From Rubrivivax sp. (GTDB lineage Bacteria > Pseudomonadota > Gammaproteobacteria > Burkholderiales > Burkholderiaceae_C), in contig JALHMT010000013.1 of the NCBI GenBank assembly GCA_022843905.1, positions 1 through 64,000 of the forward strand: 64,000 nt of DNA. Reading direction: 5' to 3'. Each line of letters starts with the position of its first letter. Position 1 is the stretch's first letter. Shown here in pieces: positions 1 to 64,000 of the stretch. Position numbers and translations under genes: made by a program. Under the pieces are notes generated by a model that made no database searches, was not told where the DNA came from, and saw only the letters and a list, made by a program, of their open reading frames with translations.

Positions 1-2
1 CA

Positions 3-704
3 GCGCTGCAGGTGCTGGCCGGTCAGGCGCCGCGGCCGCTGGTGTCTGCTGCGGCCGTGCCGCGCCTGCCGCGTGCTGCAGCGCTGGCGCCCAGCACGCC
101 GGCCCGACTGCTGGGCGCGCGGCCCGATCTGCGTGCCGCAGCGCGGGCCGTCCAGGCCGCCGGTGCCGACATCGGCATCGCGGCCGATGCACTGTCGCCG
201 CGCCTGCGCCTGCCCGGGGCTCTGGTCTTCGGCCTGGCCGGCGGCGGCGGCGCGGTGGAGCTGATCACCGCGTCGCTGGCTGCGCTGCTGAACTGGCCGC
301 TGGCCGATGGCGGCGCGGCGCGGGCCGGCGTGGCCGGGGCCCAGGCGCGCTGGCGCGAAGCCGCTGCGCTCTACCGTGACGCCGCGCTGGCAGCCCTGGC
401 TGAAGCCGAAGCCGCGCTGGCCGACGCCACCGCAGCCGCGGCGAGGCAAGAGGCCCTGCAGCGCGCCGAATCGGCCGCCGACGCCGCACTGGACGACGCG
501 CGCGTGCTCTATGGCGCCGGGCTGGTCGGTTCACTGGACGTCGTCGACGCGCAGCGCAGCCTGGTCAGCGCGCGCCGCACGCGGCTGGTGGCCGAAGCCG
601 ACGGCGCGCTGGCCAGCGTGGCCTGGTACCGGGCGCTGGGTTGGGGGCCGGAAGGGCCGGCAGGCGGCGTCGACGCCCTGGCTCCTACGGCAGCCACACC
701 TTGA
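3..704 (+). CDS. Outer-membrane efflux protein (NodT/TolC-like), C-terminal part, truncated by window start
   Basis: Frame open from the window edge; Ala-rich coiled coil 'ALAEAEAALADATAAAARQEAL..' and 'LYGAGLVGSLDVVDAQRSLVSARRTRLVAEADGALASVAWYRALGWG', typical of RND outer-membrane lipoproteins. Confidence 0.8.
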   Translation, partial: ALQVLAGQAPRPLVSAAAVPRLPRAAALAPSTPARLLGARPDLRAAARAVQAAGADIGIAADALSPRLRLPGALVFGLAGGGGAVELITASLAALLNWPLADGGAARAGVAGAQARWREAAALYRDAALAALAEAEAALADATAAAARQEALQRAESAADAALDDARVLYGAGLVGSLDVVDAQRSLVSARRTRLVAEADGALASVAWYRALGWGPEGPAGGVDALAPTAATP

Positions 705-2367
705 TGTCGGCGAAGCCCATCATCCTGAAGAGCACGTAGTTCACCGCCGCGGCGCCGGGCACGTCGGCGAACAACACGAGCCGCGCATAACGCGGCACGC
801 CGGCCTTGGACAGCAGGGTCCAGAGGTCCTTGGCGGCCTTGGGCTTGCCTCCCGCGTCCAGCAGTTGCGTGTAGGGAAGATGGATCGTGCGGCCCGCGGG
901 CGCCCGTGTCGGTGCCTGGGCACCCGAGGCGATGAAGACGGTGGGGAAGAGGCCTGCGCTCTGGTGCGGGTCGGACAGCAGGACGCCGTGGCGTTCGCCG
1001 CTGCGCGTCGTGGCAGCGTTCGGCGGGGCGGCAGGGGCCGCCGGGGCTGAAGGGGCCGAAGGGGCTGAACGGGCGGCAGAGGTGGTGGCCGCCGGGCGCG
1101 CCACGTCCCCGCCCTGGTCGATCCAGCGATCCAGGCTGTCGAGGTGGATGGAGACCTTTTGCTGACCCGCCTGTTCGAGCATCAGGAAGGCCAGCGCCGA
1201 GCTTTCGTTCAGCCCGCCTTCCGACAGCACCACGGCTTCGTGCGAACGGTCCAGTCCGGCCTGGCCGAGTGCGGCCGCCAGGGCTTCGGGGCGGCGCAGG
1301 TTCGCCTTGAAGACGTCGCCCGGCACGTTCACGGCCAGCGGCACGTGGCCCAGCCCGAAGGCCTCGGCCGGCCGCACGTCCACGGCCGTCACCTGCGACA
1401 GGCCGAACCGTTTCAGCATCGGGCTGCCCCAGGCCTTCAGCCAGTCGGTGTCGCGCACCAGGTGGGGCGCGCCGTAGGTCCACACCGGCAGGTCGCGCGG
1501 GTCCTGCAGCCAGCCGCGCTGCGACTCGACGAACAGCTTCACCTTCGGGTAGCCCAGCATGTACTTGAGCGCGAAGAAGGGCACCGCCGCCGCGCCGCCA
1601 CCACCGCAGTAGGTCAGCACCTGCTGCTCGCGCCGTATGCCCAGGTGGTCCAGCATGCGCTGCATCTCGGCGGGCGACTTGAAGGTCTTGTCCTCGTTGA
1701 AGAAGTCGTCCGACGGCATCAGCGTGGCATGCGGCACGTGGCCGGCGCGGCCGAAGAAGCTGGCGCCGCCGTAGAAGTACTCGGGATCCAGGGCTTCGAG
1801 CAGGACGTTGGCGTGCGGGTCGGCCGTGGCGGCCAGGAACTCGGGCAGCCGCACGCGGGTGTCGGGCGCCGGGACGCCGACCCGAAGCGTGCCCGGCGGG
1901 CGTGCGGGCGAGACCTGGTCGGTCACAGCTCCGCCACGCGCCGTCCAGCGCGCCATGCCGCCGTCCAGGATGTACAGGCTGTCTGCCGGCAGGCCCGCCT
2001 GCAACAGGTCCCAGAACAGCCGTGTGGCACCGTAGCTGCCGCCTTCGTCGACGATGACGATGTGCATGCCCGGGCTCGCGCCCAGGCTGCGCAACCGGCT
2101 CTCCATCTGCGCCGCTGTCACTTCACGCGGTCCGAAGGTGAACAGGCCCGCGGGCTGCGAGCCGGGGATGCGCTGCCGCGGCCGCGCCGATGGCGTCGAA
2201 GCGTCCAGCACCAGCACGTCGTCGCGCGACAGGTGGCGCTGCAACCACTCCACGCTGGCCAGCCGGCCGCGCAGTCCGTCGGCATCCGGCCCGGCGGCGC
2301 GCGAGGCCCCCGCCCAGGGCAGCAGCGCCGCCAACACCAGCCACCAGAAGCTCTTCGTCAGACCCAT
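685..2367 (-). CDS. Rhodanese-domain sulfurtransferase, multi-domain, with signal peptide
   Basis: Start at MGLTKSFWWLVLAALLPWAGASRAA; rhodanese-like repeats (VLVLDAST..PGSQPAG.., VLTYCGGGGAAA, AVDVRPAEAFGLGHVPLAVNVPG). Confidence 0.82.
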   Translation of the reverse strand: MGLTKSFWWLVLAALLPWAGASRAAGPDADGLRGRLASVEWLQRHLSRDDVLVLDASTPSARPRQRIPGSQPAGLFTFGPREVTAAQMESRLRSLGASPGMHIVIVDEGGSYGATRLFWDLLQAGLPADSLYILDGGMARWTARGGAVTDQVSPARPPGTLRVGVPAPDTRVRLPEFLAATADPHANVLLEALDPEYFYGGASFFGRAGHVPHATLMPSDDFFNEDKTFKSPAEMQRMLDHLGIRREQQVLTYCGGGGAAAVPFFALKYMLGYPKVKLFVESQRGWLQDPRDLPVWTYGAPHLVRDTDWLKAWGSPMLKRFGLSQVTAVDVRPAEAFGLGHVPLAVNVPGDVFKANLRRPEALAAALGQAGLDRSHEAVVLSEGGLNESSALAFLMLEQAGQQKVSIHLDSLDRWIDQGGDVARPAATTSAARSAPSAPSAPAAPAAPPNAATTRSGERHGVLLSDPHQSAGLFPTVFIASGAQAPTRAPAGRTIHLPYTQLLDAGGKPKAAKDLWTLLSKAGVPRYARLVLFADVPGAAAVNYVLFRMMGFADIKVWLP

Positions 2368-2811
2368 CACGTTCCCCCGGTCTCGGACTCTCGTCGACCG
2401 GCGGCAATCTAGCGTCGGGGCGGGACGTGTGCGAGAGCCGCGCGATGAACTGCAGATTGGCGGGGGCAGACGGCTGGGCGCCATCGGTAAGTTTGACCGG
2501 GCAACCAGTTTGCCGATTGGGGCGAGGCCCAGGCAGAGCGACCCCTCCGCGCTGCCGGGGCGGGCCGATGCGCGGGCAGTGGCCTGGCAGGCGCGGCGCC
2601 GCGCCCTGCCTGCGGGGCGGAACCCCGCCGCATCGTTTTGCTGACCGAACCGGATCATCGCCATGCAACGCCTCTCACATCTTCTCTCTTCGGCTTTCCG
2701 GGGCCGCCTACCGGCCGCACGGGTGCCGGTGACCTGCCCGGACGGCAGCAGAAGCGCGCCGGGCCGGTCCCCAGCGCGAATCGCGCAGCGCGCAGCGCGG
2801 AGGGTGGTCCA

Positions 2812-3060
2812 GTGAGCAGCCCTGCGATGGATCAACGGCCGGGCTGGGAGACCTCGTCCTACGGTCATGGCACCGACACCACGCCGATGCAGCTCACGGC
2901 ACTGGGCGAGCACCTGACGCACTGCTCCCGTCCCGACCGCACCCTGGATGTCCTGCTCGCAGGCGGCGACGCGTTACGGTGCTTCGTGCTGGGCCGGCTG
3001 GTGACCTCGGTGACTCTGCTCGGGGCCGTCGTGGGTCTCGGGTGGCTGATCTGGTCCTGA
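2812..3060 (+). CDS. Small hypothetical protein with a C-terminal transmembrane helix, directly upstream of the cyclic glucan synthase
   Basis: GTG start after 'ggaggg'; 82 aa ending 'LGRLVTSVTLLGAVVGLGWLIWS'; ends 4 bp before the next GTG start. A longer ORF from 2638 is possible. Confidence 0.45.
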   Translation: MSSPAMDQRPGWETSSYGHGTDTTPMQLTALGEHLTHCSRPDRTLDVLLAGGDALRCFVLGRLVTSVTLLGAVVGLGWLIWS

Positions 3061-3064
3061 GCGC

Positions 3065-6000
3065 GTGAGCCTGCGGGCCTGGGAGCGCCTGATCCCCGAG
3101 GCGCCGAAGGCGCTGCTGCAACTGCTGGACGTCGCCGCCGGCCCCTTGCTGGTGCCGGTGCGCTCGGAGATCTTCGGCCCGCAGCGCTTCGCGCAGCATG
3201 GGCGCAGCCTGGGCATGACGCACGACGCGCGCCGGCCCGGGCGCGGCAGTGCCAGCTTCTTTCCGCGTCTGCGCGGCAACGTCCGCATGCTTCGCCATGC
3301 GCATCGGGTCATCGCCGACCAGGGCGCGGCGGGGCACGAGCTCAGCCCGGCGGCGCTGTGGCTGCTGGACAACTTCCACCTCATCGAGGCGCAGCTGCAG
3401 GCCATCCACGAAGGCCTGCCGCGAAGCTTCTTCCGCGCGTTGCCGGTGCTCTACGACGAGCCGCTGGCTGGCCTGCCGCGCATCTACGGCGTGGCCTGGG
3501 CTTTCGTGGCGCACACCGACAGCGGCTTCGACGAGGAACTTCTGCTGCACTTCCTGGACGCCTACCAGGAGACGCGCCCGCTCAAGCTCAGCGAGATGTG
3601 GGCACTGCCCACGACGCTGCGCGTGGTCCTGGTGGAGAACCTGCGCCGGCTGGCCGAACGGCTGGCCACGCACAAGGCCGCACGCGAGGTGGCCAACCTG
3701 TGCTGCGACCGCATCGAGGGCGTCACGCTGCCGACCCTGCAGGACATGCTGGCACTGACCGAGCAGCGCGGCTGCAGCACGGCCTTCCTGGCACAGATGG
3801 GCCAGCGACTGCTCGACCGCGCGCACGGCATGAGCGAACGCGTGCCGGCGCCTCTGCGGCAGTGGCTGCTGGAAGTGCTGCCCAACCTGGCGGCCGTGCA
3901 GGCCCAGCAGAGCGTGGAGCAGACCGCCGACAACCTGAGCGTCAGCAATGCCGTGGCCTCGCTGCGCGCCATCGGTGACGCCGACTGGCTGGACATCGTC
4001 GACCGCACCAGCCTGCTGATGCGGCTGATGCACGGCTCGCCGCTGTTCGCCGCCGAGCACCATGCCACGCGCGACCGCACCTTGCACGCCATCGAACGCC
4101 TGTCGCGCCGCAGCGGCCGCAGCGAGCTGGCGGTGGGCCAGGCGCTGCTGGGTCTGATGCAGGACGCGACCACCGACGATGCGGCGATGGCGGGTCACTG
4201 GCTGGAAGGCCCGGGCCGACACGAGCTGCAGCAAAGGCTCGACCTGCACAGCGTCTGGCGCGATCTCTGGCACCGGGCGCGGCCGCACGTCGTGCTGCCG
4301 CTGTACCTGACCATCGTCGCGCTGGGCAGCTGGGCACTGATGTCCGCCGTGCTGCAGGCCGCGCCGGGGGGGGCGCCCTTGCCGCTGCCGGTGATGGTGG
4401 CGGCACTCGTGATGGCGGCCTGGCCTGCGTCGGAAGTGGTCATCGCCCTGCTCAACCGGCTGGTCAGCGAGTCCACCACGCCACGCCACCTGCCGCGCCT
4501 GGCCTTGCTGGACGGCATTGCGCCCGAGCATCGCGTGATGGTGGTGATCCCCGGCATGCTGAGTGGCGCCGAAACCATCGACGAGCTCGTGCACCGGCTC
4601 CATCTGCACGCCCTGGCCAACCCCGAGCCGCATGCGCAGTTTGCGCTGCTCACCGACTGGCGCGACGCCGACGCCGAAAGTGCCGACGACGACGAGCCGC
4701 TGCTGGCACGCGCCGTGCAGGGCCTGCAGGCGCTGAACGCGCTGTACGCCGATGCGGCGGCTGTCCCTCCGGCCGGCCCCTCGGCCACGGTGGCCGGCGC
4801 CCCGCGCTTCGTGCTGCTGCACCGCCGCCGCAGCTTCAGCAGGAGCGAAGGGCGCTGGATCGGCTGGGAGCGCAAGCGCGGCAAGCTCGAACAGCTGGTG
4901 ACCGCGCTGGCGGCCACCCTGGACGGCGATGCCTCGGCAGCACGCGAGGCGGCCGGCGCCTTCGTCGACCTCGGGCCGCTGTCGACCTTGGCCGCCGGCA
5001 CGCGCTACGTGGTCACCCTGGACAGCGATACGCAGCTGCCGCCGGGCCGCCTGCGGGAACTGGTGGGTGTGGCCGCGCACCCTGCCAACCGCCCGCGGCT
5101 GAACGCCGAAGGCACGCGCGTGGTGGCCGGCTGCGGCATCCTGCAACCGCGCCTGGTGACACCGTTGCCGGCGCCGTCCGATGACACCTTCTTTCACCGC
5201 CTGTTCGCCGGCCAGTGCGGCATCGACCCCTACAGCGCCGCCAGCTCCGAGGTCTACCAGGACGTCTTCGACGAAGGGACGTTCTCCGGCAAGGGCCTGC
5301 TGGACGTTCAGGCCGTGCATGCGGTGCTCTGCGGCAGGCTGCCCGAAGGCCAGGTGCTCAGCCACGACCTGCTGGAAGGCTCGCTGGCGCGCTGTGCCGC
5401 GGTGACCGACATCACGCTGATCGAGGACGCCCCCTTCCACGCCGAGGTGGCGGCCTCGCGCGTGCACCGCTGGACGCGTGGTGACTGGCAGCTGCTGCCC
5501 CTGCTGCTGCGCTCGCTGCTGCAGCCGAGCCGCTGGCCGCTGCGCGCCGTGAACCGCTGGAAGATGGCCGACAACCTGCGCCGATCGATGGTGCCCCCGG
5601 TGTCGCTGGCCCTGCTGGTGCTGGCCCTGTCAGGCTTCGGCCCATCGCCCCTCGCGGTGCTGCTGCTGGTGTGGGCAGCCTTCGGTGCCGGCGGCCTGAT
5701 GGGCGCACTGGCCGGACTGGTGCCCAGCCGGGTGGCGGTGGCGCACCAGCACTTCTACCGGTTGGCCGGGCAGGACCTGATGCGCGCGCTGGGCGGCGGT
5801 GCATGGCACCTGGCCATGCTGCTGCAGCACGCGCTGCTGGCGGTGGACGCCATCGTGCGCGCGCTCTACCGCGTGGCCATCAGCAGGCGTCACCTGCTGC
5901 AATGGACCACCGCCGCCTCGGCGCAGGCTTCAGCCAGCGGCGACCTGTCGACGGCGCTGCGCCGCCACTGGAGCGTGCCGCTGGTTGCCGGCGCCATCGG

Positions 6001-9000
6001 CGCGGGCTTGTGGGCGGCGGGCACGCCCTGGCCGCTGGCCAGCGGCCTGCTGTGCCTGCTGTGGGGCGCGGCGCCGCTGTGGAGCTGGATGGTCAGCCGC
6101 ACCGGCATCACCAGGCAGCCGCAGGACTGTCCGCCGCAGGACGCGGGCTACCTGCTCGAAGTGGCTCGCGACACCTGGCGCTTCTTCGAACGCACGGTGA
6201 GCGTCGACGACCGCCACCTGCCGCCGGACAACCTGCAGACGCTGCCGCACGAGATGCTGGCGCACCGCACCTCGCCCACCAACATCGGCCTGTACCTGCT
6301 CAGCGTGGCCTGCGCGCGGCAGTTCGGCTGGATCGACACCCCGCAGATGGTGCAACGCCTGGCGGCGACGCTGGACACGCTGGAGGCCCTGCCGCGCCAC
6401 CGTGGGCATTTCTACAACTGGTACGACACGCAGACCGGCCAGCCGCTGCTGCCGATGTATGTCTCCACGGTGGACAGCGGCAACCTCAGCGGCCATCTGC
6501 TGACCGTGGCGCAGGCCTGCCTGGAGCTGGCGCGCCCGGGGTCTGCGGGGATCGGCTCGAAAGTGACGCCGGCAGCACCTGCGCACGCCAGCGCCGCCGC
6601 CGAAGGGGCGTGCTCGCTGCGCCTGCTGGCCCGGCGCTGCGAGACGCTGGCCTGGGCGCCCGACTTCGCCTTCCTGTACCACCCGCGGCGGCACCTGCTG
6701 CACATCGGTTACCGCGTGGCCGAGCAGCAGCTGGACGGCAGCTTCTACGACCTGCTGGCCTCGGAGTCCCGCCTGACCAGCCTGCTGGCCATCGCCAAGG
6801 GCGACGTGCCGGTGCGCCACTGGGCGGCCCTCGGCCGGCCCTTCTATGCCGTGGGCGGTTCGGCAGCGCTTCGCTCGTGGTCGGGATCGATGTTCGAGTA
6901 CCTGATGCCCACGCTGGTGCTGGCCGAGCCGCACGGCAGCGTGCTGCGCGAGGCCGGCTGTGCGGCGGTGGGCGAGCAGAAGGCCTTCGCGCGCGCGCAG
7001 GGCGTGCCCTGGGGCATCTCGGAGTCGGCCTATGCGGGCGCCGACCACACGCTGGCCTACCAGTACGCGCCGCAGGGAGTGCCGCGGCTGGCGCTGCGCC
7101 GCACACCGCCCGACGAACTGGTGGTCGCGCCCTACGCCACCGCGCTGGCTGCACAGCTGGTGCCGCACCGGGCGCGCCGGAATCTCGAGGCCCTGCAGGC
7201 CCTGGGCGCGCGCGGCGATCTGGGCTTCATCGAGGCGCTGGACTTCACGCCCTCGCGCCAGGCCGGCAGCGAAAAGGTGACGCCCGTTCAGACCTTCATG
7301 GCGCATCACCAGGGCATGAGCATCGTGGCGCTGGCCAACGTGCTGCTGGACGGCGCGCCGCGGCGCTGGGGCATGGCCAATCCCCACATCGAGGCGGTGT
7401 CCTCGCTGCTGCACGAGCGGGCCCCGCGCGAGGTCTCGCGGCTGTATGCGCCGCAGGCCGTGGCCGCGTCCATCGTGGCGCGACGCAAGATGCCGGCGCG
7501 GCTGCGCGAGGTGCGGCCGGGGCAGCACGCCATCGAGCCCACGCAGCTGCTGTCCAACGGCCGCTACAGCGTCTCGCTGCGCGCCAACGGCGCCGGCCAC
7601 AGCCGCTGGGACGGCAGCGACATCACGCGCCGCCGCGACGACGCGCTGCGCGACGGTTGCGGCAGCTTCTTCTGGCTGCGGCGTGAGGGCGGGGCGGCGC
7701 CGGTGTCGCTGACGCAGCACCCGGCACCCGATCCGGCGGCCGACTACGCCAGCGTCTTCCATCCCGACCGCGTGTGCTTCGACACGCGCTGGAGCGACCT
7801 GCAGACCCATGTCACGGTGTGGGTGAGCCCCGAGGACGACATCGAGTTCCGCCAGGTCGAGCTGCACAACCTGGGCGCGCAGACCTTGAGCCTGGAACTG
7901 GTCTCGGCCTTCGAGGTGACCCTGGCCGACCCGCGTGCCGACGAGGCGCATCCGGCCTTCGGCAACCTCTTCGTGAAGGCCCGCGCGCAGACCGAGCCGC
8001 GGGCGCTGGTCTTCGAGCGCCGCCCCCGCCTGGCCACCGAGCAAGGCCTGCACATGGCGCACTTCCTGGCCGAGAGCCAGCCGGTGGTGGAGACGCTGCG
8101 GTGCCAGACCGACCGCCAGGCCTGGCTGGGGCGCAACCGCGCGCCCTGGGCGCCTCGTGCCGGTCTGCTGCCCTGGCCCCTGGAAGCCAATCCCGACGCC
8201 GGCGTCGCGCTGGACACCGGCCTGGATCCGATGTGCGCTCTGGCGGCCTCGCTGCAGCTGGCACCCGGCGCCAAGGCCCGGTTGACCTTCGCCACTGCCG
8301 CCTCGCGGGACGATGCCACGCTGCAGGCCGTGCTCGACAAGTACCGCCAGCACGCCCAGGTGGAGCGCGCGTCGCTGATGTCGTCGACGCTGACCAGCAT
8401 CCGCCTGCGGGACCTCGGCATGGGAGCCCACACCAGCGTCACGCTGCAGACGCTGAACACGGCGCTGCTGCTGACCCTGACGCGGCCCCAGGCCGAGCGC
8501 CGCTCCCCGGCCGTCTGCGACCGGCGCCTGCTGTGGCGCTTCGGCATCTCGGGCGAGAGGCCGCTGGTGCTGGTGTCGGCCGCGGCGCTGCCGGGCCTGG
8601 GCCTGGTGCGTTCGCTGACGCAGGCGCTCACGCTGTGGGCCTGGGGCGGCGTCTCGGTCGACCTGGTGGTGGTGAACGCCGAGCCGGCGTCCTACCTGAT
8701 GCCCCTGCAGCGCGAGCTGGGCGCGCTGCGCGACCGCCACGATGCGGACGCGCCTGCCCGCGCCGGCCAGACCGTCACCGGCTGGCACCTGCTGCGGGCC
8801 GAGGACCTCTCGGCCGACGAACTGTCCACGCTGCAGACGGTGGCGCGGCTGCGCCTGCTGGCCGACGGGCGGTCGCTGGCCCACCACCTCAACGAATGGG
8901 CCAATGTGCATGAAGACGCCCTGGGGGCGCGCCAGGCCTCGGCCCATGTGCCGCTGGCGGCCGCGGCGAAGGGCGGCGAAGAGGCGGCGGTGTCTCAGGG

Positions 9001-11491
9001 CCGCTTCATCGACGACGGTGCCGGCTTCCGCTTTCCCGCCGGCAGCGCGTTGCGGCCGCAGCGGCCCTGGATCAACGTGCTGGCCAACCCCGACTTCGGC
9101 AGCCAGGTCAGCGAAGGTGGCGGTGGTGTGACCTGGGCCGTGAACAGCCGCATGAACCAGCTCACGCCCTGGAGCAATGACCCCGTGGCCGATCCGCCCT
9201 GCGAGTGGCTGCTGCTGCAGGACCGTCGCACGCTGGAGGTCTGGAGCCTGGCGCCCTCGGCCTTTGCCGAGCCGGGTGCGGTGTACGAGGTGACGCACGG
9301 CGCCGGCTTCACCAGCATCACGCACCGGCGAGGCGAGCTCGACATCGGCCTGCACTGGTGCGTGGACGCCGAACGTTCGGTCAAGCAAGTGCAGTTGCGG
9401 CTGCACAACCGCGGCAGCCGCGCCCGCGCGCTGCGTTTCGTGGCCGTCACCGAGTGGATGATGGGCGCGCAGCGCAGCGACCGCGCCAGCGTGCACACGA
9501 GCCTGTTCCGCCAGCGGCTGGCCCGCGGCCGGCTCACGGCGCTGATGGCCACGCAGCAGGAGGTCGGCGGCGGCTTCGGCGGCGGCACCGCCTTCCTGGC
9601 GCTGTCGGTGCCTGACGAGGACGATCGGCAGCCCGACTGGACCACCGACCGCCGCGAGTGTTTCGACGCGCGCGGCTGGCCGGTCCTGCCCGACCACTGG
9701 GCCGGGCGCCAGGGCGCCGGCCTCGACCCCTGTGCCGCCCTGGGCGTGGCGATGGAGGTCGCGCCGGGCGGAAGCGCCGAGCAGGTGCTGATCACCGGAT
9801 GGGCGGCGACGCCCGCACTGGCGCAGGAGCTGGCGGTGCTGGCGACGGCACGTTCGTCCAGCCAGCGCCAGGACGAGGTGGTGTCGCGCTGGGACGAGCT
9901 GCTGGGCGCCACGGTGGTGAAGACTCCCGATCCCTTGTTCGATGCGCTGGTCAACCGCTGGCTTCTGTACCAGGCGGTGTCTTGCCGCCTGTGGGCCAAG
10001 GCTGGCTTCTATCAGGCCGGCGGTGCCACGGGCTTCCGCGATCAGCTGCAGGACGCCATGGCGCTGGCCTGGGCGGCGCCCGCCATGCTGCGCGAGCAGA
10101 TCCTGCGCTGCGCTTCGCGGCAGTTCGCCGAAGGCGACGTCCAGCACTGGTGGCACGCGCCGCAGGGCGCGGGCGTGCGCACGCATTTCTCCGACGACCT
10201 GCTGTGGCTGCCCTTCGCGGTGTCGCACTACCTGCAGCGCACCGGTGACGCCACGGTGCTCGACGAGCAGCTGCCCTTCATCGAAGGACAGGTCATCGCC
10301 GAAGGTGCCGAGGACGCGTACGGCACACCGACCGTCGGCCACACGCTGGCCAGCGTCTACGAACACGCGGCGCGCAGCATCGACCGCAGCCTGCGAACCG
10401 GCGCGCACGGCCTGCCGCTGATGGGCAGCGGCGACTGGAACGACGGCATGAACCGGGTCGGCCACGAGGGTCGCGGCGAATCGGTGTGGCTGGCCTGGTT
10501 CCTTTGCCGCGTGGTGGCCGACTATGCACCGCTGGCACGACGCCGTGGCGACGTCGGCCGGGCGCAGCGCTGGGAAGAGGCCGCGCGCGGCTGGCGGGCC
10601 GCGCTGCAGGGCCCGGCCTGGGACGGCCGCTGGTACGCACGCGCCTTCTTCGACGACGGCAGCGCGCTGGGCTCGCAGCACAACGCGGAGGCGCGCATCG
10701 ACCTCATCGCGCAGGCCTGGTCGGTGCTCGGCGGAGCGGGTGCGGCGGCGCCGCCCGCGCGGCAGGCGATGGCGCTGGACGCCGTTCGCATGCACCTGGT
10801 GGACGACCGTGCGGGGCTGATCCGTCTACTCGACCCGCCGCTGGCGCAGGCCCGACCCAGCGCCGGCTACATCCAGGCCTACCCGGCGGGGGTGCGCGAG
10901 AACGGCGGTCAGTACTCGCATGCCGGCGTCTGGGCCATGATGGCGCAGCTGCAGCACGCCAAGACCCTGGACGAGCCCGGGCCGGCGCTCGACCGCGCCT
11001 GGCAGTACTTCCGCCACCTGAGTCCGCCTCACCGCGCTGCCGATCCGGCGCAGAACCTGGCCTACGGCATCGAGCCCTACGTGATGGCCGGCGACGTCTA
11101 CACCGCGGCGCCCTGCGTGGGACGCGGTGGCTGGAGCTGGTACACGGGCGCGGCGGCCTGGATGCACCGTGCCGCCATCGAGTCCATCGTGGGGCTGCAG
11201 TCGGGGCCCGAGGATCTGCAGTTCGATCCCGGCCTGCCCGGTCACTGGCCGCGCGTCGAGCTGACATTGCGGCGCGACGGGCGCGTGCTGCACTTCCTGC
11301 TGCTGCGCGTGCCGGCCGAGCGCGCCCTGGCGGCGGCGGCCGCCTGGGCGCGCGGCGACGAGCTGCGGCTGCTGCTGCCGAGGCAGCCGCTGCGCTGGCA
11401 GGACCTGCCGGCTTTCGTGCGGCACGTGGTGCCGGTCGGCCCTGGCAGGCCCCTGGGCGCTGCCGTGGCAGAGGCTGCGGGAACGGCCTGA
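3065..11491 (+). CDS. ndvB: Cyclic beta-1,2-glucan synthase (GT84 + GH94 type)
   Basis: 2808 aa; 'YVVTLDSDTQLPPGRLRELVG', 'FFHRLFAGQCGIDPYSAASSEVYQDVFDEGTFSGKG', 'HRWTRGDWQLLP', and a GH94 region 'LMGSGDWNDGMNRVGHEGRGESVWLAWFL'. Confidence 0.92.
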   Translation: MSLRAWERLIPEAPKALLQLLDVAAGPLLVPVRSEIFGPQRFAQHGRSLGMTHDARRPGRGSASFFPRLRGNVRMLRHAHRVIADQGAAGHELSPAALWLLDNFHLIEAQLQAIHEGLPRSFFRALPVLYDEPLAGLPRIYGVAWAFVAHTDSGFDEELLLHFLDAYQETRPLKLSEMWALPTTLRVVLVENLRRLAERLATHKAAREVANLCCDRIEGVTLPTLQDMLALTEQRGCSTAFLAQMGQRLLDRAHGMSERVPAPLRQWLLEVLPNLAAVQAQQSVEQTADNLSVSNAVASLRAIGDADWLDIVDRTSLLMRLMHGSPLFAAEHHATRDRTLHAIERLSRRSGRSELAVGQALLGLMQDATTDDAAMAGHWLEGPGRHELQQRLDLHSVWRDLWHRARPHVVLPLYLTIVALGSWALMSAVLQAAPGGAPLPLPVMVAALVMAAWPASEVVIALLNRLVSESTTPRHLPRLALLDGIAPEHRVMVVIPGMLSGAETIDELVHRLHLHALANPEPHAQFALLTDWRDADAESADDDEPLLARAVQGLQALNALYADAAAVPPAGPSATVAGAPRFVLLHRRRSFSRSEGRWIGWERKRGKLEQLVTALAATLDGDASAAREAAGAFVDLGPLSTLAAGTRYVVTLDSDTQLPPGRLRELVGVAAHPANRPRLNAEGTRVVAGCGILQPRLVTPLPAPSDDTFFHRLFAGQCGIDPYSAASSEVYQDVFDEGTFSGKGLLDVQAVHAVLCGRLPEGQVLSHDLLEGSLARCAAVTDITLIEDAPFHAEVAASRVHRWTRGDWQLLPLLLRSLLQPSRWPLRAVNRWKMADNLRRSMVPPVSLALLVLALSGFGPSPLAVLLLVWAAFGAGGLMGALAGLVPSRVAVAHQHFYRLAGQDLMRALGGGAWHLAMLLQHALLAVDAIVRALYRVAISRRHLLQWTTAASAQASASGDLSTALRRHWSVPLVAGAIGAGLWAAGTPWPLASGLLCLLWGAAPLWSWMVSRTGITRQPQDCPPQDAGYLLEVARDTWRFFERTVSVDDRHLPPDNLQTLPHEMLAHRTSPTNIGLYLLSVACARQFGWIDTPQMVQRLAATLDTLEALPRHRGHFYNWYDTQTGQPLLPMYVSTVDSGNLSGHLLTVAQACLELARPGSAGIGSKVTPAAPAHASAAAEGACSLRLLARRCETLAWAPDFAFLYHPRRHLLHIGYRVAEQQLDGSFYDLLASESRLTSLLAIAKGDVPVRHWAALGRPFYAVGGSAALRSWSGSMFEYLMPTLVLAEPHGSVLREAGCAAVGEQKAFARAQGVPWGISESAYAGADHTLAYQYAPQGVPRLALRRTPPDELVVAPYATALAAQLVPHRARRNLEALQALGARGDLGFIEALDFTPSRQAGSEKVTPVQTFMAHHQGMSIVALANVLLDGAPRRWGMANPHIEAVSSLLHERAPREVSRLYAPQAVAASIVARRKMPARLREVRPGQHAIEPTQLLSNGRYSVSLRANGAGHSRWDGSDITRRRDDALRDGCGSFFWLRREGGAAPVSLTQHPAPDPAADYASVFHPDRVCFDTRWSDLQTHVTVWVSPEDDIEFRQVELHNLGAQTLSLELVSAFEVTLADPRADEAHPAFGNLFVKARAQTEPRALVFERRPRLATEQGLHMAHFLAESQPVVETLRCQTDRQAWLGRNRAPWAPRAGLLPWPLEANPDAGVALDTGLDPMCALAASLQLAPGAKARLTFATAASRDDATLQAVLDKYRQHAQVERASLMSSTLTSIRLRDLGMGAHTSVTLQTLNTALLLTLTRPQAERRSPAVCDRRLLWRFGISGERPLVLVSAAALPGLGLVRSLTQALTLWAWGGVSVDLVVVNAEPASYLMPLQRELGALRDRHDADAPARAGQTVTGWHLLRAEDLSADELSTLQTVARLRLLADGRSLAHHLNEWANVHEDALGARQASAHVPLAAAAKGGEEAAVSQGRFIDDGAGFRFPAGSALRPQRPWINVLANPDFGSQVSEGGGGVTWAVNSRMNQLTPWSNDPVADPPCEWLLLQDRRTLEVWSLAPSAFAEPGAVYEVTHGAGFTSITHRRGELDIGLHWCVDAERSVKQVQLRLHNRGSRARALRFVAVTEWMMGAQRSDRASVHTSLFRQRLARGRLTALMATQQEVGGGFGGGTAFLALSVPDEDDRQPDWTTDRRECFDARGWPVLPDHWAGRQGAGLDPCAALGVAMEVAPGGSAEQVLITGWAATPALAQELAVLATARSSSQRQDEVVSRWDELLGATVVKTPDPLFDALVNRWLLYQAVSCRLWAKAGFYQAGGATGFRDQLQDAMALAWAAPAMLREQILRCASRQFAEGDVQHWWHAPQGAGVRTHFSDDLLWLPFAVSHYLQRTGDATVLDEQLPFIEGQVIAEGAEDAYGTPTVGHTLASVYEHAARSIDRSLRTGAHGLPLMGSGDWNDGMNRVGHEGRGESVWLAWFLCRVVADYAPLARRRGDVGRAQRWEEAARGWRAALQGPAWDGRWYARAFFDDGSALGSQHNAEARIDLIAQAWSVLGGAGAAAPPARQAMALDAVRMHLVDDRAGLIRLLDPPLAQARPSAGYIQAYPAGVRENGGQYSHAGVWAMMAQLQHAKTLDEPGPALDRAWQYFRHLSPPHRAADPAQNLAYGIEPYVMAGDVYTAAPCVGRGGWSWYTGAAAWMHRAAIESIVGLQSGPEDLQFDPGLPGHWPRVELTLRRDGRVLHFLLLRVPAERALAAAAAWARGDELRLLLPRQPLRWQDLPAFVRHVVPVGPGRPLGAAVAEAAGTA

Positions 11492-11599
11492 AGGCCGGGG
11501 TCCGGCGGCGATGCGGCCTGCCGGGCAGACGCGTCCGTTGCCGTGGCCGCGCCGGGTCTGTGCGCTACCGAACGGACGCGCTGCGGGGCCGTCGCCAAC

Positions 11600-13471
11600 A
11601 TGCGCGACGCAGCGGCTCGGCGCCGCGCGCGCCGGGTGCCTGCACCCGGTCTTGCCCCTCACCGCCGAACATCACCGTCAGCGTCTACGTCCACACACCC
11701 TTCACCTCCGCCATCCGGGCGTTCCACCCTGCCCGGTCTGGCGCAGGAAGGCGCGGGCGCGAGCGCGACCCTGCCCGAACAAGCCGGGCCCAGCGACGAA
11801 CCTCGCCACGACGCTCTGCTGAAGACCGGCGCGCTGCAGCAGGCCATCCTCGACAGCGAGAACTTCTCCAGCATCGCCACCGATGAGCGCGGCGTGATCC
11901 AGGTCTTCAACGTGGGCGCGCAGCGCATGCTGGGTTACGCGGCAGCCGAAGTGCTGAACCTGATCACGCCGGCGGACATCTCCGATCCTGGCGAGGTCGT
12001 GCAGCGTGCGCTGGCCCTGAGCGCGGAGTTCGGCAGCACCATTTCGCCGGGATTCGAGGCGCTGGCATTCAAGGCCTCGCGCGGCATCGAGGACATCTAC
12101 GAGCTGACCTACCTGCGCAAGGACGGCAGCCGGTTGCCCGCGGTGGTGTCGGTGACGGCGCTGCGCGACGGGCCGGGCCGCATCATCGGCTACCTGCTCA
12201 TCGGCACCGACAACACGGCGCGCAAGCGTGCCGACGCCGAGCAGATGCGGCTCGACCAGGCTTTGCTGCGGACCCATGGCGAGCTGCAGGCGGCCCTGGT
12301 GGCGGCTGAACGGGCCAACCAGGCGAAGTCGGACTTCCTCTCCAGCATGAGCCACGAGCTGCGCTCGCCGCTCAATGCCATCCTGGGCTTCGCACAGCTG
12401 ATGGAAAGCGGCCACCCTGCGCCCACGCCGACGCAGCTCGACAGCATCCAGCAAATCCTGCAGGCCGGCTGGTACCTGCTGGAGTTGATCAACGAGGTGC
12501 TGGACCTGTCGCTGATCGAGTCGGGCAAGGTCTCGATGTCGATGGAGCCCATCCATCTTGCCGAGGTGCTGACGGATTGCCTGGCGATGGTGGCGCCGCA
12601 GGCGCTGAAGCACGGCATCGTGGTCAGCTGTAGCGGGCCAGCCGCCGAACTGTGCGTGCGCGCCGACCGCACCCGCGCCAAGCAGGTGGTGGTGAACCTG
12701 CTGACCAACGCCATCAAGTACAACCGGCCCGGCGGCACGGTGGTGGTGAGCTGTGAACTGCGGCCGGCCGGCGCGGTGCGGGTGACCGTGCAGGACACCG
12801 GCCAGGGCCTGGCCGCAGCCGACCTCGATCGGCTCTTCGAACCCTTCAACCGCCTGGGCCAGGCGCAGGGCAGGGAAGAGGGCACGGGCATCGGACTGGT
12901 GGTCAGCCGGCGGCTGGTCGAACTGATGGGCGGCAGCATCGGCGTGCGCAGCACGGTGGGCGAGGGCAGTGCCTTCTGGATCGAGCTGCAGCCCGATGAA
13001 ACAGTGGCCGCCGGGGCCTCGGCGCCGTCCGCGCCGCTTTCGCTGCCCGCGGCGCTGGACCCGGCGCTGCCGCGGCGCACCGTGCTGTGCGTGGAAGACA
13101 ACCCGGCCAACCTGAAGCTGGTGGCCAGCCTGCTGGCGCGCCGAGCCGACCTGCGGCTGATCAGCGCCCAGGACGGCCGCACCGGCGTCGAGCTGGCGCG
13201 GCGGGACCGGCCCGACGTGATCCTGATGGACATCAACCTGCCGGGCATGAGCGGCGTGACGGCGCTGGGCCTGCTGGCCGGTGACCCCGCCACCTCGCAC
13301 ATCCCGGTGGTCGCGGTCAGCGCCAACGCCATGCCGCGCGACGTCGAGAAGGGTCTGGCGGCCGGCTTCTTCCGCTACCTGACCAAACCCATCCGCCTCA
13401 CGGCGTTCGAGACCACGCTCGACGAGGCGCTCGACGCCGCGGCGCGGCGCACCGGAGAGATCCCGCGATGA
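11600..13471 (+). CDS. PAS-domain hybrid sensor histidine kinase with C-terminal receiver domain
   Basis: PAS (ILDSENFSSIATDERGVIQVFNVGAQRMLGY), HisKA (KSDFLSSMSHELRSPLNAILGFAQLM), HATPase (VVNLLTNAIKYNRPGG..EGTGIGLVVSRRLVELMGG), REC (VLCVEDNPANLKLV..PDVILMDINLPGMSG). Exact start uncertain (ORF opens at 11543). Confidence 0.88.
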   Translation: MRDAAARRRARRVPAPGLAPHRRTSPSASTSTHPSPPPSGRSTLPGLAQEGAGASATLPEQAGPSDEPRHDALLKTGALQQAILDSENFSSIATDERGVIQVFNVGAQRMLGYAAAEVLNLITPADISDPGEVVQRALALSAEFGSTISPGFEALAFKASRGIEDIYELTYLRKDGSRLPAVVSVTALRDGPGRIIGYLLIGTDNTARKRADAEQMRLDQALLRTHGELQAALVAAERANQAKSDFLSSMSHELRSPLNAILGFAQLMESGHPAPTPTQLDSIQQILQAGWYLLELINEVLDLSLIESGKVSMSMEPIHLAEVLTDCLAMVAPQALKHGIVVSCSGPAAELCVRADRTRAKQVVVNLLTNAIKYNRPGGTVVVSCELRPAGAVRVTVQDTGQGLAAADLDRLFEPFNRLGQAQGREEGTGIGLVVSRRLVELMGGSIGVRSTVGEGSAFWIELQPDETVAAGASAPSAPLSLPAALDPALPRRTVLCVEDNPANLKLVASLLARRADLRLISAQDGRTGVELARRDRPDVILMDINLPGMSGVTALGLLAGDPATSHIPVVAVSANAMPRDVEKGLAAGFFRYLTKPIRLTAFETTLDEALDAAARRTGEIPR

Positions 13472-14292
13472 CGGCCGTTGAAGAAGAGATCCAGCAGGCC
13501 CGCATCCTGATCGTCGACGACCAGGAGCCCAACGTGCGCCTGCTCAGCCGCCTGCTGCAGGATGCCGGCTACGCGCAGGTGTTCGCCACGATGGACCCCA
13601 CCGAGGTCGGGGCGCTGCACCGCGCCGAGCCCTTCGACCTCATCCTGCTGGACCTGCAGATGCCGGTGATGGACGGCTTCGCGGTGATCGACGCGCTGAA
13701 GGCGAACCTGCGCGACGGCTACTTGCCGGTGGTGGTGCTGACGGCCCAGCCAGGCCACAAGCTGCGTGCCCTGCAGGCGGGGGTGCGGGACTTCATCAGC
13801 AAGCCCTTCGACCTGCTGGAAGCACGCACGCGCATCCGCAACACGCTGGAGGTGCGCGTGCTGTACCGGCGGCTGGAAGCCCACAACGACACCCTGGAAG
13901 CCACGGTGCGCGAGCGCACGGCCGAACTGCGCGAGAGCGAGGCGCGCTTTCGCGGGCTGACGGAGCTGGCCTCCGACTGGTACTGGGAACAGGACCCGCA
14001 GGGTGAGTTCACCAAGGTCTCGGGCCCGGTGATGGAGATGCTGGGCATCCGCGTGTCCACGCTGGAAGGCGAGGCCTCGCGTTGGCTGGACGAGGGCTGG
14101 AACGAAGACGAACGTGGCCGTCTGCAGGCCAGCATCGCCGCACGCCGGCCCTTCATCGACTTCGTCTTCCATCGCACCGCCCTGGACGGAGCTCGCCGGC
14201 AGTTCCGCGTCAGCGGGCAGCCGATGTTCGACCAGTCCTGCCAGTTCCTGGGCTACCGCGGCATCGGCGTCGAAGTCACTTCAGGCCACTGA
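13468..14292 (+). CDS. Response regulator with C-terminal PAS domain (REC-PAS)
   Basis: ATGA overlap with the kinase; 'RILIVDDQEPNVRLLSRLLQ..PFDLILLDLQMPVMDGF..VVLTAQ..FISKPFD' then 'SEARFRGLTELASDWYWEQDPQGEFTKVSGPVMEMLG'. Confidence 0.87.
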   Translation: MTAVEEEIQQARILIVDDQEPNVRLLSRLLQDAGYAQVFATMDPTEVGALHRAEPFDLILLDLQMPVMDGFAVIDALKANLRDGYLPVVVLTAQPGHKLRALQAGVRDFISKPFDLLEARTRIRNTLEVRVLYRRLEAHNDTLEATVRERTAELRESEARFRGLTELASDWYWEQDPQGEFTKVSGPVMEMLGIRVSTLEGEASRWLDEGWNEDERGRLQASIAARRPFIDFVFHRTALDGARRQFRVSGQPMFDQSCQFLGYRGIGVEVTSGH

Positions 14293-15042
14293 GTGGGTGC
14301 CGCCGACGTCCCCGACCTCGCACGCGTGCAGCGCGAGCGCTCCAACGACCTGCTGGCCAGCCTGGCGGCGGCCGACCTCGAGCCGCTCCTGCCGGGGCTG
14401 CGCTGGCGGGCCATGCGCCTGGGCGACATGCTCTACGAGCCCGGCGAGCCCTTGCAGCATGCCTGGTTCCCGGTCAGCGCCGTCGTGTCGCTGCACCACG
14501 TCACGGCCAGCGGCGCCTGCGCGCAGACCTGTTCGGTCGGGCATGAAGGCGTGATCGGCCTGCCGCTCTTCATGGGGGGCGGCACGACACCGAGTTCGGC
14601 CGTGGTGCACACAGGGGGCCACGGCTGGCGGCTCGATCGTCGGCTGCTGGCCACGGAGTTCGCGCGCAACGGCGCGCTGCAGCGCGCCCTGCTGCGCAGC
14701 ACGCAGGCCTTGATCGCGCAGATCGCGCAGACCGCCGCCTGCTACCGTCACCACAGCGTCGAGCAGCAGGTCGCCTGCTGGCTGCTGGCCACCCAGGACC
14801 GCCTGGTCGACGATCAACTGGTGATGACCCAGGAACTGCTCGCCAGCCTGCTCGGCGTGCGCCGCGAGAGCATCACCCAGGCCGCAGGCCGGCTGCAGCA
14901 GCGCGGCTGCATCCGCTACCGGCGGGGCCACATTTCGGTGCTGGACACCGGCGGCCTGCGCCTGTGCGCCTGCGAGTGTTACGGCGCGATGCGCGCCGAG
15001 ATGCGGCGTCTGGCGCCAGCCGTATCGCCCGCACCCGGGTGA
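14293..15042 (+). CDS. Crp/Fnr-family transcriptional regulator
   Basis: GTG abuts the preceding TGA; cNMP-binding-like N-terminus (LGDMLYEPGEPLQHAWFPVSAVVSL) and HTH 'QELLASLLGVRRESITQAAGRLQQRGCIRYRRGHISVLD'. Confidence 0.85.
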   Translation: MGAADVPDLARVQRERSNDLLASLAAADLEPLLPGLRWRAMRLGDMLYEPGEPLQHAWFPVSAVVSLHHVTASGACAQTCSVGHEGVIGLPLFMGGGTTPSSAVVHTGGHGWRLDRRLLATEFARNGALQRALLRSTQALIAQIAQTAACYRHHSVEQQVACWLLATQDRLVDDQLVMTQELLASLLGVRRESITQAAGRLQQRGCIRYRRGHISVLDTGGLRLCACECYGAMRAEMRRLAPAVSPAPG

Positions 15043-15079
15043 GCGTCGGGGCTGCGCTCCGGCTTTGGTCGCGCGGCCA

Positions 15080-15099
15080 CCCCCAGGGTTCTCTGGGGG
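15080..15099. terminator. GC-rich hairpin downstream of the Crp-like gene (possible terminator)
   Basis: CCCCCAG-GGTTCT-CTGGGGG, 7-bp perfect stem; no clear U-tract. Confidence 0.35.
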
Positions 15100-15105
15100 C
15101 ATCCC

Positions 15106-15132
15106 TAAAGTCCCAGAACTAACGTCCGAAAA
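15106..15132 (+). promoter_or_regulatory. Candidate sigma-28 (FliA) promoter upstream of chemoreceptor
   Basis: TAAA-N15-TCCGAAAA against the known FliA consensus TAAA-N15-GCCGATAA; 80 bp upstream of the ATG at 15213. Confidence 0.55.
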
Positions 15133-15212
15133 GTCATTTGTGGCTGATGTCTGCCGGGTCCTGTGACCTCGGGCGTCCTCCCTGCACGAACGACGATCTG
15201 GATCGCGACCTC

Positions 15213-16763
15213 ATGACTCTTCTTCGCAAGCTCGGCCTGCGCGCCAGCGTGACCGTTTTCACCTTGCTCGCGCTGGGCGGCATGCTGGCGCTGGGCGCAC
15301 TTTCCTTCAACAACATGCGCCAGGCCGAAACACTGGCTCGCCAGGTGCTGGCCACCGTGACCCTGACCCGCGCGGCCGGTGGTGTCGACATGATGCACGA
15401 CGCCCTGCGCGGCGACGTGCTGTCGGCGCAGGCGCTGGGCGCCAGCGCGTCCGAGGAGCGCAAGGCTTCGCTGCTTGCCGATCTGGCGCGGCATGTGCAG
15501 GTCATGCACGAGGACTTTGCCCTGCTGGAGTCCGACGCGAACCACCCGTATGTGCGCAGTGCACTCGGCCAGGCCCGCCCGACGGTGCAGGCCTATGGCG
15601 AAGCCGCCACGGCACTGGCCGGCATGGCGCTGGCGGGCCGCAGCGATGCCCGGCTGCAACGGAGTTTCGAGGAGGCCTTCGCCGAGCTCGAGACCAGGCT
15701 GTCCGCGCTGAGCGAATCGACCGAGAAGGCGGCGGCCTCCGAAGTGGCAGCCCAGTCTGCGGCGTTCGTGCAGGCGCGCTGGCAGACCGGCATCGCCTTG
15801 GCGCTGGGTGTGCTGGTGCTGACCGGCTTCGGCCTGGCCTTCGTGCGCAGCACGTGGTCCCAGCTGGGGGCTGAACCCAGGGACTTGCAGAGCCTTTCGC
15901 TGCGCATCGCCGAAGGCGTGCTCGGCGATGAACCGGGCCAGCGCCCGCCGGCGGGCAGCGTGGCCGATGCGATGCAGCGAATGCAGCAGACGCTGGTCGA
16001 GGCGGTGCGCGGCATTCGCGCCGGGTCCGAGTCGGTGGCGGCTGCCGCACGGCAACTCGCCAGCGGCAACCTCGACCTGAGCCACCGCACCGAACTGCAG
16101 GCGGCGAGCCTGGAGCAGACGGCCGCATCGATGGGGCAGCTCAGCGCCACCGTGCACCAGAACGCCGACAAGGTCGAGCGGGCACACCGGCTGGCGCTGG
16201 GCGCCAGCGACGTGGCGGCCCAGGGCGGCGAGGTGGTCGCCCAGGTGGTGCAGACCATGCGCGGCATCAACGACAGTTCGCGCCGGATCTCGGACATCAT
16301 CGGCGTCATCGACGGCATCGCCTTCCAGACCAACATCCTGGCGCTCAACGCCGCGGTGGAAGCCGCCCGCGCCGGCGGCCAGGGCCGCGGCTTCGCGGTG
16401 GTGGCCTCGGAAGTGCGCGCGCTGGCGGGGCGATCTGCCGAAGCGGCCCACGAGATCAAGCGCCTGATCGGCGACAGCGTGCAGCGCGTCGAGTCGGGCA
16501 CCGTGCTGGTGGACCGGGCGGGCGCGACGATGCACGATGTCGTCGCGTCCATCCACCAGGTCAACGACCTCGTCTCCGAGATCCGCGCAACCACGGCGGA
16601 GCAGGGTTCCGGCATCGCGCAGGTGGGTCAGGCCGTGGGCGAGATGGACCGCGCCACACAGCAGAACGCGGCGCTGGTCGAGCAGAGTGCCGCAGCGGCC
16701 GAGAGCCTGAAGAACCAGTCCGACGAACTGGTCCAGGCGGTGGCCGTGTTCGTCGTCGATTGA
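15213..16763 (+). CDS. Methyl-accepting chemotaxis protein
   Basis: N-terminal TM '[20 protein letters not shown]', signalling hairpin '[57 protein letters not shown]'. Confidence 0.92.
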
Positions 16764-16918
16764 CACCGCTTCCCGGCGGCGCTGCCGTGCGAGGCCACCA
16801 CAGGGTGGCCCGTGAGGGAGTTGCCTGAAAGCTGGGCCCGAGTACCCCTGCAATTCCGGGCGCCCGCGTTTAGGGATTCCCGCAGACTGCGTTCACCGAG
16901 AAAGCTTGCCAAGACACC

Positions 16919-18928
16919 ATGGGACAACCCGGCACCACTTCTTCAGCGTCAGGCGTCGCCTCGACACGCGCGCGCCATGGCGGCTCGACCGATACCGTCA
17001 GCGACTTCTTCCGCTACCACGGCATCTGGGCGCCCGGCGTGCGTCTGTTCCGCTCGATCGGATTTCGCGCCAAGGCGCTGGTCATCACGGCCGGATTCGC
17101 GCTGCCCATCGCCGTGCTGGCGTACAGCTACTTCACCGACAAGGCTGCAGCCATCGAGTTCTCGGCCAGTGAGCGCCTGGGCGTCGAGTACCTGCGTGCG
17201 GCTGCGCCGGTGCTCCAGGCGCTGCAGCAACAGCGGCTTGCGGCCGTGCAGGCGGCGGTGTCGCCGGGCTCCTCGGCGGCGGCCGAGGAGGCAGCGGCCC
17301 GGGTGGCGACGGCCTTGACGGGCCTGGCCCGGGCCGAAGCCACCGCAGGCGTTTCGCTCAGCACCGGCAAGGCGCACGCCGACCTGCTGGGCAAGCTGAA
17401 GAACCTGCCCGCGCCCGGCGCTGCGCAGTCCGACATCGTCGCCCTGCTCGACGCGCACAACGACGCCATCGGTGCGGCCATGACCCTGGTCACGACCGCG
17501 ACCGACAACTCGAACCTCACGCTCGACCCCGACATCGACACCTACTACCTGATGGACGCGTCGACCGCGGCGCTGCCCGGCCTGGCCGAGGCGGTCTCGC
17601 GCGTCCAGGCCATGGCCGCGGCGGCGTCGGGGCGCCCCGAGATCGACGCCAAGCTGCAGCGCCCGATGAACGACCAGGCGCTGATCGCTTCCCTGATGGA
17701 CCAGCGCTGGGCGGGTGACGTCGGCAAGGTGCTGCCTTTGCACCCGGATGTGAACGAGGCCTTCCAGGTCCAGGCGGTGCGCAAGGCGCTGGCCGAACTG
17801 CTGCAGGCGGCCGGTTCGGCGTCGGACGTCGGGCGCTTGCCGGCGACCGCCGCCGAGTTCAATCCCCGCCTGTACACGGTGCTGGGCAAGACGGCCGACA
17901 AGCTCGACCAGCTGATCGCCGCGCGCGTGGCGCGGCTGGAGAGCGCCCGCAACATGACCACGCTGGTGCTGCTGCTGAGCCTTGTGGCCGTGCTGTACCT
18001 GTTCCTGTCGTTCCAGAAGGTGCTCGACGGCGGGCTGCGCGAAGTGGCCTTCCACATCGAGTCGATGCGCGACGGTGACCTCACGACCTCGCCCAGCGCC
18101 TGGGGCGCCGATGAAGCCGCCTCCCTGATGAACACGGTGGTCGCGATGCAGGTGTCGCTGCGGCGCATCGTGTCGCACGTGCGCGGCGCCTCCGACAACA
18201 TCGTCCATGCCAGCGATCAGATCGCCAGCGGATCGATGGACCTGTCGTCGCGCACCGAACATGCGGCGGCCAACCTCGAGCAGTCGGCCTCGGCGATGGA
18301 GCAGATCTCGGCCACGGTCAAGCAGACGGCCGACGCCGCACTGAAGGCGGCGGAGATCGCACGCCGGAACTCAGAGGCGGCGGCGCGCGGTGGCGAGGTC
18401 ATCGGCACCATGGTCACCACCATGGACGGCATCCATGCCTCGTCGCAGCGCATCGGCGACATCGTCGGCACCATCGACGCCATCGCCTTCCAGACCAACA
18501 TCCTGGCGCTCAATGCGGCCGTGGAAGCGGCGCGTGCAGGCGACTCGGGCCGTGGATTTGCCGTCGTCGCCAGCGAAGTGCGCGGCCTGGCCATGCGCTC
18601 AGCGGCTGCGGCCAGGGAGATCAAGCAGCTGATCCACTCCAGTGTCGCCCAGGTCACGTCGGGCACCGACGTGGCGCGGCAGGCCGGCTCGGCCATCGCC
18701 GAGATCGTCGCCCAGGCCGGTCGCGTCGACGAGCTGATGGCGGCCATCTCCACCAGCGCGCGCGAGCAGGCCTCGGGCGTGCAGCAGACCACGCTGGCGG
18801 TGCACGACATGGACAGCGCCACGCAGCAGAACGCCGCACTGGTCGAGCAGACCGCCGCCGCGGCAGCGTCGCTGCAGGAGCAGGCCGGCTCGCTGGCGGC
18901 CGAGGTGGCGCGCTTCAAGCTGGCGTGA
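16919..18928 (+). CDS. Methyl-accepting chemotaxis protein
   Basis: Second MCP: '[58 protein letters not shown]'; long periplasmic domain. Confidence 0.92.
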
Positions 18929-19054
18929 GCGCGGCGCGACGCGGGGTTCGATGAGCAGGGATGCGCGGTCCGGCCGCGCCCCTGGCGGAGCAGCCCGGCG
19001 CCGGTCACACTCGGGGATCACCAGCTGACGGCCGCTGCACCGGCCGGAACCGAC

Positions 19055-19528
19055 ATGGTCATGCCCACTGTGAACCTCGGCGACGTGTCGCACGCCATCC
19101 AGCTGGCGTTGGCGCCGGTCTTCCTGCTGACCGGCATTGCCGGCATCCTCAACGTGATGGCAGGGCGCCTGGCCCGCATCATCGACCGCGGCCGGCACCT
19201 GGCCGAGCACCCCGTGGCCCCCGACGCGGTCCATGCCGCGACCGTGCGGGTCGAGCACCGGAGCCTGGAGCAGCGGCGTCACCTGGCCAGTGCGGCGATC
19301 ACGGCCTGCACCCTGTCGGCGCTGCTGGTGTGCATGGTGATCGCGGCGCTGTTCGTCGAGGTGCTGCTGCAGTTCGACCTGAAGTGGCTGGTCGGCCTGC
19401 TGTTCACCGGCTCGACGCTGGCCCTGGTGGCCGGGCTGGCCTATTTCCTGCGCGAGGTGCATCTGGCCACACGCACGGTTCGCTTCAGCCTGTCGGACGC
19501 CACCGCCGGGCACGAACGGCCGAAGTGA
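19055..19528 (+). CDS. DUF2721-family membrane protein
   Basis: 'LALAPVFLLTGIAGILNVMAGRLARIIDRGRHL' plus three hydrophobic helices; family architecture recalled, not searched. Confidence 0.7.
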   Translation: MVMPTVNLGDVSHAIQLALAPVFLLTGIAGILNVMAGRLARIIDRGRHLAEHPVAPDAVHAATVRVEHRSLEQRRHLASAAITACTLSALLVCMVIAALFVEVLLQFDLKWLVGLLFTGSTLALVAGLAYFLREVHLATRTVRFSLSDATAGHERPK

Positions 19529-19549
19529 GCCGGACTCCGGGTCGAGCGT

Positions 19550-19954
19550 TCACTCGTTCCTGAACAGGCCCTTGGCCTTCATGCGCTGCAGCCGCGTGCG
19601 CTGGGGCGGGGGCCCGGGCGTGGGCGGCGGCGGTGGCGGCAATGCGGCTGGGACCGGCATCAGGTCGCCGTCCAGCACCTCGGTCAGCACCGGCAGTTCG
19701 CGCACCGCGTCGCGCAGTTCACGCAGGAAGTTTTCGTAGGCCCCGGGGTCGAGCGGGGACGCCGGGGCGGCCGTGTCGGCCTCGCCCTGGCGGGCGTGGT
19801 GGTCGATGCGCAGGCGCTCCCAGACCAGCCCGCTGGCCGCCAGCTGACGCAGCCGCTCTTCCCGCGAGGCATCGCTGCCGATGGCGCACAGCGCCGCGTG
19901 CAGCTCCGGCTGCACCTCGCTGTCGACATCAAGCTGCAGGCGGATCGCGGCCAC
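19550..19954 (-). CDS. Hypothetical 134-aa protein with polyproline C-terminal tail, downstream of the ParM-like gene
   Basis: GTG start (MAAIRLQLDVDSEVQPELHAALCAIGSDASREERLRQLAASGLVWERLRIDHHARQG..) ending 'ALPPPPPPTPGPPPQRTRLQRMKAKGLFRNE'; 38 bp after the ParM-like stop, same strand. Confidence 0.65.
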   Translation of the reverse strand: MAAIRLQLDVDSEVQPELHAALCAIGSDASREERLRQLAASGLVWERLRIDHHARQGEADTAAPASPLDPGAYENFLRELRDAVRELPVLTEVLDGDLMPVPAALPPPPPPTPGPPPQRTRLQRMKAKGLFRNE

Positions 19955-19992
19955 GGCGGCCAGGCGAAGCGGAGCAGGCCGTTGCGCCGGGC

Positions 19993-21141
19993 TCAGGCGC
20001 CGGCCGCGGGTTCCTCGGCCATCGCCTCGCCGATGAGCTGGAAGCCGCGCACGTTGGCCTCCATCGGGTCGGGCATGATGAACACGGGAATGGCCGGGAA
20101 GCGGCGCGCCAGCACGTCGCGGTAGCGCTCGGGATGGCCGCCCACCAGCACCATCAGGTCGATGATCTCGTGGGCGTCGCGCAGGCCGTCGACCATGCGG
20201 TTGATCGAGTCCTCGACCACCGTCATGATCACCGGCTCGAAGGGATGCAGGTCGTGCGCCACGCCCGCCAGCTTGACCGGCTGGCCGTGGCGCAGGGCGT
20301 CGTTGATGCGCGGCAGCACGGCCGGGCCCAGCGGGCGGCCCACCTCGGCCACCAGCGAGTCGAGCACCGAACGCACGACGCGGTGGCGCCCGGCGTCGGA
20401 CGCCGCGCCGCTGGCCCGCGGGTTGATGCTGCCCTGCTGGATCAGCAGCCAGTCCAGCGTGTGCTCGCCGGGGTCGACCATCAGCACCGCCAGGTCGTCC
20501 AGCGCTTCGCCCGACGGCAGCGGCTTCAGGGCGCCCGGGGTGCGGGCGATCAGTGCATTGAGCGCGTCCAGGTGCTCGTCCAGCGCTGCATAGCCGCCCA
20601 TCGGCTGCGCCTGCACCAGCACGCGTTCGACGTGCAGGTGCTTGCCGCTGCCGACGTCGATGTCGCCTTCGAAGCGCGAGCGCAGGTAGTCGCGCCGCTT
20701 GGCGTCGTTGTACTGGTTGACGGGCAGCCCCAGCACCAGCACGTCGACCCGCGGGTCGCCGGCTTCGAGCATGTAGCGCAACGCGCCCTTGGTCAGCGCC
20801 TCGTAGATGGCGCCGCGGTAGAACTCGTCGGTCACGTCGCGGCCGAAGCTGCCGCCGGCCTGTGCCAGGCCGACGTCGCGGCCGACTTCGTAGTGGGCGC
20901 CGCCCACCGGCACGTCGAAGGTGTCGCGACGGCGCGTGCCCAGCGTGCGCACCGCGCTCGCGTCGGCGGGAATGGCCATCGACGGAAAGCTGATGAACGA
21001 CACGCCGTCGCCTTCTCTCACGCTGGCCTTCACCAGGCCGAAGCCGACGTCGATGGCGCGCACCACCGGCGCGGCCGCGGATGAAGCGGTCCCCGCGGCG
21101 GAGATCACTTCGCGGAGCTTGGGCTTGGGCAGGTTGGGCAT
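19993..21141 (-). CDS. ParM/StbA-like (PRTRC protein D-like) actin-type ATPase
   Basis: 382 aa from MPNLPKPKLREV; 'VRAIDVGFGLVKAS' (phosphate-1), 'VLMVDPGEHTLDWLLIQQG' (phosphate-2), 'IIDLMVLVGGHPERYRDVLARRFP' (adenosine motif). Confidence 0.82.
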   Translation of the reverse strand: MPNLPKPKLREVISAAGTASSAAAPVVRAIDVGFGLVKASVREGDGVSFISFPSMAIPADASAVRTLGTRRRDTFDVPVGGAHYEVGRDVGLAQAGGSFGRDVTDEFYRGAIYEALTKGALRYMLEAGDPRVDVLVLGLPVNQYNDAKRRDYLRSRFEGDIDVGSGKHLHVERVLVQAQPMGGYAALDEHLDALNALIARTPGALKPLPSGEALDDLAVLMVDPGEHTLDWLLIQQGSINPRASGAASDAGRHRVVRSVLDSLVAEVGRPLGPAVLPRINDALRHGQPVKLAGVAHDLHPFEPVIMTVVEDSINRMVDGLRDAHEIIDLMVLVGGHPERYRDVLARRFPAIPVFIMPDPMEANVRGFQLIGEAMAEEPAAGA

Positions 21142-21242
21142 GGGGAGGGTTCCGGGGGTTGAGGAGGCAGGACACCGCGGCGCGAGCCGCTCCCGGACAT
21201 CCTGGAAGCACCGGCGCGGCGGGCGTGGGCCCGTCGCCACGC

Positions 21243-21304
21243 GCACACAAGGGTCGAGTCTGCTGGCGGCCTGCCGGCGCTCTTGTGTGCAAGGGTGTGC
21301 AACG
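21243..21304. repeat. Inverted and direct short repeats upstream of the ParM-like gene (candidate centromere/operator)
   Basis: GCACACAAG (21243-21251) / CTTGTGTGC (21282-21290) inverted repeat; tandem GTGTGCAAGG-GTGTGCAACG (21285-21304). Confidence 0.4.
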
Positions 21305-21477
21305 CGGCCCAGCGGCGAGGCCCCTGGTCGAAGCATCGACAGGGATCTGCAGGGCGTGCTGCCGCGTCGGGACCGCCGTGAACGCGCCGCGGGCACGCTG
21401 CATGGCGAAACACATCGGCACCGCCCGACACCGCCGCGAACCCGGAGATGTTCGCGCGGCGGCGCCCAGATCTTCGG

Positions 21478-22425
21478 TCAGGCCCGGCGGCCGGCCTCCA
21501 CCAGCTTGACCAGCGCGTGCAGCGTCTGGTTCACCGGCGTGGCGATGCCCAGCGCCGCGCCGCGCCGGGCGACGTGGCCGTTCAGGTGGTCGATCTCGCT
21601 GGGTTTGCATCGCGCCATGTCCTGAGCGGTGGACGACAGCTGCGCCGGCATGGCCAGCGCGATGCGCTCCATGGCCAGCAGTGCGTCTTCCAGCTTCAGC
21701 GCATGGCCCTCGGCGTTGGCCACCGCGACGACCTCGCGCACGGCGGCGCGCTGCACTTCGCGGATGGCTGGCAGCGACGCCATCGTGCCGTAGGGCAGCT
21801 GCGCCAGCCCCGAGATGGCGTTGTAGGCGCAGTTCACCATCAGCTTGCTCCACAGCTCGACCATCACCTCGGGCGAGATGCGCACCGCCACCTGGGCGCC
21901 GGCGAAGAGGTCGACCACGTCCTGCAACCGGCGCTGCAGGGCGCCGTCGGCGGCCGCCGCAGCGTTCAGCGGGCCGATCACGAGGTCGCCGCGGCCATGG
22001 TGCTGCACCACGCCGGGCCCCGGCATGGCGGTGGCCACGTAGACCACGGCAGGCACCACCGCCTGCGTGAGGTGGCGGGACAGCGTCTGGGCGTTGTCCA
22101 CGCCGTTCTGCAGGCTCAGCACCAGGGCGTCGTCGTCCAGCAGCGGAGCGAGTTCCTGCCCCACCGCTTCGGTGTCGGGTGACTTCACGCAGAACAGCAC
22201 CAGATCGGCGCCTCGCACGGCGGCCAGGGCCGTGCTGGCGGCCAGCGGCAAACGGTGCGTGCTGCCGCCCATCTGCAACTGCAGGCCTTCGGCCTCGATC
22301 GCCTCGACGTGGGGCGCACGTCCGATCAGCGTCACGGCATGGCCGGCCCGCGCCAGCATGGCGCCATAGAAGCTGCCGACGGCGCCGGCGCCGACGACGG
22401 CGATGGATCGAAAGGGCTGGCTCAA
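21478..22425 (-). CDS. panE: 2-dehydropantoate 2-reductase family protein
   Basis: 'IAVVGAGAVGSFYGAMLARAGHAVTLIGR', 'LVLFCVKSPDTEAV', 'LSLQNGVDN', 'MVELWSKLMVNCAYNAISGLAQ'. Confidence 0.87.
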   Translation of the reverse strand: MSQPFRSIAVVGAGAVGSFYGAMLARAGHAVTLIGRAPHVEAIEAEGLQLQMGGSTHRLPLAASTALAAVRGADLVLFCVKSPDTEAVGQELAPLLDDDALVLSLQNGVDNAQTLSRHLTQAVVPAVVYVATAMPGPGVVQHHGRGDLVIGPLNAAAAADGALQRRLQDVVDLFAGAQVAVRISPEVMVELWSKLMVNCAYNAISGLAQLPYGTMASLPAIREVQRAAVREVVAVANAEGHALKLEDALLAMERIALAMPAQLSSTAQDMARCKPSEIDHLNGHVARRGAALGIATPVNQTLHALVKLVEAGRRA

Positions 22426-22498
22426 GGTACGGGCTCCACGGGCGGGTGACTGGGGTTCGATGCGAAGTATGCCGGCCTGCGGTGGGGTCGGCGCTTGA

Positions 22499-23689
<1,191 letters not shown>

Positions 23690-23823
23690 GTGACCGCGTC
23701 CAGCAGCTTCGAGACCGATCTTGACCTGAAGCAAGCCGACAAAGGCCCTTCAGGGGTGACCATGCATGATGCAGTCCCGCAGGGCCACGTCGGCGCAACG
23801 CGGGGCCGCCTGGAGATGCATCG

Positions 23824-24249
23824 ATGAAGAAGCTGCTGGTCCCGATCGACGGTTCGCCCTGCGCCGAGCGCGCGCTGGCGCAAGCGCTGGCCGACCTGCA
23901 GCGTGCGCCCGGCGGCACGCTGCACCTGCTGAACGTGCAGGCGCCGCTGGTGCAGCCCTGGCCGAGCCGGCTGGTGTCGCCGGAGATGATCGCCGACGAG
24001 CGCCGCGAAGAAGGTCAGAAGCTGCTGGCGCCCCTGCAGGCGCTCGCCGCCGAGGCCGGCGTGCCCTGCACGCTGCACGTGCGCATCGGCCAGCCGGCCG
24101 AGCAGATCGCCGCCTGCGTGGCCGACAGCGGCTGCGACGCCGTGGTCATGGGCACGCGCGGCATGGGCGCGGTGGCGGGCCTGATGCTGGGCTCGGTGGC
24201 CACGCGGGTCGTGCATGCGGTGCAGGTGCCGGTGACGCTGGTGAAGTGA
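23824..24249 (+). CDS. Universal stress protein (UspA family)
   Basis: 'KKLLVPIDGSPCAERALAQALADL..CDAVVMGTRGMGAVAGLMLGSVATRVVHAVQVPVTLVK'. Confidence 0.92.
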   Translation: MKKLLVPIDGSPCAERALAQALADLQRAPGGTLHLLNVQAPLVQPWPSRLVSPEMIADERREEGQKLLAPLQALAAEAGVPCTLHVRIGQPAEQIAACVADSGCDAVVMGTRGMGAVAGLMLGSVATRVVHAVQVPVTLVK

Positions 24250-24308
24250 CACAGGCCGCGGGCCCGCGGCCTCACATGCACAGGCCGCGGGCCTGAGGCC
24301 TCACAGGC
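24250..24308. terminator. Tandem palindromic element between converging uspA-like and lactate permease genes (candidate bidirectional terminator)
   Basis: Perfect 20-bp palindrome AGGCCGCGGGCCCGCGGCCT (24253-24272), then near-copy CAGGCC-GCG-GGCCTG (24281-24295) and TGAGGCCTCA (24294-24303). Confidence 0.5.
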
Positions 24309-25854
24309 GCAGCACCAGCGCCACCAGCGCGCCGCCCAGTGCCAGGTAGAGCAGGCAGGGCCACAGCGTGCGCCGCAGGATCTGTGCCTCGCGGCCGGCC
24401 AGGCCGACCGTGGCTGCACCTGCCACGATGTTGTGCGGGCAGACGATGTTGCCGATGGCCGCACCGACACCCTGCGCTGCCAGCAGCATCGCCACCGGCA
24501 GGCCCAGGGCCTGCGCCGTCTGCGCCTGCAATGAACTGAAGAGCACGTTCGAGGCCGTGGCCGACCCGGTGACGAAACTGCCCAGCGCGCCCAGTGCCGG
24601 CGCCACCAGCGGCCAGGCCTGGCCGAGGCCGGCCACGGCGGCCTGCTCCAGCGCCGCCACCATGCCGGCATGCAGCAGCAGCCGCGACAGGCACAGCATG
24701 GCCAGCAGCGCCGCGCTCACCGGCAGCAGGCGGCGCAGCGCCTCGGCCAGCGGCGGCCCCAGATCGCGCAGCGGCACGCCCTGCAGGCGCGCGCCCAGCA
24801 GCAGCGCGGCGAAGAGCAGGGTGCCCGGGTGCAGCAGCGGCTGCAGCCGCCCGCTGTACTGTTCCCACAGCCGCCACTGCAGCACCACTTCCCCGAGCGC
24901 CGCGGACAGCGGCGGCACGGCCCGCGTGAGCAGCACCAGGCCGATCAGCACGGCATAGGGCCAGAGCGCGCGCCGCAGGTCGGCCTTTTCGCTGGCGGCG
25001 CTGGCAGCCGCGGGCGTGGCGTCGCCACGGCGGCGCCAGTGCAGCACGGCCAGCACCGCGGCAGCGCTGACCAGCGCCGCGCCCAGCGTCGCCAGTTCCG
25101 GCCCCAGCAGGGCGGCCAGGGCCAGCGCGGGCAGCAGGAAGGCCGCTGCCGCCAGCGCCGCCCAGCCCAGGCCCAGCCGGCCGATGCCGGCCGCCGAGAC
25201 GCTGCGCACGAAAAACGCCATCAGCACGCCGCCCAGCGCGGCGTGCAGGGCGGCACTGCGCCAGGCGATGGCGATGGCGTCCTCGCCGGTCAGCGCGGCC
25301 TGCACCAGCACCGGCGTGCCCAGCGCGCCGAAGCTGACGCCGGCGGCATGGCCCACCAGGGCCAGCACCACGGCCTGCAGCGGCGGCACGCCCAGGCCGA
25401 CCAGGATGGGCGCGGCCAGCGCCACCGGCGTGCCGAAGCCGGCCGCGCCTTCGAAGAACAGCGCCAGGCACCAGCCCACCAGCAGCGCCTGCAGCGGCGC
25501 CTGCCGGCTGACGCGGCCCAGCCCTGCGCGCAGCGCGTCGATGGCGCCGCAGCGCTGCTGGTGCGCGTGCAGCGCCAGTGCCGGCAGCAGGATCCACAGG
25601 ATGCCGACCGTCAGGAACAGGCCCTCGGCGGCCACGCCGACATGGCGGGCCGGCGCGCTGACGGAGGCGCCGCCGGCGGTCACGATCGGTTCGCCGAAAT
25701 CGAACAGCATCAGCGCCAGCCCCCAGGCCAGCGCCAGGCCGGCGCTGCCGGACCGCGCGGCCGACCACTGCAGGCCCAGCATCAGGCCCAGCACCCCGGC
25801 GATGGGGGCGGCCGCGGCGGCGGCCAGCAGCCAGGGCTGTGCGTCGATCGGCAT
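24301..25854 (-). CDS. lctP: L-lactate permease family transporter
   Basis: ~12 hydrophobic segments; 'FEGAAGFGTPVALAAPILVGLGVPPLQAVVLALVGHAAGVSFGALGTPV', 'GSFVTGSATASNVLFSSLQAQTA'. Confidence 0.88.
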   Translation of the reverse strand: MPIDAQPWLLAAAAAAPIAGVLGLMLGLQWSAARSGSAGLALAWGLALMLFDFGEPIVTAGGASVSAPARHVGVAAEGLFLTVGILWILLPALALHAHQQRCGAIDALRAGLGRVSRQAPLQALLVGWCLALFFEGAAGFGTPVALAAPILVGLGVPPLQAVVLALVGHAAGVSFGALGTPVLVQAALTGEDAIAIAWRSAALHAALGGVLMAFFVRSVSAAGIGRLGLGWAALAAAAFLLPALALAALLGPELATLGAALVSAAAVLAVLHWRRRGDATPAAASAASEKADLRRALWPYAVLIGLVLLTRAVPPLSAALGEVVLQWRLWEQYSGRLQPLLHPGTLLFAALLLGARLQGVPLRDLGPPLAEALRRLLPVSAALLAMLCLSRLLLHAGMVAALEQAAVAGLGQAWPLVAPALGALGSFVTGSATASNVLFSSLQAQTAQALGLPVAMLLAAQGVGAAIGNIVCPHNIVAGAATVGLAGREAQILRRTLWPCLLYLALGGALVALVLRL

Positions 25855-25899
25855 CGGCAGGGAAGGGATAGCTGCCGGTTCAGCGCGGCACCGGCCGCA

Positions 25900-26904
25900 T
25901 CACACCAGGCGCTCCACCGACACTGCGTGCAGCGGCCGGCCCTGGGTCTCGAAGGCGTCGATGTTGGCCAGCGTGGTCTCGGCGATGGCACGCAGCGCGT
26001 CTTCGGTGAAGAAGGCCTGGTGGCCGGTGACGATGACGTTGGGGAAGGTCAGCAGCCGCGCGAAGACGTCGTCGCGGATGGCCTGGCCCGAGAGGTCGCG
26101 GAAGAACAGGTCGGCCTCTTCCTCGTAGACGTCCAGGCCCAGGCTGCCCAGCGCGCCCGACTTCAGCGACACGATGACGGCCGGCGTGTCGACCACCGCG
26201 CCGCGGCTGGTGTTGATGAGCATGGCGCCGGGCTTCATCTGCGCCAGCGCCGCGGCGTCGATGAGATGGTGCGTCTGCGGCGTCAGCGGGCAGTGCAGGC
26301 TGACGATGTCGCTGGCGCCCAGCAGTTCGGCCAGGCCCACGTACTGCAGGCCGCCGGCCTGGGCCTCGGGCGAAGGGCGCGGGTCGTGCGCCAGCACGCG
26401 GCAGCCGAAGCCCGCCATGATGCGCCAGAAGCACATGCCGATCTTGCCGGTGCCGATGATGCCCACCGTGCGGCCGAAGAGGTCGAAGCCCAGCAGCCCT
26501 TCGAGCGCGAAGTTGCCCTCGCGCACGCGGGCATGGGCACGGTGGATCTTGCGGTTCAGCGTGAGCACCAGCGCCGCCGTGTGCTCGGCCACCGCATGCG
26601 GCGAGTACTCGGGCACGCGGCCCACCATCAGGCCGAGCTGGGCGGCGGCTTGCAGGTCGACGTGGTTGAACCCGGCGCTGCGCAGCACCACCAGCCGCAC
26701 GCCCAGGGCGTGCAGCGCCTGCAGCACGCCGGCGTCGAGCTGGTCGTTGACGAAGGCGCACACCGCCTGCGAGCCGGCGGCGGTGGCCACCGAGCTGGCG
26801 TCCAGCCGGTGCTCCAGGAACACCAGATCGTGGGGGCCGCCGGCGGCCGCCGCGCTCAGGAACTGGCGGTCGTAGGGGCGGGTGCTGTAGACGGTGACGC
26901 GCAT
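25900..26904 (-). CDS. ldhA: D-lactate dehydrogenase-like 2-hydroxyacid dehydrogenase
   Basis: 'VYSTRPYDRQFL', 'RSAGFNHVDLQAAAQLGL', 'VGRVPEYSPHAVAEHTAALVLTLNRKIHRAHARVREGNFALEGLLGFDLFGRTVGIIGTGKIG'. Confidence 0.88.
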   Translation of the reverse strand: MRVTVYSTRPYDRQFLSAAAAGGPHDLVFLEHRLDASSVATAAGSQAVCAFVNDQLDAGVLQALHALGVRLVVLRSAGFNHVDLQAAAQLGLMVGRVPEYSPHAVAEHTAALVLTLNRKIHRAHARVREGNFALEGLLGFDLFGRTVGIIGTGKIGMCFWRIMAGFGCRVLAHDPRPSPEAQAGGLQYVGLAELLGASDIVSLHCPLTPQTHHLIDAAALAQMKPGAMLINTSRGAVVDTPAVIVSLKSGALGSLGLDVYEEEADLFFRDLSGQAIRDDVFARLLTFPNVIVTGHQAFFTEDALRAIAETTLANIDAFETQGRPLHAVSVERLV

Positions 26905-27010
26905 GAAAGGTCCGGTGGCGGGTTGCCTGCATCTTCGCCGATCCCCGCGCCGGGGCGTCGCAGGCCCTTTCGCTCTTGCGGCCTTGCAGTCCTTCAGCCG
27001 TGCAGGATCT

Positions 27011-28230
27011 TCAGGCCGTCGACGCGGTGCCAGCGCGGCCGTGCAGGGCAGCCAGCGCTGCGGTGAACATCGAGACCGGTGGTCGGTACAGCCCACGGCC
27101 GATCATGCCTGTCTCGCCGTCGGCGGCCAGCATGGCCAGCACCACCAGCGGCGCGGCGCCCTCGGCGACCACCCGCTGCGCGTCCACCCCGACCGGCCAG
27201 GCGCCGGGCAGCCCGGGGTGCGGCAGGGCCAGCAGCCGCCGTGACATCGCTTCGGGATCGCCCGACACGTCGTCGGGCAGGAAGGGCCCGAAGGCCGCCA
27301 GTGGTTCGGGCGCAAGGGCCAGCCGCTGTGCGCCCAGGCCCAGCAGGTCGATCACTGCGCTGTCGCCGATGGCTCCGGCCAGCGGCAGGGTGTCGGGCCG
27401 GCCCGGGAAGCGCGGGCCGACCAGGCGGTTGTCGCTGCAGGTCGTCCAGCGGTCGGGCGCGCCCGCCAGCGCGATGGCGAAACTCTCGCCGTTGCCGCCG
27501 GCGCGTGTCACCAGGCCGGGCCGGTCACCCCCTTCGGCCGCGCGCAGCAGCAGCGAGCAGGCGGCCATCCAGAGCGTCAGGAAGAACAGCGGGTTGCCGG
27601 CGGTGCCGTCGGCCACCGCGTCGTCGAGGCCCCGACTGCGCAGCCGGGCGACCCAGGTGGCGTTCGCGGCCGCCGTGCGGCTGTGCAGGTCGTCGCCCTC
27701 GGCCAGGCCGGCTGCGGCCAGTGGCAGCAGTTCCACCCCGCCGACACCGGCCAGCGCCCGCGCGAGCGCAGGCGCCAGCACCAGGTCGCGGTGGCGCAGC
27801 CGCTGCAGCACAGCCGCATCGCGCGAGCCGGCGCGCGTGTCGGGGCCACCCACCGTGGACACCGGGGCCCAGGTCTTCAGTGAGGTTCCTGCAGCGTCGT
27901 GCACGACGAACAGCGGCGTCGACGGCGTGACGATGGCCGCCAGCGGCGTGACGCAGCCCAGGGGCTGCGCCGGCTGCAGGTCGAGCCTGCCGTCGAGCAG
28001 CATCGCCTCGGCTTCGTCTTCGGTGGCGGCCCAGCCCTCGTGCAGGCAGCTCATCACCACCGACGAACGCAGCACCGGCGGCGGCCGACGTGCATCGCGC
28101 AGCGGCGGGCCGGCGTGCAGCAGCTGGTGGCGCTGCAGCCCCAGCGCCTGCGCGGCGGTGTCGATGCCGGCGCAGGCCGGGCGCACGGCGAGCAGCGCCG
28201 CCAGGGCGTCGAAGCGAGGCGGCGCCACCG

Positions 28231-28234
<4 letters not shown>
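27011..28234 (-). CDS. DUF1116 family protein (AllG/oxamate carbamoyltransferase-subunit-like)
   Basis: GTGA overlap with the livF stop; 'SSVVMSCLHEGWAATEDEAEAMLLDGRLDLQPAQPLGCVTPLAAIVTPSTPLFVVHD' and 'FAIALAG..WTTCSDNRLVGPRFPG..IGDSAVIDLLGLGAQRLAL'; family from memory. Confidence 0.72.
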
Positions 28235-28968
<734 letters not shown>

Positions 28969-29014
28969 CGGACGGCCCTCCGCGGCGTGAGCGCCTGGGC
29001 GCGGTCCGGCGTGC

Positions 29015-29761
29015 TCATGCTGTCATCCTTTGCGCATACTTGGTGCCCAGATAGGCCTCGATCACCTTGGTGTCCGCCGCGACGGCCTGCGGCGCGCCCT
29101 GCGCGATGAGCTCGCCGTGGTGCAGCACCAGCAGCTCGTCGCACAGCGAGAACACCACCTTCATCAGGTGTTCGATCAGCAGGATGGTGACGCCGCGCGC
29201 CGCGATGGCGCGGATGAGTTCGATGGCGGCCACGATCTCGGCGCTGTTCAGGCCGGCGTTGACCTCGTCGAGCAGCAGCAGCTTCGGCTTCATCGCCAGC
29301 GACTTGGCCAGCTCCAGCCGCTTGCGCGAGGGCAGCGTGAGCGAGGCGGCCGGGTGCTCGGCCAGCGCGGCCAGGCCGACGAAGCGCAGGTGCTCCATCG
29401 CTTCGTCACGCGCCGCGGCCGGGCTGGCGGCGCGCGCGGCGAACAGCGAGCCGGCGGCCACGTTGTCCAGCACCGTCATGCGCGGAAAGGGCTGCACGAT
29501 CTGGAAGGTGCGCGACAGCCCGCGCTGCGCCGATTCGAAGGGCCGCTGGCGCGTGACGTCCTGGCCGTTGAAGTGCAGTCGCCCGGCGTCGGCGCGGTGC
29601 ACGCCGGTGACCAGGTTGACCAGCGTGGTCTTGCCCGCGCCGTTGGGGCCGATGAGGCCGACGATGCGGCCGGGTGCGAGGTCGAAGGTGACGTTGTTGA
29701 CCGCCGCCACGCCGCCGAAGCGCTTGGTCAGGCCCTGCACCTGCAGCAGAGGCGCCGTCAC
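29015..29761 (-). CDS. livG: Branched-chain amino-acid-type ABC transporter ATP-binding protein LivG
   Basis: 'LTKRFGGVAAVNNVTFDLAPGRIVGLIGPNGAGKTTLVNLVTG..LSRTFQIVQPFPRMTVLDNV'; GTGA overlap with livM. Confidence 0.92.
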   Translation of the reverse strand: MTAPLLQVQGLTKRFGGVAAVNNVTFDLAPGRIVGLIGPNGAGKTTLVNLVTGVHRADAGRLHFNGQDVTRQRPFESAQRGLSRTFQIVQPFPRMTVLDNVAAGSLFAARAASPAAARDEAMEHLRFVGLAALAEHPAASLTLPSRKRLELAKSLAMKPKLLLLDEVNAGLNSAEIVAAIELIRAIAARGVTILLIEHLMKVVFSLCDELLVLHHGELIAQGAPQAVAADTKVIEAYLGTKYAQRMTA

Positions 29762-30726
29762 GACGTCACCCCCGGCGAGCTGGCCGACGGCGCAGCCGCC
29801 GGCGCCGTCTTCTTCGCCCGTCCCCAGCGCAGGCGGCCCAGCAGGCCGCCGGGCAGGAAGAAGATCAGCAGCACGATGACGATGCCTAGCGCGGCCTGGT
29901 TGTAGTCGAGGAAGCGCGACCACACCGTCTGTTCGATCAGCACGAAGCTGGTGGCGCCGATGACCGGCCCCAGTACCGTGCCGGGGCCGCCGAGCAGCAC
30001 CATCACCGGCACCTTCAGCGTCATCAGGATCGAGAAGGCGTCGGTGGGTGCGATGTAGGCCACCCACGAGGCCGAGATGGCGCCCGTGGTGCCGCAGAAC
30101 AGCGCCGACAGCGTGAAGGCGGTGGTCTTGGCGCGCGTGACGTCGATGCCCACCATGTCGGCGGCGTCCTCGTTCTGCTCGATGCAGCGCAGCGCGAAGC
30201 CCAGCCGCCCGCGGTCGACGAGCACGGTGATCACGAAGCAGGCCACCATCACCACCAGCATGGCGTAGAGGAAGACGCGGCCTGCGAACTCCGGCCCGCC
30301 GGGCAGGATGGGCAGGTTCAGGCCTTCGCCGCCGCCGGTGAAGTCCGACCACGACGAGGCCACCAGGCGCAGCACCTCGACGATGGAGATCGAGCCCACC
30401 GCGAAGTAGTGCCCCTTCATGCGCAGGATGCCCAGGCCCAGCAGCGCGGCGAAGACCGCGGTGACGGCGGTGGCGCCGAACCAGGCCGCGACCATCGGCA
30501 CGCCCGCGTTCTGCAGCAGCGCACCCGCATAGGCGCCCAGGCCGACGAAGGCGGCAGTGGCGAACGAGGGGTAGCCGGCGTAGCCGCCGATGAGGTTCCA
30601 CGACAGCGCCAGCGCGCAGTACATGGCCACGAAGGTGGCCTGCTGCAGGAAGTAGTTGTTGCCCGCCAGCGGCACGGCGGCCAGCACCACGGCGAAGACG
30701 GTGAAGAGCACGATCGAGTTCTTCAT
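29758..30726 (-). CDS. livM: Branched-chain amino-acid-type ABC transporter permease LivM
   Basis: 'YALALSWNLIGGYAGYPSFATAAFVGLGAYAGALL..YFAVGSISIVEVLRL'; ATGA overlap with livH. Confidence 0.92.
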   Translation of the reverse strand: MKNSIVLFTVFAVVLAAVPLAGNNYFLQQATFVAMYCALALSWNLIGGYAGYPSFATAAFVGLGAYAGALLQNAGVPMVAAWFGATAVTAVFAALLGLGILRMKGHYFAVGSISIVEVLRLVASSWSDFTGGGEGLNLPILPGGPEFAGRVFLYAMLVVMVACFVITVLVDRGRLGFALRCIEQNEDAADMVGIDVTRAKTTAFTLSALFCGTTGAISASWVAYIAPTDAFSILMTLKVPVMVLLGGPGTVLGPVIGATSFVLIEQTVWSRFLDYNQAALGIVIVLLIFFLPGGLLGRLRWGRAKKTAPAAAPSASSPGVTS

Positions 30727-31583
30727 TCGTAACCTCGTTTGCCCAGCAGCCCGGTGGGCCGGGTCATCAGCAGCACCAGCATCAGGACGAAGCCGATGAG
30801 CACCGCGTTCTGCGGCCCGAACCAGTGGCCCGAGAAAGATTCGATGAGGCCCAGGGCCAGCCCGCCCACCAGCGCGCCGGGCACCGTGCCCAGACCGCCG
30901 ATCACGCACACCACGAAGGCCTTGCCCAGCAGCAGGCCCGACAGGTTGGTGGTGATGGGGAACACCAGCGCCATCAGCGCGCCGCAGGCGCCGGCCAGGC
31001 CGCAGCCGATGGCGAAGGTCATGGCGTAGACACGGTTGATGCGGATGCCCATCAGCTCGGCCGCGTCACGGTCCATGCGCACGGCCACGATGGCGCGGCC
31101 GGCGCGCGAGGTGCGCATCACGACGTAGAGCGTCATCGTCAGCGCCAGCGCCAGCGCGAAGGCGATGACGCGGTCCCAGGCCAGCACCACCGGGCCCAGG
31201 GCCAGGGTGCCCAGGTCCAGCGTCACGCGGCGCGGGGTGGCGTCGAACACCACGTTCATCGCGTTGTAGAGGATGAGATCGAGGCCGAAAGTCACCGTCA
31301 GCGTGGTCAGCACCGGCTGGCGCACCAGCCGGTTGATCATCGACATCTGCACGGCCCAGCCCAGCAGGAACATCAGTGCCGCCACCGGGATCAGCGCCAG
31401 CAGCGGGTGCAGCTTCCAGTGCAGCCAGGCGAAGTAGGTGAGGTAGCCGCCCAGGATGATGATGGAGCCGTGCAGCATGTTGATGACGTTCAGCACGCCC
31501 CACACCAGCGAGAAGCCGACCGCCAGGCACGCATAGAGCGCACCCAGGGTCAGGCCGTTGACGATGACCTGCAGGTAGACCAT
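30723..31583 (-). CDS. livH: Branched-chain amino-acid-type ABC transporter permease LivH
   Basis: 'VNGLTLGALYACLAVGFSLVWGVLNVINMLHGSIIILGGYLTYF'. Confidence 0.92.
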   Translation of the reverse strand: MVYLQVIVNGLTLGALYACLAVGFSLVWGVLNVINMLHGSIIILGGYLTYFAWLHWKLHPLLALIPVAALMFLLGWAVQMSMINRLVRQPVLTTLTVTFGLDLILYNAMNVVFDATPRRVTLDLGTLALGPVVLAWDRVIAFALALALTMTLYVVMRTSRAGRAIVAVRMDRDAAELMGIRINRVYAMTFAIGCGLAGACGALMALVFPITTNLSGLLLGKAFVVCVIGGLGTVPGALVGGLALGLIESFSGHWFGPQNAVLIGFVLMLVLLMTRPTGLLGKRGYE

Positions 31584-31604
31584 GGTGCTTGCCGGTGTGC
31601 CGGT

Positions 31605-32810
31605 TCAGCGCGTGGCCATGGCGGCCAGCGTGCCCGCCTTGATGGCCACCGGGAACAAGGGCACCACCTTGCCGCCCTGCACCTGCACGATGGGCAGGTC
31701 GCGGCCCTGGTTCATGCCGTTGGCGCCGAACTTCACCGGACCGTAGAAGGTCAGGATGTCGATCGAGGCCAGCGCGTCGCGCACCTTGGCGCGGTCGGTC
31801 GTGCCGGCCTTCTCGATGGCCTTCTGCAGCGTGACCAGCGCCGCGGCGGCCGAGGCGTGCACGTAGTCGGGGTCCTTCTTCTCGCGCGCCACGAACTCCT
31901 TGTAGAAGGCCTCGGTGGAGCCGAACACGTCGTCGGACTTGTAGGTCAGGGAGTGGTGCCACCACGAGGCGCTGGTGACGCCGTCGGCCAGCTTGCCCAG
32001 GCCGTCGATGAACTCGCGGTAGGCGGGGCCGGTGATCATGGTGATGATGGGCGCGCTGAGCTTGGCGTCGGCCATCTGCTTGCGTGCCAGGATCAGGTCC
32101 TGCGTGTAGCCGGTGATGAAGATCCACTGCGGCGCGGCCGACTTGATCTTCAGCAGCGCGGCGGCGTGGTCCAGCGTGCCCACGGGGTAGAAGTCGCTGT
32201 AGACGACCTCCAGGCCGGCGGCTTCGGCGGCCTTCTTCATCTCGGTGGCCATGGCGCGCGGGAAGACGTCCTCGCGACCGAGGATGGCGATCTTCTTCGT
32301 GCCCGGGATCAGCTTGGTGAACAGCGAGGCCATGTTCTGCACGATGCCGCCGTTGGGCGCCAGCGTGCCGAACATGTACTTGTAGCCCTGGTTGAAGACC
32401 GACTCGCTGCTGGCCACCGAGGCCATCACCGGCACGCCGTAGCGTTCGGCCACGCCGGCCACCACCTTGGTGTGGCCCGAGCCGAAGGGTGCGGTCAGGA
32501 AGTCGACCTTGTCCTGGGTGATCAGGCGCTCGGCGATCTGCTGCGCGCGCTTCTCGTCGCTCTGGTAGTCGTAGGTGGTCAGCTCGACCTTCATCTTCTT
32601 GCCGCCCACGCTGATGCCGCCGGCGGCGTTCACGCGCTTGAGCCACATGTCGTAGGCCACCTGCTGCTTCTTGCCTTCGTCGGCGAGGCCGCCGGTCAGC
32701 GCCAGCGGCGCGCCGATGCGGATGACGTCCTGCGCCAGGGCGTTGCCGCCGGTGGTCAGAGAGGCGGCGGCGGCGGCCGCGAGGGCGGCCTGGAAGAGTC
32801 TTCGGTTCAT
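31605..32810 (-). CDS. ABC transporter substrate-binding protein (LivK type), copy 1
   Basis: Signal peptide, 'IRIGAPLALTGGLADEGKKQQVAYDMWLKRVNAAGGISVGGKKMKVELTTYDYQSDEKRAQQIAERLI'. Confidence 0.92.
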   Translation of the reverse strand: MNRRLFQAALAAAAAASLTTGGNALAQDVIRIGAPLALTGGLADEGKKQQVAYDMWLKRVNAAGGISVGGKKMKVELTTYDYQSDEKRAQQIAERLITQDKVDFLTAPFGSGHTKVVAGVAERYGVPVMASVASSESVFNQGYKYMFGTLAPNGGIVQNMASLFTKLIPGTKKIAILGREDVFPRAMATEMKKAAEAAGLEVVYSDFYPVGTLDHAAALLKIKSAAPQWIFITGYTQDLILARKQMADAKLSAPIITMITGPAYREFIDGLGKLADGVTSASWWHHSLTYKSDDVFGSTEAFYKEFVAREKKDPDYVHASAAAALVTLQKAIEKAGTTDRAKVRDALASIDILTFYGPVKFGANGMNQGRDLPIVQVQGGKVVPLFPVAIKAGTLAAMATR

Positions 32811-32878
32811 GGGTGCTCCTGGGGTGTCGGGTGAAATGAACGGGGCAGGGCGGCTCGCGCCCGTCGGGGTGTGCTGGC

Positions 32879-33709
32879 CTATTCGACGGGCTCCATGTCG
32901 GAGGCCTGCCGGATTTCGCCGTCCTTGTAGGCGCCCCAGCTCTGGCCGAGCTGCTGCATCGACAGGGGATCGAGGTCGTGGCGCGGCAGGGCGTCGGCGT
33001 CCCAGTGGCCGAAGCGGTCGACACCGCGCACCAGCGTGGCCTTGCCGCGGCCCGTGGCCATGCGAACCTCGGTGGGGATGTAGAAGAAGGCGAAGCCCAC
33101 GCGCCGTTCGTGCGAGCGGTTGGGCAGCGAGCTGTGGGCCGTCTGCTCGTGGTGCAGCGAGAACTGGCCGGCGGACAAGGGCATCTCGACCGCCGTGGCT
33201 TCGTCGATCTCGGTCAGCGTCTGGCCCTTGGCCAGCATGTTGTCCTTGGCGAAGGTCTCCACGTGCCGCAGCGCCGGGCCGCGGTGCGTGCCCGGCGACA
33301 CGCGCAGGCAGCCGTGCAGCGACGAGGCCTCGCTCAGCGCCACCCAGGCCGTCACCTCGCGGTGCGGCGTGAGGCCGAAGTAGGCCGAGTCCTGGTGCCA
33401 GGACACGTAGCGCGGGTCGCGCGCGTCCTTGGCGAAGATCGAGGCGCCGAACAGCAGGATGTCGGGCCCGATGAGGTCTTCCACCGCGTCGAGGATGGCC
33501 GGCGTGCGGGCGATGTCCACCAGCCAGGGGAATGCCAGGTGGCCCTTGATCTTCAGCGTGCGGTTGGCGTCGTGGCCCATGGCCGCCTCGTAGGCCTCGA
33601 TGCGGCCGCGATAGTCGGCGGCGCGCCCGGCGTCGAAGGCGCGGAAGGGGAAGGCGTAGCCCCGTGTGTGGAAGTGCTCCACCTGCTCGGCCGTGAGGTG
33701 CTTGGGCAT
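32879..33709 (-). CDS. Phytanoyl-CoA dioxygenase (PhyH) family Fe(II)/2-oxoglutarate oxygenase
   Basis: 'YVSWHQDSAYFGLTPHREVTAWVALSEASSLHGCLRVSPGTHRG' (HxD) and distal 'LHHEQTAHSSLPNRSHERRVGFAFFYIP'. Confidence 0.87.
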   Translation of the reverse strand: MPKHLTAEQVEHFHTRGYAFPFRAFDAGRAADYRGRIEAYEAAMGHDANRTLKIKGHLAFPWLVDIARTPAILDAVEDLIGPDILLFGASIFAKDARDPRYVSWHQDSAYFGLTPHREVTAWVALSEASSLHGCLRVSPGTHRGPALRHVETFAKDNMLAKGQTLTEIDEATAVEMPLSAGQFSLHHEQTAHSSLPNRSHERRVGFAFFYIPTEVRMATGRGKATLVRGVDRFGHWDADALPRHDLDPLSMQQLGQSWGAYKDGEIRQASDMEPVE

Positions 33710-33720
33710 GGCGGCCTCCT

Positions 33721-34926
33721 TCAGCGCGGCATCGGCTTCAGCGCCGCCTGCTGCATGTCCACCGGGAACAGCACCACCGGCTTGCCGCCCTGGATCTGGA
33801 TGATGGGCAGGTTGCGGTTGCCGTTCATGCCGTCGGCGCGGAACTTGATGGGGCCGTAGAAGGTCTTGATGTCGGTGGCGGCGATGGCGTTGCGCAGCGC
33901 TTCGGGCTGCAGCGAGCCGCTCTTCTCGATGGCCTTCTGGATGACGATGAGCGCGGCGGCCGACGAGGCGTGCACGTAGTCGGGGTCCTGCCCGGTCTTC
34001 TTGCGCACCGCGTCGGCGAAGGCCTGCGTGCTGCCGAAGACGTCGTCGGCCGTGTAGGTCTGCGACGGGTGCCACCAGGTGGCCGAGGTGACGTTCTCGG
34101 CCAGCGCGCCCAGGCTGTCGACGAACTCCTTGTAGGCCGGGCCGGTGATCATGGTGATGGCCGGCGCGCTCATGCGCAGGTCGGCCATCTGCTTGCGCAC
34201 CAGCACCAGGTCCTTGGTGTAGCCGGTGACGAAGATCCAGTCGGGGGTGGTCGCCTTCATCTGCGTCAGCGCCGAGGCGTGGTCCAGCGTGCCCACCGGG
34301 TACAGCTCGTTGTAGACCAGCTCCAGTCCGGCCTTCTTCGCCTGTTCGGCCATGGTGCTGGCCATCACCTTGGGGAAGACATCGGCGCGGCCCAGCACCG
34401 CCACGCGCTTCACGCCGGGCTGCTTGTCGCGCATCAGCCCGATCATCGCGTCGATCAGGCCGACCGACGGCGCCAGCGTGCCGAACAGCGTCTTGTAGCC
34501 CTGGTTGTGCACCGGCTCGGCCGAGGCCACCGCGACGATGGGGATGCCGTAGCGCTCGGCCACGCCGGCCACCACCTTGGTGTGGCCCGAGCCGAAGGGC
34601 GCCGTCATGACGTGCACCTTGTCGACGGTGATCAGGCGCTCGGCGAGCTGCTGCGCGCGCTTCTCGTCGGTCTGGTAGTCGTAGAACACCAGTTCGACCT
34701 TGCGCTTGCTGCCGCCCAGCGTGATGCCGCCGGCGGCGTTGATGCGTTCCAGCCAGAGCTCGTAGCCGGCCTGCTGCTTCTTGCCTTCGTCGGCCAGGCC
34801 GCCGGTCAGGGCCAGCGGTGCACCGATGCGGATGACGTCCTGCGCCAGCGTGCTCGGCGGCGCGAGCAGGGCGCCGGCCGACAAGGCCAGCGAGGCGAAC
34901 AGGCGGCGGGGGCGTTTCGATGTCAT
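33721..34926 (-). CDS. ABC transporter substrate-binding protein (LivK type), copy 2
   Basis: 'IRIGAPLALTGGLADEGKKQQAGYELWLERINAAGGITLGGSKRKVELVFYDYQTDEKRAQQLAERLI', clearly paralogous to copy 1. Confidence 0.92.
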   Translation of the reverse strand: MTSKRPRRLFASLALSAGALLAPPSTLAQDVIRIGAPLALTGGLADEGKKQQAGYELWLERINAAGGITLGGSKRKVELVFYDYQTDEKRAQQLAERLITVDKVHVMTAPFGSGHTKVVAGVAERYGIPIVAVASAEPVHNQGYKTLFGTLAPSVGLIDAMIGLMRDKQPGVKRVAVLGRADVFPKVMASTMAEQAKKAGLELVYNELYPVGTLDHASALTQMKATTPDWIFVTGYTKDLVLVRKQMADLRMSAPAITMITGPAYKEFVDSLGALAENVTSATWWHPSQTYTADDVFGSTQAFADAVRKKTGQDPDYVHASSAAALIVIQKAIEKSGSLQPEALRNAIAATDIKTFYGPIKFRADGMNGNRNLPIIQIQGGKPVVLFPVDMQQAALKPMPR

Positions 34927-34974
34927 GGCAGCTCCTGGGGTGGCGGGCGGGACGGGGGTGGTGGGCGCGCGGGA

Positions 34975-35632
34975 TCAGGCCGCGCGTCGGAACAGGCGAT
35001 CGAGCAGGCGGCGCCAGCGCGCCTTCAGCACCTGCAGCAGCAGCGAGGTGGCGCTCAGCGGCGCGCCGGCGGGGCGCGCCGGCGCCGGCGCCGTCGGCAA
35101 GGCGGGCGGGACGATGGGCGCAGGGTCGTCCTGGGGCAGCCAGACAGGCACTTCTGCGACGATGGGCAGGGCGGCCGCAGGCTCGGCCGCCGCCGGCATC
35201 GCCTGCAGCCGTGCCGCCAGGTTGGTCGCAAACTGCGCCGTCAGCGCCGAGGCCAGCTCGCGCACCAGGCCGCCGCGGCTGAACTGGGCGAGCTGGCCGG
35301 TCAGCGCGTAGTCGACGTCCACCGACACGCGCGTGCCGCTGCCGGCCGCTTCCAGCGCGAAGGCCACCGCACCCTTGACGCGCGACTGTGTGCGCTTGTC
35401 GATGGCCGCGCCTTCGAAGCGGCCGCGCCGTGCGGCGTCTTCCAGCGTCGGCTTGCCGCTGCCCGCGAACCCGGCGCTGATGGGCCCGAGCTTGACGTCG
35501 AAGCGCAGCGGCCAGTCGCCGTCCACCGCCGGGCCGGTGATCGAGGCACCCGGCAGGCAGGACACCAGCAGCTCGACGTCGGCGAAGGCTGGCCAGGCCG
35601 CGTCGGGCGGCACGGGCAGCTCGAAGTGCTGT

Positions 35633-35643
<11 letters not shown>
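34975..35643 (-). CDS. CoxG/SRPBCC family protein, carbon monoxide dehydrogenase subunit G-like
   Basis: 'MQLEQHFELPVPPDAAWPAFADVELLVSCLPGASI..GDWPLRFDVKLGPISAGFAGSG'; C-terminal basic tail. Confidence 0.85.
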
Positions 35644-36114
<471 letters not shown>

Positions 36115-36118
<4 letters not shown>

Positions 36119-36936
36119 GCGGCGCTCACGTCGTTCACGTCCTGCAGCGCGCGGCGCAGCATCTCGGCGTGCATCTCGCGCTCGTAGGCGTCCTCGATGC
36201 CGGCGTCGTCGAGCCAGCGGGCCCGGCCCGGCGCCGTCTTCAGTGCTGCCAGCGTGTCTTCGCCGTCAGCCAGCTGGGGCACGCCGTCGAGCGAACCCAT
36301 CACGGCGCGAGCGATGCCCTGGCCGGGGTCGACCCACACGGCAGCGATGGCCTCGGCGAACTCACCCGGCTTGCGGCAGACCTTGCGATAGGACCAGCGC
36401 GCCGCTGCAGACAAGCGCGGCACCTCGACGGCCACCAGCAGCTCGTCGTCGCGCAGCGCCGTGGTGAAGGGGCCCTGCAGGAAGTCCCCGACCGCGACGC
36501 GCCGCTCGCCTTCGGGGCCGGCCAGCAGCATCGTGGCGCCCAGCAGGCACATCGTGCTGACCCAGTCGGCTGCCGGGTCGGCATGCGCCAGGCTGCCGCC
36601 CAGCGTGCCGCGGTTGCGCACCGCTCGGTAGGCGATGCCCGCGGCCACGTGGGGCAGCAGGCCGCGTGTCACGTCGGGCAGCTCGCCGTCTTCGATGCGC
36701 GCGTGCGTCACGGCCGCGCCGATGCGCAGTGCGTGGTCGGTCAGCGCGAAACCGCGCAGCGACTCGATGCCGCTGACGTCGACCAGCCGATCCACCTGCA
36801 CCAGCCGCAGGTTCAGCATGGGCGCCAGCGACTGGCTGCCGCCGCAGACCTTGGCCAGCAGGTCGCCGGCCCGCAACAGCGTGGCGGCCTGCGCCGTGCT
36901 GCCGGCGCGGCAATACTCGAACGGCGCCGGCTTCAT
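36115..36936 (-). CDS. FAD-binding medium subunit of molybdenum hydroxylase (CoxM-like)
   Basis: 'DLLAKVCGGSQSLAPMLNLRLVQVDRLVDVSG', 'RAVRNRGTLGGSLAHADPAADW'; ATGA overlaps both sides. Confidence 0.9.
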
Positions 36937-39308
36937 GCGCCCACCCCCGCGCGCCGCAGCGCCTCGCGCAGCCGCCGTGGCGTGACGGGGCACTCCATCA
37001 TCTCCACGCCCAGCGGCGCCAGCGCGTCGTTGAGGGCGTTGACGATGGCCGCCGGCGGCGCGATGGCGCCGCCTTCGCCGATGCCCTTCTGGCCGAACTC
37101 GGTGTAGGGCGAGGGCGTCTCCATGTGGTCCAGGCGTGCCATCGGCACCTCAGTGGCGCCGGGCAGCAGGTAGTCGGCCAGCGTCGAGGCCAGCGGCTGG
37201 CCTTCGCTGTCGTAGGGCATCTCCTCGTACAGCGCGGTGCCGATGCCCTGCGCCAGGCCGCCCAGGATCTGGCCGTCGACGACCATGGGGTTCAGCAGCA
37301 CGCCGCCGTCTTCCACCACCACGTAGTCGAGCAGCTCGACCGTGCCCAGCACGGTGTCCACCGCCAGCGCGCAGGCGTGGGCGGCGTAGCTGAAGGTGCC
37401 GGTGTCGCGCGCGGCCTTGTAGCCCACGGTGACCTCGAGGCCCGCAGGGTCGACGTCGGCCGGCATGCGTTGCGGCTGGCGGTACCAGGCGTGCGCCACC
37501 TCGGCCAGCGTGGTGTGGCTGCCGCCGATCGGGTCGACGATGCGGCCCGGCTCCACGCGCAGCCGCGAGGCCGGCACGTCCAGCAGCGCGGCGGCGATGC
37601 ACGTCACACGCTGCACCAGCGCCTTGCAGGCGGTGGCCACCGCGCCGCCCGACATCACGGCGCAGCGCGAGCCCCAGGTGCCGGTGGAGTAGGGCGACAT
37701 CGCCGTGTCGCCGTGCAGCAGGCGCACCTGGCTCTCGTCGATGCCCAGCACCGTGTGTGCCACCTGCGCCAGCGTGGTCTCCAGGCCCTGGCCGTGGGAG
37801 TGCGCGCCGATGCGCAGCTCCAGGATGCCGTCGGGCGTCAGCCGTGCGCCACAGGGCTCGTGCCCCGGCACCATGGGGATGCCCCAGCCGTGGTAGACCG
37901 AGGTGCCGTGCGCGGCCTGCTCGCAGTAGATGGACATGCCGATGCCGATGCGGCGGCCGTCGGCCTCGCCGCGCTGCTGGCGAGCGCGCCAGGCCGGTTC
38001 GTCCAGCGCGGCCAGCGCACGCTGCAGGGCCTGCGGGTAGTCGCCGCTGTCGAAGTGCTTGCCGGTGACGTTGTCGAAGGGCATGGCCTCGGGCGGCACC
38101 AGGTTGGCCAGGCGCACGGCCTGCGGCGTCTGGCCCGCCGCGCGCGCCACGGCGTCGATCAGGATCTCCAGCGCGAAGCACACGCCCGTGCGCGCCACGC
38201 CGCGGTAGGGCAGGATGGGCGGCTTGTTGGTGGCCACGCTCCAGGTGCGGCAGGCGTAGGCGTCCATGCGGTAGGGGCCGGGCAGGATGGAGCCGACCTG
38301 GGCCGCTTCCAGGCAGGCCGAGAAGGGGTAGGACGAATACGCGCCCGAATCGACCGTGGCGTCGCAGTCGATGGCCAGCAGCCGGCCGCTCTTCTCGGCA
38401 TAGAGCGTGATGTCGTAGGCGTGTTCGCGGCAGTTGGCGTTGGCCGTCAGCTGCTCGCGGCGGTCCTCGATCCAGCGCACGGGGCGCTGCAGGTGCATGG
38501 CCAGCCAGGCCAGGCAGATCTCCTCGGGCAGCAGGATGCCCTTGTAGCCGAAGCCGCCGCCGACGTCGGGCGCGATCACGCGGATGCGGCCCTGGTCCAG
38601 CCCCAGGCATTCCGACAGGCCGGCACGGTTGATGTGCGGCATCTGCGCCGCGCTGTGCATCACCAACTGTTCCAGGCGCGGGTCCCATTGGCAGACCACG
38701 CCGCGGCCCTCGATCGGCGCCATGCTCTGGCGCGCCGTGCGCACCTGGCGCCGCACCACGATGGGCGCGGCGGCCTTGATGGCCGAGAGATCACCCTTCA
38801 CGTCGGTGTGCAGGAAGACGTTGTCGCCCCACTCGTCGTGCACCAGCGCCGGCGGCGTGGCGCTGCGCGCGGCCAGCATGTCGACCACGGCGGGCAAGTC
38901 GTCGATCTGCAGCTCGACGAGGGCGGCGATGTCCTCGGCTTGTGCGCGGGTCGGCGCCACGCACATGGCGATGGTCTCACCCACCTGGCGTACCTTGCCC
39001 CGTGCCAGCGGCCATTGATCGGAGGCCTTGAAGCCGGCTAACCCTGAAATGGCGCGGATCGGCTTGACGCCCGTGAGGTCGTCCATCGTGAACACGGCGC
39101 CCTCGTGGCCAGGCGGCTTGGTGATGGCCCCCAGGGTGCCGTGCGCCACCGGCGAGCGCACGAAGGCGACGTCCAGCATGCCTGGCAGCCGGAGGTCGCC
39201 CACGAACTGGCCGCGGCCGGCCAGGTAACGCGCGTCTTCCTTGCGGCGCAGCGAGGCGCCGACGCCGTGAGCCGGCGCCGTGACCGGGGGCAGCGGGTCT
39301 CGATTCAT
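36933..39308 (-). CDS. Molybdopterin-binding large subunit of xanthine oxidase/aldehyde oxidase-family hydroxylase (CoxL-like)
   Basis: 'GVGASLRRKEDARYLAGRGQFVGDLRLPGMLDVAFVRSPVAHG..VIAPDVGGGFGYKGILLPEE..AHSHGQGLETTLAQVA..GQKGIGEGGAIAPPAAIVNALNDAL'. Confidence 0.92.
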   Translation of the reverse strand: MNRDPLPPVTAPAHGVGASLRRKEDARYLAGRGQFVGDLRLPGMLDVAFVRSPVAHGTLGAITKPPGHEGAVFTMDDLTGVKPIRAISGLAGFKASDQWPLARGKVRQVGETIAMCVAPTRAQAEDIAALVELQIDDLPAVVDMLAARSATPPALVHDEWGDNVFLHTDVKGDLSAIKAAAPIVVRRQVRTARQSMAPIEGRGVVCQWDPRLEQLVMHSAAQMPHINRAGLSECLGLDQGRIRVIAPDVGGGFGYKGILLPEEICLAWLAMHLQRPVRWIEDRREQLTANANCREHAYDITLYAEKSGRLLAIDCDATVDSGAYSSYPFSACLEAAQVGSILPGPYRMDAYACRTWSVATNKPPILPYRGVARTGVCFALEILIDAVARAAGQTPQAVRLANLVPPEAMPFDNVTGKHFDSGDYPQALQRALAALDEPAWRARQQRGEADGRRIGIGMSIYCEQAAHGTSVYHGWGIPMVPGHEPCGARLTPDGILELRIGAHSHGQGLETTLAQVAHTVLGIDESQVRLLHGDTAMSPYSTGTWGSRCAVMSGGAVATACKALVQRVTCIAAALLDVPASRLRVEPGRIVDPIGGSHTTLAEVAHAWYRQPQRMPADVDPAGLEVTVGYKAARDTGTFSYAAHACALAVDTVLGTVELLDYVVVEDGGVLLNPMVVDGQILGGLAQGIGTALYEEMPYDSEGQPLASTLADYLLPGATEVPMARLDHMETPSPYTEFGQKGIGEGGAIAPPAAIVNALNDALAPLGVEMMECPVTPRRLREALRRAGVGA

Positions 39309-40588
39309 GCTGCCTGTACCACGGGCAAGATGGACGCGTCGGCCTCGAAGCGGCGTCCGTCGCGCAGGCAGAAGGCCGGGCGCAGCAGGCGTTCGCCCAC
39401 CAGCTGGGTGCCTTCGTTGTCCTTCAGCGCCCAGCGACCGCGCTCGTCGTGCAGCACGCTGACGTCGGCCGGGTTCCCCACGGCCAGCGTGCCCAGGTCC
39501 TTGGGCAGGCCGAAGATGTCGACGACGTTGCAGGTGACCATGCGCACCACGTGCTCCAGCGGCAGGCCCAGCGCCAGCATCGCGGTCATGGCCGAGGCCA
39601 GCGAGAAGCGCTGCTTGCCGAAGAACATGTGCTCGGTGTCGCTGTGCTGGTCGGGCGTGCCGGCCGGCGCGGGCACGGCCGTGTTGTAGCCGTGCATGTC
39701 GGCGCCCAGCGTGTGCGGCACGATGCCGGCGTCCAGCGCGATGCGCGCCATCCTGTAGCTGAAGTGCGAGCCGTGGCCGACGTCGATCTTCAGGCCGCGC
39801 GCCAGCGCCTCGCGCACGATGCCGTGCACCTGGCCGCTGCGGTCGACGAAACCGCCGGGGTGGCGCGTGAAGGGGTGGGCCAGGATGTCGCCTTCCTTCA
39901 GCAGCGGCACCACGTCGGCCAGGATGGTGTCGGGGTCGACGCCGTTGGTGCCGGTCTCGGGCAGCGGCCAGAGCTGGCCGAAGTGGATGTACAGCGGCAT
40001 CTTCGCCTGGCGCGCGATGTCGGCCGACTGGCGCATCACGTCGATGCCCCAGCGTGCAAAGCCGCCCAGTTCGGCATGCGCCTTGAAGCCCTTGACGATG
40101 TCCGTGTTGGCCAACGCGGCCTTCACCGTGGCTGCCACGTCCAGGCAGTCGGGCTTGTAGAGCGACGGGTAGTAGTGCCCCTCCATGCCGCCCACCAGGT
40201 AGGCCGACAGGTAGGCGAACACGCGCGACTGCTTGGCGTTGACCACGTACTCGCGGAAGGCCGGCAGCGTCATGCAGGACGGGCCGCCCTGGTCGATCAG
40301 CGTGGTCACGCCCGAGTGCACGCCGCACAGGTCGGCTTCGAGCCCGAAGCGACCGGTGACGTGCTGGAAGACATGGCCGTGCGTGTCGATCATGCCGGGA
40401 ATCACCAGCTGCCCGCGCACGTCCATGTGTGCCTTGGCTGTCGCCGGTGTGCCGGCCGGCAGCACCGCGGCGATGCGGCCGGCAGTGATGGCGACGTCGA
40501 AGAGGCCGTCGCGGCCCTGCGCGGGGTCGATCAGGTGGCCGCCGGTCAGCAGCAGGTCGAAGGTGTCCATGGATTTCCTGGGAGTCAT
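39305..40588 (-). CDS. Amidohydrolase/deacetylase family metallohydrolase (dihydroorotase-like)
   Basis: 'GQLVIPGMIDTHGHVFQHVTG', 'FGLPKDLGTLAVGNPADVSVLHDERGRWALKDNEGTQLVG'. Confidence 0.86.
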   Translation of the reverse strand: MTPRKSMDTFDLLLTGGHLIDPAQGRDGLFDVAITAGRIAAVLPAGTPATAKAHMDVRGQLVIPGMIDTHGHVFQHVTGRFGLEADLCGVHSGVTTLIDQGGPSCMTLPAFREYVVNAKQSRVFAYLSAYLVGGMEGHYYPSLYKPDCLDVAATVKAALANTDIVKGFKAHAELGGFARWGIDVMRQSADIARQAKMPLYIHFGQLWPLPETGTNGVDPDTILADVVPLLKEGDILAHPFTRHPGGFVDRSGQVHGIVREALARGLKIDVGHGSHFSYRMARIALDAGIVPHTLGADMHGYNTAVPAPAGTPDQHSDTEHMFFGKQRFSLASAMTAMLALGLPLEHVVRMVTCNVVDIFGLPKDLGTLAVGNPADVSVLHDERGRWALKDNEGTQLVGERLLRPAFCLRDGRRFEADASILPVVQAA

Positions 40589-41361
40589 GCACGCACGGCG
40601 TCGGCGCCGCGCTGGGCGGCCAGCGACAGCCGGTGCAGGGTGATGTGGCGGATCTCGGCGCGTGAGGCGCCGATGTGCGCCTTGATCAGCATCTCGGCTT
40701 CGCCGGCGCGGCGTGCCAGCAGGGCGCCGAGGATCTTGTCGTGCTCGTCGAACGCGGCCTTGATGCGCGCCGGTTCGATGAAGTCCAGCCGGCGGATGAT
40801 GCGGATGCGCTCGGTGAGATCGCTGTGCGTGCGCAGCATCTCCTTGTTGCCGGCCAGCGCCACCAGGGTGCTGTGCAGCTTCTCGTCTTCACGCGCCACG
40901 GTCTGGCCGTCCATCACCCGCGCCCGCCTGGGCACGCGCCAGAAGGCGCAGAGTTCACCGAGATCGGGCGCCGGGTCCATCGCGCACAGGCGCTTCACGG
41001 CTATCAGCTCGATCTGGGTGCGGAAGTCGTAGAGGTCTTCGTAGTAGGCGAGGTCGAAGGGCTTGACCAGCCAGCCGGCGTGGCCGCCGACGCGGTCGAG
41101 GTAACCCTCGCGCGCCAGCACGTGCAGCGCAAAGCGCAGCGGCGTCCGCGACACGCCCAGGCGATTGGCCAGTTCCTGCTCCGAGTAGCGCTGGCCGGGC
41201 GCCATGCGGAACTCGAAGATGTCTTCCTTGATTCGCTCGTAGACGGCCTGGCCCAGCGTGCCGCGCTCGGGGTCGGCCGCGGACTCCGGGCCCGTGTCGA
41301 CAGGGGCCTCGTGCACCACGTCGATGCGCTTGTCCGCTGCCTTGTTCAGTCGGGTCACCAT
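40585..41361 (-). CDS. GntR-family (FCD) transcriptional regulator
   Basis: 'LGQAVYERIKEDIFEFRMAPGQRYSEQELANRLGVSRTPLRFALHVLAREGYLDRVGGHAGWLVKPFD'; ATGA overlap with amidohydrolase. Confidence 0.9.
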   Translation of the reverse strand: MVTRLNKAADKRIDVVHEAPVDTGPESAADPERGTLGQAVYERIKEDIFEFRMAPGQRYSEQELANRLGVSRTPLRFALHVLAREGYLDRVGGHAGWLVKPFDLAYYEDLYDFRTQIELIAVKRLCAMDPAPDLGELCAFWRVPRRARVMDGQTVAREDEKLHSTLVALAGNKEMLRTHSDLTERIRIIRRLDFIEPARIKAAFDEHDKILGALLARRAGEAEMLIKAHIGASRAEIRHITLHRLSLAAQRGADAVRA

Positions 41362-41383
41362 TCGGGTTCGCTCCTTGCACAAA

Positions 41384-41399
41384 AATTGGGATCCCAATT
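41384..41399. promoter_or_regulatory. Perfect 16-bp palindrome AATTGGGATCCCAATT, candidate GntR operator
   Basis: Perfect dyad between divergent gntR (start 41361) and purU (start 41520); AT-rich island in GC-rich DNA. Confidence 0.65.
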
Positions 41400-41519
41400 G
41401 AAGTACAGCTTTGTGACCCAAGTCAATGCAAGCGGCATGCCAGCCCGGATCCTCGACCACGGGGGCGCAGCTACCATCCCGCGCTGTCCCTTGCCGGACT
41501 GCCTTCCACGGAGCCTCTC

Positions 41520-42368
41520 TTGACCGATTCGCACATCCTCACGCTGTCCTGCCCCGACCAGACGGGCATCGTGCACGCCGTCACCGGCGTGCTGGCCGAA
41601 CGCAGCGGCAACATCACCGACGCGGCGCAGTTCAACGACGCTGCCACGGACCGCTTCTTCATGCGGGTGCAGTTCACGCTGCCGCCCGGCGAGGTCGACG
41701 CCCTGCGGGCCGCCTTCGGCGCGCTGGGCGAGCGCCTGCGGATGAAGTGGGAGCTGCACCGGGCCGACGCGCGCCTGCGAACCGTGCTGATGGTCTCCAA
41801 GCTGGGCCACTGCTTCAACGACCTGCTGTTCCGCTACCGCAGCGGGCTGCTGCCGCTGGACATCTGTGCCGTGGTCTCCAACCACCGTGACTACTATCAG
41901 CTGGCGGCCAGCTACGACATCCCCTTCCACCACATCCCTGTCACGGCGGCGACGAAGGCCCAGGCCGAAGCGCGGCTGCTGGACCTGGTGGGGCAGGAGA
42001 GCGTCGAACTGGTGGTGCTGGCGCGCTACATGCAGGTGCTGTCCGACGACCTGTGCCGCGCGCTGGAAGGCCGCGCCATCAACATCCACCACAGCTTCCT
42101 GCCCAGCTTCAAGGGCGCCAGGCCCTACACGCAGGCGCACGAGCGCGGCGTGAAGATCATCGGCGCCACGGCGCACTACGTGACGGCCGAGCTCGACGAG
42201 GGGCCGATCATCGAGCAGGACATCGCGCGCGTGGACCACGCCTGCGACCCGCAGCAGCTGACCAACATCGGCCGTGACGTCGAGTGCGCCGTGCTGGCGC
42301 GTGCGGTGACCTGGCACGCGCAGCACCGCGTGCTGCTCAATGGGCACAAGACGGTGGTGTTCCGGTAG
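41520..42368 (+). CDS. purU: Formyltetrahydrofolate deformylase
   Basis: TTG start; ACT-domain N-terminus 'ILTLSCPDQTGIVHAVTGVLAERSGNITDAAQF' and 'INIHHSFLPSFKGARPYTQAHERGVKIIGATAHYVTAELDEGPIIEQD'. Confidence 0.93.
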   Translation: MTDSHILTLSCPDQTGIVHAVTGVLAERSGNITDAAQFNDAATDRFFMRVQFTLPPGEVDALRAAFGALGERLRMKWELHRADARLRTVLMVSKLGHCFNDLLFRYRSGLLPLDICAVVSNHRDYYQLAASYDIPFHHIPVTAATKAQAEARLLDLVGQESVELVVLARYMQVLSDDLCRALEGRAINIHHSFLPSFKGARPYTQAHERGVKIIGATAHYVTAELDEGPIIEQDIARVDHACDPQQLTNIGRDVECAVLARAVTWHAQHRVLLNGHKTVVFR

Positions 42369-42542
42369 GTGGCGATTTCCTGGGCACCCGTTTTTTCACA
42401 TTGCAGGAGATTCCGGACGTTTTAATTGGCGGCGCAACAAAAGGTATCTTGCGCTGCAGCATTTTTACGTGCCGACAGTATCGAATGCGGTGTCGTCCGA
42501 CAGCGAATCAATTGTCTGTTGTGCATGCACTGATAATGAATG

Positions 42543-42574
42543 CCGCGCACCGATTCCGTGAATCTGGTGCGCGG
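42543..42574. promoter_or_regulatory. Long hairpin in low-GC leader of the EPS cluster
   Basis: CCGCGCACC-GATTC-CGT-GAATC-T-GGTGCGCGG: 14 paired bases, one bulge, 3-nt loop; no U-tract follows. Confidence 0.4.
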
Positions 42575-42852
42575 AATTATTCCGATCGCGGTGCGCCGCG
42601 GGTACATCGATGGTGCGCCCCGCACGGATAGAAAGCTTCTGCGGCAGAGTGAAACAAGGCGTGCGTAACGAAGGTGAAAAACAATGTAGCCGTTGCCGCA
42701 CCGGCCTGAATCGAAAAGGCACCGTTCGGTGCTGATTCTGCATAGGCGGTGTGCAGCGATGATCCAGGCCGGCGCATCGTGTAACTGCGAGGGGGTGAGC
42801 CGGGAAAGGTATTGATAAACCACGGCGTGGTATTTGCGTTAGTCTTGCTGCA

Positions 42853-43557
42853 TTGCAACATGGTCAGCGGGAGCACGACGTGCAAGTACTGCATTTCCTC
42901 GAAGCATCCACCGCGCCTGAGCGCGCCTCCGACGTGGCCGCACAGTGGGCCGAGCGCGCCGAAACCGCGCTGCACCAGGGCGTCGCCGCGCTGATCCTGC
43001 TGCTCATCTCGCCGGTCCTGCTGGCGATCGCCTTCCTGATCTGGCGCACCGACGGGCCGCCGCTGCTGTTCGGACACTTCCGCGTGGGCCGCGACGGCCA
43101 GCTCTTCCGCTGCCTGAAGTTCCGCACCATGCGCATCGACGCCGACGCGCATCTGGCGCGCCTGCTGGCCGAGAACCCCGCCGCGCGGGAGGAATGGCAA
43201 CGCGACCAGAAGCTGGCGCAGGACCCGCGCGTCACGCCCATCGGGCGCTTCCTGCGCAAGACCAGCCTGGACGAGCTGCCGCAGCTCCTCAACGTGCTGC
43301 GTGGCGAGATGCGGTTGGTGGGGCCGCGGCCGGTCACGCCGTCCGAGCTGCGTCGCTACGACGGCGTGCTGTGGCACTACGTCAGCGTGCACCCCGGCAT
43401 GACGGGCCTGTGGCAGGTCAGCGGCCGCAACCGCACCACCTACGACGAGCGGGTCGCGCTCGATCGCCACTACATCGAGAACGCCAGCCTGGTGCTGGAC
43501 CTGAAGATCCTGGTGCGCACGGTCTACGTGGTGGTGACGGGCCATGGCGCCAGCTGA
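42853..43557 (+). CDS. Undecaprenyl-phosphate sugar phosphotransferase (bacterial sugar transferase family), short form
   Basis: 'GPPLLFGHFRVGRDGQLFRCLKFRTMRIDAD..PIGRFLRKTSLDELPQLLNVLRGEMRLVGPRPVTP..GMTGLWQVSGRN'. Start may be GTG at 42880. Confidence 0.9.
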   Translation: MQHGQREHDVQVLHFLEASTAPERASDVAAQWAERAETALHQGVAALILLLISPVLLAIAFLIWRTDGPPLLFGHFRVGRDGQLFRCLKFRTMRIDADAHLARLLAENPAAREEWQRDQKLAQDPRVTPIGRFLRKTSLDELPQLLNVLRGEMRLVGPRPVTPSELRRYDGVLWHYVSVHPGMTGLWQVSGRNRTTYDERVALDRHYIENASLVLDLKILVRTVYVVVTGHGAS

Positions 43558-44761
43558 AGCCCTGCGCCGCCACCAGGAGCCGGCCGGTCACGGCGCGGCC
43601 GGCCCCGCCGTGCATGGCCTGACGCTGCACGTGGTGGGCCGGCTGACGCCGCCGCTGGCCAGCTTCGTGATGCCCACCATCCAGGCGATGTGTGCCGTGG
43701 GCATGCCGCAGGCCCTCGTGTTCATCGACGACGCCTACGGCCGCGACCAGGTGGCCACGCTGCCTGCGGCGGTGCGCTGCATGCCGGTGCCCGACGGGGA
43801 CACGGCCTGGGCGCGCCGTGCGTCGCTCTCGCAAGGCATGCAGGCGCTGACGCAGCGCGAAGCCATCGGTGCGATGCACCTCTACGGCCTGCTGCCGGGC
43901 CTGGTGGCCCTGCGGCTGCTGCGCCACGGGCCGCTGCGCGAGGTGCCGGTGTATTTCTCGCCTCACAGCTCGCGTGCGCAGGTGCGGCCGACCCTGGTGC
44001 GCGCGGTGGCCGGGCGCCTGGTGCGCCTGGGCCTGGGGCGCAACGCGCGCCACGCCATCGTCAATCTGCGCCTGGACGAGCCGCAGATGGCCGACTTCAA
44101 CGGCCTGCAGGTGCAGGTCGTCGAATGCCCCGTGCCGCAGGTCTTCTTCGACACGCCGCGCCAGGAGGCCAAGCGGCCGCTGCTCATCGCCTGCAACCTG
44201 GAAGGCCAGCGCTCCGCGGTCGATGGGTTCCTGCGCATCGCCGTGCTGCTGAACGACGAGCGCCTGGGCATCAGTTTCAACTGGGTGGGCCCGGCGCTGC
44301 CCGACGCCGCGGCCGCCATCCGCGCCGGCGGCATCGGCCAGTACGACGCCGCCACCGATGCCTCGCGCGCGCAGCGCATGGGGGCGGCCTGGGTCTACGT
44401 GGCCGCGAGCGACGAACGCGGCTTCCCGGTGCGGCTGGCCGAAGCCATGGCAGCCGGATTGCCCTGCGTCGCACTCGACTCCGAGGTGCACCGAAGCATG
44501 ATCACCGATGACCAGACCGGCTACCTGTGCGCCGACCTGAAGCAGCTGCTGCTTCGTGTCGGCCAGCTCGTGGACTCGCCCGCGCTGCGCCAGCGCCTGG
44601 GGCAGGCCGCCCGGCGCGAGGCCCTCGAGCGTTTCAGCGAGGCCGAGTTCAGGCGCCAGCTGTGGCGCGCCATCGGCAGCGACGCTGCTGTGTTGCCAGG
44701 CGCCGACACCCTCGTCGACCCACGAAGCGACGCCCGCGTCGCGAGCCCGCCATGGCGCTGA
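43544..44761 (+). CDS. Glycosyltransferase (family 4-like)
   Basis: 'GAAWVYVAASDERGFPVRLAEAMAAGLPCVALDSEVHRSMITDDQTGYLC'; within EPS cluster. Confidence 0.78.
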   Translation: MAPAEALRRHQEPAGHGAAGPAVHGLTLHVVGRLTPPLASFVMPTIQAMCAVGMPQALVFIDDAYGRDQVATLPAAVRCMPVPDGDTAWARRASLSQGMQALTQREAIGAMHLYGLLPGLVALRLLRHGPLREVPVYFSPHSSRAQVRPTLVRAVAGRLVRLGLGRNARHAIVNLRLDEPQMADFNGLQVQVVECPVPQVFFDTPRQEAKRPLLIACNLEGQRSAVDGFLRIAVLLNDERLGISFNWVGPALPDAAAAIRAGGIGQYDAATDASRAQRMGAAWVYVAASDERGFPVRLAEAMAAGLPCVALDSEVHRSMITDDQTGYLCADLKQLLLRVGQLVDSPALRQRLGQAARREALERFSEAEFRRQLWRAIGSDAAVLPGADTLVDPRSDARVASPPWR

Positions 44762-46173
44762 CCCGCATCCTCCTGGTGCTGCGCGCGCGCTGGCTGCTGG
44801 CGCTGTTCGTGGCGCTGCTCGTGACGGGCCTGGCCGCCGGCATCACGGCCCTGCTGCCGCGCACCTACACGTCGTCGGCCGCGGTGGTGCTCGACGTCAG
44901 GTCGCCCGATCCGGTGGCCGGGCTCATCCTGCCGGGCATGGCGGTGTCGGGTTACATGGCCACGCAGGCCGAGATCCTGCAGAGCGAACGCGTCGCCCTG
45001 AAGGCGGCCGCCTCGCTGAGCGCGGCGCAGGTCGAGGCCTTCAAGGCGCAGTGGCTGCTGCAGACGCAAGGGCAGGGCGAGTTCTCCCCCTGGCTGGCCG
45101 GGAAGCTGGTGGACACGCTGGAGGTGCGGCCGACGCGCGAGTCCAACGTGCTGACGGTGTCGAGCACCACCACCGATGCCCGCCTGTCCGCCGACGTGGC
45201 CAACGCCTTCGTCAAGGGCTACATCGACATCACGCTGGACCTCAAGGTCGAGCCGGCGCGACAGTACAACAGCTTCTTCGACCAGCAGGCCCAGGTGCTG
45301 CGCGAGGGCCTGGAAGCCGCGCAGGCGCGCCTGACGGCCTTCCAGCGCGACAGCGGCATCACCGCCAGCGACGAACGCATCGACGTCGAGACCGCGCGCC
45401 TGGGCGAGCTGGCGACGCAGCTGGTGACCCTGCAAGGGGCGTCGAACGAGACCGGCAGCCGCGTCACCGAAGCGCAGGCCAGCCCCGACCGCATGCAGGA
45501 GGTGCTGGGCAATGGCGTGATCGCCGGCCTGACGGCCGACCTGGCGCGCCAGGAGGCCCGGCTCGACGAGATGCTGGCCCGGCTGGGTGAGCAGCACCCG
45601 CAGGTGCAGCAGCTGCGCGCCAACATCGAGCTGCTGCGCAGCCGGGTGAAGAGCGAGACGGCGCGCCTGGTCAGCAGCATCGGCGTCAGCGATTCGGTGA
45701 ACCGCTCGCGCACGGTGAAGGCGCGCGAGGCGCTGGAGGCCCAGCGCGGCAAGGTGATGCAGCTGCGCGAGCAGCGTGACCACCTGGCCGTGCTGGCCAA
45801 GGACGTGGAGAACGCGCAGCGCGCGTTCGACGCGGTCTACACCCGGCAGAGCCAGACCCGCGTGGAAAGCCAGCTCACGCAGACCAACGTGTCGGTGCTG
45901 AAGCAGGCCGTGCCCTCGCTGCGGCCGGCACGGCCGCGCAGCCTGCTCAACCTGGCGCTGGGCGCCACGCTGGGCGTGCTGCTGGGCCTGGGCGCGAGCC
46001 TGCTGCGCGAGGGCCTGCACCCGGTGCTGCGACACGACGACGACGTGCTGCTGGGGCTGGACCTGCCCCTGCTCGAGCGCGTGCCCGCGCTGCCGGTGAA
46101 GCGGCGTCGTGGCGGGCTGCGCCGGCGCTGGGCAGCCTGGCGCGGGTCGGGCCGTGCACCGGTTCCGGCCTGA
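44752..46173 (+). CDS. epsF: Polysaccharide chain-length determinant protein, EpsF/Wzz type
   Basis: N-terminal TM 'RARWLLALFVALLVTGLAAGITALLPRTYTSSAAVVLDV', long coiled coil, C-terminal TM 'SLLNLALGATLGVLLGLGASLLREGL'. Confidence 0.88.
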   Translation: MALTRILLVLRARWLLALFVALLVTGLAAGITALLPRTYTSSAAVVLDVRSPDPVAGLILPGMAVSGYMATQAEILQSERVALKAAASLSAAQVEAFKAQWLLQTQGQGEFSPWLAGKLVDTLEVRPTRESNVLTVSSTTTDARLSADVANAFVKGYIDITLDLKVEPARQYNSFFDQQAQVLREGLEAAQARLTAFQRDSGITASDERIDVETARLGELATQLVTLQGASNETGSRVTEAQASPDRMQEVLGNGVIAGLTADLARQEARLDEMLARLGEQHPQVQQLRANIELLRSRVKSETARLVSSIGVSDSVNRSRTVKAREALEAQRGKVMQLREQRDHLAVLAKDVENAQRAFDAVYTRQSQTRVESQLTQTNVSVLKQAVPSLRPARPRSLLNLALGATLGVLLGLGASLLREGLHPVLRHDDDVLLGLDLPLLERVPALPVKRRRGGLRRRWAAWRGSGRAPVPA

Positions 46174-46186
46174 AGGAGCGACGACC

Positions 46187-47119
46187 ATGGCCGTGATCTT
46201 CCCCGCCACCCGACTCGCCGGTCCGCCGCCCGACAGCGCGCCGCGGCCCGACACCGCGACGCCGTCGGCACGCTATCGCGCGCTGGGCAGCCACCTGCGG
46301 GAGTCGGTACACCTCAGCGATGCCCAGATCGAGGAGATCCTGATCTGCCAGCGGCGCGACGGCCTGCGCTTCGGCGAAGCCGCGGTGCGTCTGTCGCTGG
46401 TCACGCGGGACCAGCTGCAGCAGGCGCTGGAGCGGCAGTTCGACTTCCCCGTGCCGACCGACGACCAGGCCGACACCGCCTCGCTGTCGCCCGAACTGGT
46501 GATGGCGCACCTGCCCTTCAGCCCCGCGGCCGAGCGCTTCCGCGCCCTGCGCAGCCAGCTGATGGACAGCGCCGACACCGAGCAGGCGGCCGGCATGCCG
46601 CGCCGCGCCCTGGCGGTGCTGAGCATGGGCCTGGGCGAAGGCAAGTCGGTGCTGGCGGCCAACCTGGCGGTGTCCTTCAGCCAGCTCGGCCTGCGCACCC
46701 TGCTGGTCGATGCCAACCTGCGCCGCCCCCGCGTGCATGCCCTGTTCGGGATCGAGCGGCCGGTGGGCCTCGGCGGCCTGCTGTGCGGCCGGCCCGGTGC
46801 CGCGATGTACGGCGTGCCCGGCCTGCCGCGCCTGTCGCTGCTGCCCGCCGGCGGCCTGCCGCCCAACCCGCTGGAGCTCATCGAGCGCCCGGCCTTCACG
46901 CTGCTGATGCACGACTGGCTGGAGAGCTTCGACCAGGTGATCGTCGACACCCCGGCCGCGGGCGCCTCGGCCGACGCGCGCGTGCTGGCCACGAAGTGCG
47001 GCGCTGCGCTGCTGGTGGCGCGTCCCGGGCGCAGCGCCATGGCGCCCTTGCAGAAGTTCGTGGCCGCCCTGCGCAGCGGCCCGGCGCGCGTGCGCGGCGT
47101 GGTCTTCAACGAGTTCTGA
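46187..47119 (+). CDS. epsG: Chain-length determinant tyrosine kinase-like protein, EpsG type, with MshEN-like N-terminus
   Basis: Walker A 'VLSMGLGEGKSVLAANLAVSFSQLGLRTLLVDANLRRPRVHALFG'; N-terminal 'LSDAQIEEILICQRRDGLRFGEAAVRLSLVTRDQLQQALERQFDFP'. Confidence 0.87.
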   Translation: MAVIFPATRLAGPPPDSAPRPDTATPSARYRALGSHLRESVHLSDAQIEEILICQRRDGLRFGEAAVRLSLVTRDQLQQALERQFDFPVPTDDQADTASLSPELVMAHLPFSPAAERFRALRSQLMDSADTEQAAGMPRRALAVLSMGLGEGKSVLAANLAVSFSQLGLRTLLVDANLRRPRVHALFGIERPVGLGGLLCGRPGAAMYGVPGLPRLSLLPAGGLPPNPLELIERPAFTLLMHDWLESFDQVIVDTPAAGASADARVLATKCGAALLVARPGRSAMAPLQKFVAALRSGPARVRGVVFNEF

Positions 47120-47128
47120 GGCCAGGGC

Positions 47129-48265
47129 ATGCGCAGCGGTTCCGTCTCCCACCCCGGCGCCCACGCGGCAGCGCCGGGCCGCGGCGTGCCTGCCGGAGCC
47201 GCTGCGCGGGCCGGCAGCCGGGTGGCCGACATCGATGCGATGAAGGGTGCGGGCATCGCGCTGGTCGTCGTCGGGCACGCCTTCGTGGGCCTGCTGGCGG
47301 CGCGGCTGGCGCCCGCCGACGGCTGGATGGCCTGGACGCACTACGCGATCTACCTCTTCCACATGCCGCTGTTCTTCCTGCTGTCGGGACTGTTCGCGGC
47401 GCGGCGCCTGGCCGATGGACCGCCGCAGTTCCTGCGCTGGCTGCTGGTCGGCCTGGTCTGGCCTTATGTGCTGTGGAGCGTGCTGCAGCTGGGCGTGATC
47501 CATCTCGCGGGCGATGCCGTCAACGTGCCGCATGCGATGAGTGTCGAGCGCATCGTGGCCCTGCTGTGGCTGCCGGCCTCGCAGTACTGGTTCCTGCATG
47601 CGCTGGCGATGTTCCACGCGCTGGCCTGGGTCACCGGCCGCCTGGGCTGGCAGGCCGCCTGGCTGCCAGCGGCGCTGCTGATGCAGGCGGCGCTGGCCTG
47701 GCCGGCGTTCCGCGCCAGCATCTTCGGCAGCTACCTGCCCTATCTGGTGTGGTTCGCACTGGGGGCGGCGCTGACCGGCGCGCATTCGGCCACGTGGCTG
47801 CAGGCGCTGCGCAGCCGGCTGCAGGCCCTGCCGCAGGGCCGCTGGGCGGCGCTGGCCCTGCCGGCCGCTGCCGCGCTGCTCTTCGTGATGCAGGCCGAGG
47901 CGCTGCGCGCGCTGGACGTGCACTACAAGTCGGCCGCCACGCTCGGGGCGCAGGCCGCCGGCATCGTGATGGTGGTGCTGGCCTGCGCGCTGGCCGCACC
48001 GGCCGTGCAGGCCGCGCTGGCCTGGCTGGGCCGGCGCTCGATGGCCATCTTCCTGATGCACGTGATGGTGGTGGCCGGCTGCCGCATCGTGGTCATGAAG
48101 ATCGCGCCGGCCACGCCGGCCGAGGTGGTGCTCCTGCTGAGCACCACGCTGGGACTGCTGCTGCCTTGCTGGGCGGCGATGGCGGCGCAGCGCGCCGGAC
48201 TGTCGCAGTGGCTGGGCTTCGAACGGGCCCAGGTGGCGGGCGGCGGCGCGGAGGCTCGGCGATGA
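47129..48265 (+). CDS. Acyltransferase family 3 (OafA/Fuc4NAc-like) membrane protein
   Basis: 'RVADIDAMKGAGIALVVVGHAFVG..YLFHMPLFFLLSGLF', ~10 TM segments. Confidence 0.83.
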   Translation: MRSGSVSHPGAHAAAPGRGVPAGAAARAGSRVADIDAMKGAGIALVVVGHAFVGLLAARLAPADGWMAWTHYAIYLFHMPLFFLLSGLFAARRLADGPPQFLRWLLVGLVWPYVLWSVLQLGVIHLAGDAVNVPHAMSVERIVALLWLPASQYWFLHALAMFHALAWVTGRLGWQAAWLPAALLMQAALAWPAFRASIFGSYLPYLVWFALGAALTGAHSATWLQALRSRLQALPQGRWAALALPAAAALLFVMQAEALRALDVHYKSAATLGAQAAGIVMVVLACALAAPAVQAALAWLGRRSMAIFLMHVMVVAGCRIVVMKIAPATPAEVVLLLSTTLGLLLPCWAAMAAQRAGLSQWLGFERAQVAGGGAEARR

Positions 48266-49710
48266 CCCCCACGCCCTTCCTGGCACTGCTGGCCTGGCCG
48301 GGCCTGTGGCGCAGCCCCGCGCAGGCGATGGCGCTGGCGCTGGTGTGCTGTGCCTTCGGTGCCACCGCCGGGGTGCTGCTGGGCTCGGGCTCGCCGGTGC
48401 TGCTGTCGGTGTGCGCCATGCTGCCGGTGCTGTGGCATGCGGCGCGCAGCACGCTGCGCGACGGGCCCGTGCTGCCGCCGGGGGCGCCGGCACTGGCGGC
48501 GCTGCTCGGCTGGGCGCTGCTGGTCACGCTGTTCGTGCCGCGCCTTTTCGAAGGCAGCACCGAGGTCATCGGCATCGTGCCGCGTGGCACGGGCATCGCC
48601 AACGACCTGGTGCCGCTGGCCGCCCAGCGCGGCAACCTCAACCAGCTGGCCTACCTGGGCTTCGCGCTGCTGGCCGTGCTGGCGGCGGCGCGGCTGCTGG
48701 ACAGCCCGCAGCGCCGCGCCCGCTTCGCCGACGCCTTGCTGGCCATGACCGGCGTGCACCTGTTCGTGACGCTGCTGCAGGCGCTGTACCTGTACGCCGG
48801 GGCACCCAACCTGCTGGATGGGCTGGCCAACGCCGGGTATGCGATCCACCTGGGCGGCAGCATCGGCGGGCTCAAGCGGTTGTCGGGGGGCTTCGCCGAG
48901 CCTTCGGGCTTTGCGGCGTTCACGCTGGTCGCACACGCGGTCTGCCGATCGCTCGCGAGGCAAGGCCACCGTGCGCCGCTGGCCTCGGCTCTCAGCGCCG
49001 GTTCGCTGGCCGCGCTGCTGCTGTCCACCTCGACCACCGGCTACGTCGGCCTGGCGCTGCTGTACGCCGGCTACGGCGCGGTGGCCGCGGGTCGCGCCCT
49101 GCTGCAGCCCAGGCAGCTGCGACTGGGCACGGCCGCCGCGCTCGGCTGGGCCGCCTGCGTGGTGGCCGTGACGGCGCTGCTGCTGTGGCCGGGGCTGCTG
49201 GACGGCATCCTGGGCCTGGCCGAGCGCACGCTGTTCGGCAAGCTCGACAGCGCCTCGGGGCAGGAGCGCAACTTCTGGAACGCACGCGCCTGGATCTCCT
49301 TCACCGACACCTTCGGCCTGGGCGTCGGCGTCGGCAGCACGCGGGCCTCGAGCTTCCTGCTCGTGCTGCTGTCCAACGTCGGCATCGTCGGCACCGCGCT
49401 GTTCGCGCTGTTCCTCTGGCAGACCGCCGGCCGCGCGCTGCGCTCCGGTGCATCGCGCCCGGCAGGCGCTGCCGACGCCAGCGGTTCGGCCGCGCCGATC
49501 GCGGCGGCGCACGGCATGCTGGCCGGGCTGGCCGCGGCCAGCGTGTCGGCCACGGTGTTCGACCTCGGCCTGCTGTTCTACCTGCTCGCCGGTGCCGCAT
49601 CGTGCGCGCCCGCCGCCGTCGCTGCGCGGCGTGCCCGTCCCGCGTCCCACCCTCTGGCCAGCCCCAGCACAGGCCCATCCCTCTGGACCGGAGCGCACCA
49701 TGTCCGCTGA
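48262..49710 (+). CDS. O-antigen ligase/Wzy polymerase-like membrane protein
   Basis: Multi-TM, 'RGNLNQLAYLGFALLAVLAAARLL', 'GGLKRLSGGFAEPSGFAAFTLV', 'FGLGVGVGSTRASSFLLVLLSNVGIVG'; ATGA overlap. Confidence 0.75.
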   Translation: MTPTPFLALLAWPGLWRSPAQAMALALVCCAFGATAGVLLGSGSPVLLSVCAMLPVLWHAARSTLRDGPVLPPGAPALAALLGWALLVTLFVPRLFEGSTEVIGIVPRGTGIANDLVPLAAQRGNLNQLAYLGFALLAVLAAARLLDSPQRRARFADALLAMTGVHLFVTLLQALYLYAGAPNLLDGLANAGYAIHLGGSIGGLKRLSGGFAEPSGFAAFTLVAHAVCRSLARQGHRAPLASALSAGSLAALLLSTSTTGYVGLALLYAGYGAVAAGRALLQPRQLRLGTAAALGWAACVVAVTALLLWPGLLDGILGLAERTLFGKLDSASGQERNFWNARAWISFTDTFGLGVGVGSTRASSFLLVLLSNVGIVGTALFALFLWQTAGRALRSGASRPAGAADASGSAAPIAAAHGMLAGLAAASVSATVFDLGLLFYLLAGAASCAPAAVAARRARPASHPLASPSTGPSLWTGAHHVR

Positions 49711-50860
49711 GACCCCGCGCGACCCGGCGCCCACCGTGTACCTCAACGGCCGTTTCCTGACGCAGCCGGTGACGGGCGTGCAGCGTTATGCGCGCGAAGT
49801 GCTGCATGCAATGGACGAGGCGCTGGCCCTGGCGGTCGACCCGCCCCTGCGGCTGGTGCTGCTGACGCCGCCCGGCGCCACGCTGCCGCCCTTGCGGCGG
49901 GTGAGCGCGCGCGCGGTGGGCCGCCTGAACGGCCACCTGTGGGAGCAGACGGAGCTGCCCTGGTTCAGCCGCGACGGGCTGCTGTGGAGCCTGGCCAGCA
50001 CGGGGCCGCTGTTCAAGACCCTGCAGTCGATCACCGTGCACGACGCCGCGGTGGTGCGCATGCCGCACACCTACAGCCGCGCCTTCCGCTGGTGGTACCG
50101 CCTGCTGCTGGCCCGGCTGGGGCCGCGGCTGCCGCTGGTGATGTCGGTGTCGCGCTTCAGCGCCGGCGAGGCGATGGCCTGCTTCGGCGTGCCGGCCGGG
50201 AGGCTGCGCGTCAGCCTCGAGGGCTGGCAGCACACGCAGCGCATCGAGCCCGACACCGGCATCGTCGAGCGCCACGGGCTGGCCGGGCGGCCCTTCGTGC
50301 TGGTGGTCAGCAGCCCGACGCCGAACAAGAACTTCCAGGCCATCGTCGACGCGCTGGCCGCGATGGGCGCCGCCGCGCCGGTCTGCGTCGCCGTCGGCGC
50401 CGCCGACCCCGGCGTGTTCCGCGGCGCCCGGGCCGTCAGCGGCCTGCTGCACGTCGGCCGGGTCAGCGACGAACAGCTGCTGGCGCTGTACCGCGCAGCG
50501 ACGTGCTTCGTCTTTCCATCGTTCTACGAGGGCTTCGGGCTGCCGCCGCTGGAGGCCATGGCGCAGGGCTGCCCGGTGATCGCCTCCAACGCCTCGGCGG
50601 TGAAGGAGGTGTGCGGCGACGCGGCGCTGTACTTCGCGCCCGACCGGCCGGCCGAGCTGGCGGCGCGGCTGCTGCGCGTGCTGGCCAACCCGGCGCTGCG
50701 CCACAGGCTGTCGGCGGCCGGGCGTGAACGCGCCGACGGCTTCAGCTGGGCCTCGGCGGCACGCACCCACCTCGACGCCATGCTCGAACTGCTGGGCCGG
50801 CCGCAGGCGCGGCCTGCCACGGCCGGCCTGATGCCCGCGTTACCGAAGGGAACCCGATGA
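49700..50860 (+). CDS. Glycosyltransferase family 4
   Basis: 'VYLNGRFLTQPVTGVQRYAREVL', 'FVFPSFYEGFGLPPLEAMAQGCPVIASNASAVKEVCGDAALYF'. Confidence 0.9.
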   Translation: MSAETPRDPAPTVYLNGRFLTQPVTGVQRYAREVLHAMDEALALAVDPPLRLVLLTPPGATLPPLRRVSARAVGRLNGHLWEQTELPWFSRDGLLWSLASTGPLFKTLQSITVHDAAVVRMPHTYSRAFRWWYRLLLARLGPRLPLVMSVSRFSAGEAMACFGVPAGRLRVSLEGWQHTQRIEPDTGIVERHGLAGRPFVLVVSSPTPNKNFQAIVDALAAMGAAAPVCVAVGAADPGVFRGARAVSGLLHVGRVSDEQLLALYRAATCFVFPSFYEGFGLPPLEAMAQGCPVIASNASAVKEVCGDAALYFAPDRPAELAARLLRVLANPALRHRLSAAGRERADGFSWASAARTHLDAMLELLGRPQARPATAGLMPALPKGTR

Positions 50861-51783
50861 CGCTCTACGTGATCCTGGCCACACGCGGCCGCGCCGACTT
50901 CGTGGCCGCCCTCTGCCGCCGCCTGCTGCAGCAGGCCGTGCTGCCCGCGCGCATCGTCGTGGCCGGCACGCAGGAGAGCGACGTGGGCCCGGTGCGCCCG
51001 CTGGTGGCGCCGTCGCCGGTGCCCATCGACGTGCTGCTGTGCAGCGCGCCCGGCCTGTGCGCGCAGCGCAACACCGCGCGTGAACACCTGCTGGCGCTGC
51101 GCCGCAGCGAAGGCAGCACGGGCCGCTACGCGATGGTCTACCTCGACGATGACTTCGTGCCCGACGCCGGCTGGCTGGCGGCGTGCAGCGCCGCCCTGGT
51201 CGCCCATCCCGCCGCGGTGGGGCTCACCGGCCGCATGCTGGCCGATGGCGCGCACCTGAGTGCCGGACTCTCCGTGGCCGACGCCGAAGACTTCCTCACC
51301 GGCCGCCGGCCGCCGCTGCCGCACTGGAACGGCGGCACGACCGATCGCCGCGTGCACTGCGCCTATGGCTGCAACATGGTCTTCGTCGACCGCATCTGCG
51401 AGGCCTACCGCTTCGACGAGAACCTGCCGCTGTACGGCTGGCAGGAAGACCTGGACATGTCGACGCAGGCGCGGCGCCACGGCGAGATCCTCTTCGAGCC
51501 TCGATGCGTGGGCGTGCACCTGGGCGTGAAGTCGGGCCGCACCTCGGGCCTGCGCTTCGGCTATTCGCAGATCGCCAATCCGCTGTACCTCATCGCCAAG
51601 GGCACCATGGAGCGCAAGCGTGCGCTGCGCTTCGTCGTGCGCCACATGCTGTCCAACACCTTTCGCAGCCTGCGCCCGCACCCGCACGTCGACTACCGCG
51701 GCCGCATGGCGGGCAACCTGCTGGCCATGCGCGACCTGCTGCGCGGCCGTTGCCACCCGCGCCGCATCGAAGGGCTGATGTGA
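50857..51783 (+). CDS. Glycosyltransferase family 2-like
   Basis: 'LYVILATRGRADFVAALCRRLLQQ..YAMVYLDDDFVPDAGWLAACSAAL..WQEDLDMSTQARRHG'; ATGA overlap. Confidence 0.85.
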   Translation: MTLYVILATRGRADFVAALCRRLLQQAVLPARIVVAGTQESDVGPVRPLVAPSPVPIDVLLCSAPGLCAQRNTAREHLLALRRSEGSTGRYAMVYLDDDFVPDAGWLAACSAALVAHPAAVGLTGRMLADGAHLSAGLSVADAEDFLTGRRPPLPHWNGGTTDRRVHCAYGCNMVFVDRICEAYRFDENLPLYGWQEDLDMSTQARRHGEILFEPRCVGVHLGVKSGRTSGLRFGYSQIANPLYLIAKGTMERKRALRFVVRHMLSNTFRSLRPHPHVDYRGRMAGNLLAMRDLLRGRCHPRRIEGLM

Positions 51784-51788
51784 ACCAC

Positions 51789-51866
51789 CCCCTACGCGCT
51801 TCGCGCGCCCCCTCAAGGGGGCAACGCCAGCGGACCGGCAGAGCCGGATCCGCGGCGTTCGCTTGG
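51789..51866 (+). repeat. Mosaic GC-rich intergenic repeat, copy A
   Basis: CCCCCTACGCGCTTCGCGCGCCCCCTCAAGGGGGCAACGCCAGCGGACCGGCAGAGCCGGATCCGCGGCGTTCGCTTG; shares a 24-nt identical block with copy C. Confidence 0.7.
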
Positions 51867-51913
51867 ATTGCATCGATGCAAGTGTCATCGTTGGTTTGCT
51901 TCGGGGGGGCGGG

Positions 51914-53140
51914 ATGAACGACATAGCCGCCATGCAGTCGACTCGACCGAACTTCAGCCACCTGAAGATCGCCATCGTGCACGAGTGGCTGTCCACCTGG
52001 GCCGGCAGCGAGAAGGTGGTCGAGCAGTGGCTGCTGCAGTACCCGCAGGCCGACCTCTTCACGGTGGTCGACTTCCTGCCCGACGCAGACCGCCACCACC
52101 TGCACGGGCGCACGCCCCGCACCAGCTTCATCCAGCGCCTGCCCGGCGCGCGCAAGCACTTCCGCCACTACCTGCCGCTGATGCCGCTGGCCATGGAGCA
52201 GCTCGACCTGTCGGCCTATGACCTCGTGCTGTCGTCCAACCACGCGGTCGCCAAGGGCGTGGTCACCGGGCCGTCGCAGCTGCACCTGAGCTACATGCAT
52301 TCGCCCATGCGCTATGCCTGGGACCTGCAGCACCAGTACCTGCGCGAGTCGGGCATGGAGCATGGCGTCAAGAGCCTGCTGGCCCGCGCGCTGCTGCACT
52401 ACCTGCGCGGCTGGGACGCGCGCTCGGCCAACGGCGTGGACGCCTTCGCCGCCAACAGCAGCTTCATCGCCCAGCGCGTGCTGAAGGTCTACCGGCGCAG
52501 CGCCACGGTGGTCTACCCGCCGGTGGACACCGAGCGCTTCCAGCCCTGGGCGCACAAGGAGGACTACTTCCTGGCGGCGTCGCGCATGGTGCCCTACAAG
52601 CGCATGCCGGTCATCGTCGAGGCCTTCGTCGGCATGCCGCAGCACCGCCTGGTGGTGGTGGGCGACGGGCCCGAGCTGCCGCGCGTGCGCGCGCTGGCCG
52701 AGGGCCACCCGAACATCGAGGTGCGCGGCTTCGTCGACGACGCCGAGCTGGTGCGCACCATGCAGCGCGCGCGCGCCTTCGTCTTCGCCGCCGAGGAGGA
52801 CTTCGGCATCGCCCCGGTCGAGGCCATGGCCTGCGGCACGCCGGTCATCGCCTACGGCCGTGGCGGCTCGCTCGACACCGTGATCGATGGCGTCACCGGC
52901 CTGCACTTCGGCGAACAGACGGCCGCCGCCGTGGCCGACGCCGTGCAGCGCTTCGTCGCCCACCCCGGCGCCATCGACGCCGCGGCCTGCCGTCGCCAGG
53001 CTGAACGCTTCTCGGTGGCGGCCTTCCGCGAGCGCTTCGGCGCCTGGGTCGAGCGCGAGTGGCAGATCAGGCACGGCCTGGCCGGGCGCCCGCTGCCGCA
53101 GCCCGTCGGCGTCGACGCCCTGTGGCCGGCCCGCACATGA
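51914..53140 (+). CDS. Glycosyltransferase family 4
   Basis: 'KIAIVHEWLSTWAGSEKVVEQWL', 'YFLAASRMVPYKRMPVIVEAF', 'AAEEDFGIAPVEAMACGTPVIAYGRGGSLDTVIDG'. Confidence 0.9.
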   Translation: MNDIAAMQSTRPNFSHLKIAIVHEWLSTWAGSEKVVEQWLLQYPQADLFTVVDFLPDADRHHLHGRTPRTSFIQRLPGARKHFRHYLPLMPLAMEQLDLSAYDLVLSSNHAVAKGVVTGPSQLHLSYMHSPMRYAWDLQHQYLRESGMEHGVKSLLARALLHYLRGWDARSANGVDAFAANSSFIAQRVLKVYRRSATVVYPPVDTERFQPWAHKEDYFLAASRMVPYKRMPVIVEAFVGMPQHRLVVVGDGPELPRVRALAEGHPNIEVRGFVDDAELVRTMQRARAFVFAAEEDFGIAPVEAMACGTPVIAYGRGGSLDTVIDGVTGLHFGEQTAAAVADAVQRFVAHPGAIDAAACRRQAERFSVAAFRERFGAWVEREWQIRHGLAGRPLPQPVGVDALWPART

Positions 53141-53973
53141 TGGGCGCGGACCCCCTTCGGCTGAACCGCCGGCGAAGCCTGGCGCTGCTCGGTGCCGTGC
53201 CCGCCGCGGCGCTCGGCGCCGGCTTCGGCACGCCACGGGTCGATCCCGTCGGCGCCTTGCCGCCGCTGGATCTGTCGCGCTACGAACCCAGCTTCGTCGA
53301 GGACTTCGACGGCCCGCTCGACGTCACGGCCTGGGGCCCCTCGCGCTGGATCGCGCACACGCCGTGGAACGGCGACTTCGGCGCGGCGCGCTTCACCGAT
53401 CCGGGCCCGGGGCAGGCCTGGTCCCTCGAAGGCGGCGTGCTCTCCATCACCGCGCGGCAGAACGGTCCGCAAGGTGGCTGGACGAGCGCGCTGCTGTCCA
53501 GCAGCGACCGCGCCGGCCAGGGCTTCCGGCAGGCGCTGGGCTACTTCGAGGCCCGCATGCGCTTCCCGCTGGCGCGCGGCGTGTGGCCGGCCTTCTGGCT
53601 GATGGCCACGCATCCGAACGGCCCGCGCGTGGAGGTCGACGTGGTCGAGTTCTACGGCCGCAACACCGCCCAGTACCGCAGCGTGGTGCACCTGTGGCCC
53701 AACCACAGCGGCGTGGCCAAGCAGGGCGCCGGCCACGGCACGCCCTACGTGGCGCCGTACCGGCCCGACGACTTCAACCTCTACGGCGCCGAAGTCGGCG
53801 TCGACACCATCACGATGTACTTCAACCGACAGCCGGTGTGGCGCACGCCCGCACCCGTCGACATGCGCAGCCAGCCCCTCACCCTGCTGGTCAACCTGGC
53901 CATCGAGGCCGGCGCGGCGCCGGGCGAACACCGCCTCCACGTCGACCACGTGCGCGCCTGGGCCTTGCGATGA
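53137..53973 (+). CDS. Secreted glycoside hydrolase family 16 (beta-glucanase/EPS depolymerase-like)
   Basis: Tat-like leader 'RLNRRRSLALLGAVPAAALGAG'; 'GYFEARMRFPLARGVWPAFWLM' and catalytic ExDxxE in 'GPRVEVDVVEFYG'. Confidence 0.88.
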   Translation: MMGADPLRLNRRRSLALLGAVPAAALGAGFGTPRVDPVGALPPLDLSRYEPSFVEDFDGPLDVTAWGPSRWIAHTPWNGDFGAARFTDPGPGQAWSLEGGVLSITARQNGPQGGWTSALLSSSDRAGQGFRQALGYFEARMRFPLARGVWPAFWLMATHPNGPRVEVDVVEFYGRNTAQYRSVVHLWPNHSGVAKQGAGHGTPYVAPYRPDDFNLYGAEVGVDTITMYFNRQPVWRTPAPVDMRSQPLTLLVNLAIEAGAAPGEHRLHVDHVRAWALR

Positions 53974-55064
53974 AGAGCCGCCCGACCGCTGCCGGTGCGC
54001 TGCTGCCGGCCCTGGACGCCCCGCGCATCTCGGTGCTGGTGTGCAACCACAACTACGCGCACTACATCGGCCAGACGCTGGACTCGGTGCTCGCGCAGAC
54101 CGTGCCCGCGTTCGAGATCGTGGTCGTCGACGACGGTTCCACCGACGACTCGGTGGCCGTGGTGCAGGCCTATGCCGAGCGCGGCGTGCGCCTGGTGACG
54201 CAGGCCAACGCCGGCCAGGCCGCGGCCTACAACACGGCGCTGCTGCAGACGCGCGGCGACGTGCTGCTGTTTGTCGACTCCGACGACCTGCTGCTGCCCG
54301 ACGCGCTGGCCGAGGTCGGCCGCCGCTTCACGGCAGGCGTGGCCAAGGTGCACTTCCGCCTGTCGCTGATCGGCCCCGACGGGGCGCTGCTCGGCGGCGC
54401 CATCCCGCACCAGCTGGCCGAAGGCGAGGTCGCCACCCGCCTGCTGCAGCACGGCGTGCCGCATTCGTCGCCGCCGGCCTCGGGCAACGCCTACCGGCGC
54501 AGCGTGCTGGCGCCGCTGTTCCCGCTGCCGCTGGACGCCAACGACCGCCACGGCGCCGACTTCTTCTGCATCTACGGCAGCGCGCTGTTCGGCAGCGTGG
54601 CGGCCTGTCCTCAGGTGCTCGGGCTGTACCGGCTGCACCGCATCGAGCCGCAGGCCGGGTCGCTGACCTTCGGCAACGCCGCCAAGGGGCAGAAGCTGGC
54701 CGAACGGTCGCAGGCCCGCATGGCGCGCTTCAGCGCCTGGATCACCGAGCGAAGTGCCGGCGAGGTGCGGCCGCCGCTGCGGCTGCTCGACTTCTCGGTC
54801 GAGAAGACGGCCTACGCCACCGCCGTGCTGTTCGGCCCCCCGCCGACCGGCCGACTGCGGCAGGGCAGAGCGCAGCTGCCGACGCTGCTGCGCGCCCTCT
54901 GGTGGCGGCAGGACGAGCCGGCCTGGAACAAGCTCGGCCTCGTGGTCTGGGCGCTGCTGGTGCTGGTGGCGCCGCGGCCGCTGGCGCTGCGCGCGGCGCG
55001 CTTCGTCTGTGACCCCGCGAGCCGGTCCGCGGCACGCGCCGACATCGTGAGGCCGGCCGCATGA
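53970..55064 (+). CDS. Glycosyltransferase family 2
   Basis: 'ISVLVCNHNYAHYIGQTLDSVLAQTVPAFEIVVVDDGSTDDSVAVV..VLLFVDSDDLLLPDALAEV'; ATGA overlap. Confidence 0.9.
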   Translation: MKSRPTAAGALLPALDAPRISVLVCNHNYAHYIGQTLDSVLAQTVPAFEIVVVDDGSTDDSVAVVQAYAERGVRLVTQANAGQAAAYNTALLQTRGDVLLFVDSDDLLLPDALAEVGRRFTAGVAKVHFRLSLIGPDGALLGGAIPHQLAEGEVATRLLQHGVPHSSPPASGNAYRRSVLAPLFPLPLDANDRHGADFFCIYGSALFGSVAACPQVLGLYRLHRIEPQAGSLTFGNAAKGQKLAERSQARMARFSAWITERSAGEVRPPLRLLDFSVEKTAYATAVLFGPPPTGRLRQGRAQLPTLLRALWWRQDEPAWNKLGLVVWALLVLVAPRPLALRAARFVCDPASRSAARADIVRPAA

Positions 55065-56122
55065 AGACCGCCTACGTCTCGCCCTTCACCAACAGCACCA
55101 ACCGCTACATCGAGCTGCACAAGCAACTGCTGGCCGACAGCGGCTACGTGGTCAAGCCGCTGAACCTGCGCACGCTGTTCAGCGCCGACGCCTGGGGCCT
55201 GCTGCGCGCCGGGAACCTGGTCACCGTGCACTGGCTGGAGACACGCGCCTTCCGGCACCGCGGTGCGCTGCAGCGGCTGTGGCTGCGCGGCGTGCTCGAG
55301 TTCGCGCTGCTTGCCGCCGTGCTGGCCGCGTCGCGCGCCCGCGTGCTGTACTTCGTGCACGACCATGCCGTGCACGACACCGTCGGCTGGCAGCGCAGCG
55401 TCTCCACGCGACTGGTGCGCCTGCTTTGCCGGCTGGCCGACCAGCGCGTGGTGCACGACCCCGACAGCGCGCGGCGCTATGACGCGCTGTACCTGCCGCA
55501 CCCGTTGTACTGGGACGCACCCGGCGGTGTCACGGCCGGGGCTGCGGCCGCCGCCAAGCCTGCCGCCGCCGCCGCCGCGCCGGCGTCGCGCCGCTTCGGC
55601 CTGCTCGGCGCCGTGCGGCCCTACAAGCGCATCGACAGCCTGCTGCGCCTGTGGCCGGCCGGCGTGCCGCTGCTCATCCGTGGCCGCTCCGACGCGGCCT
55701 ATGCGACCCAGCTGCAGGCCTTGATCGATGAACGCCGGCTCGCCCCCGCCGTCAGCTTCGAGCCCGGCCAGCTCAGCGACGCGGACTTCGACGCCGCCAT
55801 GGCCTCGCTGGACGTGCTGATCCTGCCGCACGCCGACCAGTCGATGCTGGTCAGCGGCGCCTTCTTCGAAGCTGCCGGGCGTGTGCCGACCATCCTGGCG
55901 CGTGACAGCAGCTTCGTGCGCTGGGCCGCCGCCCGGCTGCCCGACGTGGTCGCCTTCGACAGCGACGCCACGCTGGCCGACACCGTGCGAGCCCTGGCCG
56001 TCGCGCCGGTGGCCGAGGCCGCGTCGCCCGCTGCCAGCCGCCAGGCCGCGCTGGCCTTGTTCGGCTGGGCCGAATGCCAGCGTTGCTACCGGCACGCCAC
56101 CGCGCCGGCCGCCGCGGCCTGA
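55061..56122 (+). CDS. Glycosyltransferase (GT-B-like) with Ala-rich interdomain linker
   Basis: 'RRFGLLGAVRPYKRIDSLLRLWPAGVPLLIRGRSD..LDVLILPHADQSMLVSGAFFEAAGRVPTILA'. Confidence 0.72.
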   Translation: MKTAYVSPFTNSTNRYIELHKQLLADSGYVVKPLNLRTLFSADAWGLLRAGNLVTVHWLETRAFRHRGALQRLWLRGVLEFALLAAVLAASRARVLYFVHDHAVHDTVGWQRSVSTRLVRLLCRLADQRVVHDPDSARRYDALYLPHPLYWDAPGGVTAGAAAAAKPAAAAAAPASRRFGLLGAVRPYKRIDSLLRLWPAGVPLLIRGRSDAAYATQLQALIDERRLAPAVSFEPGQLSDADFDAAMASLDVLILPHADQSMLVSGAFFEAAGRVPTILARDSSFVRWAAARLPDVVAFDSDATLADTVRALAVAPVAEAASPAASRQAALALFGWAECQRCYRHATAPAAAA

Positions 56123-56141
56123 GTCCTTCAGAGGAGATCCC

Positions 56142-57398
56142 TTGCGCGTCCTGAGAAACAGCCTGCTGTCCGCCTACGGGGGATACGCCTTCCGCACGCT
56201 GTACCTGCTGCTGCTCATTCCCCTGTACGCGCGCACGCTGGGTCCGCAGGCCTATGGCCTGGTGCTGGCCGCGATGGCGGTGCAGAACATCGTCTGGGTG
56301 GTGCAGAACTGGGGCTTCTCCTTCACCGGTGCGCGCAACATCGCCCGCAACCCGGACCTGGCCTCGCGCCAGCGCGAGTTCACCGGCCAGATCACGGGGC
56401 GCCTGATGCTGGCCCCGCTGGCGCTGGCGGTGGGCGCTGCGGCGGTGCTGCTGTCGCCGTTGCTGCAGGCTCACCCGCTGGTGGCCGGCCTGGCGGTGCT
56501 GTGCGGCGTGCTCAGTGGCTTCAACCTGGGCTGGTACTTCCAGGGCCGGCTCGACTTCGCCACGCCGGTGCTCATCGAAGGGGCCGGCTGCCTGCTCACG
56601 CTGGGCCTGGTGCTGTGGGGCGTGCGCGGGCCGGACGACGTGGCCTGGGTGCTGGTCTCGCTGCTGGTGGCCGGCGTGATGACGCAAGGGGTGTCCTTCG
56701 GCATCGTGCTGCGTGAACTGAAGCTGCGCCTGGCCACGCTGGGCGAGGGCCTGGCGATGATCCGGCACGCCGCGCCGCTGTTCATCACCGGTGGTGCGGC
56801 GACGCTGGTCACCGTCATGGGCACCTATGCGCTGTCGGCGCTGGGCACGCCGCAGGACGTGGCGCACTACGGCACGGCAGAGAAGGTCATCGTCAGCCTG
56901 CTGGGCCTGCTGAACCCGGTGGGGCAGGTGCTGCTGTCGTGGTTCTCGCACCAGATCAGCATCGCTTCGGGGCCCGATGCCGCGAACGTGGCGCGCCGGC
57001 AGTTCAAGGCCGTGGCCATCGTCAGTGCCGCCGGCGGCGTGGCCATGCTGCTGGCGCTGACCGTGATGCCGCCGCTGCTGGGTCTGTGGCTGGGGCCACG
57101 CTACGACGCCGTGGGCGACACGCTGCGCCTGCTGAGTCCGTTGCTGCTGATCGGTGCCTTCAACAACGCCATCGCGCTGTACGTCTTGGTGCCGCGCGGG
57201 CAGGAGAAGGTGCTGTCGCAGATCAGCGTTGCGATGGCCATCGTCGGCCTGCTGGCCATCGTCGGCGGCGCCTGGGTCGACGGCGCGCGGGGCGTGGTCA
57301 TCGCCCGCGTGGCCACCGAGATCGCCGTCGCCATCGCCTACGTGGTGTTCCTGCGGCAGAGCCGGGGCGGTTTGCTGCCGCGCGCGGCCCGGGCATGA
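56142..57398 (+). CDS. Wzx-type oligosaccharide flippase
   Basis: TTG start after GAGGAG; 'LRNSLLSAYGGYAFRTLYLLLLIPLYARTLGPQAYGLVLAAMAVQNI', ~12 TM. Confidence 0.85.
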   Translation: MRVLRNSLLSAYGGYAFRTLYLLLLIPLYARTLGPQAYGLVLAAMAVQNIVWVVQNWGFSFTGARNIARNPDLASRQREFTGQITGRLMLAPLALAVGAAAVLLSPLLQAHPLVAGLAVLCGVLSGFNLGWYFQGRLDFATPVLIEGAGCLLTLGLVLWGVRGPDDVAWVLVSLLVAGVMTQGVSFGIVLRELKLRLATLGEGLAMIRHAAPLFITGGAATLVTVMGTYALSALGTPQDVAHYGTAEKVIVSLLGLLNPVGQVLLSWFSHQISIASGPDAANVARRQFKAVAIVSAAGGVAMLLALTVMPPLLGLWLGPRYDAVGDTLRLLSPLLLIGAFNNAIALYVLVPRGQEKVLSQISVAMAIVGLLAIVGGAWVDGARGVVIARVATEIAVAIAYVVFLRQSRGGLLPRAARA

Positions 57399-57401
57399 CA
57401 T

Positions 57402-57487
57402 GACCCCCCCGCGCAGCGGCTTCGCCGCACCCCCTCAGGGAGGCGACCCCGGCGGTCGGGCCAAGCCCGTCCGCGGCGACTGCTTGA
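57402..57487 (+). repeat. Mosaic GC-rich intergenic repeat, copy B (degenerate)
   Basis: CCCCCCGCGCAGCGGCTTCGCCGCACCCCCTCAGGGAGGCGACCCCGGCGGTCGGGCCAAGCCCGTCCGCGGCGACTGCTTG aligns with copy A. Confidence 0.55.
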
Positions 57488-57494
57488 TGGTCCG

Positions 57495-57522
57495 CCGACG
57501 CGCGCTGCGGCGCGCGCGTCGG
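57495..57522. other. Perfect 11-bp-stem hairpin upstream of the GT31-like gene
   Basis: CCGACGCGCGC-TGCGGC-GCGCGCGTCGG. Confidence 0.5.
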
Positions 57523-57548
57523 GCCGCGCGGCCTTTCGGATCGGTGGT

Positions 57549-58604
57549 GTGTGTATGCCTCTGACCAAATGGCTGGCCGATGCGGCGCGAGCGCTGCTCA
57601 AGCAGCGGCGCTTCGACCGCATGCTGGAGCGCACCGTCGGTCGCGCGTCGACCTGGGTGTCCGAAGAAGCAGTGCTGGCCGAGGCGCATCGCGGCCTGCG
57701 CGCCGTGATCGACGCGCCGCCGCTGCCCTTGCGCAAGGGTGCGCCCGACCTGGTGTCCATCAAGGCCGCGGAAGCGCGGCGCCTGGCCTTGCTGCTGCCT
57801 GCGCTGCACGAGGACGCCAGCCTGGCGATGTACCTGGCCGAGACCATCGCGGCCGTCGACCCGCGCGACGAAGCGGCCTTCGAGCTGTACCTGGCCGTGT
57901 TCTGGCTGGCACACCAGCCCACCATCCTCGCGCTGAAGGCCTTGCGAGCCACCAACATCGCGCTGCACATGAGCTGCCGACCTCGACTGGCGCGTGCGCA
58001 GGAAAGCGTGTCGAGCTTCGATGCCATTCCCGAGGCCTCGCTGCTGCACATCAGGCTCGTGGGCAATGGCCAGGACTGCGCCTACCGTTTTGCCGAAGGC
58101 GTGCTGGAGGTGCCGGCCGGCGACAGCTACGACCAGCTGCCCATGAAGATGGTGCGTGCCTTCGCCATGCTGGCCATCGCCTGCGACCCGCGTTGCGTGG
58201 TCAAGCTCGACGACGACCACCGCATCGGCGACGCCGCCGCTCTGATGCGCCTGATCGAACGCAGCGGCCGTTCGCGCCGGGCCTTGCAGACGGGGCACCT
58301 GTACTTCACGCCGCACCCGTCGGGCCACAACCGGGGCTGGCATTACGGCAAGTGCCCCGACCATGCCGGCAATCACCGACCCTTGACCTATCCGACGCCC
58401 ATGTCCTGGGCCTCGGGCGAATACGGTTACCTGCTCAACGCCGCCGCGCTGCGGCGCTTTCCCTGGGCCGCGCTCTACTACCGCGACTGGCTGGGCGACA
58501 TCCTGTACGAGGACATCGCCGTCGGCGAGATCGGTGCCCGCCTGGGCATCCAGATGCAGCACGCGCCGCTGGAACGCGCGGTCTCTGCGCTGCAGGCCTA
58601 TTGA
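57549..58604 (+). CDS. GT31-like (beta-1,3-galactosyltransferase-type) glycosyltransferase
   Basis: 'CVVKLDDDHRIGD', 'YPTPMSWASGEYGYLLN', 'LYEDIAVGEI' resemble the KxDDD, YPxYxxGxGY and EDVxxG motifs of GT31. ATG at 57555 also possible. Confidence 0.65.
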   Translation: MCMPLTKWLADAARALLKQRRFDRMLERTVGRASTWVSEEAVLAEAHRGLRAVIDAPPLPLRKGAPDLVSIKAAEARRLALLLPALHEDASLAMYLAETIAAVDPRDEAAFELYLAVFWLAHQPTILALKALRATNIALHMSCRPRLARAQESVSSFDAIPEASLLHIRLVGNGQDCAYRFAEGVLEVPAGDSYDQLPMKMVRAFAMLAIACDPRCVVKLDDDHRIGDAAALMRLIERSGRSRRALQTGHLYFTPHPSGHNRGWHYGKCPDHAGNHRPLTYPTPMSWASGEYGYLLNAAALRRFPWAALYYRDWLGDILYEDIAVGEIGARLGIQMQHAPLERAVSALQAY

Positions 58605-58663
58605 CCCTCCCCTTGCAGGCGCCTGCCGGGCGCCCCGCTTCTCTCAACCGACCCGGAGACCCC

Positions 58664-59440
58664 ATGAGCGCTCAAGTCACACCCCCCGCGAAGCCCACCG
58701 CCAGCCCCACGCCCTACGGCGACGAGTTCTACGCCGAGCAGATGGCGGGCTCGTACCGGAGCGCCAGGATCTACGTGCAGCACCTGTCGCAGTACTTCCG
58801 GCCCCGGTCGGTGGCCGACGTGGGCTGCGGCCGCGGCACCTGGCTCAAGGCCTGGCTGGAAGCGGGGGCGGCCGCGGCCGTGGGTCTGGACGGTCACTGG
58901 AACCGCGCCGAGAGCATGATCGACCCGCGCATCGCCTTCCGGCCCTGCGATCTCGACCGCCCCTTCGGCATCGACGACGCCGGCCCCTTCGACCTGGCGA
59001 TGTCGCTGGAGGTGGCCGAGCACCTGGAGCCGTCGTCGGCCAAGGACTTCGTCGCATCGCTCACGAAGCTGTCCAACGTCGTGCTGTTCGGTGCGGCCTT
59101 CACCAACCAGGGCGGCACCCAGCACCTGAACGAACAGCACCCGTCCTACTGGGCGCGCCTGTTCCAGGACGCCGGCCATGTGCCCTTCGACGCCTTCAGG
59201 CCCTTCCTGTGGGGCAACCGCGACGTCGAGGTCTGGTACCGCCAGAACACCTTCCTGTACGTGCGCGCGGACTCGCAGCGCTTTCGTGAACTGACGGCTG
59301 CGGGCCTGCAGCCCGTGCATCACGTCGAGTTCCTCGACTGCATGCACCCCGAGCTGTTTCAGGACAAGCTCAAGCCCACCATCCGGCGCGGCCTGCGCAT
59401 GGTCTACCAGTCGGGCATGACAAGGCTGACGGCGCGGTAG
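58664..59440 (+). CDS. Class I SAM-dependent methyltransferase
   Basis: 'RSVADVGCGRGTWLKAWLEAGAAAAVGLDGHW..FDLAMSLEVAEHLEPSSAKDFVASL'. Confidence 0.88.
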   Translation: MSAQVTPPAKPTASPTPYGDEFYAEQMAGSYRSARIYVQHLSQYFRPRSVADVGCGRGTWLKAWLEAGAAAAVGLDGHWNRAESMIDPRIAFRPCDLDRPFGIDDAGPFDLAMSLEVAEHLEPSSAKDFVASLTKLSNVVLFGAAFTNQGGTQHLNEQHPSYWARLFQDAGHVPFDAFRPFLWGNRDVEVWYRQNTFLYVRADSQRFRELTAAGLQPVHHVEFLDCMHPELFQDKLKPTIRRGLRMVYQSGMTRLTAR

Positions 59441-59482
59441 CCGGCAGGCACGGGTTCCGAGCCCGGCGGCCTGGGCGCGGCT

Positions 59483-60058
59483 TCAGAGTGGCGGCAGGTC
59501 AGCGGCTGCCAGCAGCGGCGCCGCGGCGTCCTTGGGCGCCACCAGCGGTGCCGCCAGGCCCGCGGGCATGGGCCAGCGGATGCCGATGGCGGCATCGTCG
59601 AAGCGGATGGTGCGCTCGCAGTCCTTGGCGTAGGTGTCGGTGGTCTTGTAGAGGAAGTGGGTGTCGTCTTCCAGGGCCAGGAAGCCGTGCGCGAAGCCTT
59701 CGGGGATCCACAGCTGGCGCCGGTTGGCGCCGGTCAGCAGGGCGCCGGCCCAGCGGCCGAAGGTGGGCGAGCCTTCGCGGATGTCCACCGCCACGTCGAA
59801 GGCCGCACCGTGCGTCACGCGCACCAGCTTGCCCTGGGCGTGCGGCGGCAGCTGGTAGTGCAGGCCGCGCAGCACGCCGGCCTTGCTGCAGGAATGGTTG
59901 TCCTGCACGAAGGGCCGCGGCACGGGCAGGCCCAGCGCGCGCAGGCCGGCTTCGAAGCGCGGGCCGTTGAAGGTTTCCATGAACCAGCCGCGGTCGTCGC
60001 CGAAGGCCGGCGGCTCGATGATCACGACGTCGGGCAGGGCGGTCTGGACGAAGCGCAT
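59483..60058 (-). CDS. rfbC: dTDP-4-dehydrorhamnose 3,5-epimerase
   Basis: 'IIEPPAFGDDRGWFMETFNGPRFEAGLRALGLPVPRPFVQDNHSCSKAGVLRGLHYQLPPHAQGKLVRV'. Confidence 0.96.
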   Translation of the reverse strand: MRFVQTALPDVVIIEPPAFGDDRGWFMETFNGPRFEAGLRALGLPVPRPFVQDNHSCSKAGVLRGLHYQLPPHAQGKLVRVTHGAAFDVAVDIREGSPTFGRWAGALLTGANRRQLWIPEGFAHGFLALEDDTHFLYKTTDTYAKDCERTIRFDDAAIGIRWPMPAGLAAPLVAPKDAAAPLLAAADLPPL

Positions 60059-60939
60059 CAGAACACCTGTTCCCGCAGGATCTGCATGAGGTACTGCCCG
60101 TAGCCGTTCTTCAGCATCGGGGCGGCCAGGGCTTCGAGGTCGGCGGCGCTGATCCAGCCCGCGCGGTAGGCGATCTCTTCAGGGCAGGCGATCTTCAGGC
60201 CCTGGCGCTTCTCCATCGTGGCGATGAACTGGCCGGCTTCGAGCAGGCTGTCGTGCGTGCCGGTGTCCAGCCAGGCGTAGCCGCGGCCCATGATCTCGAC
60301 GTTGAGCTGCGCCATCGCCAGGTAGCGCGCGTTGACTTCGGTGATCTCGAGCTCGCCACGCGCCGAAGGCTTGATGCTGGCGGCGATGTCGCACACCTGC
60401 TCGTCGTAGAAGTACAGGCCCGTGACGGCGTAGTTGCTCTTCGGCACCTTGGGCTTTTCTTCGATGCTCAGCGCACGCTTGGCGCTGTCGAACTCGACCA
60501 CGCCATAGCGTTCGGGGTCGTGCACGTGGTAGGCGAAGACGGTGGCCCCGGCGTCGCGGCCGTGGGCGCGGGCCAGCAGCGGGTGGAAGTCGTGGCCGTA
60601 GAAGATGTTGTCGCCCAGCACCAGCGCGCTCGGCTTGCCGCCGACGAAGTCCTTGCCGAGGATGAAGGCCTGCGCCAGGCCGTCGGGGCTGGGCTGCACG
60701 CAGTAGCTGAGGTTCATGCCCCAGCGACTGCCGTCGCCCAGCAGCGCCTGGAAGCGCGGCGTGTCCTGCGGCGTGCTGATGAGCAGCACGTCGCGCATGC
60801 CGGACAGCATCAGCGTGCTGAGCGGGTAGTAGACCATGGGCTTGTCGTACACCGGCAGCAACTGCTTGCTGACCGCCAGCGTGGCCGGGTGCAGGCGGCT
60901 GCCGGAACCGCCGGCCAGGATGATGCCTTTGCGTTGCAT
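60058..60939 (-). CDS. rfbA: Glucose-1-phosphate thymidylyltransferase
   Basis: '[72 protein letters not shown]'; TGATG overlap with rfbC. Confidence 0.97.
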
Positions 60940-60988
60940 GTGGTCTTGTCTCCTTCTTCTGGGTAGCGGGGCGGCCCGTGTCGACGCT

Positions 60989-61888
60989 TCAGCGCGCCAG
61001 CACTTCTTCGAGCATGCGCTCCACGCCCTGCTGCCAGGGCGGCGGCACCAGGCCGAAGGCCTGCTGCAGCTTGCGCGTGTCCAGCCGCGAATTGAGCGGG
61101 CGCGTGGCCGGCGTGGGATAGCCGGAGGTCGGTATGGGCGCGATGGCCTCGGGCGCCACCTGGATGGCGTGGCCCCGGGTGCGTGCCCATTCGATGACGT
61201 GCTTCGCGTAGCCGTGCCAGCTGGTCTCGCCCGCGGCGGCCAGGTGGTAGGTGCCGGCCAGCGCGGGCGTGGCCGCCGCCCGGCGCAGCGCATGCACGGT
61301 GACGTCGGCCAGCAGTTCGGCACCGGTGGGCGCGCCGATCTGGTCGTCGATGACCGAGAGCTTGTCGCGCTCGGCGGCCAGACGCAGCATGGTGCGCGCG
61401 AAGTTGCCGCCGCGCGCCGCGTAGACCCAGCTGGTGCGGAAGATCAGGTGCTTGCAGCCGCTGGCGCGGATGAGCTCCTCGCCTTCCAGCTTGGTGCGGC
61501 CGTACACCGACAGCGGCCCGGTGGGTGCGTCTTCGCTGCGCGGCGTGCTGCCGCTGCCGTCGAAGACGTAGTCGGTGCTGTAGTGGGCCAGCCAGGCGCC
61601 CAGCGCGGCGGCCTCGCGGGCGATGACGCCGGGCGCCGTGGCGTTGATGGCACGCGCCAGCTCGGGCTCGCTCTCGGCCTTGTCGACGGCGGTGTGCGCG
61701 GCCGAATTGACGATGAGGTCGGGCGCGATGGCGCGGATCATCGGCGCCAGCGCTTCGGGCTGCGAGAAGTCGGCCTTCCAGGGGCCGGTGCTGTCGAAGT
61801 CCAGCGCGATCAGTTCGCCCAGCGGGGCCAGTGCACGCTGCAGTTCCCAGCCGACCTGGCCGTTCTTGCCCAGCAGAAGAACTTTCAT
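60989..61888 (-). CDS. rfbD: dTDP-4-dehydrorhamnose reductase
   Basis: '[73 protein letters not shown]'. Confidence 0.96.
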
Positions 61889-62958
61889 TCGGCGGCGGCG
61901 CGAGCCGTGTAGTTGGCGTCGACCCAGTCGCGATAACCACCGCTCTGCACGGCGGCCACCCAGTCGCGGTGATCCAGGTACCAGCGCACGGTCTTGCGGA
62001 TGCCGGTGTCGAAGGTCTCGGCCGGGCGCCAGCCCAGTTCGCGCTCGATCTTGCGCGCGTCGATGGCGTAGCGGCGGTCGTGCCCGGGGCGGTCCTTCAC
62101 AAAGGTGATGAGGCGCGAATAGGGGCCGGCGGGGTCGGGCTGCAGCTCGTCGAGCAGCGCGCAGACGGTGTCGACGATCTCGCGGTTGGTCTTCTCGTTC
62201 CAGCCGCCCACGTTGTAGGTCTCGCCCAGGCGGCCGCGCTCGATCACTTCACGGATGGCGCTGCAGTGGTCGCGCACGTAGAGCCAGTCGCGCACCTGCA
62301 GGCCGTCACCGTAGATGGGCAACGGCTTGCCGGCCAGCGCGTTGGCGATGATCAGCGGAATGAGCTTCTCGGGGAAGTGGAAGGGCCCGTAGTTGTTGCT
62401 GCAGTTGGTGGTCAGCACCGGCAGGCCGTAGGTGTGGTGCCAGGCGCGTACCAGGTGGTCGCTGGCGGCCTTGCTCGCCGAGTACGGGCTGTTGGGCTCG
62501 AACGGATGGGTCTCGGTGAAGGCCTCGGCGTCGGGCGCCAGGCTGCCGTAGACCTCGTCGGTGCTCACGTGCTGGAAGCGAAAGCGCGCCCTGGCCTCGC
62601 CCTGCAGGCCGCTCCAGTATGTGCGCGCGGCTTCCAGCAGCGTGAACGTGCCTTCGATGTTGGTCTTGATGAAGGCGGCCGGGCCGAGGATGCTGCGGTC
62701 GACGTGGCTCTCTGCCGCGAAGTGCACCAGCGCACGCGGCTGGTGGCGCTGCAACAGGCTGTCCACCAGCGCACGGTCGCCGATGTCGCCCTTGACGAAG
62801 ACATGGCGCGCATCGCCCGACAGCGAGGCCAGGTTCTGCAGGTTGCCGGCGTAGGTGAGGGCGTCGAGGTTGACCACCGGCTCGTCGCACGTGGCCAGCC
62901 AGTCGAGAACGAAGTTGCTGCCGATGAAACCAGCGCCGCCCGTGACCAGTATCGTCAT
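61885..62958 (-). CDS. rfbB: dTDP-glucose 4,6-dehydratase
   Basis: '[69 protein letters not shown]'. Confidence 0.97.
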
Positions 62959-63011
62959 GTGGAAATCCTCCTAATTCCTGAACTGCCAAGGCTGCGACCC
63001 AGGCAGGTGTC

Positions 63012-63182
63012 GAACACCAAGCGGACGCCGCGGATCCGGCTCTGCCGGGCCGCTGGGGTCGCCCCCCTGGGGGGGCCGAGGCCGGACTCGACAGGTCCGG
63101 TGGACCTGTCGTGCCTGCCGAGGGGCCGGGCGAGTGGCCCGGCGCGGCCTGCAAGGTGCGCCGAAGGCGCTACGGGGGGGGA
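63012..63182 (-). repeat. Mosaic GC-rich intergenic repeat, copy C (reverse orientation, with ~80-bp internal insertion carrying hairpins)
   Basis: Reverse complement contains CCCAGCGGCCCGGCAGAGCCGGATCCGCGGCGT; internal hairpins CGACAGGTCC-GGT-GGACCTGTCG (63089-63111) and GCCGGGC-GAGTG-GCCCGGC (63125-63143). Confidence 0.7.
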
Positions 63183-63184
63183 CG

Positions 63185-64000
63185 TCATCCTCTTCCGTAA
63201 GTGTCCTGGAACCGGACGATGTCGTCTTCGCCCAGGTAGCTGCCCGACTGCACCTCGATGATCTCGAGCGGCACCTTGCCGGGGTTGGCCAGACGGTGCG
63301 TCTGTCCCAGCGGGATGTAGGTGCTCTGGTTCTCGGACAGCAGGATGACCTGGTCGCCGTTGGTGACCTCGGCCGTGCCCGACACCACGATCCAGTGTTC
63401 GGCGCGGTGGTGGTGCATCTGCAGGCTGAGCGACGCGCCCGGCTTGACCATGATGCGCTTGACCTGGAAACGCGGCCCGGCGTCGATGCTGTCGTACCAG
63501 CCCCAGGGCCGGTGCACCTTGCGGTGCAGGGTCTGCTCTTCGCGCTTCTCGGCCGTGAGCTGCGCCACGATGTGCTTGACGTCCTGGCTCCGGCTGCGGT
63601 CGGCCACCAGCACGGCGTCGGGCGTCTCGATCACCACCACGTCCTGCAGTCCGACCACGCCGACCAGGCGGCTGGTGGCGTGCACGAGGGTGTTGCGGCT
63701 GTCGCGCACGATGGCGTCGCCGACGTGGGCGTTGTCCTGTGGATCCTTGGCGGCCACCTGCCAGACGGCTTCCCAGGAGCCGAGGTCGTTCCAGCCGGCG
63801 TCCAGCGCCACCATGCGGATGTCGATGCCGCTGCCGGGGCATTTCTCCATCACCGCGTAGTCGACCGACTCCGAGGGCACGGCGGCGAACTCGGCCTTGC
63901 CCGGCCGCACGAAGCGCGCGTCGGTGCTGCGCACGGCCCAGGCGGCGCGGCAGGCGCCGGCGATGTCGGGGCGGAAGCGGTCGAGGGCGGCCATCCAGGT
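63185..64000 (-). CDS. manC: Mannose-1-phosphate guanylyltransferase/mannose-6-phosphate isomerase, C-terminal part, truncated by window end
   Basis: 'SVDYAVMEKCPGSGIDIRMVALDAGWNDLGSWEAVW' and cupin 'VHRPWGWYDSIDAGPRFQVKRIMVKPGASLSLQMHHHRAEHWIVVSGTAEVTNGD'. Confidence 0.95.
   Translation of the reverse strand, partial: TWMAALDRFRPDIAGACRAAWAVRSTDARFVRPGKAEFAAVPSESVDYAVMEKCPGSGIDIRMVALDAGWNDLGSWEAVWQVAAKDPQDNAHVGDAIVRDSRNTLVHATSRLVGVVGLQDVVVIETPDAVLVADRSRSQDVKHIVAQLTAEKREEQTLHRKVHRPWGWYDSIDAGPRFQVKRIMVKPGASLSLQMHHHRAEHWIVVSGTAEVTNGDQVILLSENQSTYIPLGQTHRLANPGKVPLEIIEVQSGSYLGEDDIVRFQDTYGRG

Follow-up and report, generated by a model that had tools for sequence, protein, structure and literature searches.

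We analysed a window of 64,000 nucleotides, the whole stretch of Rubrivivax sp. DNA presented here, in which two adjacent genes on the minus strand encode an actin-like ATPase and a small partner protein (Table 1). The first-pass annotation had described an ORF of 382 aa with the phosphate-1, phosphate-2 and adenosine motifs of actins, followed 38 bp downstream on the same strand by an ORF of 134 aa ending PVPAALPPPPPPTPGPPPQRTRLQRMKAKGLFRNE, and both descriptions were borne out. Translation and ortholog alignment located the three motifs, which showed near-total invariance across 12 orthologs. Profile searches matched the larger protein to Pfam ALP_N (E = 6.4e-28) and to PHROG 691, a phage/plasmid partition protein (E = 1.3e-23); its top NCBIfam match was PRTRC_D (TIGR03739; E = 2.3e-49), with a score of 168.1 bits that lies below the curated cut-off of 214.8. 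For a structural model of moderate confidence (mean pLDDT 64, pTM 0.63), the top fold match was pSK41 ParM, and the nearest solved structures by E-value also included the CorM filament (PDB 9rmi; CorM is presumably FcmB) and the chromosomal Dh-cParM1. The protein combines the nucleotide motifs of actins with a ParM-type fold, and is classed here as a ParM/PRTRC-D-type actin. Its dN/dS of ~0.07-0.6 among orthologs indicated coding-like substitution.

Table 1. Features of the actin-adaptor locus, in window coordinates.
Feature	Position	Strand	Details and evidence
ParR-type adaptor (P0002)	19550..19954	minus	134 aa, GTG start; 3' of actin in every ortholog, purifying selection
Adaptor N-terminal domain, predicted extended-helix-helix, RHH-like	19790..19954	minus	residues 1-55; hhalign, model
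Polyproline run of adaptor linker	19604..19642	minus	about residues 105-117; not conserved (ortholog alignment)
Basic C-terminal tail QRTRLQRMKAKGLFRNE, candidate filament-binding peptide	19553..19603	minus	residues 118-134; conserved
ParM/PRTRC-D-type actin-like ATPase (P0001)	19993..21141	minus	382 aa, ATG start; profile and fold matches
Phosphate-1 motif RAIDVGFGLVK	21028..21060	minus	residues 28-38; translation, ortholog alignment
Phosphate-2 motif MVDPGEHTLDW	20449..20481	minus	residues 221-231; translation, ortholog alignment
Adenosine motif VLVGGHPERY	20122..20151	minus	residues 331-340; translation, ortholog alignment
Intergenic region upstream of actin, expected parC place	21142..21477		no repeat array above shuffled background

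An alignment of 14 members resolved the small protein into a conserved N-terminal domain of ~50 residues (consensus LxLxxDVDSEVxPELHAxLxAIG...ERLRQLAASGLVWExLR), a linker that varies freely and a conserved tail (consensus RSRLxRMKEKGLFKNG, core RxRLxRMKxKGLFKN), in which M125, G129, L130, F131 and N133 did not vary in the 14 sequences. Values of pN followed this layout, being 0.25 in the constrained N-terminal domain and C-terminal tail and 0.50 in the free linker. The mean pS of the N-terminal domain was 0.48 versus a pN of 0.25, a coding-like pattern indicative of purifying selection rather than the non-coding substitution against which the first-pass annotation had cautioned. Both ORFs are genuine genes.

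Searches against Pfam, NCBIfam and PHROG models returned no family match for the small protein, and neither library searches nor a fold search with its model, which was of modest confidence, returned a ribbon-helix-helix (RHH) family or fold. The model is of the extended-helix-helix type, with helices at residues 16-24 and 28-40, and is compatible with RHH. The partner had been regarded as an undescribed small protein without a recognisable RHH-type domain. However, its N-terminal domain (columns 3-55) proved homologous to the small proteins whose genes directly follow those of ParM/PRTRC-D on plasmids and ICEs (hhalign probability 97.2, E = 3e-11). When 398 Burkholderiales genomes were searched with the adaptor profile, the matches were mainly ORFs adjoining other ParM genes; of six genomes other than the source genome, at least four had such an ORF directly 3' of another actin-like gene. 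The locus has, as ParCMR systems do, an adjoining gene homologous to the partners of other ParMs. Judged by this homology and by its position 3' of the actin gene, the small protein is a ParR-type adaptor, with a putative RHH fold, and the proposal that it represents an undescribed type is not upheld.

The polyproline-plus-basic tail had been suggested to bind filaments or membranes. The basic part of this element is indeed constrained, while the polyproline run is peculiar to the source genome and was rejected as a functional element for want of conservation in the ortholog alignment. A membrane-binding amphipathic tail was likewise rejected, as the hydrophobic moment of the 14 core residues did not exceed that of shuffled sequences in almost all members. 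The best match between the tail and that of the Variovorax plasmid adaptors fell at the C-terminal end in both plasmids, and homology is only suggestive because the P values were 0.025 and 0.19.

When genomes from the same family and GTDB contigs were searched, actin orthologs with 73-85% identity were recovered from Pelomonas/Roseateles, Rhizobacter, Aquabacterium, Piscinibacter, Caldimonas, an unclassified Burkholderiales MAG and one further genome, and an additional ortholog on the 784-kb secondary replicon of Eleftheria terrae. The adaptor gene lay directly 3' of the actin gene in all orthologs found, and the order of the two was identical in 14 other records. This conservation, together with the homology of the adaptor to ParM partners, upholds the proposal of a two-gene actin-plus-adaptor module. 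The pair was intact in 14 genomes; in one further Piscinibacter MAG (L044:9132-9688) the adaptor was frameshifted within the linker, through either assembly error or real decay. All orthologous pairs were found in Sphaerotilaceae-type Burkholderiales, bacteria of soil and water, with one clade copy per genome searched, and other ParM homologs in those genomes were at most 38% identical. The distribution is patchy, with the pair present in four of 200 family genomes, source genome included; none of 24 same-genus relatives had matching DNA among the matches listed, and the phage records searched gave no match.

In a tree of 40 actins, in which long branches outside the clade make the deeper joins unsafe, 14 actins formed a clade (support 92/95) with two Variovorax plasmid ParMs as its sister (support 100/98), placed apart from the PRTRC-D plasmid branch. 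On this tree, the pair shares ancestry with the plasmid partition systems that Variovorax megaplasmids still carry.

ParCMR systems have a parC repeat array adjoining parMR. When up to 400 bp on either side were compared with shuffled sequence, none of 13 clade loci showed a parC-type array clearly above background. In contrast, a clear array signal was obtained in four plasmid relatives: Variovorax RA8, with five copies of the near-palindrome ACTGCTA-TAAGG-CCTTA-TAGCAGT downstream of the adaptor (L056:8769-9102), Variovorax WDL1, with 11 copies of CTTTGTCGAA upstream (L079:1946-2387), and Cupriavidus and Sulfuricystis, with arrays within ~350 bp of the start. The absence of arrays in the clade is not proof of loss, because seven of 11 mobile relatives also lacked a detected array in the same type of test. 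The parC-like arrays of RA8 and WDL1 are unannotated and differ in repeat sequence, and the annotation of parM and parR on both plasmids goes no further than hypothetical protein. A few kb from parM-parR, RA8 encodes ParAB as well.

The adaptors of the clade and of the mobile relatives also differed in charge. The net charge of the N-terminal domain was -2.1 (range -4 to 0) in the clade versus +2.9 (+1 to +5) in 16 mobile relatives, with no overlap between the ranges, and that of the last 17 residues was +2 to +5 versus -5 to +2. A DNA-binding domain would be expected to lose basic charge if DNA were no longer the cargo.

We consider it probable, at roughly 70%, that the pair is a plasmid ParMR system domesticated on chromosomes, consisting of a filament and its adaptor with no adjacent centromere and probably an altered cargo. 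The product of the large gene would be a ParM-type actin polymerising with ATP. That of the small gene would be an adaptor in which an N-terminal, RHH-like domain for dimerisation is joined by a long, variable and disordered linker to a short, conserved basic peptide at the C-terminus. This peptide most likely binds the actin filament or the filament end, so that adaptor dimers would attach to ATP-driven ParM filaments via flexible linkers ending in the docking peptide. The adjacent centromere array would have been lost, or never present, on chromosomes, and the putative DNA-binding domain of the adaptor would have turned acidic. With no adjacent array and an acidic domain, the filament probably no longer moves neighbouring DNA; its cargo could be distant DNA or a plasmid, reached in trans, or could be of a kind other than DNA. 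A non-DNA cargo or a cytoskeletal role, as in cyanobacterial FcmBC, would be more likely than distant sites in trans. We tentatively put at somewhat below even odds an independent betaproteobacterial conversion of a plasmid ParMR into a chromosomal filament with non-DNA cargo, in which the charge of the adaptor was lost and the adjacent centromere discarded. The patchy distribution and non-syntenic positions of the pair argue against a housekeeping cytoskeletal role, and the patchiness also against an essential one.

Alternatively, the pair could still be a DNA-segregation system (cParCMR), whose adaptor would bind either chromosomal sites, scattered or very short, or sites on a co-resident plasmid, while the filament moves that DNA. 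Retention of the RHH-like domain under purifying selection is in keeping with this, as is the ortholog on a secondary replicon, and a short centromere could be missed by a repeat count, since Cb-cParR binds a cparC of only three palindromes (PMC12270681). We nevertheless regard continued segregation as rather unlikely. In addition to the lack of an adjacent array in any clade locus tested and the acidic N-terminal domain, upstream DNA in sister loci with differing contexts was conserved for at most ~30 bp, except in two Pelomonas (~175 bp) and to some extent in Piscinibacter, and the distance from rpoB was not conserved (0.42 Mb of 3.6 Mb versus ~2.4 Mb of 6.6 Mb in two genomes).

The neighbours of the pair (panE, metallophosphoesterase, uspA, lctP, DUF2721 and MCP genes) are unrelated to plasmids and its GC3 is host-like, in agreement with the chromosomal location first proposed. 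Only the pair itself is conserved: among 14 loci, gene order recurred solely in two near-identical Piscinibacter loci, and two Pelomonas species share a 2.1-kb block comprising the ~175 bp upstream, both genes and ~15 bp past the stop. Sister pairs in the actin tree were also sister pairs in the rpoB tree, but deeper branches disagreed. Between sister genomes, dS of the pair versus rpoB was 0.16/0.21, 0.54/0.57 and 0.11/0.16, but 0.34/0.21 and 0.74/0.36 in two other comparisons. The agreement of sister pairs with rpoB and the conflict at depth suggest vertical inheritance in the short term and, in the longer term, relocation or exchange. No means of movement was apparent. No tRNA was found near the pair and no transfer or recombination genes at the locus boundaries examined; a clean empty site was not obtained in Pelomonas or congeners because flanking genes were elsewhere or missing.

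These observations bear on a second alternative, in which a lone parMR spreads among chromosomes as a mobile or selfish passenger, or acts as an anti-plasmid device interfering with incoming plasmids that carry related ParMR systems. Twelve of the 14 loci without shared gene order, the patchy distribution, the departure of the actin tree from rpoB at depth and the presence of three related mobile-element ParMs in the source genome would all fit. We think it distinctly improbable, however, given the lack of transfer or recombination genes at the boundaries examined, the host-like base composition, and the retention of the pair by sister genomes with dS broadly like that of rpoB, as in vertical descent (two comparisons being higher). 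That the pair belongs to a PRTRC system or a decayed integrated plasmid, as its best NCBIfam match might suggest, is largely refuted by the sub-threshold PRTRC_D score, the tree position outside the PRTRC-D plasmid branch, the unrelated or family-less genes found in place of companion PRTRC genes among the scanned neighbours, the absence of a nearby tRNA, the host-like GC3, and the failure to find an integrated plasmid with a known parMRC at the locus.

Domestication of a plasmid ParMR places the pair among several known systems. Plasmid ParCMR (R1, pSK41; Variovorax RA8/WDL1) has the same order of ParM followed by a small ParR-type adaptor, and shares the actin fold and adaptor N-terminal domain; the clade pair differs in being chromosomal, in lacking an adjacent parC array, and in its acidic adaptor N-terminal domain and distinct basic C-terminal tail. 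The cParMR systems of Desulfitobacterium and Clostridium likewise comprise a chromosomal ParM with an adjoining adaptor, conserved within the taxon, and roles beyond plasmid segregation were proposed for them by the authors (PMC12270681). They belong to another lineage, however, with Dh-cParM1 syntenic in Desulfitobacterium and Cb-cParR accompanied by an adjacent cparC, whereas the clade pair is non-syntenic and without visible parC. A pair on Burkholderia multivorans chromosome 3 is also listed in that study (PMC12270681). FcmBC is a former plasmid ParMR that now affects cell shape in filamentous cyanobacteria (PMC12645912), and resembles the clade pair in being a chromosomal derivative of ParMR whose adaptor gene directly follows the actin gene and whose adaptor has no recognised domain. 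FcmB has AlfA as its nearest relative and is ubiquitous among heterocystous species (PMC12645912); the clade, in the tree of 40 actins, is nearest Variovorax plasmid ParM/PRTRC-D, is patchy and has no known shape phenotype. PRTRC system protein D shows family-level homology (~31-38% identity) but differs in its tree branch and its companion genes.

The pair has parallels in FcmBC/CorMR of cyanobacteria and cParMR of clostridia. In 2025, chromosomal ParMR systems were described from Firmicutes and from cyanobacteria (PMC12270681, PMC12645912), and the clade would extend the list to another phylum. We assign the pair to a new clade of chromosomal ParMR that stands out through its missing adjacent centromere and its clear plasmid sister group; that sister group, which retains centromere arrays, provides a before-and-after pair for comparison. 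Because the DNA landing sites usually needed nearby are missing, the machine may now serve a different purpose. The comparison allows one to ask how a DNA-moving filament is altered once it no longer has its DNA, and how bacteria use such a filament.

The three further ParM/PRTRC-D homologs in the source genome (G000) lie at C25:28848-29852, C40:46287-47279 and C11:49960-50937 (loci L050-L052), each with a small ParR-type partner directly 3'. Upstream of two of the three lies a divergently encoded gene resembling an integrase, an arrangement shared with plasmids of Cupriavidus, Azospira, Burkholderia, Robbsia and Sulfuricystis. Other Burkholderiales (L092, L096, L097) have another ParM subfamily, whose very short partners contain MRI(T/A)(V/I)NYFEGYPELxAxL and match no recognised family. 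Elsewhere in the window, positions 3065-11491 on the plus strand encode a probable cyclic beta-glucan synthase of 2808 aa, which carries GH94 and glycoamylase domains.
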